Shown here: piece by piece, positions 1 through 37,846 of the stretch
Layout: every line of letters starts with the position of its first letter
How positions within the stretch are numbered: the first letter of the stretch is position 1
Assembly (NCBI GenBank): GCA_020718225.1
Contig: DYSO01000009.1
Coordinates: 1-37,846 of the forward strand
Direction: 5' to 3'
From: Draconibacterium orientale
Lineage (GTDB): Bacteria; Bacteroidota; Bacteroidia; Bacteroidales; FEN-979
Length of the DNA stretch: 37,846 nt
Translations under genes and position numbers: made by a program
Notes under the pieces: model-generated
Told to the model about the DNA's origin: nothing
Seen by the model: the letters and a program-made list of their open reading frames with translations, nothing else
The model's database searches: none

Positions 1-314
1 ATCTATTTAAAGGCAACCTGCTCCCCTCAGTCACCCTGAATTATACCCGTGAATTTGGAAAAGCATTCTCCCTGATGGCAGGTTATACCATTGCAACCAA
101 CAGCTATACAAACTTCGGCCTTGGATTTGCAGTGAACGCCGGACCTGTACAGCTCTATCTGATGACCGACAACCTTTTGGGAGTTGTTCAGCTCACGAAT
201 ACCCGGTACGCCAACACCCATTTCGGGATCAACCTGGTCTTTGGAAGAAGCAAGTGGTATAACAATAACAAACCGGAAGTAGTGCCCCCAGAAGAGACCC
301 CGACAACCCTTTAA
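1..314 (+). CDS. C-terminal fragment of an outer-membrane beta-barrel protein (DUF5723-like)
   Basis: The reading frame is open from the left edge (codons begin at base 3) to the TAA at 312-314, so only the last ~103 residues are present and the start lies outside the window. The visible part alternates hydrophobic and polar residues with aromatic caps (LNYTREFGKAFSLMAGYTI, QLYLMTDN), as in outer-membrane beta strands, and contains the NTRYANTHFGINLVFGRSK stretch that I associate with the end of Bacteroidota DUF5723-type barrel proteins. After the last strand comes a short Pro/Glu/Thr-rich tail. Family assignment is from memory of the pattern and is moderate; outer-membrane location is an inference. 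Function beyond that is unknown. The next gene has its own promoter, so it is probably a separate transcription unit. Confidence 0.6.
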   Translation, partial: LFKGNLLPSVTLNYTREFGKAFSLMAGYTIATNSYTNFGLGFAVNAGPVQLYLMTDNLLGVVQLTNTRYANTHFGINLVFGRSKWYNNNKPEVVPPEETPTTL

Positions 315-365
315 CCCGTTTTTTCCGCCCTTAACCGTTTGTTTGCAGGCTGACCATTGGGTCGC

Positions 366-399
366 TTTGTACCTTATTACCTTATTATTTGTATCTTTG
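366..399 (+). promoter_or_regulatory. Bacteroidota-type promoter for DUF4290-murA
   Basis: A TTTG at 366-369 and a TATCTTTG at 392-399 match the Bacteroidota housekeeping consensus (TTG near -33, TAnnTTTG near -7) with 22 nt between them, at the long end of the usual spacing. The box lies 27 nt before the preferred ATG of the DUF4290 gene. Confidence 0.6.
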
Positions 400-426
400 C
401 AAAAAAAATAGCAAGTGAACACTTTA

Positions 427-1089
427 ATGGAATACAATACCACCCGTGAAATGATGTTTATCCCGGAATATGGCCGCAACATCCAGAGAATGATCCAGTA
501 TATCTGTACCATCGAAGATCGTGAAAAAAGGACCCTGGCGGCAAAATTCATTGTCAACATCATGGCCCAGATGCACCCTGGCGTTAAAGAATCAAGTGAT
601 TTTAAACATAAACTTTGGGACCACTTATTTATAATTTCTGATTTCAAACTAGACGTCGATGCCCCATATCCCCCTCCGCCACCCCTCTCCCTGAGTACAA
701 AACCAGAACACCTTTCATATCATGATAAAGAAATTGAATTCAAACATTATGGGAAAAATATTGCTTTAATGATTGAAAAGGTATCACAATTAGAGGAGGG
801 CGCTAAAAAAGATGCACTGATTACAGCCATTGCCAATCATATGAAAAAATCATACCTCAGCTGGAACCGTGAATCTGTTAATGATGAACTGATTGAGCAA
901 CACTTAAAAGTACTTTCAAAAGATGGATTAAAACTCCATCAGGATTTTCGTTTTGCACATACCAACGATATTCTTGCCCAGAACCAGAAAAGAAAACCAT
1001 TCCGTCAGGGGCCTGAAAGAAATTTCAATAAACCTGGTTTTCCAAAACAGAACTTCAATAATCCCAGGGGAAGAAATAAACCTCAATGA
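427..1089 (+). CDS. DUF4290 domain protein
   Basis: A 220-residue protein of the Bacteroidota-specific DUF4290 family, whose function is not established. The family normally begins MEYNT..., which places the start at the ATG at 427; a GTG at 415 would only add MNTL. The N-terminal part (about residues 1-185) is helical and charged, with the EYGRNIQRMIQY and IVNIMAQMHP motifs of the family. The C-terminal ~35 residues are a basic, disordered tail rich in Arg, Asn, Pro and Phe (RKPFRQGPERNFNKPGF), which could bind RNA or another polyanion; that is inference. Its TGA overlaps the murA ATG (ATGA), so the two are translationally coupled, and the pair is commonly adjacent in Bacteroidota. This suggests a link to envelope synthesis but does not prove it. 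Confidence 0.85.
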   Translation: MEYNTTREMMFIPEYGRNIQRMIQYICTIEDREKRTLAAKFIVNIMAQMHPGVKESSDFKHKLWDHLFIISDFKLDVDAPYPPPPPLSLSTKPEHLSYHDKEIEFKHYGKNIALMIEKVSQLEEGAKKDALITAIANHMKKSYLSWNRESVNDELIEQHLKVLSKDGLKLHQDFRFAHTNDILAQNQKRKPFRQGPERNFNKPGFPKQNFNNPRGRNKPQ

Positions 1090-2396
1090 GTTCTTTCGAG
1101 ATCACCGGAGGAAAAAAATTATCGGGTGAAATAATCCCACAGGGAGCAAAAAATGAGGCGCTTCAGGTTATTTGCGCCTGTTTACTTACTTCAGAACAAG
1201 TTACCATTCATAATGTTCCCAACATCCGGGATGTTAATAAACTCATTGAACTTCTGCAATCACTCGGAGTTAAAATTACCAAAAATACTCCTTCTTCCTT
1301 TACTTTTCAGGCCATTGATATCCGATTCGACCATTTCCACTCAACGGAGTTTCGCAATTTGGCAGGGACCCTTCGTGGCTCCATCATGATCCTGGGCCCC
1401 CTTCTTGCCAGGTTTGGAAAAGGATTTGTTTTTAGTCCAGGCGGGGATAAAATCGGAAGACGAAGGCTGGACACCCATTTTACAGGACTCCAAAAACTTG
1501 GGGCAACCTTTAGTTATTCCCAGACAGATCAGATGTTCACCGTTGAAGCACCTGCTTTAAAGGGGGATTATATGCTGCTCGATGAGGCTTCGGTGACGGG
1601 TACTGCCAACATCATTATGGCCGCAGTTTTGGCTTCCGGGAAAACAACCATTTTCAATGCTGCCTGCGAACCTTATATCTCCCAGCTCTGTTCCATGTTG
1701 CAGAATATGGGCGCCGACATCCAGGGGATCGGATCGAATTTACTGACCATCCGGGGTGTTCGTTTTTTACAGGGTTGCAACCATACGCTCCTCTCAGATA
1801 TGATCGAAGTGGGCAGTTTCATTGGACTGGCAGCCATGACACGTTCAGCAATCACCATTAAAAATGTTAATTACCCTCATCTTGGAGTAATTCCGGATGT
1901 CTTTCGTCGCCTTGGAATTCACATTGAGAAAAAAGACGATGATATTTTTATTCCATCCCATGACCATTATACGATCGAACCGTTTCTTGATGGCTCTATC
2001 ATGACCATCGCTGATGCCCCCTGGCCTGGCTTTACACCGGACCTGATCAGTATTGTCCTGGTCGTTGCAACCCAGGCTAAAGGGAGTGTCCTGATACACC
2101 AAAAAATGTTTGAGAGCCGTCTCTTTTTTGTCGATAAACTCATCGATATGGGTGCAAAAATCATTCTTTGCGACCCGCATCGCGCTACGGTAATCGGACT
2201 TGATCATCAATACCCCCTTCGCGGAATCCGTATGTCCTCACCGGATATCCGTGCCGGCGTTGCTTTGTTGATAGCTGCCCTTTCTGCAGATGGCACCAGC
2301 ATTATCGATAACATCGAACAAATCGACCGGGGCTATCAGGAAATCGACAACCGGCTGCATCAACTTGGGGCCGATATCATTCGTATTCCGGTCTGA
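1086..2396 (+). CDS. murA: UDP-N-acetylglucosamine 1-carboxyvinyltransferase MurA
   Basis: Cytoplasmic enzyme of the first committed step of peptidoglycan synthesis: transfers enolpyruvate from PEP to UDP-GlcNAc. 436 residues, close to the usual 420-440. Typical features seen: the substrate-binding GAKNEAL near residue 20, EASVTGTANI around residue 166, DMIEVGSFIG around 238, and SPDIRAGVAL near the end. The loop that carries the catalytic Cys in E. coli (PGGC-x-IG, Cys115) reads SPGGDKIGRRRLDTH here, with Asp121 at the Cys position. A Cys-to-Asp MurA is active but not alkylated by fosfomycin in Mycobacterium and Chlamydia, so intrinsic fosfomycin resistance is expected. The start overlaps the DUF4290 stop by 4 nt. 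Confidence 0.97.
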   Translation: MSSFEITGGKKLSGEIIPQGAKNEALQVICACLLTSEQVTIHNVPNIRDVNKLIELLQSLGVKITKNTPSSFTFQAIDIRFDHFHSTEFRNLAGTLRGSIMILGPLLARFGKGFVFSPGGDKIGRRRLDTHFTGLQKLGATFSYSQTDQMFTVEAPALKGDYMLLDEASVTGTANIIMAAVLASGKTTIFNAACEPYISQLCSMLQNMGADIQGIGSNLLTIRGVRFLQGCNHTLLSDMIEVGSFIGLAAMTRSAITIKNVNYPHLGVIPDVFRRLGIHIEKKDDDIFIPSHDHYTIEPFLDGSIMTIADAPWPGFTPDLISIVLVVATQAKGSVLIHQKMFESRLFFVDKLIDMGAKIILCDPHRATVIGLDHQYPLRGIRMSSPDIRAGVALLIAALSADGTSIIDNIEQIDRGYQEIDNRLHQLGADIIRIPV

Positions 2397-2418
2397 CAAT
2401 TTGTCCTGGCATATCCCA

Positions 2419-2434
2419 TGGCAAGTTTTTTGTT
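2419..2434 (+). promoter_or_regulatory. Candidate -24/-12 (sigma-54-like) promoter before grpE-dnaJ
   Basis: TGGCAAGTTTTTTGTT has GG and G at the spacing of a sigma-54 promoter (TGGCACG-N4-TTGC), but the -12 C is T. The motif ends 37 nt before the chosen grpE ATG, giving a leader of about 27 nt. A close relative of the motif stands at nearly the same distance before htpG. It also argues against the ATG at 2418, which it would overlap. Weak on its own. Confidence 0.35.
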
Positions 2435-2471
2435 ACCCTGGGGAAAACTTATTCTGAACACCCATTTACCT

Positions 2472-3047
2472 ATGATCCGAAAACGAAAAATAGAAGAAAC
2501 AGAAAATGTAAACGATTCTGAACAACCCACCGGGCCCAGCGATGACAGTCTGACCGGTGATACTTCCAAAAAATCAGAAAACACTGAAATTGACAAACCA
2601 GAAATAGATTTTAAATCGCAGATTGATGAATTAAACGACAAGTACCTGCGCCTCTATTCGGAATTTGACAACTATCGGAAAAGGACCATCAAGGAAAAAA
2701 TTGAACTCAGTAAAACTGCTTCATCGGAAATTATTGAGAAATTGTTGCCTGTCCTGGATGATTTTGAACGGGCAATCAAAGCTTTTGATTCGGGCAATAA
2801 AGCCGGACAGGCGTTGAAAGATGGCGTCGTACTGATCTTCAGTAAATTTTTCTCCCTTCTTAATCAGCAGGGGTTGGAACCCATGCGTACCATTGGAGAA
2901 TCTTTCGACACAGATTTTCATGAGGCTATCACCAATATTCCAGCCACGACCCCGGAGCAGAAAGGTAAAATCATGGATGAAGTTGAAAAGGGGTACCTGC
3001 TCAATGGAAAAGTAATCCGATATGCCAAAGTTGTTGTCGGAAACTAA
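2472..3047 (+). CDS. grpE: Nucleotide exchange factor GrpE
   Basis: GrpE releases ADP from DnaK so that the Hsp70 cycle continues. With the ATG at 2472 the protein has 191 residues, normal for the family. Residues 1-45 are acidic and disordered, then a long coiled coil begins ([22 protein letters not shown]), followed by the [12 protein letters not shown] motif and the C-terminal beta domain ending [21 protein letters not shown], the classical GrpE ending. An upstream ATG at 2418 would add MASFLLPWGKLILNTHLP, which does not look like a GrpE N terminus and overlaps a putative promoter, so the shorter start is preferred. dnaJ follows after 17 nt. dnaK is not in the window. Confidence 0.96.
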
Positions 3048-3064
3048 AGATTAATGAAGGGAAA

Positions 3065-4231
3065 ATGACCAAAAGAGACTATTACGAGATATTGGAAGTT
3101 GGCAAAGATGCGACTCCTGATGAATTGAAAAAAGCTTACCGAAAACAGGCCATCCGTTTTCATCCGGATAAAAACCCCGGAAATAAAGAAGCCGAAGAAA
3201 AGTTCAAGGAGGCGGCAGAGGCTTATGAAATACTTAGCGACTCTGGTAAACGACAGCGATACGACCAATATGGACACGCTGGAATGGGCAATGGAGGCGG
3301 ATTTTCCGGTTTTGGAGGAGCGGGTATGTCCATGGAAGATATCTTTCAACATTTTGGGGATATTTTTGGCGGAGGCGGAGGCGACCCTTTCAGTTCCTTT
3401 TTTGGCGGAGGTGGCGGACGCAGAAGCCGGAGTGTGAACAGAGGCTCCAACCTGCGGGTTAAAGTTAAACTGACACTCGAAGAAATTGCCATCGGGGTCG
3501 AAAAAAAAATCAAAGTCAATAAATACATTCCCTGTTCTACCTGCAACGGGACCGGGGCAAAAGGAGGCAGCAGCTACTCAACTTGCAGTACATGTAAAGG
3601 TACAGGCCATGTAACAAGGGTCACTTCCACCTTCCTCGGCCAGATGCAATCCACTTCAACCTGTCCGAATTGCGGCGGCGAAGGAAAGGTAATAACGGAT
3701 AAATGCCCGGATTGTGCAGGAAATGGGATCATTAAAGGAGAAGAGGTAATCACCATCCGGATTCCGGCTGGCGTTGCTGAAGGAATGCAGCTTTCCATGA
3801 GCAGTAAAGGCAATGCGGCTGCACGCGGGGGCATCCAGGGAGACCTTCTGATTCAGGTTGAAGAGATAAAACATGAATATTTTGAACGGGATGGCAACAA
3901 CATCCTCTACCAACACTACATCACCTTTTCAGATGCAGCGCTCGGTTCAACCGCGGAAGTTCCCACCATCGGAAGTAAGGTAAAAATTAAAATTGAACCC
4001 GGTACCCAGAGCGGCAAAACCCTTCGGTTACGGGGAAAAGGATTACCTGGTGTAAATGGATACGAGGGCAGAGGAGACCTGCTGATAACAATCCAAATCT
4101 GGACACCGAAAACCCTGACAAAAGAAGAAAAAACCCTGCTTGAAAAACTTGGAAAATCAGAGAATTTCAAACCCGCTCCCGATGCACATGATAAAAGTTT
4201 CTTTGCACGGATGAAAGATTATTTTGAGTAA
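3065..4231 (+). CDS. dnaJ: Chaperone DnaJ (Hsp40, type I)
   Basis: Co-chaperone that delivers unfolded clients to DnaK and stimulates its ATPase. 388 residues with full type I architecture: J domain at residues 1-70 with HPD at 33-35, Gly/Phe-rich linker at about 73-125 with runs of Gly (GGGGGDPF), zinc-binding region at about 157-222 with four CxxCxGxG repeats ([32 protein letters not shown]), then the two client-binding beta domains and a C-terminal dimerisation segment. It lies 17 nt after grpE and is almost certainly cotranscribed with it, as expected for partners in the same cycle. No damage or unusual features. Confidence 0.98.
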
Positions 4232-4242
4232 ATTTATATTTC

Positions 4243-5181
4243 ATGGATATCTTCACCGCCACCAATATCACCAAACAGTTCTCCAATCACAAAGCGCTGG
4301 ACCATGTTAGTGTATCCGTCCCAGAGGGTTCAATCTTTGGATTGCTTGGCCCGAACGGAGCAGGAAAAACCACCCTCATCCGCATCATCAACCAGATTAT
4401 CAACCCCGATGAGGGTGAGCTTCTTTTTTATGGAAAGAAGTTAAAACCCGATGATATTGCTTTTATTGGCTACCTCCCGGAAGAACGTGGCCTCTATAAA
4501 AAGATGACCGTGGGCGAGCAGGCCATGTACCTGGCCCAACTCAAAGGGCTCAGCCACCACGAATCTTTAAAACGGCTGAATTTCTGGTTCGAAAAATTTG
4601 AAATTAAATCATGGTGGAACAGAAAAGTGGAAGAGCTTTCCAAAGGCATGCAACAAAAAATCCAATTCCTGGTTACCATCATCCACGAACCAAAATTGTT
4701 GATCTTTGATGAACCTTTCAGTGGATTTGACCCCATCAATGCAAACCTGCTGAAAGATGAAATCCTCACACAAAAAGAAAAAGGGGCAACCATCATCTTT
4801 TCGACACACAACATGGCATCCGTTGAAGAGTTGTGCGACCATATCGCCCTCATCAACCATTCAAAAGTTGTGTTGAGCGGTTTGGTCAGGGAAATCAAAA
4901 AAACTTACAAAACCAATACCTTTACCATCAGCTATCAGGGAATCGATGAAAATTTACAAACCTTCCTTCCCGCATCATTTCAGGTTCTCGAAGAGCGGGT
5001 TGACCCTGACCTCCGTCATGCCATCATCAAACTGCCCGATACAGCAAGCCCGAACGATCTGCTCCAGCCACTCCTTCCCAGGGTCACCATCCACGCCCTT
5101 CAGGAACTTATTCCCGGTATGAATGATATTTTCATCCAGGCTGTAACACAACAACCTTCCTCAACTCCAACCCTGAATTGA
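4243..5181 (+). CDS. ABC transporter ATP-binding protein (NatA-like, DUF4162 C terminus)
   Basis: 312-residue ATPase subunit of an ABC-2 type exporter. Visible motifs: Walker A GPNGAGKTT near residue 39, a Q-loop region, the signature LSKGMQQKIQF around 133, Walker B LLIFDEPFSGFDP around 152, and the switch histidine in FSTHNM. Residues ~220-305 form the DUF4162-type C-terminal extension found in NatA-like and similar drug or sodium exporters. The permease gene starts 1 nt after this stop, so the two form one transporter. The substrate cannot be read from sequence; Na+ extrusion or export of a lipid or drug are options. Only 11 nt separates it from dnaJ, so it may be transcribed with the chaperones. 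Confidence 0.93.
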   Translation: MDIFTATNITKQFSNHKALDHVSVSVPEGSIFGLLGPNGAGKTTLIRIINQIINPDEGELLFYGKKLKPDDIAFIGYLPEERGLYKKMTVGEQAMYLAQLKGLSHHESLKRLNFWFEKFEIKSWWNRKVEELSKGMQQKIQFLVTIIHEPKLLIFDEPFSGFDPINANLLKDEILTQKEKGATIIFSTHNMASVEELCDHIALINHSKVVLSGLVREIKKTYKTNTFTISYQGIDENLQTFLPASFQVLEERVDPDLRHAIIKLPDTASPNDLLQPLLPRVTIHALQELIPGMNDIFIQAVTQQPSSTPTLN

Positions 5182-5182
5182 T

Positions 5183-6559
5183 ATGAGAAAGATTTTTCTG
5201 ATTATCCATCGTGAATATATAACCCGGGTTAAAAAACGGTCATTTATTATAATGACCATCCTGGGACCATTGCTGATGGCTGCCACCATCATTATTCCCA
5301 TATACCTTGCAACACAGAACAACGAAATAAAAAACGTGGCAATCCTGGATGAAACAGGTATTTTTATCGAAAAGTTTAAGGATTCCGATAACCTGAAATT
5401 CCATTACCTGACCAGTGATATTGATTCAGCTAAGAATACTTTTCATTCAAGTGGAGATTACGCATTGGTGTATATCCCCAAAACAGAAGTGACACTGCCA
5501 ACCAACGCCATTATCTATGCAGAAAACACAGTCAACATCAACTTACAATCCTATGTAAAAAATGTAATGGGCCGCCACATTGAATCACTGAAACTTCAGG
5601 CCAGACTTCATGAATTACAAACAGATAAGAAAGAACCCGTACCGGTTGACGACATCCTGCGTTCCATAAAAACATCCATCGATATCAATACCTTAAAAAT
5701 AGGTGAAGATGGCCAGGAATCGAAAAGTTATACTGAAATAAATATGGCGCTGGGGATGTTCTCCGGTATCCTGATCTATTTTTTTATTTTTATGTTTGGC
5801 GCCCAGGTTATGCGTGGCGTCATTGAAGAAAAAACAAGCCGTATCGTAGAAGTTATCATCTCATCGGTAAAACCCTTTCAACTGATGATGGGCAAAATCA
5901 TAGGGGTTGGCATGGTTGGGCTGACACAGTTTTTATTATGGGTAGTCCTCACATTTGGGATTGTCACCATCGTGATTTCAACAATTTCCCCTAAGGATAT
6001 CAATAAAACAGCGACGGAACAAATGTTAAAACGCAATGAAGCCATCAGCCCGGTTGCTGCCGATGCGCTCCTTGCTCAGGAAAGTAAACCACAGGAAGGG
6101 GCCAACAAGGTTATTGAAGCCATTCAATCCGTTGATTTTCCGGTTATGATCGGTTCTTTTCTCTTCTTCTTTTTGGTGGGATACCTGATGTACGCAGCCC
6201 TATTCGCAGCCATCGGCGGGGCCGTTGACAGTGAATCGGATACCCAGCAGTTTATGCTTCCCATTACCATTCCGCTGATCCTTTCCATTATCATGGCCCA
6301 GGTAATTATCCAGGACCCGGATGGCGCAGTCGCCTTCTGGTTCTCAATCATACCGCTCACTTCTCCGGTTGTCATGATGATACGGATTCCTTTTGGCGTA
6401 CCCTATTTCCAGGTGATATTGTCAATGGTATTGCTTCTCCTGGGATTTCTTGGCGCCACCTGGCTTGCTGCAAAAATTTACCGTACCGGAATACTCATGT
6501 ACGGAAAAAAGGTGAGCTATAAGGAATTATGGAAGTGGATAAGGCTCCGGGAACGATAA
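5183..6559 (+). CDS. ABC-2 type transporter permease (NatB-like)
   Basis: 458-residue integral membrane subunit. One transmembrane helix near the N terminus (residues ~22-42, IIMTILGPLLMAATIIIPIY) is followed by a large extracytoplasmic domain (~45-185) and then five hydrophobic helices (~190-210, 235-262, 320-345, 355-375, 405-425), the layout of ABC2_membrane_3/NatB permeases. The cytoplasmic coupling motif EEKTSRIVEVIISSVKPFQLMMGKI is well conserved. It begins immediately after the ATPase gene stop codon and needs that subunit for energy. The gene ends 33 nt before the end of the convergent deoxyhypusine-synthase-like gene; no clear hairpin terminator is visible between them. Confidence 0.92.
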   Translation: MRKIFLIIHREYITRVKKRSFIIMTILGPLLMAATIIIPIYLATQNNEIKNVAILDETGIFIEKFKDSDNLKFHYLTSDIDSAKNTFHSSGDYALVYIPKTEVTLPTNAIIYAENTVNINLQSYVKNVMGRHIESLKLQARLHELQTDKKEPVPVDDILRSIKTSIDINTLKIGEDGQESKSYTEINMALGMFSGILIYFFIFMFGAQVMRGVIEEKTSRIVEVIISSVKPFQLMMGKIIGVGMVGLTQFLLWVVLTFGIVTIVISTISPKDINKTATEQMLKRNEAISPVAADALLAQESKPQEGANKVIEAIQSVDFPVMIGSFLFFFLVGYLMYAALFAAIGGAVDSESDTQQFMLPITIPLILSIIMAQVIIQDPDGAVAFWFSIIPLTSPVVMMIRIPFGVPYFQVILSMVLLLLGFLGATWLAAKIYRTGILMYGKKVSYKELWKWIRLRER

Positions 6560-6592
6560 AGAATTAAGGAAATTGGATGATTGTAAATCTCT

Positions 6593-7615
6593 TTACTTTG
6601 CATCCAGCATTTTAGTCCATTCGTATTTCTCGCGTTTCTCCCATTCTTTTTTATGATAAACATAGCTGACAATCAGGGGTAAAACGCTGGTCGCTTCAGC
6701 ATAAACCATCTTTTCATAAGCAGTTTCGACTTTCCCCCAGGAAGATGCTTCCTTTAAGGTAGAACTGGAACAAGCCCCATCACGGGGATCCGCAACGGTA
6801 ATCTGGATGGCATATTTATGCATGGGGACCTCTTTACCAAGGACTTCGGCACAGATGACGGTATCCTGGACAAAGTTTTTAGGGACACCACCGCCAATCA
6901 TGAACAATCCCGATGCCTGAGCCGCCATTTTAATTTTAGTCAATTCCAGAAAATCTTTAACCGAATCGATAGAAACATGTTTTTCGGGGTTGTCCCACTG
7001 GTGCCTTACCAATCCAAAACCTGCACTGCTATCGCTGAAAGCGGGACAAAAAATGGGAACATTATGTTCATAACATACCTGTACCAGTGAATCCTTTTTT
7101 TTGGAATTTGTCACCAGCCATTTCCCCATTTCACGGATAAATTCACGTGAAGAATAGGGTCTCGGATCCAAAGAAGCAGCAATTTTATGGATGGCCATAT
7201 CGCAAACCTGGAGCTCTTCTTCATCGATATAGGTGTCATAAATCCGGTCGATATAATTATTTCTTAACTCCCGGTCATCGGCATTATAAGACCCTTTGTA
7301 ATGTTTAAAGCCAAGCGCTTCGAAAAAATCCATATCCACAATAGAGGCCCCGGTTGCAACGATGGCATCCACCATATTGCTTTTTACCATATCCACATAA
7401 ACCTGCATACATCCTGCGGCGGATGTACTACCGGCAAGGGTCAAAAAAACAGTACATCCCTGATCAGCGATCATTTTATTGAGGATATCGGCTGCATCGG
7501 CAGTATCGCGTGAAGTAAACGACATCCGTTTCATTGCCTCGATGATGGAAGTAGAATCAATAGACTTAATATCGATATGGTGGATGACTTCCTTTAATAT
7601 TTCATTTTTATTCAT
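6593..7615 (-). CDS. Deoxyhypusine synthase family protein (SpeY-like)
   Basis: 340 residues from the ATG at 7615 (MNKNEILKEV); a longer frame to 7645 would add MQYYLFKSNA and looks less natural. The family motif GSTSAAGCMQVYVDMVKSNM and VATGASIVDMDFFEALGFKHYKG correspond to the NAD-binding core of deoxyhypusine synthase, and the C-terminal SWGKVETAYEKMVYAEATS aligns with the human active-site segment. Bacteria have no hypusine, so these homologues are thought to act in polyamine synthesis by aminobutyl transfer; the exact product here is unknown. The human catalytic lysine (Lys329, just before VYAD) aligns with Met, with a Lys one residue earlier. It sits 39 nt after the arginine-decarboxylase-like gene on the same strand, consistent with one polyamine operon. 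Confidence 0.85.
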   Translation of the reverse strand: MNKNEILKEVIHHIDIKSIDSTSIIEAMKRMSFTSRDTADAADILNKMIADQGCTVFLTLAGSTSAAGCMQVYVDMVKSNMVDAIVATGASIVDMDFFEALGFKHYKGSYNADDRELRNNYIDRIYDTYIDEEELQVCDMAIHKIAASLDPRPYSSREFIREMGKWLVTNSKKKDSLVQVCYEHNVPIFCPAFSDSSAGFGLVRHQWDNPEKHVSIDSVKDFLELTKIKMAAQASGLFMIGGGVPKNFVQDTVICAEVLGKEVPMHKYAIQITVADPRDGACSSSTLKEASSWGKVETAYEKMVYAEATSVLPLIVSYVYHKKEWEKREKYEWTKMLDAK

Positions 7616-7654
7616 GGCATTTGATTTAAAGAGATAATACTGCAAAAATATAAA

Positions 7655-9049
7655 TTAATATCCCAGGATTTTTAACATGGATTTGAAACTTTGTTCTTTT
7701 GAAAACAGTTTGGTCGTGATTTCCTCTGTTTCGTCATCAATATCAATCAAAACATGTTTGGGGGCCGGTATCAGGCAATGCTGAATGCCACCATACCCAC
7801 CGATGGCTTCCTGGTATGCCCCGGTGTGAAACATCCCAATGTACTGGGTATCTGTCAAACTGAATTTTGGAAGAAAAACCGCATTGCTGTGCTCTTCCGC
7901 ATTATAATAATCTTCGCTGTCGCAAGTAAGGCCTCCCAGAAAAATGCGTTCATATTCCACGTCCCAGTTATTGATTGCCAGCAAGATAAACTTCTGGTTA
8001 ATGGCCCAGGTATCGGGTAAGGTATTCATAAATGAACTATCGATCATATTCCAGACCTCCCGATCATTTTGCCGCTTCTGGTCAATGATAGAAAAAAGGA
8101 TTGCCCCGCTTTCTCCAACAGTAAACGATCCGAACTCAGTAAATATATCGGGATCAGGGACATCATTCCGCTCACATATACTTTTTATCTGAGCTATTAT
8201 TTCTTCTACCATGTATTCATAATCATAAACAAAGTCAAGGGAATTCTTAATCGGAAGACCTCCTCCGATGTTCAAAGCAGTTAATTCGGGACATGTTTTT
8301 TTTAATTCACAATACACGTTAACACTTTTGGTTAATTCATTCCAGTAGTATGCCTTATCCTTTATTCCGGTGTTGATAAAGAAGTGAAGCATTTTCAATT
8401 CAAAGTTCGGGTTATTCATGATTTTTTCCTGGTAATAGGGAATGATATCATTGTATCTTACCCCCAACCGGGATGTATAAAAATCAAATTTCGGCTCCTC
8501 TTCCGATGCGATACGAATACCGATTTTCACCTTACTTTGAACATTCGGTTCATATTTTTCAAGCTCAAAAAGGTTATCAAGGACCGGGATTACATTGGTA
8601 AACCCTTTATTTATAAGCGTTACAATATTCTCAATATACTGTGGCCGTTTGAACCCGTTGCAGATAATATACCGGTCCTTGGGAAACAATCCCCGTTCGG
8701 TTAGATCTTCAATGATAGAAATATCAAAAGCTGAGGAGGTCTCCAGGTGAACCTCATTTTTCAGTACCTCTTCCAGGACAAAGCTGAAATGTGAACTTTT
8801 GGTACAGTAACAATAGTGATAATCACCCTGGTAATCGACCTTGGCCATGGCCACATTGAATAATCTTTTCGCTCTTTGGATCTGCGAACTGATCTTAGGC
8901 AAATAACTTATTTTTAATGGAGTACCATACTGTTTGATGATATCCATCAAAGAAACTTTATTAAAATAAAGTTCATTATCAATAACCTCAAACTCTTCCT
9001 GGGGAAAATCAAAAGTTTGTTCAATAAGATCAATATATTTGTTCTTCAT
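7655..9049 (-). CDS. speA: Arginine decarboxylase-like PLP enzyme (fold III, short Bacteroidota type)
   Basis: 464-residue pyridoxal-phosphate decarboxylase of the alanine-racemase-like fold. Residue Lys84 in YCTKSSHF is the likely PLP-binding lysine; LNIGGGLPI around residue 275 is the phosphate-binding glycine loop; GGLTCDSEDYYNAEEH near 375 has the CDSxD active-site motif contributed across the dimer; AYQEAIGGYGG follows. It is much shorter than E. coli SpeA (~658 residues) but matches the ~460-residue enzymes annotated as arginine decarboxylase in Bacteroidota, giving agmatine and CO2. A related carboxyaminopropylagmatine or carboxynorspermidine-type decarboxylase cannot be excluded. It is the first gene of the operon with the deoxyhypusine-synthase-like gene; no agmatinase is in the window. 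Confidence 0.8.
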   Translation of the reverse strand: MKNKYIDLIEQTFDFPQEEFEVIDNELYFNKVSLMDIIKQYGTPLKISYLPKISSQIQRAKRLFNVAMAKVDYQGDYHYCYCTKSSHFSFVLEEVLKNEVHLETSSAFDISIIEDLTERGLFPKDRYIICNGFKRPQYIENIVTLINKGFTNVIPVLDNLFELEKYEPNVQSKVKIGIRIASEEEPKFDFYTSRLGVRYNDIIPYYQEKIMNNPNFELKMLHFFINTGIKDKAYYWNELTKSVNVYCELKKTCPELTALNIGGGLPIKNSLDFVYDYEYMVEEIIAQIKSICERNDVPDPDIFTEFGSFTVGESGAILFSIIDQKRQNDREVWNMIDSSFMNTLPDTWAINQKFILLAINNWDVEYERIFLGGLTCDSEDYYNAEEHSNAVFLPKFSLTDTQYIGMFHTGAYQEAIGGYGGIQHCLIPAPKHVLIDIDDETEEITTKLFSKEQSFKSMLKILGY

Positions 9050-9069
9050 CTTAAAATTAGGTATTAGTA

Positions 9070-9120
9070 AGTCACCCGGATTGTAAATTTATTCATAATG
9101 TAACCCACCTGGATTATAAA
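9070..9120. repeat. Imperfect direct repeat in the leader of the polyamine operon
   Basis: AGTCACCCGGATTGTAAA (9070-9087) and GTAACCCACCTGGATTATAAA (9100-9120) share GT-ACCC, GGATT and TAAA with a small insertion in the second. On the minus strand the second copy can also fold into a 6-bp stem (TAATCC with GGGTTA) around a 4-nt loop. It lies between the candidate promoter and the start codon of the decarboxylase gene. It could be a regulator site or leader RNA structure, or chance. Confidence 0.3.
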
Positions 9121-9127
9121 AAAAAAG

Positions 9128-9135
9128 CAAATTTA
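9128..9135 (-). promoter_or_regulatory. Candidate -7 box for the polyamine operon
   Basis: On the minus strand the bases read TAAATTTG, matching TAnnTTTG. A start site about 7 nt downstream would leave a leader of roughly 70 nt holding an imperfect direct repeat. No good -33 TTG is visible, so confidence is modest. Confidence 0.4.
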
Positions 9136-9213
9136 AGTTAAACATTATAATAACTGATAATCGAAATAAAAAAAATATTCAGAATTCTGTTATTAATTTT
9201 GAAGGCTGATAAA

Positions 9214-9756
9214 ATGTCAATTGCGATGCTGGAAGATCTTTTATTGGCAGAAATGTCGCGCCGCAACACCGACCTGGTAGCAGGCGTGATCGAGCAGAAA
9301 CCGGCGTTATTGGATGACCTTTTCCGGATTTACTTGCGGAATGAAGAACCGGTTAGCCGGCGTGCTGCATGGGTAATCGATACCGTTACCGAAAAATTCC
9401 CGATGCTTCTTGAAGGCTGGATTGATCCCATGTTGGAAGCGTTGCCATCGTTCTCCCACAACGGACTAAAAAGGCACACGCTGCGGATGCTTGCAAGATC
9501 ACCGCTCCCCGAAAAAAATCAAATTGGGCCCCTTATCCATCTTTGTTTCCAATGGCTCCTCTCCCCCATGGAAGCAGTAGCGGTAAAAGTACATTGCATG
9601 GATCTGCTCTATCGCATTTCACAAATAGAGCCTGAAATTAAACCGGAACTGGCCGATTCCATTGAATGGAGGCTGAACGAAGAACCCCCCGGATTCAGGA
9701 GCCATGGGAAAAAAATGCTGAAAAAACTCTATTCGGAAATCAATTTCCAAACATGA
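9214..9756 (+). CDS. HEAT-like alpha-helical hypothetical protein
   Basis: 180 residues from the ATG at 9214 (MSIAMLEDLLL); a TTG at 9199 would add five residues but falls inside a TAATTTTG sequence that looks like a -7 box, and an ATG at 9226 is also possible. The protein is entirely helical by composition, with repeated Leu-rich helices and the RRAAWVIDTVTEKFP and LKRHTLRMLA patterns of HEAT/ARM-type repeats. There is no signal peptide or membrane segment, so it should be cytoplasmic and probably mediates protein contacts. I do not recognise a named family. It is separated from the divergent polyamine operon by about 165 nt and from secDF by 116 nt with its own promoter. Confidence 0.8.
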   Translation: MSIAMLEDLLLAEMSRRNTDLVAGVIEQKPALLDDLFRIYLRNEEPVSRRAAWVIDTVTEKFPMLLEGWIDPMLEALPSFSHNGLKRHTLRMLARSPLPEKNQIGPLIHLCFQWLLSPMEAVAVKVHCMDLLYRISQIEPEIKPELADSIEWRLNEEPPGFRSHGKKMLKKLYSEINFQT

Positions 9757-9788
9757 ATTGCGTTTTCATAGAAGGATTAACAATTCTA

Positions 9789-9819
9789 TTGGATATTTCA
9801 GAGTAATTTTCTAATTTTG
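9789..9819 (+). promoter_or_regulatory. Bacteroidota-type promoter for secDF
   Basis: TTG at 9789-9791 and TAATTTTG at 9812-9819 with a 20-nt spacer fit the Bacteroidota consensus very well. The predicted start site is near 9826, leaving a leader of about 47 nt before the secDF ATG at 9873. This is the best promoter match in the window. Confidence 0.7.
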
Positions 9820-9872
9820 CACCCTCAAAAATACAAGGTATCAATAATACTTCCATTTAAATTTAAAAACTC

Positions 9873-12800
9873 ATGCAGAACAAAGGCGTTATTAAATTTT
9901 TCGCAATCACGTTCATTTTGGTTTGTTTGTTCCAGTTATCGTTTACATTTATCAGTTATCGATACTCCGGTAAAGCCGACAAATATGCGAATTCCCCACA
10001 GGTAAAAGCCTTATCCCAACAAATGGCCCATGGTAATCCCCTGAAAGCGGAATATTTTTATGACTCGATTTCGAAATCACGCCTCGAATATTTCAATGAT
10101 TCGATGGCCAGTATTGATGTATTTAACATCCTGATAAAAAAATATACGCTGAAAGATGTAAAAGAACGGGAAATCAACCTGGGACTTGACCTGAAGGGCG
10201 GTATGAATGTCACAATGGCGGTTTCGGTACCCGATGTTATCAGGGCCCTGTCAGGCAATAACCAAGACCCTGTGTTTACCAAAGCCCTTCAAAAAGCCAT
10301 TGAAAAAGAAAAAACCAGTACCCGTAATTTTGTTGACCTGTTCGCTGAGTCGTTTAAAGAAACCGATCCCAACGCAAAACTGGCCTCCATCTTTAATACT
10401 GTTGAGCTTAAAGATAAAATCAATTATAACTCAACCAACGAAGATGTTATCAAAGTTATCCAGGAAGAAAGCAATGCAGCCATTGACCGCACCTATAAAA
10501 TTCTTACCACCAGAATCGACCGTTTCGGGGTTGTTCAACCAAACATTCAGAAATTACAGACAGCCGGCCGGATCCTGATTGAACTACCCGGTATCAAAGA
10601 CCCCGATCGGGTCCGTAAACTTTTACAGGGAACAGCCCAGCTTGAATTTTGGGAAACATACCAATTCCCAGATCTTCAGCCATTTTTTGGCGAAGCCAAC
10701 AAAAAACTGGTTTCCATCCTTTCAGCAACAACCGATAGTATTCGAACCGACAGCACTCTGAAATCAGATACTGCAGCCACTGCCAAAGCCATCTCTTCCA
10801 AACAGACCTTAGCAGAAAAGAAAGAGATTTCCGATAAAGAGAAATCGAAGGTTACAGCCGATAAATCCACAGTTAAAAAAGATTCTGCCCTGAACGATAC
10901 TTCCAAAGGGAATGCCTTATTGAAACAACTTGGTAAAGATACCTCACAAACCTCGGCCGCTGCCAAACAACAAGAATCATTTGAGGAATATGCCAAACAG
11001 AACCCCTTATTCGCCTATCTGAACCCGGCCATCTACCAGGATAAAAACGGACAATACGTTGCCGGGCAAACTGCCATGGTTGGCCGTTCATTTATTAAAG
11101 ATACCGCCAGGGTCAACCAGATGCTCCGGTTGACAAAAAACCTCTTTCCCAGGGATATGAAACTGGCCTGGACTGTTAAACCTCGTACCGGATCCAACGA
11201 TATCCTGGAACTTGTTGCGTTGAAAGTCACCTCCCGCGATGGTTCGCCTGCCCTTGGCGGCGATGTGATTACGAACGCACGTCAGGACTATGACCAAAAC
11301 GGACGCGTTGAAGTATCCATGTCGATGAATTCTGAAGGGGCCCGCATCTGGAAGCGTCTTACCGGCGATAACATCGGTAAACAAATCGCCATCTTACTCG
11401 ATGGTTATGTTTACAGTTATCCCAACGTCAATAGCGAGATTCCAAACGGTATGTCATCCATCACCGGTGGCAATATGACTGTTGAAGAGGCGCTCGACTT
11501 AGCCAATATTCTTAAAGCCGGGAAACTTCCGGCGCCTGCCCGAATCGTGGCAGAAGAAATTGTTGGGCCCTCCCTCGGTACCGAATCAATCAACGCAGGG
11601 TTGCTCTCGTTTATCATCGCTTTCATCGGTGTATTGCTCTATATGTCGTTGTATTACGGCCGTGCCGGTCATGTTGCCGACATTGCACTGTTTGCCAATG
11701 TCTTTTTCCTGTTTGGCGTTATGGCCTCTATCGGCGCTGTATTAACCCTTCCCGGTATTGCCGGTATTGTGCTGACCCTTGCCATGGCAGTCGACTCGAA
11801 CGTTATCATCTATGAGCGAATGCGGGAAGAAATGCGTGCAGGAAAAGGGATGCGGCTTGTTGTCAAAGACGGGTTCCACCATGCATTGTCAGCCATCATC
11901 GACGGCCACGTCACAACCATTCTTACCGGTATTGTTCTATATATTTTCGGGTCGGGGCCGGTCCAGGGTTTTGCCACAACCCTTGTTATTGGTTTGCTAC
12001 TCTCCCTGTTCTCATCAATCTTTATTGCACGTCTGGTTTTCGAATGGATGCTCGATCATAATATCCCGATCACCACAGGGAATAAATATACCATGAACCT
12101 TTTCCAGCACATCAACATCAATTTTATCGGACTGCGGAAAAAGATGTATATTCTCTCCCTTGTGGTTATTTTTCCCGGTATCATCAGCATTTTTGTACGG
12201 GGCCTTGACCCGGGGCTCGATTTTACCGGTGGACGCAGCTATATTGTCCGTTTCGACCAAAACGTTTCTACTACCGATGTCAGGGAATCGTTGCGTAAAG
12301 TCTTTGGGGAATCCCCGGAAGTAAAAACTTTCGGCCCTAAAAACCAGGTCAAAATCACTACAAAATTTATGATTTCCGAAAAGGATGGAACATCAGATTC
12401 CATTGTCGATACAAAAATGTTTGAAGGGGTAAAATCATTTTACAACAAACCCATTACCTATGCAGAATTTAAATCAAATGACCAGGATAAAATTATCGGC
12501 GAGCTAAGTTCGCAACGGGTCGATCCAACCATCAGCTATGCTTTGATCTGGAAAGCATTTATGGCCGTGATTTTCTCTCTGATTATCATTTTCGTTTATA
12601 TAGCGATCCGTTTTAAAAACTGGCAATTCGGGATCGGAGGCGTCATCGCACTTGCCCACGACTCATTGATCATTCTTACCATGTTTACCTTGCTTCACGG
12701 AATCCTTCCGTTTGGAATGGAGATTGACCAGCATTTTATTGCAGCCTTATTGACAATCATCGGATATTCCATCATGGACACCGTTATCATCTTCGACAGG

Positions 12801-13100
12801 ATCCGTGAATACCGGGCGCTCTATCCTAAACGCGATCTTGCGAATAACATCAATGCGGCCATCAACAGCACCCTGGGCAGAACCATCAACACCTCCGGTG
12901 TGACCCTTGTTGTATTGCTGACGATTTTTATCTTCGGTGGTGAAGTTCTTCGCGGGTTTACTTTTGCACTTATCATCGGAGTAATTTCCGGTACCTACTC
13001 TTCGGTATTCAATGCTACTCCTATCGCATATGATATTTTAATGTGGCAAAAACATCGGAAAGATAAAAAAGAACTGGCCTTAAAAGGAAAGAACAAATAA
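9873..13100 (+). CDS. secDF: Fused protein translocase subunit SecDF
   Basis: 1075-residue inner-membrane protein that uses the proton gradient to pull exported proteins through SecYEG. SecD and SecF are fused, as is usual in Bacteroidota. One N-terminal helix (~8-27) is followed by the P1 periplasmic head with the LDLKGGMNV motif near 105, then the five C-terminal SecD helices (~570-720) including the conserved DSNVIIYERMREE, then the SecF half with its own first helix (~760), DPGLDFTGGRSYIVRF, and a second helix bundle with DTVIIFDRIRE. Between residues ~285 and ~375 there is a Ser/Thr/Lys/Ala-rich low-complexity insert, found between the P1 subregions. It has its own promoter, and the PorE-like gene follows 58 nt later. 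Confidence 0.97.
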   Translation: MQNKGVIKFFAITFILVCLFQLSFTFISYRYSGKADKYANSPQVKALSQQMAHGNPLKAEYFYDSISKSRLEYFNDSMASIDVFNILIKKYTLKDVKEREINLGLDLKGGMNVTMAVSVPDVIRALSGNNQDPVFTKALQKAIEKEKTSTRNFVDLFAESFKETDPNAKLASIFNTVELKDKINYNSTNEDVIKVIQEESNAAIDRTYKILTTRIDRFGVVQPNIQKLQTAGRILIELPGIKDPDRVRKLLQGTAQLEFWETYQFPDLQPFFGEANKKLVSILSATTDSIRTDSTLKSDTAATAKAISSKQTLAEKKEISDKEKSKVTADKSTVKKDSALNDTSKGNALLKQLGKDTSQTSAAAKQQESFEEYAKQNPLFAYLNPAIYQDKNGQYVAGQTAMVGRSFIKDTARVNQMLRLTKNLFPRDMKLAWTVKPRTGSNDILELVALKVTSRDGSPALGGDVITNARQDYDQNGRVEVSMSMNSEGARIWKRLTGDNIGKQIAILLDGYVYSYPNVNSEIPNGMSSITGGNMTVEEALDLANILKAGKLPAPARIVAEEIVGPSLGTESINAGLLSFIIAFIGVLLYMSLYYGRAGHVADIALFANVFFLFGVMASIGAVLTLPGIAGIVLTLAMAVDSNVIIYERMREEMRAGKGMRLVVKDGFHHALSAIIDGHVTTILTGIVLYIFGSGPVQGFATTLVIGLLLSLFSSIFIARLVFEWMLDHNIPITTGNKYTMNLFQHININFIGLRKKMYILSLVVIFPGIISIFVRGLDPGLDFTGGRSYIVRFDQNVSTTDVRESLRKVFGESPEVKTFGPKNQVKITTKFMISEKDGTSDSIVDTKMFEGVKSFYNKPITYAEFKSNDQDKIIGELSSQRVDPTISYALIWKAFMAVIFSLIIIFVYIAIRFKNWQFGIGGVIALAHDSLIILTMFTLLHGILPFGMEIDQHFIAALLTIIGYSIMDTVIIFDRIREYRALYPKRDLANNINAAINSTLGRTINTSGVTLVVLLTIFIFGGEVLRGFTFALIIGVISGTYSSVFNATPIAYDILMWQKHRKDKKELALKGKNK

Positions 13101-13158
13101 GGGAGATACAACTTTTATCCCTCTATTTACGTTAATTCAGCAATCAAATTGCATTGTC

Positions 13159-15609
13159 ATGCGATACTTCGTTCTATTCCTGTTTATCATCACGATATTC
13201 GCCCCTGTCGCTGTTTTCTCCCAGAATAAATATTCAAGGGCAGCAGATGAAGCATATGCCGACCAAATGTTCCTTCTGGCTTTACAGAAATATCAGAAAG
13301 CATATTCAAAAGTCAAAAACAACAAGGCTGAGCGGGAGAGGATATCGTTCCGGATGGCAGAGTGTTACCGGATGATGAACAACACGAAAAAAGCAGAGGC
13401 TGCGTATAAACGGCTGGTCAACAATGCCAGGTATGTGAAGAACGATCCGAAAGTGTTGCTTCTGTATGCCGATATGCTAAAAATCAACGGGAACTATGAG
13501 GAAGCCATCAGGCAATATGAAGCATATAAAGAAAAGGCGCCCAACGATATAAAAGCCGATATCGGGATCGAGACCTCTACCCTGGCTAAAGATTGGATTG
13601 CAAACCCATCCAAATATGATGTTAAATGGGAGAAGGCCCTGAATTCCAAGGAAGATGATTTTGCCCCCGCATATGCCGACAGGAAACTCAAATCCATTGT
13701 CTTCACATCCGATCGCAGCGGTGCAAAAGGAAAAGAGATCGATAACTGGACAGGATTGGGTTTCTCCGATTTTTTCTTTTCCCGCATCGACCAAAAAGGG
13801 GAATGGAGCAAACCGGTACTTGCCGATGCGGAAGGAATGATCAATTCAAAAGCCAATGATGGCGCCGGGCAATTCAATCCAAAATTTTCTTCGTTTTATT
13901 TTACCCGTTGCTGGAATGACCCCAAACGGAAAAATGGTTGCGCTATATTCAAATCAAGCCGAACCGGGAATACGGCCTGGTCAGAACCTGAAATGATCGA
14001 CCTGGGAAGTGATTCGTCAACGGTTATGGGCCACCCAAGCGTAAGTTCCAATGAATCTATTTACTTTTCTGCCGATCTTCCCGGGGGGTTCGGGGGAAAA
14101 GATATCTGGATGGCCAAAAAAGATAAAAAAGGGGGAAAGTACCTTAAACAAAACCTTGGTCCTGAGATTAATACAGCCGGCGATGAACTTTTTCCCTTTA
14201 TCCGTAACGACAGCATCCTCTATTTTGCCTCAAACGGCCTGCCCGGCATGGGTGGCCTGGATATTTTTCAAACCACCAATTCCAACGGACAATGGAGCCG
14301 GCCTGAAAACATGAAATATCCCATCAATACGGCAGCAGACGATTTTGCAATGGTATTTAACCCGGAAGAGCCGGAACAGGGTTTGATGACCTCAAACAGA
14401 CCTGGCGGAAAAGGCCGCGATGACCTCTATTCATTTGTTATCCCACCCGTCTATTTTACCCTCGAAGGAAACATTACCGACGACCGCACCTTACAGCCTG
14501 TTGCCGGGGCGAACGTTCAAATTGTCGGTACCAATGGAAAATCCATCGAAGATAACACCGACGAAAAAGGTCATTATAGCTTTAATAAAATGCAAATCGC
14601 TGCCAATACAACCTATGATATTTTTGTTTCAAAAAAGGATTATTTTAATGAAAAAGGGAAGGAAACAACCGTAGGACTTGAAAAAAGCAAAGACCTGATC
14701 CGGAATTTTGTTCTCCGTCCAATCCCCAAAAAACCGGTTGTGCTTCCCGATATTCTTTACGACCTCGCAAAATGGGACCTGAAACCCCAATACCGTGACT
14801 CCTTACAGGGACTGATTGAGACGCTGGATGCCAATGAAACCATTGTCATTGAACTTGCCTCTCATACCGATACCCGCGATTCTGATGAAAGAAATGATAT
14901 CCTTTCGCAAAAACGCGCTCAAAGTGTTGTTGATTATTTAATATCCAGAGGTATTGACCCCGATCGTCTGGTCGCAAAAGGTTATGGTGAAAGAGTCCCG
15001 CTTGCACTTACAAAAGATATTACAAGAGAAGGATATACCTTTGTTTCAGGAACAATCATTACAGATTCAATGATCAACCTGCTACCCAACCAAGCTGTTA
15101 AAGAAGCGGCCCATCAATTGAACCGCCGGACCGAATTCAGCATCCTGAGAAATGATTTTATCCCAAAAACCACAATAAGTAAAACCATCCCCGCTACCAA
15201 AATAGAAGTTGTTGTCAATCCGGAAGAAAATACCATTGCCGTTGTCAAAACCAAAGAGGGATATCTCCAGGGAACTGCTTTTATTCAGGGAATTACAACT
15301 GATTTCACTTACAACCCCAAAGAGAAAGAGGCATTTATTTCACCGGAAGTGACTTTAAAATTGTTGAAAGAAGGGGTCATTGACAAATCCAGTTTTGAAG
15401 GCGATCCATCAAAAATCATCGGGGAAGGTGAAATTGCAGACAAAGCGGTACTTACCATTCCTGAGGTCCGGGTTGGAAAAAACACCATCAAAGATCTTAA
15501 AGTCACTGTAAACAGGAAAATCCCATCATTTCACTTCGGTGAAAATACACTGAAGAGGTTCGGCTCCTATAATATCGATACCAACAGTGGACTGATTATT
15601 TTTGAATAG
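13159..15609 (+). CDS. PorE-like OmpA-family protein: TPR, PD40 propeller, CRD, OmpA-C, plus degenerate retropepsin-like tail
   Basis: 816 residues. A signal peptide (residues 1-21, ending VFSQ) is followed by TPR-like helices (~25-135), a WD40/PD40 beta-propeller (~150-430, repeats such as YFASNGLPGMGGLDIF), a carboxypeptidase-regulatory-like domain (~432-525, LEGNITDDRTLQPVAGANVQI), and an OmpA-C peptidoglycan-binding domain (~527-660) with NDILSQKRAQSV. This order is that of PorE (PG1058) of the type IX secretion system, so a periplasmic role tethering to peptidoglycan is likely; many paralogues share it. Residues ~680-816 form an extra domain whose ISPEVTLKLLKEG, IPEVRVGKNTIKDL and FHFGENTLKRFGSYNID segments resemble Bacteroidota retropepsin-like proteases, but the DTGAS position reads NPKEK (Asn719), so it should be inactive. 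purM begins 6 nt after the stop. Confidence 0.88.
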   Translation: MRYFVLFLFIITIFAPVAVFSQNKYSRAADEAYADQMFLLALQKYQKAYSKVKNNKAERERISFRMAECYRMMNNTKKAEAAYKRLVNNARYVKNDPKVLLLYADMLKINGNYEEAIRQYEAYKEKAPNDIKADIGIETSTLAKDWIANPSKYDVKWEKALNSKEDDFAPAYADRKLKSIVFTSDRSGAKGKEIDNWTGLGFSDFFFSRIDQKGEWSKPVLADAEGMINSKANDGAGQFNPKFSSFYFTRCWNDPKRKNGCAIFKSSRTGNTAWSEPEMIDLGSDSSTVMGHPSVSSNESIYFSADLPGGFGGKDIWMAKKDKKGGKYLKQNLGPEINTAGDELFPFIRNDSILYFASNGLPGMGGLDIFQTTNSNGQWSRPENMKYPINTAADDFAMVFNPEEPEQGLMTSNRPGGKGRDDLYSFVIPPVYFTLEGNITDDRTLQPVAGANVQIVGTNGKSIEDNTDEKGHYSFNKMQIAANTTYDIFVSKKDYFNEKGKETTVGLEKSKDLIRNFVLRPIPKKPVVLPDILYDLAKWDLKPQYRDSLQGLIETLDANETIVIELASHTDTRDSDERNDILSQKRAQSVVDYLISRGIDPDRLVAKGYGERVPLALTKDITREGYTFVSGTIITDSMINLLPNQAVKEAAHQLNRRTEFSILRNDFIPKTTISKTIPATKIEVVVNPEENTIAVVKTKEGYLQGTAFIQGITTDFTYNPKEKEAFISPEVTLKLLKEGVIDKSSFEGDPSKIIGEGEIADKAVLTIPEVRVGKNTIKDLKVTVNRKIPSFHFGENTLKRFGSYNIDTNSGLIIFE

Positions 15610-15615
15610 GTAGCC

Positions 15616-16785
15616 ATGAACGGTTCCTCCCGATATGAACAACGCGGTGTTTCTGCTTCAAAGGAAGAGGTGCATGCTGCCATTCGCAACCTCGGCGGAG
15701 GCCTCTATCCAAAAGCTTTTTGCAAAATAATTCCCGACATCCTGAGTGGTGACCCATTGTGGTGTAACATCATGCATGCCGATGGTGCAGGCACCAAATC
15801 GGCGCTCGCTTACCTTTACTGGAAAGAGACGGGCGACCTTTCTGTCTGGCGTGGTATCGCCCGGGATGCTATTGTCATGAACTTAGATGACCTTCTTTGT
15901 ATCGGTGCCACCAACAATATCCTCCTTTCGTCCACCATCGGGCGGAATAAAACCTTAATCCCGGGTACCATCATCTCTGAAATTATTCAAGGTACGGAAG
16001 CATTTCTGGAAGAGATGAGACAACACGGTATCGGGATATGGTCAACAGGCGGTGAAACTGCCGATGTTGGCGATCTGGTCAGAACCATTATCGTCGATTC
16101 AACCGTTACCTGCCGGATGCAACGCAACGATGTGATAAACAATGCAAACATCCGGGCAGGGGACGTCGTTGTGGGGTTGTCTTCATTCGGTCAGGCAAGC
16201 TATGAAAACGAGTATAACGGAGGGATGGGCAGTAACGGGCTGACCTCTGCCCGACATGACGTTTTCAATAGCAAATATGCCCGGCTTTTTCCTGAAACCT
16301 TTGACGGGAATATACCTCACGGACTAATCTATTCCGGCACACGGAGCCTTACCGATCCTTCTGATATTCCCGCGATGACCCTTGGGAAACTAATCCTCTC
16401 CCCTACCCGGACCTATGCGCCGGTTGCGCTCAAAATGTTTGACTGTTGCCGTGCCGAAATCCACGGTATGGTTCATTGCACCGGCGGCGGGCAAACAAAA
16501 ATAACCCATTTCATCGACCGCCTCCATGTTATAAAAGACAATCTTTTTCCAGTACCCCCCTTGTTCAGGTTAATCCAGGGTGAATCCGGCACCCCGTGGC
16601 AAGAGATGTACAAAGTGTTTAACATGGGCCACAGGATGGAACTTTATGTCCCTGAAAAAATTGCCCCAACCCTGATTGACATTTCAGGGGAATTCAACAT
16701 CGAGGCGCGGATTATTGGTCGCTGTGAGGCATACCACAAGCCAAAACTTACCATTCAGTCGACCTTCGGAACATTCCAATACTGA
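15616..16785 (+). CDS. purM: Phosphoribosylformylglycinamidine cyclo-ligase (AIR synthase) PurM
   Basis: ATP-dependent ring closure of FGAM to aminoimidazole ribonucleotide, fifth step of purine synthesis, in the cytoplasm. 389 residues, the length usual for Bacteroidota PurM and somewhat longer than the E. coli enzyme (345). Visible motifs: the DGAGTKSALA nucleotide and metal loop near residue 56, ARDAIVMNLDDLLCIGA around 87, STGGETADVGDLVRT around 144, GLSSFGQAS near 191, and HCTGGGQTKI near 291. The start is the ATG at 15616, 6 nt after the PorE-like gene, so the two may share a transcript although their functions are unrelated. A short GATTTAC repeat array begins 10 nt after the stop. Confidence 0.93.
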   Translation: MNGSSRYEQRGVSASKEEVHAAIRNLGGGLYPKAFCKIIPDILSGDPLWCNIMHADGAGTKSALAYLYWKETGDLSVWRGIARDAIVMNLDDLLCIGATNNILLSSTIGRNKTLIPGTIISEIIQGTEAFLEEMRQHGIGIWSTGGETADVGDLVRTIIVDSTVTCRMQRNDVINNANIRAGDVVVGLSSFGQASYENEYNGGMGSNGLTSARHDVFNSKYARLFPETFDGNIPHGLIYSGTRSLTDPSDIPAMTLGKLILSPTRTYAPVALKMFDCCRAEIHGMVHCTGGGQTKITHFIDRLHVIKDNLFPVPPLFRLIQGESGTPWQEMYKVFNMGHRMELYVPEKIAPTLIDISGEFNIEARIIGRCEAYHKPKLTIQSTFGTFQY

Positions 16786-16795
16786 AAGGAGACAG

Positions 16796-16821
16796 GATTT
16801 ACGATTTACGATTTACAATTT
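16796..16821 (+). repeat. Short 7-bp tandem array (unit ACGATTT), array A
   Basis: GATTT followed by ACGATTT, ACGATTT and a variant ACAATTT: about 3.7 units. It lies between purM and prfA, in the same orientation as the two other arrays (17925-17959 and 23931-24035). Confidence 0.9.
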
Positions 16822-16823
16822 CT

Positions 16824-16831
16824 TATTTTTG
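16824..16831 (+). promoter_or_regulatory. Candidate -7 box before prfA
   Basis: TATTTTTG matches TAnnTTTG and ends 21 nt before the prfA ATG, directly after the short repeat array. The surroundings are T-rich and no -33 TTG is visible, so this may be chance. Confidence 0.35.
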
Positions 16832-16852
16832 TTCTTTCATTGACCGAACCCT

Positions 16853-17926
16853 ATGTTAGATAAACTCGAAGCTATAAAACTCAAGTACGAGGACCTTCAG
16901 GTCCAGATGAACGACCCGTCGGTAATGACTGATATGAAGCGTTACATCAGGCTTAATAAAGATTATAAAGAGCTGCTGCCCATCATGGAAGCGTTTGAAA
17001 TTTACAAGCACATCCTGGCAAATATTGACAATGCAAAGGAGATCATCCACAATGAAAAGGATGAGGAATTCCGTAATATGGCAAAGGAAGAGTTGAATGG
17101 CTTTATAACTGAAAAAGAGAGGATTGAAGAGGAAATCCGGATGATGCTGATCCCCGCTGATCCGGAAGATGAAAAAAATGCAGTGGTCGAAATCCGTGCA
17201 GGGACCGGTGGCGATGAAGCCAGTATATTTGCCGGGGACCTCTTCCGGATGTACAGTAAATTTTGTGAAACAAAACGGTGGAAGATCGACCTTGTTGATT
17301 TCACAGAAGGGACGATGGGCGGTTTCAAGGAAATTATTTTCAATGTTACCGGGGATCATGTTTATGGCTTATTAAAATATGAATCGGGTGTTCACCGCGT
17401 ACAACGTGTACCTCAAACCGAAACCCAGGGACGGGTGCATACTTCAGCCGCCACCGTTGCCATTTTACCGGAAGCCGATGAATTCGATGTAGAGATTAAA
17501 CCGGCAGATGTGCGTAAGGATACTTTTTGTTCTTCCGGACCGGGCGGCCAATCTGTCAATACTACCTATTCCGCCATACGTCTGACGCATATCCCTTCTG
17601 GCATTGTTGTCTCCTGTCAGGATGAAAAATCACAGATCAAAAATTTTGACAAAGCAATGAAGGTTTTGCGCACACGATTATATGAACTGGAACATCAGAA
17701 ATATCTGGATGAAATCTCGAAAAAACGCAAGACCATGGTTTCAACAGGGGATCGTTCCGCGAAAATCCGTACTTACAATTACCCGCAGAGCAGGGTGACC
17801 GATCATCGAATCAATATGACGCTTTATAATTTACCGGTAGTTTTGGATGGCGAAGTACAACCCCTGATTGAGGCCCTGCAGTTAGCTGAAAATGCAGAAC
17901 GGTTGAAAGAGATGGGGAATAATTGA
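16853..17926 (+). CDS. prfA: Peptide chain release factor 1 (RF1)
   Basis: 357 residues. RF1 recognises UAA and UAG in the ribosomal A site and triggers peptidyl-tRNA hydrolysis. The catalytic GGQ is at residues 231-233 ([10 protein letters not shown]). The codon-recognition PxT motif reads PQT at 187-189 (RVPQTET) where E. coli has PAT, a normal variation for RF1; RF2 would have SPF there, so the assignment to RF1 is clear. The N-terminal helical domain (~1-110) and the acidic [15 protein letters not shown] segment near 118 are intact. The TGA stop codon (17924-17926) is itself the first bases of a five-unit GATTTAC array, and another array precedes the gene, so prfA is bracketed by same-orientation repeats. 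Confidence 0.97.
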
Positions 17927-17959
17927 TTTACGATTTACGATTTACGATTTACGATTTAC
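17925..17959 (+). repeat. 7-bp tandem array of five perfect GATTTAC units, array B
   Basis: Five perfect copies of GATTTAC in a row. The first copy starts on the second base of the prfA stop codon, so gene and array share sequence. pyrF begins 41 nt after the array. Confidence 0.95.
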
Positions 17960-18000
17960 CCATGACCAATGATTAAATCCTGATACTTATTATTTTTTCT

Positions 18001-18849
18001 ATGAACCGTTCGGCGCTGATCCGTCTTATTTTTGAAAAAAAGTCCTTTTTATGTATTGGTTTGGATCCCGATTTATCAAAAATACCCGAGCACCTGCTCC
18101 AGGAGGAGGATCCCATATTTAGCTTTAATAAGCAAATTATTGATTCAACCCATGATCTGGCAATTGCTTACAAACCCAATTTTGCATTTTACGAAAGTGA
18201 AGGTGTCCGGGGTTGGAATAGTCTGGCCAAAACCATTCAGTATATTAACAGGAGTTATTCCGGAACGGTATTTTCAATTGCCGATGCAAAGCGTGGAGAT
18301 ATCGGAAATACATCCGGGCAATATGCCAGGGCTGTGTTTGATCCGGAATCGTCGGGGATGAATTTTGATGCGGTAACCGTTGCGCCTTACATGGGAGAAG
18401 ATTCCGTTAATCCCTTCCTTTCCTATCCTGAGAAGTGGATCATCGTTCTGGCGCTGACATCAAACAAAGGAGCCGCTGATTTTCAGTTTTTCGGTGATGG
18501 TTCGCACCGGCTTTTCGAACAGGTCCTTATGAAGTCGAAGGGATGGGGAAGCAATGAAAACATGATGTACGTGGTAGGCGCCACAAAGGCTGAGATGCTT
18601 GCTGATGTCCGCAAAATAGTGCCCGGTCATTTCCTGCTTGTTCCCGGTGTTGGGGCCCAGGGCGGAAGCCTACGGGAAGTGGCTAAATATGGATTAACCA
18701 AAGAGTGCGGGCTAATCGTCAATTCCTCCAGAAACATCATTTATGCTTCGCCGGGAGTTGATTTCGCTGATAAAGCAAGGGAGGAGGCTGGGAAAATTCA
18801 ACAAGAGATGCAATTGATTCTTGAAAACAGAGGTTTTAATCCACAATAG
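18001..18849 (+). CDS. pyrF: Orotidine 5'-phosphate decarboxylase PyrF
   Basis: Last step of de novo UMP synthesis: decarboxylates OMP. 282 residues, the longer subgroup of the family (E. coli about 245). N-terminal [15 protein letters not shown] carries the substrate-binding Asp; the catalytic Asp/Lys motif is [19 protein letters not shown] near residues 93-109, diagnostic of this subgroup; the phosphate-binding region includes [13 protein letters not shown] near 218 and [12 protein letters not shown] near 240. The ATG at 18001 is the only sensible start before [15 protein letters not shown]. Its last 14 nt overlap the end of ilvE on the opposite strand. No promoter was recognised between prfA and pyrF, so cotranscription is possible. 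Confidence 0.96.
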
Positions 18850-19855
18850 TAATCCACCCATGCGTATCGGGTTCAAGACCTTCCTGTATCCCTTTTAGTT
18901 TAAGGTATAATTTTGTTGAAACCGGTCCCGCCTTTCCATCTTTGCAGTAATTATAAACTTTACCGGTATCCCGGTCATGAATCTGGCAGATGGGTGAAAT
19001 CACAGCAGCAGTCCCACAAGCGCCAACTTCTTCAAAATCCGACAATTCTTCAACAGGAACATGGCGCCGTTCTACCTTCATCCCCATCTCTTCGGCTAAA
19101 ACACGCAATGACATATTGGTGATGGATGGCAGGATTGAACTGGAATCGGGTGTTACGTAAGTATTTCCTTTAATTCCAAAAAAATTGGCAGGGCCCGCTT
19201 CGTCGATGTATTTTTTTTCACGGGCATCAAGGAAAATACAAGAGGCATAACCATCCTGATGGGCCCGTTCCCCTGCCTTTAAGCTTGCAGCATAATTACC
19301 GCCGACCTTGATATGACCTGTGCCAAGCGGCGCTGCCCGGTCATAATCGCGTACGATCTGCATCTTCACCGGGCTGAAACCCTCTTTAAAATATGGTCCA
19401 ACCGGCCCGACAAATACCATGAACATATACTCCTTTGCCGCCTTTACCCCCACCTGGGCGCCGGTTCCGATCAGTAATGGCCGGATGTATAGAGAAGCGC
19501 CCTCGCCATAGGGCGGCACATACTTCAAATTCAGCTTCACCGTCTTCAGAACAATTTCACAAAACAAATCAACCGGCACTTCGGCCATCATGACGCCTTG
19601 TGCCGAACGGATCATCCGCTTTGCATTTTCTTCCATCCGGAATATCCTAATCTTTCCATCTGCCCCGGTAAATGCCTTCATCCCCTCAAAAGCTTCCTGT
19701 CCATAATGCAAGCATGTAGCAGCCATGTGCATGGTGATCGTTTCGGAATCTGAAATCTCTAACGCTCCCCATTTTCCATCCTTGAAATAACAGCGGACGT
19801 TGTAATCGGTTTTAAAGTAACCGAAAGGGAGATTTTTCCATTCTATTGGGTTCAT
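18836..19855 (-). CDS. ilvE: Branched-chain amino acid aminotransferase IlvE
   Basis: PLP enzyme that transfers the amino group between glutamate and the keto acids of leucine, isoleucine and valine. 339 residues, the longer eukaryote-like class IV subgroup. The PLP lysine is Lys183 in [16 protein letters not shown]. Other family marks: [13 protein letters not shown] near residue 51, [15 protein letters not shown] around 125, [10 protein letters not shown] near 217 and [12 protein letters not shown] near 282. The start at 19855 gives [19 protein letters not shown], as expected. It is a single-gene unit convergent with pyrF, overlapping it by 14 nt, and divergent from htpG across a 173-nt spacer. 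No convincing -7 box was found on its side of the spacer. Confidence 0.95.
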
Positions 19856-19977
19856 ATAGCAAAATTTTAGTTTATATTCCTGACGAAAATACCTTGTAAA
19901 ATTAGAAAATTTCTTTCATGCATGCGGAAAAGAAAAAAAAAAACACAATACTTGTCATTTTGGCAGATACCTGTTGT

Positions 19978-19993
19978 TGGCACCTGTTTTGAT
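19978..19993 (+). promoter_or_regulatory. Candidate -24/-12 (sigma-54-like) promoter before htpG
   Basis: TGGCACCTGTTTTGAT has the GG-N10-G spacing of sigma-54 promoters, with A instead of C in the -12 GC. It ends 35 nt before the htpG ATG. The grpE-dnaJ leader has TGGCAAGTTTTTTGTT at an equivalent distance, so the two chaperone units may share a regulator. A partial copy (TTGGCAGATACCTGTTG) lies just upstream. Confidence 0.4.
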
Positions 19994-20028
19994 AACCAAA
20001 AGCGACAAAAAAATAAAACCCATCAACT

Positions 20029-21936
20029 ATGCAAAAAGGTACAATTAACGTTCAGACCGAGAATATTTTTCCGATCATAAAGAAATTTCTTTATTCTGAA
20101 CATGAAATCTTCCTCCGTGAGTTAATTTCAAATGCTGTGGATGCAACGCAAAAACTGAAAACGCTTGCTGCCCTTGGTAAGTATAATGGCGATATGAGCG
20201 ACCTGACCATAGAGGTGACCCTCAATGCCAAGAAAAAAACAATCTCAGTCAAAGACAAAGGAATTGGTATGACTGCGGCAGAAGTGGATAAGTACATCAA
20301 CCAGATTGCCTTTTCCAGCGCTGAAGAATTTATCAAAAAATTTAAAACGAAGACCGAATCGGAAATGAATGCCATTATTGGCCATTTCGGGCTGGGATTT
20401 TATTCCAGTTTTATGGTCTCCAAAAAAGTGGAAATACTGACCAAAACGTATCAGACCAGAGGCGAAAACAAGGGTGTGCGGTGGGAGTGCGACGGAAGCC
20501 CTGATTATTCCATGGATGAATCCGATAAAACCGACCGGGGTACTGAGGTCATTCTTCACATCGCCGACGATTCAAAAGAGTACCTCGAAGAACACAGACT
20601 ACTGGAAATCCTCAAAAAGTATTGCAAATTCCTCCCTGTGCCCATCCGCTTCGGGAACGAAAAAGTCTGGGAAAAAGTGGAAGGGGAAAAAGACAAAGAT
20701 GGAAATGACAAGGAGGTTGAAATTGAAAAACCAAGGATTATCAACAACACAGATCCGCTCTGGAAGAAAAAACCCGTGGACCTTAAAGATGAGGATTATA
20801 AAAAGTTTTATCACGAACTTTACCCATTTACCTTTGAGGAACCCCTGTTTTGGATCCACCTGAATGTGGACTACCCTTTCAATCTGACCGGGATCCTCTA
20901 TTTCCCGAAAGTTAAAAGAAACCTTGAAGTTCAAAAAGATAAAATCCAACTTTACTGCAACCAGGTGTTTGTCACCGACTCCGTTGAGGGGATTGTTCCC
21001 GATTTTCTGACCCTCTTACACGGTGTTCTCGATTCGCCCGACATCCCGCTGAATGTTTCGAGGAGTTATTTACAAAGTGACCCGAATGTCAAAAAAATCT
21101 CCAACCACATTACAAAAAAAGTTGCCGATAAGTTAGAAACCCTCTTCAAAGATACACGCCCCGATTTTGAGTCAAAATGGGACGACATTAAAGTATTTAT
21201 TGAATATGGCATCATATCCCAACCTGATTTTTATGACCGGGCAAAAAAATTCTGCCTGTTAAAAAATGTCGATAAAAAATATTTCACCTTCGAAGAGTAT
21301 GAAAACCTGGTCAAGCCTGCTCAAAAAGATAAGGATGGGCAATTGATCTATTTATATGCTACCAATGAACAGGAACAATACGGTTTTATACAATCGGTAA
21401 AAGAACGGGGATATGACGTCCTGCTGATGGATGGAATTCTGGAATCCCATTTCATCAACACCCTCGAACAGAAATTAGAGAAGACCCGTTTTACGCGTGT
21501 TGATTCCGATACCATTGAAAAACTCATCAAAAAGGAGGAGGTTTTACCTTCTAAGCTGAACGAGGATCAGCAAAAATCAATCCGGGAAGTAATCGAAAAG
21601 CAAATCGATTCTAAAAAATTTACACTGGTCTTTGAAAGTCTGAGTGAAAAAGAATCACCTTTTCTGATCACCCAGAATGAATTCATGCGCCGGATGAAAG
21701 AGATGTCGGCGCTGGGTGGAGGCGGCTATAGTTTCATGGGCGAAATGCCGGAAAATTACAATTTGGTAGTCAATTCCAACAATCCCCTGATCGGACAACT
21801 GCTTCTCGAACCCGATGGCAGCAAACAGGCCGATATAATAAGACAACTGTTTGACCTTGCGCTCTTAGCACAAAATATGTTGAAAGGGAAAGAACTGGCT
21901 GAATTTATCAAACGGACCACCGGGTTGGTCGGTTAG
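20029..21936 (+). CDS. htpG: Molecular chaperone HtpG (Hsp90)
   Basis: ATP-dependent dimeric cytoplasmic chaperone. 635 residues, close to E. coli HtpG (624). The GHKL ATP-binding domain holds the N-box LISNAVDATQKLKTL near residue 33, DKGIGMTAAEV near 78, and the lid-associated GHFGLGFYSSFMVS near 117. The middle domain includes PLWKKKPVDLKDEDYKKFYHEL and LNVSRSYLQSDPNVKKI near 342, which contacts the ATP gamma phosphate. The C-terminal dimerisation domain begins around residue 500 and is shorter than in Hsp90s of eukaryotes, with no MEEVD. It stands as its own unit with a possible stress promoter; lemA follows after 85 nt. Confidence 0.97.
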   Translation: MQKGTINVQTENIFPIIKKFLYSEHEIFLRELISNAVDATQKLKTLAALGKYNGDMSDLTIEVTLNAKKKTISVKDKGIGMTAAEVDKYINQIAFSSAEEFIKKFKTKTESEMNAIIGHFGLGFYSSFMVSKKVEILTKTYQTRGENKGVRWECDGSPDYSMDESDKTDRGTEVILHIADDSKEYLEEHRLLEILKKYCKFLPVPIRFGNEKVWEKVEGEKDKDGNDKEVEIEKPRIINNTDPLWKKKPVDLKDEDYKKFYHELYPFTFEEPLFWIHLNVDYPFNLTGILYFPKVKRNLEVQKDKIQLYCNQVFVTDSVEGIVPDFLTLLHGVLDSPDIPLNVSRSYLQSDPNVKKISNHITKKVADKLETLFKDTRPDFESKWDDIKVFIEYGIISQPDFYDRAKKFCLLKNVDKKYFTFEEYENLVKPAQKDKDGQLIYLYATNEQEQYGFIQSVKERGYDVLLMDGILESHFINTLEQKLEKTRFTRVDSDTIEKLIKKEEVLPSKLNEDQQKSIREVIEKQIDSKKFTLVFESLSEKESPFLITQNEFMRRMKEMSALGGGGYSFMGEMPENYNLVVNSNNPLIGQLLLEPDGSKQADIIRQLFDLALLAQNMLKGKELAEFIKRTTGLVG

Positions 21937-21963
21937 TGGGTGAGGATGAAAGCCGGAAAAATA

Positions 21964-21996
21964 TTGACAATGTTAATCTAATTATTTGTAATTTAG
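21964..21996 (+). promoter_or_regulatory. Weak candidate promoter for lemA
   Basis: TTGACA starts at 21964 and TAATTTAG at 21989-21996, one base from TAnnTTTG, with a 22-nt gap between TTG and the box. It lies 26 nt before the lemA ATG. Weak. Confidence 0.3.
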
Positions 21997-22021
21997 CGAA
22001 ATTAACCAAAACCACAAAACC

Positions 22022-22618
22022 ATGAAGATCAGTAAAGGTTGGATCATTTTGATCCTCGTCGTTGCATTCATATTCCTTCTTTTTTCCTGGGGAACCGGCA
22101 TTTATAACAAACTTGTCAGTCAGGAGGAAGGGGTTAACCAGGCATGGGCCAATGTTGAGAATGTATATCAGCGCAGGCTCGACCTCATTCCCAATCTGGT
22201 AAATACCGTAAAAGGGGTTGCCAATTTTGAACAAAGCACCCTGACCGCAGTCATTGAGGCCCGTGCCAAAGCGACAAGTGTCCAGATAAATCCTAAAAAC
22301 CTCGATGAAGGCTCCTTGCAAAAATTCCAGGAAGCACAAAACGGCGTAAGTTCCGCATTAGGTAGATTAATGGTGGTTGTAGAACAGTATCCTCAGCTTA
22401 AAGCAACCCAGAATTTTTCGGAATTACAGGCCCAACTCGAAGGCACTGAAAACAGGATTACTGTTGAGCGGATGAAGTTTAACGAGTCAGCCAAATCTTA
22501 TAATACCTATCTGCGACGCTTCCCGACGAACATTCTTGCCGGAGTATTCAGTTTCCAGAAAAAGGCATATTTCGATGCTGATAAAGGTGCAGAAAAAGCG
22601 CCTCAAGTTCAATTTTAA
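22022..22618 (+). CDS. LemA family protein
   Basis: 198-residue membrane-anchored protein. One N-terminal transmembrane helix (residues ~7-25, IILILVVAFIFLLFSWG) is followed by a long helical domain with the family marks YNKLVSQEEGVNQAWANVENVYQRRLDLIPNLVNTVKG and YNTYLRRFPTNILAGVFSFQKKAYFDAD. LemA proteins have an N-out orientation in general, and their molecular role is not settled. In many bacteria lemA precedes TPM-domain genes, as it does here with two of them, so the three products probably act together at the membrane. The start at 22022 (MKISKGW) gives a positively charged tail before the helix. Confidence 0.95.
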   Translation: MKISKGWIILILVVAFIFLLFSWGTGIYNKLVSQEEGVNQAWANVENVYQRRLDLIPNLVNTVKGVANFEQSTLTAVIEARAKATSVQINPKNLDEGSLQKFQEAQNGVSSALGRLMVVVEQYPQLKATQNFSELQAQLEGTENRITVERMKFNESAKSYNTYLRRFPTNILAGVFSFQKKAYFDADKGAEKAPQVQF

Positions 22619-22639
22619 TCCGTAATACCATTTCCAACC

Positions 22640-23086
22640 ATGGGTTCAACAGCCAGGGATTTCTTCTCACCACAGGAACAGGAAGAGATCAAGGATGCCA
22701 TAATGAGTGCAGAACTCGACACTTCCGGCGAGATCAGGGTCCATATTGAAAATTCCTGCTCAGGCGATGTCATGGACAGGGCTGCATTTCTTTTCAAACA
22801 CCTTGGCATGAATAAAACTGCTTTACGCAATGGGGTATTGATATATCTTGCCGTAAAAAACAGAAGGTTTGCAATTATCGGCGATCAGGGGATCAACGCG
22901 GTTGTACCGGAAAATTTCTGGGATAACATCAAGTCTGATATGCTGGCTTGTTTCCGTAAGAACCAGTTTACAGAAGGACTGGTAAAGGCAATCGTCAATT
23001 CGGGGGAACACCTGAAAAAGCATTTTCCCAGGGCGAAAAGCGACAGCAATGAACTGTCGGATGAAATATCGTTCGGAAAAGAGTGA
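22640..23086 (+). CDS. TPM domain protein (soluble)
   Basis: 148-residue protein made almost wholly of a TPM domain: FFSPQEQEEIKDAIMSAELDTSGEIRVHIEN at the start, GVLIYLAVKNRRFAIIGDQGINAVVPENFWDNI in the middle. TPM domains have been described as acid-phosphatase-like in plants and as assembly factors elsewhere; the reaction here is unknown. There is no signal peptide or membrane segment, so it should face the cytoplasm, in contrast with the exported TPM protein encoded next. It lies 21 nt after lemA and 24 nt before the next gene, within one operon. Confidence 0.9.
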   Translation: MGSTARDFFSPQEQEEIKDAIMSAELDTSGEIRVHIENSCSGDVMDRAAFLFKHLGMNKTALRNGVLIYLAVKNRRFAIIGDQGINAVVPENFWDNIKSDMLACFRKNQFTEGLVKAIVNSGEHLKKHFPRAKSDSNELSDEISFGKE

Positions 23087-23110
23087 CAAGTGACCATTAT
23101 AAACAAGGAA

Positions 23111-23926
23111 ATGAAAAAGAGATTTATTCAAAGTACAGGTGTTATTCTGTTTTTCTTTATTATCCTGACCTCCCTGGAAGCACAGGATTTACCTGTCCGT
23201 CCTGAGCCCCCGCGACTTGTCAATGATTTTGCCGGAATTCTTACGGCAGAAGAACAGCAGCGATTGGAGTCAAAACTTGTTGCTTTCAATGATTCTACCT
23301 CTACCCAACTCCTGGTCGTTATCGTGAAATCGTTAAATGGTTATGACAAGAACGATTTTGCTTATCGCATTGGTCAAAGTTGGGGGGCAGGGCAAAAGGG
23401 AAAAAACAACGGTGCGGTCATCCTTGTCAAGCCAAAATATCCAAACGAAAAAGGAGAGGCAAGTATTCAAACCGGATACGGACTGGAAGGGGCCATACCG
23501 GATGCGTTGGCAAAACGCATTGTTGAAAACGAGATGATTCCCAATTTCAGGGAAGAGAATTATTACAAAGGGATTGACGCTGCAACATCAACAATGATGT
23601 CGTTGGTCAAGGGTGAATTTACGGCAGACCAATACGCCAAACGGGCCAAAAACAAATCAACCCCCTGGGCCCTGGTTATTCCACTGATTATTTTAGTCGT
23701 TGTTTTTTCCATGATCCGTGGGAGCAGAAACAATGTTCATTCGGTTGGGAAACATTTACCCTTTTGGACGGCTCTCTGGATGTTAGGCTCCATGGGAGGA
23801 GGAGGCAGGGGAAGTTGGAGCGATTTTTCGTCCGGATCCGGTTCCGGTGGATTTGGAGGTGGCAGTAGTTTTGGCGGTTTCGGTGGCGGAAGTTTTGGCG
23901 GTGGCGGCGCCGGGGGAAGCTGGTAA
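23111..23926 (+). CDS. Exported TPM domain protein with Gly-rich tail (YgcG-like)
   Basis: 271 residues from the ATG at 23111 (MKKRFIQ), preceded by AAGGA; a GTG at 23090 would put acidic and polar residues before the signal peptide and is less likely. Signal peptide ~1-25 (FFFIILTSLEAQ), TPM domain ~35-165 (VNDFAGILTAEEQQRLESKL, GAVILVKPKYPNEKGEASIQTGYGLEGAIPD), one transmembrane helix ~187-205 (WALVIPLIILVVVFSMI), and a long Gly/Ser/Phe-rich tail ending GGGGAGGSW, typical of this family. The TPM domain would be periplasmic and the tail cytoplasmic. Third gene of the lemA operon. A 15-unit 7-bp repeat array starts 4 nt after its stop. Confidence 0.92.
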   Translation: MKKRFIQSTGVILFFFIILTSLEAQDLPVRPEPPRLVNDFAGILTAEEQQRLESKLVAFNDSTSTQLLVVIVKSLNGYDKNDFAYRIGQSWGAGQKGKNNGAVILVKPKYPNEKGEASIQTGYGLEGAIPDALAKRIVENEMIPNFREENYYKGIDAATSTMMSLVKGEFTADQYAKRAKNKSTPWALVIPLIILVVVFSMIRGSRNNVHSVGKHLPFWTALWMLGSMGGGGRGSWSDFSSGSGSGGFGGGSSFGGFGGGSFGGGGAGGSW

Positions 23927-23930
23927 AGAA

Positions 23931-24035
23931 ATACGATATACGATATACGATATACGATTTACGATTTACGATTTACGATTTACGATATACGATTTACGAT
24001 ATACGATTTACGATTTACGATTTACGATTTACGAT
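23931..24035 (+). repeat. 7-bp tandem array of 15 units [A/T]TACGAT, array C
   Basis: Exactly 15 contiguous units over 105 bp with no imperfection other than the first base. The order of first bases is A A A A T T T T A T A T T T T. On the plus strand no frame contains a stop (the unit is coprime with 3 and every frame yields the same heptapeptide pattern R-F-T-I-Y-D-L); on the minus strand the TTACGAT units give TAA stops. It starts 4 nt after a stop codon and ends one base before a TTG that can start the DUF4492 gene. Confidence 0.97.
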
Positions 24036-24248
24036 TTGAATATTATTAGGCGTATTTGGATGTTTTACTATGAGGGGTTTCGTGGGATGACTGTCGGGAA
24101 ACAACTCTGGCTCATTATTTTGATCAAATTATTTGTCCTGTTTTTCATTCTCCGTCTCTTCTTTTTCCCAAATTTTCTGAAATCGAAATTCGATAACGAC
24201 CAGGACCGCGGAAACTACGTTAGGGAACAGCTTATCCGGCGGAAATGA
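24036..24248 (+). CDS. DUF4492 protein, small membrane protein upstream of cytochrome bd genes
   Basis: About 70 residues. The TTG at 24036 gives MNIIRRIWMFYYEGFRGMTVGKQLW, which fits the family better than the ATG at 24060 (MFYYEGF) because the basic-aromatic stretch before FYYEGF is usually present; ATG 24060 remains the safe alternative. One transmembrane helix (about residues 24-44, LWLIILIKLFVLFFILRLFFF), then PNFLKSKFDNDQDRGNYVREQLIRRK facing the cytoplasm or periplasm. DUF4492 genes are typically found just before cydA in Bacteroidota and some Campylobacterota, so it probably helps assemble or stabilise the oxidase. The upstream frame is open back through the repeat array, but that extension is not protein-like. 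Confidence 0.88.
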   Translation: MNIIRRIWMFYYEGFRGMTVGKQLWLIILIKLFVLFFILRLFFFPNFLKSKFDNDQDRGNYVREQLIRRK

Positions 24249-24271
24249 CATTTAGGTAAAAAAATATTGAA

Positions 24272-24305
24272 TTGTTTTTTCAATCAAAATAAATTCATAT
24301 TTTTG
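24272..24305 (+). promoter_or_regulatory. Candidate promoter for cydAB with an adjoining inverted repeat
   Basis: TATTTTTG at 24298-24305 matches the -7 consensus and a TTG lies at 24272-24274 (23-nt spacer, slightly long). The box lies 41 nt before the cydA ATG. A perfect inverted repeat, ATTGAA (24266-24271) and TTCAAT (24279-24284), straddles the -33 region and could be a repressor or activator site. Confidence 0.45.
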
Positions 24306-24346
24306 ACCTTCAGTTTTCATTAAAAACAGTCATTAATTCTTAACCT

Positions 24347-25924
24347 ATGCTTGAAACCATTGACCTTCGCACCATCGACTGGTCGAGGGCACAATTTGCC
24401 TTAACCGCCATTTATCATTGGTTATTTGTGCCTCTCACCCTCGGTTTATCTTTCATTGTTGCCATTATGGAGTCCATTTATGTGAAAACAGGGAAACCAG
24501 AATGGAAACAAATAACCAAATTCTGGATGACCCTTTTTGGGATAAATTTTGCCATCGGGGTTGCCACAGGCATTATCCTGGAATTTCAGTTTGGCACCAA
24601 CTGGTCCAACTACTCCTGGTTTGTCGGCGATATTTTCGGGGCGCCTCTTGCCATTGAGGGAATCATGGCTTTTTTCCTGGAAACGACTTTTATTGCTGTG
24701 ATGTTTTTTGGATGGGATAAAGTAAGTAAGGGTTTCCACCTTGCCTCCTCGTGGCTTACCGCTATTGGCGCAAATCTCAGCGCTTTATGGATATTGGTCG
24801 CCAATGCATGGATGCAATTTCCGGCCGGAATGCAATTCAATCCGGATACCATCAGGAATGAGATGATCAGTTTCTGGGATGTTTTATTTTCCCCGGTAGC
24901 AATCAATAAGTTTTTACATACGGTTTCCAGCGGGTACGTTCTTGCCTCCGTATTTGTCATTGGAATCAGTTCCTGGTATCTGTTAAAGAAAAGAAATGAG
25001 CGTATGGCCAGACGGAGCATCCTTATCGCTGCCATCTTTGGTTTAATTACCTCTGTTTTTCTAACATTAACGGGTGACGGATCTGCTTATCAGGTAGCAC
25101 AGAAACAACCTATGAAGCTGGCTGCCATGGAAGGGCTTTACCAGGGGCAAAAAAACGCCGGATTGGTTGCATTTGGCATCCTGACCCCCGATAAAAAAGC
25201 GGGCGACGGTAAAGATCCGTTTTTAATGCATATCGAGTTTCCTGAACTTCTTTCCTACTTCTCGTACCGGAATCCGGATGCCTTTGTCCCAGGGATTGAA
25301 GACCTGATAAAGGGTGGGTTTAAACCTGAATTTGACCACATCAACCCCCTTGAAAAAGGACAGGCTTTTTCGGTTGATGAAAAAATATTCAGGGGGAAGA
25401 TGGCCCTCGAAGCCCTCAGCCAGTATAAAGAGTCAAAAACCACTGGTGATACGGCCGGCATCAGGACATCACTGGAGATGCTCCATCAGAATTTCCCCTA
25501 TTTTGGCTATGCATACCTGAATGCTGCCCACGATTCCATCCCCAACGTCCCGCTTACTTTTTACAGTTTTCACCTGATGGTTTTTCTGGGAGTTTATTTT
25601 ATCCTGCTTTTCATTGTAGTCCTTTTCCTGTTGGCGTTCAACAAACTGGAGGGTAAACGATGGTTGCTCCGGTTATCGTTATGGACCATACCACTTGCCT
25701 ATATTGCTTCCCAGGCAGGTTGGATCGTGGCAGAAATGGGCCGGCAACCCTGGGTAATCCAGGATCTTATGCCTACCATGGCAGCGGCATCGAAAATTAA
25801 CCCGAATTCCGTTGTCATCACTTTCTGGCTATTTGCAGCAATTTTTACAATTCTCCTCATCGCTGAAGTAATGATCATGCTGAGACAAATTAAAATCGGA
25901 CCTAAAGATGGAGGAACCAGGTAA
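24347..25924 (+). CDS. cydA: Cytochrome bd ubiquinol oxidase subunit I CydA
   Basis: 525-residue membrane subunit carrying hemes b558, b595 and d; oxidises quinol and reduces oxygen to water with high affinity. Heme ligands are visible: His24 (AIYHWLFVPLTLG) for the high-spin site, His191 (NKFLHTVSSGYVLA) and Met411 (FYSFHLMVFLG) for b558. The conserved GWIVAEMGRQPWVIQ is near residue 470. The long soluble Q-loop region (~250-390) is of the length and character usual in Bacteroidota CydA, with hydrophilic sequence and a DPFLMHIEFPELLSYF motif. Around nine helices flank it. The TAA overlaps the cydB ATG by one base (TAATG), so the subunits are translationally coupled. Confidence 0.97.
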   Translation: MLETIDLRTIDWSRAQFALTAIYHWLFVPLTLGLSFIVAIMESIYVKTGKPEWKQITKFWMTLFGINFAIGVATGIILEFQFGTNWSNYSWFVGDIFGAPLAIEGIMAFFLETTFIAVMFFGWDKVSKGFHLASSWLTAIGANLSALWILVANAWMQFPAGMQFNPDTIRNEMISFWDVLFSPVAINKFLHTVSSGYVLASVFVIGISSWYLLKKRNERMARRSILIAAIFGLITSVFLTLTGDGSAYQVAQKQPMKLAAMEGLYQGQKNAGLVAFGILTPDKKAGDGKDPFLMHIEFPELLSYFSYRNPDAFVPGIEDLIKGGFKPEFDHINPLEKGQAFSVDEKIFRGKMALEALSQYKESKTTGDTAGIRTSLEMLHQNFPYFGYAYLNAAHDSIPNVPLTFYSFHLMVFLGVYFILLFIVVLFLLAFNKLEGKRWLLRLSLWTIPLAYIASQAGWIVAEMGRQPWVIQDLMPTMAAASKINPNSVVITFWLFAAIFTILLIAEVMIMLRQIKIGPKDGGTR

Positions 25925-27087
25925 TGTTTGAAAATATGTCAATTGAAATGCTTCAGGCTTATTGGTGGATCATCATATCCATCCTGGGCAGCATCCTTGT
26001 TTTTCTGATGTTTGTCCAGGGAGGACAAACCCTTATCTATAGCATTGGTAAAACAGAGATCGAACGAAAAATGCTGGTAAACAGCCTTGGACGTAAATGG
26101 GAATTTACTTTTACAACCCTGGTGACTTTCGGCGGGGCTTTTTTTGCCTCCTTCCCCCTATTCTATTCCACCAGTTTCGGAGGAGCATACTGGGTGTGGA
26201 TGGCCATTCTGTTCCCTTTCATTATTCAGGCGGTGGCTTACGAATTCCGGAGTAAACCCGACAACCTGCTGGGCCATAAAACCTATGAGTGGTTTTTAAT
26301 CATCAATGGTTTACTTGGGACTGTACTCATCGGGGCAGCCGTGTCCACTTTTTTTACAGGATCGGAATTCTCAATCAGTAAATTGAGCATTACCAATCTT
26401 GCCGATCCGACAATTTCACGATGGGAAGGACCGGCATACGGACTTGAAGCGGTATTAAACTGGAGGAATGTTGCACTCGGGTTAGCGGTCTTTTTCCTTG
26501 CCAGGGTATTGGGTTCCCTCTATTTTATGAACACCATCTCGGACCATGCCATACTTGCCCGGTCTAAAAAACAACTGCTCTTCAATACCGTTCCTTTCCT
26601 TTTATTTTTTCTTTCCTATGTAATTGCCCTGATGATCTATCCGGGATTTTCCCTGGACCCGAAATCGGTTGATATTTTCATGGAATCGAACAAATATTTC
26701 CACAATCTTCTCCAAATGCCCGTTGTACTGCTGATTTTTGCAGCAGGCGTTGTGTTGGTTCTTCTTGGTATTGCCCTGCCTCTCTTTACTTTCGAAAAAA
26801 ATGCATCAAAGGGGATCTGGTACGCCGGTCCGGGAACGATCCTGACCGTGTTTGCCCTTTTTCTGCTGGCAGGTTTTAACAATACATCCTATTACCCCTC
26901 TACTTTTGATCTGCAAAGTTCCCTGACAATACACAACAGCTCATCCAGCCATTATACCCTGACCGCCATGAGTTATGTATCGCTGCTGGTCCCTTTTGTC
27001 ATCGCATATATCTGGTATGCATGGAAATCAATAAATAAAAAGAAAATCGATGCTGATGAGATGAACGCTGAAGGGCACAACTATTAA
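25924..27087 (+). CDS. cydB: Cytochrome bd ubiquinol oxidase subunit II CydB
   Basis: 387-residue membrane partner of CydA, without heme ligands of its own but needed for heme d and b595 assembly. About eight or nine hydrophobic helices are evident, with the family marks LQAYWWIIISILGSILVFLMFVQGGQTLIYSI, FGGAYWVWMAILFPFIIQAVAYEFRSK and GLEAVLNWRNVALGLAVFFLAR. Its start overlaps the cydA stop by one base, and the most N-terminal residues (MFENMSIEMLQ) match other Bacteroidota CydB. A short hydrophobic ORF follows 56 nt later. Presence of a bd oxidase fits life at low oxygen. Confidence 0.97.
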   Translation: MFENMSIEMLQAYWWIIISILGSILVFLMFVQGGQTLIYSIGKTEIERKMLVNSLGRKWEFTFTTLVTFGGAFFASFPLFYSTSFGGAYWVWMAILFPFIIQAVAYEFRSKPDNLLGHKTYEWFLIINGLLGTVLIGAAVSTFFTGSEFSISKLSITNLADPTISRWEGPAYGLEAVLNWRNVALGLAVFFLARVLGSLYFMNTISDHAILARSKKQLLFNTVPFLLFFLSYVIALMIYPGFSLDPKSVDIFMESNKYFHNLLQMPVVLLIFAAGVVLVLLGIALPLFTFEKNASKGIWYAGPGTILTVFALFLLAGFNNTSYYPSTFDLQSSLTIHNSSSSHYTLTAMSYVSLLVPFVIAYIWYAWKSINKKKIDADEMNAEGHNY

Positions 27088-27143
27088 TCCCTGGAAAGAG
27101 CGTGGTCTCATTCTATAATTATAATTCTAAAAATCTGAATATC

Positions 27144-27251
27144 ATGCATATGTCATCAATTCTCTGGTTCTTTTCCTGGCCTGTACTGATCTATTTTTCT
27201 TACCGGATTATCGTCTGGGCAGTGCTGCGGTATGAGAAACACAACGGATAG
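27144..27251 (+). CDS. Candidate CydX-like small subunit of cytochrome bd oxidase
   Basis: A 35-codon ORF (or 33 codons from the second ATG at 27150) with one predicted transmembrane helix (residues ~6-28) and a charged end, RYEKHNG. Its start MHMSSILWFFSWPVLIYFSY resembles E. coli CydX (MWYFAWILG...) in the W-F/Y-F-A/S-W core and in the W-x-L-x-x-E spacing near the end. It lies 56 nt after cydB, where CydX is usually encoded. No ribosome-binding site is evident, which is common in this phylum. It overlaps only an upstream, unlikely start of rsmE. The similarity is by eye and short, so this is a hypothesis; it could also be a chance ORF. Confidence 0.55.
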   Translation: MHMSSILWFFSWPVLIYFSYRIIVWAVLRYEKHNG

Positions 27252-27261
27252 GGAACTTTTC

Positions 27262-27969
27262 ATGCATTTGTTTTTTATTTCAGGCGTTCAAGGCGATACC
27301 TGTCAGTTGCCCGGCGAGGAATCCTGGCATTGTATTAAGGTACTTCGTCTGTCCCCCGGCGACACCGTCCATCTTACCGATGGGAAGGGCAATTTATATG
27401 AAGGAAGGCTGACCAATGCGGATCAAAGAGGGGCCCGGGTAGAGATCCTGGAAACAAAACCGGCGCTTTCAAACCACCGGTTGAAACTTCACATTGCTAT
27501 TGCCCCGCCAAAAAACATCGACCGTTTCGAATGGTTTCTTGAAAAAGCTACAGAAATCGATATCGATGAGATAACTCCTATAATCTGCGAGCATTCTGAG
27601 AGGAATTCCGTAAAGCCATCCAGGCTCGAAAAAGTGATTGTTTCAGCCATGAAACAATCACTTAAAACCTGGTTGCCCATCCTGCACGAACCAATCCCTT
27701 TGAAAAGTTTTATCCGACAAGAATACCATGGCCAAAAATTTATTGCATGGTGTGATACCGGAATAGAACAAGAATTATTAGCGGCGTATCATAAAGGATC
27801 GGATGCAACCGTTCTTATTGGACCGGAAGGGGATTTTTCGCCTCTTGAAGTGGAACTGGCCACGGCTGCCGGATTTCAACCGGTAAGTCTGGGAAAAAGC
27901 CGGTTACGCACCGAGACGGCAGGGATTGTTGCATGTCATACCATCGGATTATTAAACAGGATGAAATAA
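27262..27969 (+). CDS. rsmE: 16S rRNA (uracil-1498-N3)-methyltransferase RsmE
   Basis: SAM-dependent enzyme that methylates U1498 in the 30S subunit, of the SPOUT class with a deep trefoil knot. 235 residues from ATG 27262 (MHLFFISG), the usual RsmE start; an ATG at 27232 would add MRNTTDRELF and overlap the CydX-like ORF. N-terminal PUA-like domain (~1-70) with HCIKVLRLSPGDTVHLTDGKG, then LHIAIAPPKNIDRFEWFLEKATEI near 77, and the SAM-binding knot LIGPEGDFSPLEVELA near 188 followed by LGKSRLRTETAG at the end. DUF4159 follows 7 nt later, so rsmE is the first gene of a likely operon with the Hdr-like genes. Confidence 0.95.
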   Translation: MHLFFISGVQGDTCQLPGEESWHCIKVLRLSPGDTVHLTDGKGNLYEGRLTNADQRGARVEILETKPALSNHRLKLHIAIAPPKNIDRFEWFLEKATEIDIDEITPIICEHSERNSVKPSRLEKVIVSAMKQSLKTWLPILHEPIPLKSFIRQEYHGQKFIAWCDTGIEQELLAAYHKGSDATVLIGPEGDFSPLEVELATAAGFQPVSLGKSRLRTETAGIVACHTIGLLNRMK

Positions 27970-27976
27970 ATAAAAA

Positions 27977-28651
27977 ATGAAAAGGAAACGGTTGGATACA
28001 TTCAAATTGATTTTTCTTGTTTTATTATTTGCAGGATTATCCTCATTCCGGCCGCCTTCTTATCAAATAGCATTGTTAAAATACAGCGGAGGGGGTGACT
28101 GGTACGCAAATCCGACATCGCTTACCAACCTTATTAAATTTTGTAACCGGAACCTGAATACCAACATCAGCGAGGATATTGCAACCATTGATGCAGGAAG
28201 TATGGAAATTATCAATTACCCGTTTGTTCACCTGACCGGCCACGGCAATGTCGTGTTTTCGCCACAGGAGATTGAGAATCTCCGCAATTATCTGACAGCC
28301 GGAGGGTTTCTTCATATTGATGACAATTATGGCCTGGATGAGTTTATCCGTCCTCAATTAAAAAAACTGTTTCCTGAACTTGAACTGGTTGAATTGCCTT
28401 TTGATCATCCGATTTACCATCAGCATTATAATTTTCCGAAAGGACTTCCCAAAATTCATGAACATGACGGGAAAGCCCCGGGTGGATATGGGCTTATTTA
28501 TGAAGGGCGACTTGTCGTTTTTTACACCTATGAATGCGATCTGGGCGACGGATGGGAAGACCCTGAAGTCCATGGTGACTCAGAAGCCACGCGTCAGAAA
28601 GCTTTGCAAATGGGGGCCAACATTCTGCAATATGTTTTTACAACTAAATAA
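27977..28651 (+). CDS. DUF4159 domain protein, exported or membrane-anchored
   Basis: 224 residues with an N-terminal hydrophobic segment (~8-24, FKLIFLVLLFAGLSSF) that looks like a signal peptide, then a DUF4159 domain: LLKYSGGGDWYANPTSLTNL, FVHLTGHGNVVFSPQEIENLRNYLTAGGFLHIDDNYG and the His-rich LPFDHPIYHQHYNFPKGLPKIHEHDG. The domain resembles a class I glutamine-amidotransferase-like fold, but I see no evidence of catalysis, and the function is unknown. It lies between rsmE and the HdrA-like gene, which starts 3 nt after its stop. The context suggests a periplasmic accessory for the Hdr-like set; that is inference. Confidence 0.88.
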   Translation: MKRKRLDTFKLIFLVLLFAGLSSFRPPSYQIALLKYSGGGDWYANPTSLTNLIKFCNRNLNTNISEDIATIDAGSMEIINYPFVHLTGHGNVVFSPQEIENLRNYLTAGGFLHIDDNYGLDEFIRPQLKKLFPELELVELPFDHPIYHQHYNFPKGLPKIHEHDGKAPGGYGLIYEGRLVVFYTYECDLGDGWEDPEVHGDSEATRQKALQMGANILQYVFTTK

Positions 28652-28654
28652 CGC

Positions 28655-29686
28655 ATGTTGAATAAACAACGTATTCTTATAATCGGTGCGGGAATAGCTG
28701 GTTTGGCAACTGCCGGCGCCCTGGCAGGGAATGGCTTTGAAGTAGTAGTTGCAGAAAAAGAAAATCAAACGGGCGGCCATACCCGTAAGTGGGACCGGCT
28801 ATTTCCTTCCCGCCGCCCCGGTGAAGAGGTTGTCGGTTATCTTGAAAATAACCTGAATGGCGTGACAGATATAAAATTTGGCGTTACGGTAACGGGTGTG
28901 ATCAGAAACGAGGCTGGATTTCTTGTTCAATTTTCGGATAATACCAGTACTACCGCCGACGCACTGGTCGTTGCCACTGGATTCCAGGTTTTTGATGCCC
29001 ATATAAAAGAAGAATATGGTTATGGGATTTATGAAAATGTGATCACTTCGGCAGACTTGGAGGCCCTTTTCAGGGAAGGCAAGAGACTCACAACCAGCGA
29101 GGGAAAACATCCCAGTCGTGTGGGGTTAATCCATTGCGTGGGTTCGCGCGATGAAAAAGTCGGAAACCTCTATTGTTCGAAGGTCTGTTGTGCTACCGGG
29201 GTTAAGCAGGCCATTGAAATACGGGAGCAATTGCCCGAATGTGAGGTTTTTTCATTTTATATGGACCTGCGCATGTACGATCGCCATTTCGAAGAGTTGT
29301 ATTTTGAAGCGCAGCAGCAATGGGGGGTCAATTTTATCCGTGGAAGACTTTCGGAATGTTCAGAAAACCCGGATCATACCCTGCTCCTGAAAACGGAGGA
29401 TACGCTGACCGGACGCCCACTCAGGATGAATGTGGATATGTTGGTTTTATTGGTTGGATTTATTCCGGCCCCGGGAACCCGTGAAATTGCAGAAATGGCT
29501 GGATTGCAGGTCGGGTCTGACGGTTTTTTAAATTCCCTTGATGAACATTTCAACGATAACGCTACAACGGTCCCCGGAATCTTCATCACGGGCGCTGTAA
29601 AAGGCCCTACAACGGTTGTCAATGCCATTGCAGATGCAAGGGCCACCGCTCAGCAAATCACATCCTGGCTTAAAACAGGCCATTAA
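28655..29686 (+). CDS. Short HdrA-like FAD oxidoreductase
   Basis: 343-residue flavoprotein. The Rossmann motif GAGIAGLATAGALAGNGFEVVVAEKE is at residues ~9-34, and the second nucleotide-binding region ends the protein at GIFITGAVKGPTTVVNAIADARATAQ. The central CVGSRDEKVGNLYCSKVCC has Cys spacing C-x12-C-x3-CC as in HdrA of methanogens, where these cysteines bind a [4Fe-4S] cluster. Unlike full HdrA (~650 residues) it has no ferredoxin domains. Bacterial Hdr-like complexes of this kind link FAD and iron-sulfur electron transfer; the partner is unknown. It starts 3 nt after DUF4159, and the HdrC-like gene begins right after its stop. Confidence 0.9.
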   Translation: MLNKQRILIIGAGIAGLATAGALAGNGFEVVVAEKENQTGGHTRKWDRLFPSRRPGEEVVGYLENNLNGVTDIKFGVTVTGVIRNEAGFLVQFSDNTSTTADALVVATGFQVFDAHIKEEYGYGIYENVITSADLEALFREGKRLTTSEGKHPSRVGLIHCVGSRDEKVGNLYCSKVCCATGVKQAIEIREQLPECEVFSFYMDLRMYDRHFEELYFEAQQQWGVNFIRGRLSECSENPDHTLLLKTEDTLTGRPLRMNVDMLVLLVGFIPAPGTREIAEMAGLQVGSDGFLNSLDEHFNDNATTVPGIFITGAVKGPTTVVNAIADARATAQQITSWLKTGH

Positions 29687-29687
29687 A

Positions 29688-30020
29688 ATGAAAGATTTTG
29701 GATTTAACGTGCAACCCGATTTTGCGATCGATTTCGATCGGAATGACAAACGCATCACGGAGTATCTCGCAATCCATGAACCATCGTTAAACCTTTGTAT
29801 TGGTTGTGGCAGTTGCACGGGGACCTGCACTGCCGGACATTTTACTCCATTCAACATCCGTCAGTTGCATACGCTGTTACGCAGGGGGGAGACCAGCCGG
29901 TTGAAACCTGAAATAAAAAAATGCATGTTTTGTGGAAAATGTCAGTTGGTCTGCCCGCGTGGCGTCAACTTGCGCAATGTGATATTAAGATTAAACAGGG
30001 CTATTGAACGTATCGGATGA
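29688..30020 (+). CDS. HdrC-like ferredoxin (two [4Fe-4S] clusters)
   Basis: 110 residues from ATG 29688, one base after the HdrA-like stop. Two ferredoxin motifs: C37-x2-C40-x2-C43-x3-C47 (CIGCGSCTGTC) and C79-x2-C82-x2-C85-x3-C89 followed by Pro (CMFCGKCQLVCP). Size and spacing match HdrC, which carries electrons between HdrA and HdrB/D. A longer frame reaching back to 29616 lies inside the HdrA gene and is not needed. The stop overlaps the next start (ATGA at 30017-30020). Cytoplasmic or membrane-peripheral. Confidence 0.9.
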   Translation: MKDFGFNVQPDFAIDFDRNDKRITEYLAIHEPSLNLCIGCGSCTGTCTAGHFTPFNIRQLHTLLRRGETSRLKPEIKKCMFCGKCQLVCPRGVNLRNVILRLNRAIERIG

Positions 30021-31894
30021 TAAATTTTAATTTTTTCGTCCTTCCCTTTTTTCTTGGGCTGATTTACCTGCTGCTCACCATTGGTAAAAGCTGGTACCGA
30101 TGGATCAAATCCCTTCCTGCCATCGATAAGGTAAAATTTGCTTCCGGGATACGCCATCCCGGCCAGGTGTTTTCAGCATTGAAGGAGGTCTTTCTGGAAG
30201 CGCTGATCCACAGACGCATGTGGAAACAGAACCCATTACTCGGTTATATGCATATGAGTTTTGCACTGGGTTGGTTTTTACTTATTGTGCTTGGAAATAT
30301 AGAAAGCCGTTTTTACAGTGGAACCCACCTGAATGCTCCTTATTACCCTATTTTTCTGAAGTTCTTTATCCATGATAAACTGATCCTGTTTTTTGAGGTC
30401 TATTCAGTGCCTGGTATCTTCCGGTTCATTATGGATTTCCTGTTGCTTTTTATCCTGAGCGGATTGGTACTTGCGTTTATCAAACGGAAACGCTCTCATT
30501 GGTTCGGGATGAAACGTACAACAACCCATCCGCTTACCGACCGGATAGCGATCACCTGCCTGTGGATGATCTTCCCGATGCGGCTTTTAGCTGAAAGTTA
30601 TACTGCGGGGTATTACGGAAACGGAGGTGGTTTTATGACCCAGCCATTGGGGAATGCACTGGTTGCCATGACCCCCTTCCCATCCGACTTTGTTGCTTAT
30701 ACCATGTGGTGGGGATATTCACTGGCACTCGGCCTTTTTTTTGTGACACTGCCCTATTCGCGATATATGCACATCCCCACGGAAGTATTGCTAACCTTTT
30801 TCCGTCGTTTCGGGATTCAACCAAAAAAATGGTATTCCAGCCTTTCTGAAACAGAAGTCCACTCCTGTTCCCGATGTGGGGTCTGTATTGATGTTTGCCC
30901 GTTAAATGCAGCAGGGATCTTCGACTCCCAGGCTGTCTATTTCATCCGTGGGGTAAGGGATAATTATGTTCCTGAGAAAATTACACAAAAATGCCTCGTC
31001 TGCGGGCGGTGCCAGGAAGCTTGTCCTGTTGGTATTCACACCGATGCTTTACGGCTTATAAAGCGCAGGGAACTCAATTCGGGACAAGCAACAGAATACC
31101 GGTATCTCTCCGAAAATCCTCCCAAAACGGGAACAGTAATCTATTTTTCGGGATGTATGACCCACCTGACCCCATCCATTATCCGGGCAATGAAAGGGAT
31201 AATGACAGAAGCCGGTATCGAATTTATTCACCTTGACGAAAACCGGAGTGTCTGCTGTGGCCGGCCGTTGATGATTGCCGGGAAAGATAAGCAGGCCAAC
31301 GAACTTATTGAATTCAATAAAGCGCTGATCAAACAAACCAGAGCAAAGCTATTGGTGACTTCTTGTCCGATTTGTTACCGCATTTTCAGGGAAGAGTACA
31401 ATATCCCGATCCGGATCCAGCACCATTCACAGTTTATTCTTGAACTGGTTAAAACCGGGAAAATACCTTTGCAAAGCGCTTTCCGAAAGATTGTGTATCA
31501 CGACCCCTGTGATCTGGGGCGGGGAACGAAGATCTATGAAGCTCCCCGTGAATTAATCCAAAAAGTTGCCGATCTGATTCCGGTAAGAGAAGAAAAAGGC
31601 CATGCACACTGTTGCGGGGGCAGCCTTGGATTGTTTGAAGCCTCGTCACATCAACGAAAACTCATGACCCGGGAGGCGCTGGATGTACTCCTTGAAAACA
31701 ATCCCGAAACCATCGCCACTGCCTGTCCGCTGTGTAAAAAAACCTTTTTACCGGAATCACCGGTGAAAGTGATGGATATTGCAGAACTGATCTATCTGGC
31801 GATTCCTAAAAAAGAGGCCATATCTACCGGTCCGGTACCGAATCCGTCTTCCGGCTCCGTTTCCGTTCAATCTCATCAAGAATTATCTTTCTAA
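30017..31894 (+). CDS. Membrane-bound HdrD-like protein (HdrE-like membrane domain, ferredoxin, two CCG domains)
   Basis: 625 residues in three parts. Residues ~1-265 contain about five helices (FLGLIYLLLTI, SFALGWFLLIVLGN, FLLLFILSGLVLAF, CLWMIFPMRLLAES, YSLALGLFFVTLPYS), like HdrE/NarI-type cytochrome b subunits. Residues ~285-340 hold two ferredoxin motifs (CSRCGVCIDVCP, CLVCGRCQEACPVG). Residues ~375-600 hold two cysteine-rich CCG domains (SVCCGRPLM with CPIC; HAHCCGGSL with CPLC), which in HdrB/D bind the non-cubane cluster that cleaves the disulfide. So it is an HdrE-HdrD fusion. It likely exchanges electrons with menaquinone; the soluble substrate is unknown. Its last 71 nt overlap typA on the other strand. 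Confidence 0.9.
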   Translation: MINFNFFVLPFFLGLIYLLLTIGKSWYRWIKSLPAIDKVKFASGIRHPGQVFSALKEVFLEALIHRRMWKQNPLLGYMHMSFALGWFLLIVLGNIESRFYSGTHLNAPYYPIFLKFFIHDKLILFFEVYSVPGIFRFIMDFLLLFILSGLVLAFIKRKRSHWFGMKRTTTHPLTDRIAITCLWMIFPMRLLAESYTAGYYGNGGGFMTQPLGNALVAMTPFPSDFVAYTMWWGYSLALGLFFVTLPYSRYMHIPTEVLLTFFRRFGIQPKKWYSSLSETEVHSCSRCGVCIDVCPLNAAGIFDSQAVYFIRGVRDNYVPEKITQKCLVCGRCQEACPVGIHTDALRLIKRRELNSGQATEYRYLSENPPKTGTVIYFSGCMTHLTPSIIRAMKGIMTEAGIEFIHLDENRSVCCGRPLMIAGKDKQANELIEFNKALIKQTRAKLLVTSCPICYRIFREEYNIPIRIQHHSQFILELVKTGKIPLQSAFRKIVYHDPCDLGRGTKIYEAPRELIQKVADLIPVREEKGHAHCCGGSLGLFEASSHQRKLMTREALDVLLENNPETIATACPLCKKTFLPESPVKVMDIAELIYLAIPKKEAISTGPVPNPSSGSVSVQSHQELSF

Positions 31895-33644
31895 TCCGTA
31901 TTGATTTAGGGGTTATTTCTACATATTCATCCCCCTTGATATACTCCATTGCCTCCTCCAGCGAAAATTGGATAGAGGGAATTATCACCGCTTTATCATC
32001 CGATCCGGAAGCCCGAACATTGGAAAGTTTTTTGGTTTTGTTAACGTTGATCACAATATCATCGCTACGTGTACTCTCTCCGATAACCTGTCCGAAATAG
32101 ACTTCATCAAACGGATTAATAAAAAATTTACCCCGGTCCTGAAGTTTATCAATGGCGTAAGTAATGGCTTTACCGGTGTACATCGATATCAGTGAGCCGT
32201 TGATCCGGCCCTGCATTTCGCCCTTCCAGGGTTCGTACGATTTAAAACGATGGGCCATTACCGCCTCCCCTTCGGTAGAGGTAAGAATCGGGTTTCGCAA
32301 ACCGATCAACCCACGCGCCGGAATGTCGAATTCAAGAATAACCCGGTCGCGCTTGTGCTCCATTTGAACCAAGTCGCCTTTACGACGGCTCACCAACTCA
32401 ATAACCTTTCCTGCGAAGGGTTCCGGTACCTGAATTTTTAACAACTCCACAGGTTCACATTTTTTTCCGTCCAGCGCCTTGGTCAGTATCTGGGGTTGCC
32501 CTAACTGAAACTCATACCCTTCCCTGCGCATGGTTTCAACCAGAATGGCAAGGTGTAAAATGCCCCTTCCGTAAACCTGGAACCGATCGGGGGAATCCAT
32601 CTCTTCGACCCGGAGGGCAAGGTTCTTTTCAGTCTCCCGGAACAAGCGTTCCCGGATATGGCGGGATGTGACAAAAGTACCTTCCCTGCCGGCAAAAGGA
32701 GAATTATTGATGGTAAACAACATGCTCATGGTAGGTTCATCGACACTGATAGGTGACATACCTTCGGGATTTTCGATATCGGCAATGGTATCGCCAATGT
32801 CGAAATTTTCCGGTCCAAGAACCGCACATATTTCACCTGCCCCGACTTCCCATTTTACCTTCTCTTTTCCCAATCCTTCAAATAAATAGAGTTCTTTTAC
32901 AACAGATTTTATAACGGAACGATCATTTTTCACCAGGGAAACGGAGTCTCCTGCTTTAATTGTTCCGCGAGAAATCCTTCCAACTGCAATTCTTCCCACA
33001 TACGATGAATAATCGAGGGAACTGATCTGCATCTGAAGGGTTCCCGGAAGTTGTTGCGGGTGTGGTACATGTTCTATGATTTGATCCAGCAAATAACTGA
33101 CATCCTGCGTTGGCTGCCGCCAATCTGCCGACATCCATCCCTGTTTGGAGGAACCATAGACGGTTGGAAAATTCAGTTGATCTTCATTAGCGTCGAGGCT
33201 GAACATCAGTTCAAACATCGCTTCATGAACTTCCTCGGGGGCACAATTGGGTTTATCGACTTTATTGATAACCACAATCGGCTTCTTTCCAAGTTCCAGC
33301 GCTTTTTGCAAAACAAAACGGGTTTGAGGCATCGGGCCTTCAAAAGCATCCACAAGAATTAATACCCCATCGGCCATATTCAGGACACGTTCCACCTCGC
33401 CCCCGAAATCGGCGTGACCGGGAGTATCGATAATATTGATTTTTACCCCTTTATATCTTACTGAAACATTTTTCGATAAAATGGTAATCCCACGTTCCCT
33501 TTCAAGGTCATTCGAATCTAAAATGAGCTCGCCCATCTCCTGGTTATCCCGAAATAACCGGACCTGATGCAGCATCCGGTCGACCAGGGTTGTTTTACCG
33601 TGATCAACGTGGGCAATAATGGCTATATTTCTGATATTTTGCAT
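31824..33644 (-). CDS. typA: GTPase TypA/BipA
   Basis: Translational GTPase related to EF-G that acts in ribosome biogenesis and stress adaptation. 606 residues, as usual. G1 is AHVDHGKTTL (residues 11-20), the switch I ERERGITI is near 49, DTPGH near 74, NKVD near 128, and the C-terminal domain contains MEHKRDRVILEFDIPARGLIGLRNPILTSTEGEAVMAH. The protein ends in a basic tail (KRSRKTDSVPDR), and its last 71 nt overlap the HdrD-like gene on the opposite strand. A -7 box (TACCTTTG) is 35 nt upstream. valS lies upstream on the same strand with 63 nt between them. Confidence 0.97.
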   Translation of the reverse strand: MQNIRNIAIIAHVDHGKTTLVDRMLHQVRLFRDNQEMGELILDSNDLERERGITILSKNVSVRYKGVKINIIDTPGHADFGGEVERVLNMADGVLILVDAFEGPMPQTRFVLQKALELGKKPIVVINKVDKPNCAPEEVHEAMFELMFSLDANEDQLNFPTVYGSSKQGWMSADWRQPTQDVSYLLDQIIEHVPHPQQLPGTLQMQISSLDYSSYVGRIAVGRISRGTIKAGDSVSLVKNDRSVIKSVVKELYLFEGLGKEKVKWEVGAGEICAVLGPENFDIGDTIADIENPEGMSPISVDEPTMSMLFTINNSPFAGREGTFVTSRHIRERLFRETEKNLALRVEEMDSPDRFQVYGRGILHLAILVETMRREGYEFQLGQPQILTKALDGKKCEPVELLKIQVPEPFAGKVIELVSRRKGDLVQMEHKRDRVILEFDIPARGLIGLRNPILTSTEGEAVMAHRFKSYEPWKGEMQGRINGSLISMYTGKAITYAIDKLQDRGKFFINPFDEVYFGQVIGESTRSDDIVINVNKTKKLSNVRASGSDDKAVIIPSIQFSLEEAMEYIKGDEYVEITPKSIRIRKIILDEIERKRSRKTDSVPDR

Positions 33645-33678
33645 GTTAAAAATTGTCGCAACGTTTTAAAATAGTTTG

Positions 33679-33714
33679 CAAAGGTAGGGCTAATATCAAC
33701 GCATAACCTACCTT
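33679..33714 (-). promoter_or_regulatory. -7 box for typA overlapping an 8-bp inverted repeat
   Basis: The minus strand reads TACCTTTG at 33679-33686, a match to TAnnTTTG, 35 nt before typA. It overlaps one arm of a perfect inverted repeat, AAGGTAGG (33681-33688) and CCTACCTT (33707-33714), with an 18-nt loop. The far arm includes the valS stop codon (33708-33710). As RNA this could be a weak terminator for valS; as DNA it could be an operator for typA. No T-run follows and no -33 TTG is obvious. Confidence 0.4.
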
Positions 33715-36350
33715 AACAGATGTCTTATTTGCTCCTCCAGAACCAATATCCGGCCTGTAGCGTCATCCTGTTTTTTTCGTTCAGCATCAACAACCTGGGC
33801 AGGTGCATTGTTAACGAAGCGTTCGTTGGACAATTTCAGGTTCACCATATCAAGAAAACCACGGGTATAATTGAGTTCGTCTTGAAGTTTTTCTAATTCT
33901 TCTTCCACATTGATGACACCCATCCTGGGTATAATAAACTCTGTGGAACCCACAATAAAACTCTGGTCGTCTGGCGATTTCTCCAGAACATATCCCAATT
34001 CACTGATATTACACAATTTACAAACTACTGGATCGAAGGTAGTATCGGGAACTTCGTTATTATTCTTCCGGATGAACAGACGGACCGGATCTTTTTGCGG
34101 AATATTTTTATCTTTTCTGAAGTTCCGGATGGCCATAATTACCTCCCCGGCATAGCGAAACCGTTCGATCAACGATGTGTCGAAGGGGCCAACTGCGGGC
34201 TGAAGGCTGACCATAATGGAATCCTGTTCTTTCCGCTCCCGTAAAATGTGCCAGATCTCTTCTGTTAAAAAAGGCATAAAAGGGTGTAAGACCTGCATCA
34301 ATTTTTCAAAAAAATTCACAACCGCTTCATATGTATTGCTATCGATGGGTTGCTGATAGGCAGGTTTGATCATTTCGAGGAACCAGGAACAAAAGTCATC
34401 CCAGGCCAGCCGGTATGCCGACATCAATGCTTCTGATAACCGGTAGTCGGAATACTGGGAATAGATGTTTTGTAAAGCTACATTAAAAGTTGAATCGAAC
34501 CATTGAATGGAAATCTTATTGACCTCTGGTTGTGGAATATCGGAAGAAACTGTCCATCCTTTAACCAGTCGCATGGCATTCCACATCTTATTACAAAAAT
34601 TACGGCCCTGTTCGATAAGTGCATCGTCGTATAACAGGTCGTTACCGGCAGGGGAGCAGAAAAGCATCCCGACACGCACGGCATCGGCGCCATATTGTCG
34701 GATCAGGTCCAATGGTTCCGGGGAGTTGCCCAACGATTTTGACATTTTCCTGCCTTGTTTATCGCGGACGATCCCGGTGAAATAAACATTTTTAAAAGGA
34801 ATCTCCTGGCGGTACTCCCATCCGGCCATAACCATCCGGGCAACCCAGAAAAAAATTATTTCGGGGGCTGTAATCAGATCGTCCGTCGGATAGTAATACT
34901 GAATATCCCTGTTGCCGGGATGACGGATGCCATCGAACACGGAAATCGGCCAAAGCCAACTTGAAAACCAGGTATCCAGTACATCTTCATCCTGACGGAG
35001 ATCTTCTGGTTTTAAAGTTGAATTTTTATTTTCGCTTTTCGATTTTATAATATTTAAGGCCTCTTCTTTTGATCTGGCAACCACGAAACTGCCATCGGGC
35101 AGATAAAAGGCAGGGATCCTGTGCCCCCACCAAAGTTGACGGGAGATACACCAATCCGTAACATTTTCCATCCAGTGGCGGTACATATTCTTGTATTTGG
35201 CCGGATGAAACAGGATGGTGTCATTTTCTACCAGTTCCAACGCCGGTTTTGCCAGCTCTTTCATTTTTAAAAACCATTGGACTGAGATGCGTGGTTCGAT
35301 GGCGGCATCGGTCCGCTCGGAATATCCGACTTTATTGGGGTAGTCTTCCATTTTAACAAGATGACCGGCCTTGTTTAAATCCCCGGTAATTTTCCGGCGC
35401 ACCACAAACCGGTCTTCCCCCACAAACAGTTGAGCAGCTTCGCTCATGGTGCCATTGGGATTGAAAGTATCAATAACCTCAAGATTGTATTTGAGTCCGA
35501 GGTTGTAGTCGTTGATATCGTGTGCCGGGGTGACTTTTAAAGCGCCTGTGCCAAATTCACGATCGACGTATTCATCGAAAATAACGGGGATGGAACGGTT
35601 AACCAGGGGCACGATGATGCGTTTTCCACGCAAGCGTTGATAGCGTTCATCATCGGGATGGACACAAATGGCTGTATCGCCAAGAATCGTCTCCGGCCGG
35701 GTTGTTGCAATGGTCACCCAATCGTCGTCAGTACCTTCGACCCGATAGCGGACATAATATAATTTTGAGTTGACCTCCTTATAAACTACCTCTTCATCGG
35801 AGACAGCCGTTAATGCTTTTGGGTCCCAGTTGACCATTCGGACACCACGGTAAATCAGCCCCTTGTTGTATAAATCAATAAAAACATCAATCACCGAATC
35901 ATAGAGGGCCTGGTCCATGGTAAAACAGGTCCTTTCCCAATCGCATGAAGCCCCTAATTTTTTCAGTTGGTCGAGGATGATACCGCCATGTTTTGCTTTC
36001 CATTGCCAGGCATGTTCTAAAAATGCTTCCCGCGTCAGACTCTCTTTATCAATTCCTTCCTCCCGTAATTTACCAACCACTTTAGCTTCTGTTGCAATGG
36101 AGGCATGATCGGTACCAGGGACCCAGCAGGCATTTTTCCCCATCATCCGGGCACGGCGCACCAAAATATCCTGAATGGTATTGTTCAGCATATGGCCCAT
36201 GTGAAGGACACCGGTAACATTGGGGGGTGGAATAACAATACAATAGGGTTCCCTGTCATCCGGTTCCGAATGGAAGAAACCCTGATGCATCCAGAAATCA
36301 TACCATTTGTCCTCTACCTTCGAAGGATTGTATTTAGGGGCAATTTCCAT
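33708..36350 (-). CDS. valS: Valyl-tRNA synthetase ValS
   Basis: Class I synthetase that charges tRNA-Val, with editing of threonine. 880 residues. HIGH signature HMGH at 50-53 ([15 protein letters not shown]), KMSKS at about 532-536 ([10 protein letters not shown]), the editing (CP1) domain between ~190 and ~330 with [22 protein letters not shown] and [16 protein letters not shown], the tRNA-anticodon domain near 620-760, and a C-terminal coiled coil (about 815-880, [44 protein letters not shown] truncated here in quoting). The start MEIAPKYNP is the standard one. It is preceded by a possible -7 box at 36371-36378 and followed by typA on the same strand. Confidence 0.98.
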
Positions 36351-36370
36351 GAACGTATTTTTTTAGTGTG

Positions 36371-36378
36371 CAAAAATA
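36371..36378 (-). promoter_or_regulatory. Candidate -7 box for valS
   Basis: The minus strand reads TATTTTTG, matching TAnnTTTG, 20 nt before the valS ATG. A/T-rich surroundings and lack of a -33 TTG keep confidence moderate. The rest of the 206-nt spacer to the lipoprotein gene contains a GC-richer stretch (36390-36480) with no recognisable element. Confidence 0.4.
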
Positions 36379-36503
36379 ATAAAAAAATCGGTGGACGGGT
36401 GTGGCCTGTGCTATGGGGCGGTGCCTTCCCCGATACAGAAGTGGCCGATTTCGCCTACACCTGAAAGAAATCTGGCGTCACCTACTATTTATAACTTTAC
36501 ATT

Positions 36504-36525
36504 CAAAGGTAAACTTTTACCTTTG
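36504..36525. promoter_or_regulatory. Perfect 10-bp palindrome built from two opposed -7 boxes
   Basis: CAAAGGTAAA (36504-36513), spacer CT, TTTACCTTTG (36516-36525). The right arm contains TACCTTTG (36518-36525), a -7 box reading toward the lipoprotein gene 31 nt downstream; the left arm is the same box on the minus strand, reading toward valS. This could be a bidirectional promoter core or an operator overlapping the promoter. No clear -33 TTG is seen on either side. Confidence 0.6.
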
Positions 36526-36556
36526 CATTTGATTTCACAAGTAAAACTTAACCATT

Positions 36557-37846
36557 ATGTCAAAGCAAGCTTTCTTCCTGTTGATTATATCGATGCTGTT
36601 GATCATTGGAATGAATTCCTGTAAAAAAAGCATTGAAGATGAATCAACTCCTACCGCACTAACAATGGATGACCTGAAAGTGAGCGCTTCGTTCGACTGG
36701 AGCACGACCAAAAGCATCAACATTCAAGTGACCATGCCTTCGACTGTCAACTATGACAACTTTCACAGCCGGATTACCATTCTCACCGCACCGCAGGATC
36801 AGGGGGGGATTGTATTAAACGCCGGATCCGTGAACCCTGACAGGACCTATGATGCTACAATTGTTGTTCCTGCGTCATTGGATTCCCTTTTGGTTGTGTC
36901 GCATGTAGGGTCGGCATGGCTTAGGCTAACCCCAACGAAATCAACGGGTTCCACGCTGGATGGCAATATCAACTTTGGTTATGGTTTTGGTGAAATGCCC
37001 CCACCCGATACGACGGTTGCAAAATCCAGCAACTTGGAATCCAATGTTTCAGGGATCAAAATGACTTCCGGTTTGACTTCACAAAACCTGATTCAAAACG
37101 GCGACTTTGATGTGAACAGTTTCGGCACTTTCACAGACTGGTCCTATCCCATGATTGCAGATGGCAAATGGTACTATACAAATACGTTTGCCGGAGCTGT
37201 CAGCCAATACAATGACGATGGCAATAATGTTCTCAGGATCAATGTCCCCACTACAACGCTATATCGGTCGGGCGGTGTTGCCCAACTGATCACGGCAGCT
37301 CCGGGCGACCTGATCACTTTTTCGGCTGATTTCAAACTGAAGGGAAACGCCCACCCTATCAACAATGCATGGCTCTATATTATTCCGAGAAATTCAGTGG
37401 GAACTTCGCTGAACTATTATTACTATAATATATACCCGATTGCCGGAAATTCACCCTGGACGAGATACACATTGGCGGCAACGATGCCTGCAGAGACGGC
37501 CACCGTGCAGATTTTATTATGGCAATGGGTCTATGCGGGCTCATTTATCTGGGACAATGTTGTTGTGACCGGGCCGGTTTCCGATACCGATGGCGATGGG
37601 GTTCCCGACGAAGAGGACGACTATCCCGCAGACGCCTCCAGGGCCTTTAACATCTTCTATCCTGTAGAAGGGGTCTTTGGTTCGCTTGCTTTTGAAGACA
37701 ACTGGCCGGGCAAAGGCGATTACGATTGCAACGACCTTGTTGTTGACTACAACTTTAAGCAGGTTACCAACAGTGCCAACGCCTTGGTTGAGCTCTTCCC
37801 GACCTTTATTCCGCGCGCCGCGGGTGCAAGTTTTGTCAACGGCTTC
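36557..37846 (+). CDS. LruC-domain lipoprotein with CBM-like domain (3' end beyond window)
   Basis: 430 codons are visible with no stop, so the gene runs off the right edge. The N terminus is a lipoprotein signal with lipobox GMNSC (lipid-attachment Cys22) followed by KKSIEDE. Residues ~45-150 are a beta-rich region of unknown family. Residues ~177-340 (NLIQNGDFDVNSFGTFTDW ... SFIWDNVVVTGP) look like a CBM4/9 or discoidin-type jelly-roll domain. From residue ~343, DTDGDGVPDEEDDYPADASRAF is a calcium-binding thrombospondin-3-like motif leading into an LruC/DUF4842 domain (AFEDNWPGKGDYDCNDLVVDYNF). Such proteins are surface or outer-membrane lipoproteins in Bacteroidota and Leptospira; the ligand is unknown. 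The ATG at 36557 lies 31 nt after a -7 box. Confidence 0.88.
   Translation, partial: MSKQAFFLLIISMLLIIGMNSCKKSIEDESTPTALTMDDLKVSASFDWSTTKSINIQVTMPSTVNYDNFHSRITILTAPQDQGGIVLNAGSVNPDRTYDATIVVPASLDSLLVVSHVGSAWLRLTPTKSTGSTLDGNINFGYGFGEMPPPDTTVAKSSNLESNVSGIKMTSGLTSQNLIQNGDFDVNSFGTFTDWSYPMIADGKWYYTNTFAGAVSQYNDDGNNVLRINVPTTTLYRSGGVAQLITAAPGDLITFSADFKLKGNAHPINNAWLYIIPRNSVGTSLNYYYYNIYPIAGNSPWTRYTLAATMPAETATVQILLWQWVYAGSFIWDNVVVTGPVSDTDGDGVPDEEDDYPADASRAFNIFYPVEGVFGSLAFEDNWPGKGDYDCNDLVVDYNFKQVTNSANALVELFPTFIPRAAGASFVNGF

Follow-up and report, generated by a model that had tools for sequence, protein, structure and literature searches.

The PorE-type protein encoded in the window, by which we mean the whole stretch of 37,846 nucleotides of Draconibacterium orientale DNA that was analysed, ends in a domain (residues ~691 to 816) that we consider, with somewhat better than even confidence, to be a fixed pseudo-retropepsin serving as a noncatalytic association module next to the peptidoglycan-binding domain; its role is probably that of a connector, not of an enzyme. 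PorE and bacterial retropepsins were both known already, and what appears to be new is that a pseudo-retropepsin has become a fixed fifth domain in PorE: the earlier note on this DNA knew of no PorE-type protein with such a tail, and we likewise found no description of one in the literature searched, which consisted mostly of open-access papers. C-terminal extensions of PorE homologues are mentioned in section 6 of PMC5053529, with the data not shown and no domain named in that section. A domain of recognizable fold next to a peptidoglycan-binding domain in many families offers a handle on whether PorE acts alone or paired, and it clearly exemplifies a bacterial retropepsin that became a pseudoenzyme, with DTG-bearing relatives available for comparison in some of the same genomes.

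Domain composition and secretion context

Pfam recognized TPR, PD40, CarboxypepD_reg, and OmpA domains in the window protein (CarboxypepD_reg at 31.5 bits, slightly below the Pfam cutoff of 32.3), and Pfam and NCBIfam together give the order of TPR, beta-propeller, CRD, and OmpA_C domains that is also that of Porphyromonas gingivalis PorE (PG1058, NF052230). The NCBIfam model T9SS_PorE spans residues 10 to 664 with a score of 580.2 bits, and because this lies below the cutoff of 600, we call the protein PorE-type; the cutoff was reached by a tailed relative (L084, 611.6) and by a tail-less one (L209, 672.6), and the tailed paralogue L038 scored 517.2 bits, below it. Residues beyond ~690 fall outside this model, and the fusion of the tail to a PorE-type protein, as the earlier note had described it, is borne out (Table 1).

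Table 1. Positions, in window coordinates, of the PorE-type gene and of the parts of its product
Feature	Coordinates	Strand	Extent and basis
PorE-type gene with fifth domain	13159..15609	+	816 aa plus stop; open frame
OmpA_C-like peptidoglycan-binding domain	14743..15147	+	Residues 529-663; phmmer to 6top, E 2.4e-23
Low-confidence linker, OmpA domain to tail	15178..15216	+	Residues 674-686; AF2 pLDDT <50, model residues 27-39
Putative pseudo-retropepsin domain	15229..15606	+	Residues 691-816; sequence kinship and AF2 model
Position of the protease D[TS]G triplet; Asn719-Pro720-Lys721 in the window protein	15313..15321	+	Alignment to DTG relatives
GVIDKSSFEGD, family pattern GxIxKxDFxGD	15373..15405	+	Residues 739-749; conservation score
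Counterpart of protease LLLGQSxLxxFGxxxID	15529..15579	+	Residues 791-807; retains Gly794, the helix, and the FG/ID landmarks

In the alignment with 6top, Asp571, Asn579, and Arg586 of the window protein share columns with Asp576, Asn584, and Arg591 of P. gingivalis PorE, three peptidoglycan-contacting side chains that are common to both proteins (residue numbers counted by hand on that alignment; ligand residues as given in section 6 of PMC7192894). The OmpA_C domain comes last in P. gingivalis PorE (residues 534 to 668, according to PMC7192894), whereas the window protein is ~150 residues longer. P. gingivalis PorE is, in addition, a lipoprotein, whereas the N terminus of the window protein (MRYFVLFLFIITIFAPVAVFSQNKY) has, as judged by eye, a signal peptide without the lipobox Cys; PorE homologues of F. 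johnsoniae are likewise not predicted to be lipoproteins (PMC7192894, section 7).

PorE of P. gingivalis is described as a periplasmic component of the type IX secretion system (T9SS) that binds a fragment of peptidoglycan through its OmpA domain (PMC7192894) and that is needed for type IX secretion (PMC5053529). It binds PorP and, via PorP, a type B CTD protein, and PorK and PorN were detected alongside it in small quantities (PMC9143113); it has also been proposed as the anchor of the T9SS to the wall (PMC7192894, PMC9143113). The genome of the window contains GldN/PorN over its cutoff and the PorP family over its cutoff at four whole loci and one in pieces; among 67 hand-picked genomes, gldN/porN was found in all 52 with a tailed PorE and in 12 of the 15 with a tail-less one. 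The neighbors of the window gene (positions 9873 to 18849) are housekeeping genes, with secDF before it and an AIR-synthase-like gene, prfA, and pyrF after it. The same genome holds a tail-less PorE-like gene split across two frames (L043:1292-5500, G000:C107), and the PorP-family gene behind it is likewise interrupted; the breaks at L043 reflect either decay or an assembly error.

Sequence kinship and predicted fold of the tail

Taken alone, the window tail matched nothing in Pfam or NCBIfam at E values of up to 10 and returned a single row, at chance level (E, 1.4), from the sequences of the PDB. It does match two short DTG/DSG proteins of genome G032 directly (E, 1.4e-6 and 1.4e-5), which carry FIFDTGASLISIS and FILDSGASEVNIS, and the comparison of 108 PorE tails with 11 DTG/DSG domains by hhalign gave 99.9% and an E value of 1.5e-31 over 128 columns, a value that applies to that single profile-profile comparison. 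At the lax threshold of E<=1, PF13975 was found in 68 of the 108 tails (best, 2.9e-6) and PF13650 in 31, and both were found in all 11 of the DTG/DSG domains; when the tail profile was run against the PDB, the best sequence-profile match was the retropepsin-like protease of Rickettsia conorii (E, 8e-4). Kinship to the retropepsin-like proteases of the Bacteroidota, which had been proposed from the letters of this DNA, is upheld by these matches, and the stretches quoted with the proposal are in place: FTYNPKEKEAFIS at residues 716 to 728, ISPEVTLKLLKEGVI at 727 to 741, IPEVRVGKNTIKDLKVTV at 767 to 784, and FHFGENTLKRFGSYNID at 791 to 807. The tail shares its framework and the order of its secondary structure with the Bacteroidota clan AA proteases (PF13975; L036, L121, and L126), with NG, IS, DxxG, Gly-helix, and FGxxxID as common landmarks, but a D[TS]G triplet and, by prediction, a flap hairpin are features of the proteases and not of the tail. 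The proteases that we read stand alone, follow TPR repeats, or end long proteins other than PorE, and their nearest NCBIfam model, TIGR02281, matches below its cutoff.

An AF2 monomer model of the window tail, computed from an alignment of PorE tails alone, without any DTG protein, had a mean pLDDT of 78.8, with blocks of 78 to 91 across the tail. Foldseek matched it in the PDB to 5c9f, 5c9b, and 5c9d (E from 1.9e-8) and then to Ddi1, and the best 50 rows were all aspartic proteases, two of them plasmepsins, or, once, a "putative endopeptidase"; the first match is moderate, with a TM-score of 0.54 by query and 0.70 by target and an rmsd of 4.6. The DTG relative L036, modeled as a control, gave the same top matches (E, 1.1e-9; TM-score by query, 0.67), its nine first rows all being chains of 5c9b, 5c9d, or 5c9f. 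By prediction, then, the tail adopts the retropepsin barrel, and this agreement in fold, together with the clan AA profile matches, is the opposite of the two outcomes that the earlier note had named as fatal to its proposal. The two monomer predictions part company at the flap: the L036 model has long strands (81 to 88 and 94 to 107) at the expected position, whereas the same stretch of the window model is mostly coil, with one short helix and only short counterparts of these strands, and a flap hairpin is predicted in L036 and not in the tail.

The R. conorii protease (5c9b/5c9d/5c9f), the best structural match to the modeled tail, differs from it in being an active DTG enzyme of another architecture, and APRc, as it is called, has been reported to be a dimer by cross-linking (PMC4140852). 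Pseudomonas RloA is, like the tail, an exported bacterial retropepsin fold; it is secreted and is dimeric in the crystal and in solution (SEC-MALS), and a link to peptidoglycan homeostasis is offered as speculation by its authors (PMC12239564). RloA enzymes keep DTG, unlike the tail, and ties to OmpA or PorE were not encountered in the available parts of that paper.

Loss of the catalytic triplet and history of the tail

Of 169 distinct domain sequences, 153 are PorE tails, 14 have D[TS]G and belong to proteins other than PorE, and 2 are neither. D[TS]G is found in none of the 153 tails, either at the site of the triplet or elsewhere within the matched stretches, and in none of the 16 PorE tails (some of them repeats) listed in a second reading, in which the D[TS]G copies were again all non-PorE; the search for homologues that retain the triplet, which the earlier note had suggested, has turned up copies only in architectures other than PorE. 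In the window, the position of the catalytic Asp is held by Asn719 and Thr-Gly is gone, as had been claimed. Across the 153 tails, the column reads D in 97, N in 15, S in 11, E in 8, G in 7, and other residues in 15, Asp being missing from the window and from 55 others; Gly occupies the third position of the triplet in eight tails, never after D plus T/S. Judging from the alignment, the change of the triplet is clade-wide and the loss of Thr/Ser-Gly is fixed, whereas Asn719 is a local detail, since Asp is still the commonest residue there. Because D[TS]G is missing, we would not file the window tail among the clan AA proteases. Degenerate domains also occur outside PorE, in L135 (DTL) and L270 (DTT). 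The latter, part of a short protein that matches TPR weakly (L270:3-920, plus strand, G285:C33), lies ~1.7 kb before an intact TPR-retropepsin on the same contig (L120:630-2672, plus strand) and is, going by its triplet, a second case of inactivation.

Conservation was expressed in bits per column over ten segments of 163 tails and of 25 DTG/DSG domains; the 163 rows are the 153 plus ten strings from the second reading (nine new loci and one probable differently aligned repeat), and merging was limited to identical aligned strings, with near-copies of one species from two collections possibly remaining. The terminal strands are conserved in tails about as in DTG/DSG domains (N-terminal strand, 1.46 versus 1.50 bits; C-terminal strands, 1.77 versus 1.80), whereas the catalytic loop stands at 0.88 versus 2.72 bits; 25 tails drawn at random gave a mean of 1.19 bits for this loop (0.98 to 1.66). 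Cleft and platform do not separate cleanly, because the two core strands ahead of the catalytic loop (second strand, 1.56 versus 2.14; third strand, 1.29 versus 1.90) and the part comprising the hydrophobic-hydrophobic-Gly (hhG) motif plus helix (1.50 versus 2.35) are also less conserved in tails and the flap region barely so (1.55 versus 1.76). Values were 1.50 versus 1.93 for IS plus helix and 1.60 versus 1.87 for the hairpin. Gly794 is weighted 0.70 in tails and 1.00 in DTG/DSG domains, and the window has His792-Phe793 ahead of it rather than two hydrophobic residues. The GxIxKxDFxGD block, with 2.06 bits in tails versus 1.78 in DTG/DSG domains, ranks first in conservation among the ten tail segments, with Phe746 weighted 0.97.

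Within the window's family, 42 of 43 genomes matched the tail at E<=0.01, the main tails being read in 40 of these 42 (all except G006 and G041). Among 247 genomes drawn from the order, matches at E<=0.001 came from 118; going by the rows listed, the PorE tail proper is present in ~70 of the 247, and the other matches are to the OmpA-domain end or to other proteins. A profile of 108 tails matched 9 of 395 genomes of the phylum, these including the window's own and four retropepsin-like domains of other architecture, and the remaining four matches span at most the first 74 of 166 profile positions. Tailed PorE was found in 36 family codes of the order, and tail-less PorE occurs in other families of the order, most of those read ending 5 to 45 residues past the OmpA motif and five being longer (65 to 108). 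At least 68 named loci were found through a single peptide pattern from the end of the OmpA domain and are PorE by construction; their titles, among the matches listed, name Bacteroidales, Bacteroidetes, and, several times, Lentimicrobiaceae. No PorE with DTG was seen among these loci or in overlapping draws of 43 family, 247 and 393 order, and 395 phylum genomes. The draw of 393 used a DTG profile, with 30 located matches and 12 further regions among the matches listed, and genomes in it whose tails stayed unread could hold an exception. DTG relatives share a genome with tailed PorE in some cases (e.g., G032, G045, G115, and G271). L119 and L274, tail fragments without the OmpA end, were excluded.

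In a tree of 60 PorE tails and 15 other domains, the tails lie on one side of a branch with an SH-aLRT of 99.2 (a quick search with 60 of the 153 tails and 120 columns, the catalytic columns excluded). On a tree of the PorE body, built from 91 hand-picked rows of which 56 were labeled tailed, the tail label needs 5 changes versus 28.1 in shuffles, one of the 5 being L151, mislabeled "none," and rows without a tail are placed within or next to the tailed clade. This history fits one gain and few losses, with the proviso that counts of changes cannot tell gain from loss. At L151:977-2981, the frame is broken within the tail and the preceding frame is open. Among the matches listed, secDF, PorE, the AIR-synthase gene, prfA, and pyrF were all seen in 17 of 59 tailed named loci (in one of them PorE has two frames), and 4 of 9 tail-less loci show PorE together with the AIR-synthase gene, prfA, and pyrF, counts in which many loci are truncated. 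The tailed PorE gene occupies the same place as the tail-less one, in a gene order that distant relatives of both kinds retain.

The tail is the fastest evolving of the five domains, with a median identity to the window of 34.4% (151 rows), compared with 39.8% for TPR (92 rows), 51.3% for the propeller (147 rows), and 50.0% and 69.2% for CRD and OmpA (151 rows each), and because it is the least conserved, it may be a tolerated appendage. Among 40 listed of the 154 pairs with tails >72% identical, dN/dS was 0.018 to 0.121 in the 27 with a finite dS, many of them near saturation. A recent pseudogene or frame error is ruled out by the open frames of relatives, the low dN/dS, and the presence of the tail in nearly all genomes of the family.

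Possible roles of the tail

We suggest that the catalytic triplet of a retropepsin-fold domain and, by prediction, also its flap were gone by the time the tailed lineages diverged, since the tails form one clade and none of those read has D[TS]G, and that the domain was retained as the fifth, C-terminal domain of a PorE-type protein. Without catalysis, it would be a protein association module that a short, flexible linker joins to the peptidoglycan-binding domain before it, a role to which it seems better suited than to binding and cutting peptides because its terminal strands are conserved, its catalytic loop has decayed, and a flap is not predicted. Retropepsins pair partly via a platform of terminal strands. 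As it is these strands that are conserved here while the catalytic loop decayed, the likeliest partner would be a second copy of the tail, and two PorE molecules could be tied together at the wall, under the secretion ring. We would rank self-association of PorE at the wall first and the binding of a peptide or partner in or near the old cleft second. The fuller account, that the T9SS peptidoglycan anchor acquired a retropepsin on one occasion and that this domain was inactivated to become a dimer clamp that pairs PorE at the wall, is put forward tentatively, as an idea that falls short of even likelihood; if it is true, the secretion machine stands on paired anchors in a large part of the Bacteroidales. 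Weighing against the association module that we prefer are the low conservation of the tail, the blurred contrast of cleft and platform, the moderate TM-scores, the retention of Asp719 in nearly two-thirds of the tails, which would be more than a dead site needs, the functioning of P. gingivalis PorE without a tail (PMC5053529), and the occurrence of tail-less PorE elsewhere in the order.

That same retention of Asp719 is among the reasons for considering that the cleft of the pseudo-protease still holds a peptide without cutting it, with T9SS clients, PorP or PorK/N loops, and stem peptides of the wall as examples. By Foldseek, the tail has the fold of an enzyme that binds peptides, the flap region is nearly as conserved as in the DTG/DSG domains, and the GxIxKxDFxGD block could make a new surface; however, decay has gone furthest in the catalytic loop that forms the lining of the cleft, and the flap hairpin is not predicted, and we regard this explanation as possible but on the unlikely side. 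To go further and see in the tail an active peptidase with an unusual site, built on Asp719 or on another residue, has in its favor that Asp is the commonest residue of its column, and it is made very improbable by the lack of D[TS]G at the triplet or elsewhere in the matched stretches of any tail read, by the lack of Asp in the window and more than a third of the tails, and by the lack of a predicted flap.

A domain that evolves faster than its four companions, that may at times be lost, as suggested by the tail-less rows inside or beside the tailed clade, and whose frame is broken in L151 might instead be left over from a gene fusion, passive and without a role today; its near-universal presence in the family, its spread over 36 family codes, and its low dN/dS in 27 pairs make this improbable to us. 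That the retropepsin match is a chance likeness of a small, beta-rich domain, a suspicion raised by the failure of the window tail alone to match Pfam, NCBIfam, or PDB sequences, is barely conceivable, chance similarity being ruled out by the direct matches, the hhalign and PF13975 results, and the fold match.

Some genomes hold further PorE copies. L038:247-2692 (plus strand, G026:C50) encodes a second, diverged tailed PorE whose tail is 30% identical to that of the window, and the frame after it resembles, by eye, the PorP/SprF family; L104 (G088) and L117 (G197) are likewise second, diverged PorE copies with the tail present. An 814-aa PorE-type protein (L129:1803-4247, minus strand, G237:C59) has a different C-terminal extension, whose reading by eye as SPOR was unsupported by Pfam at E<=0.01; PorE may accept alternative end modules, and the genome that encodes this protein holds a tailed PorE (L096) too.
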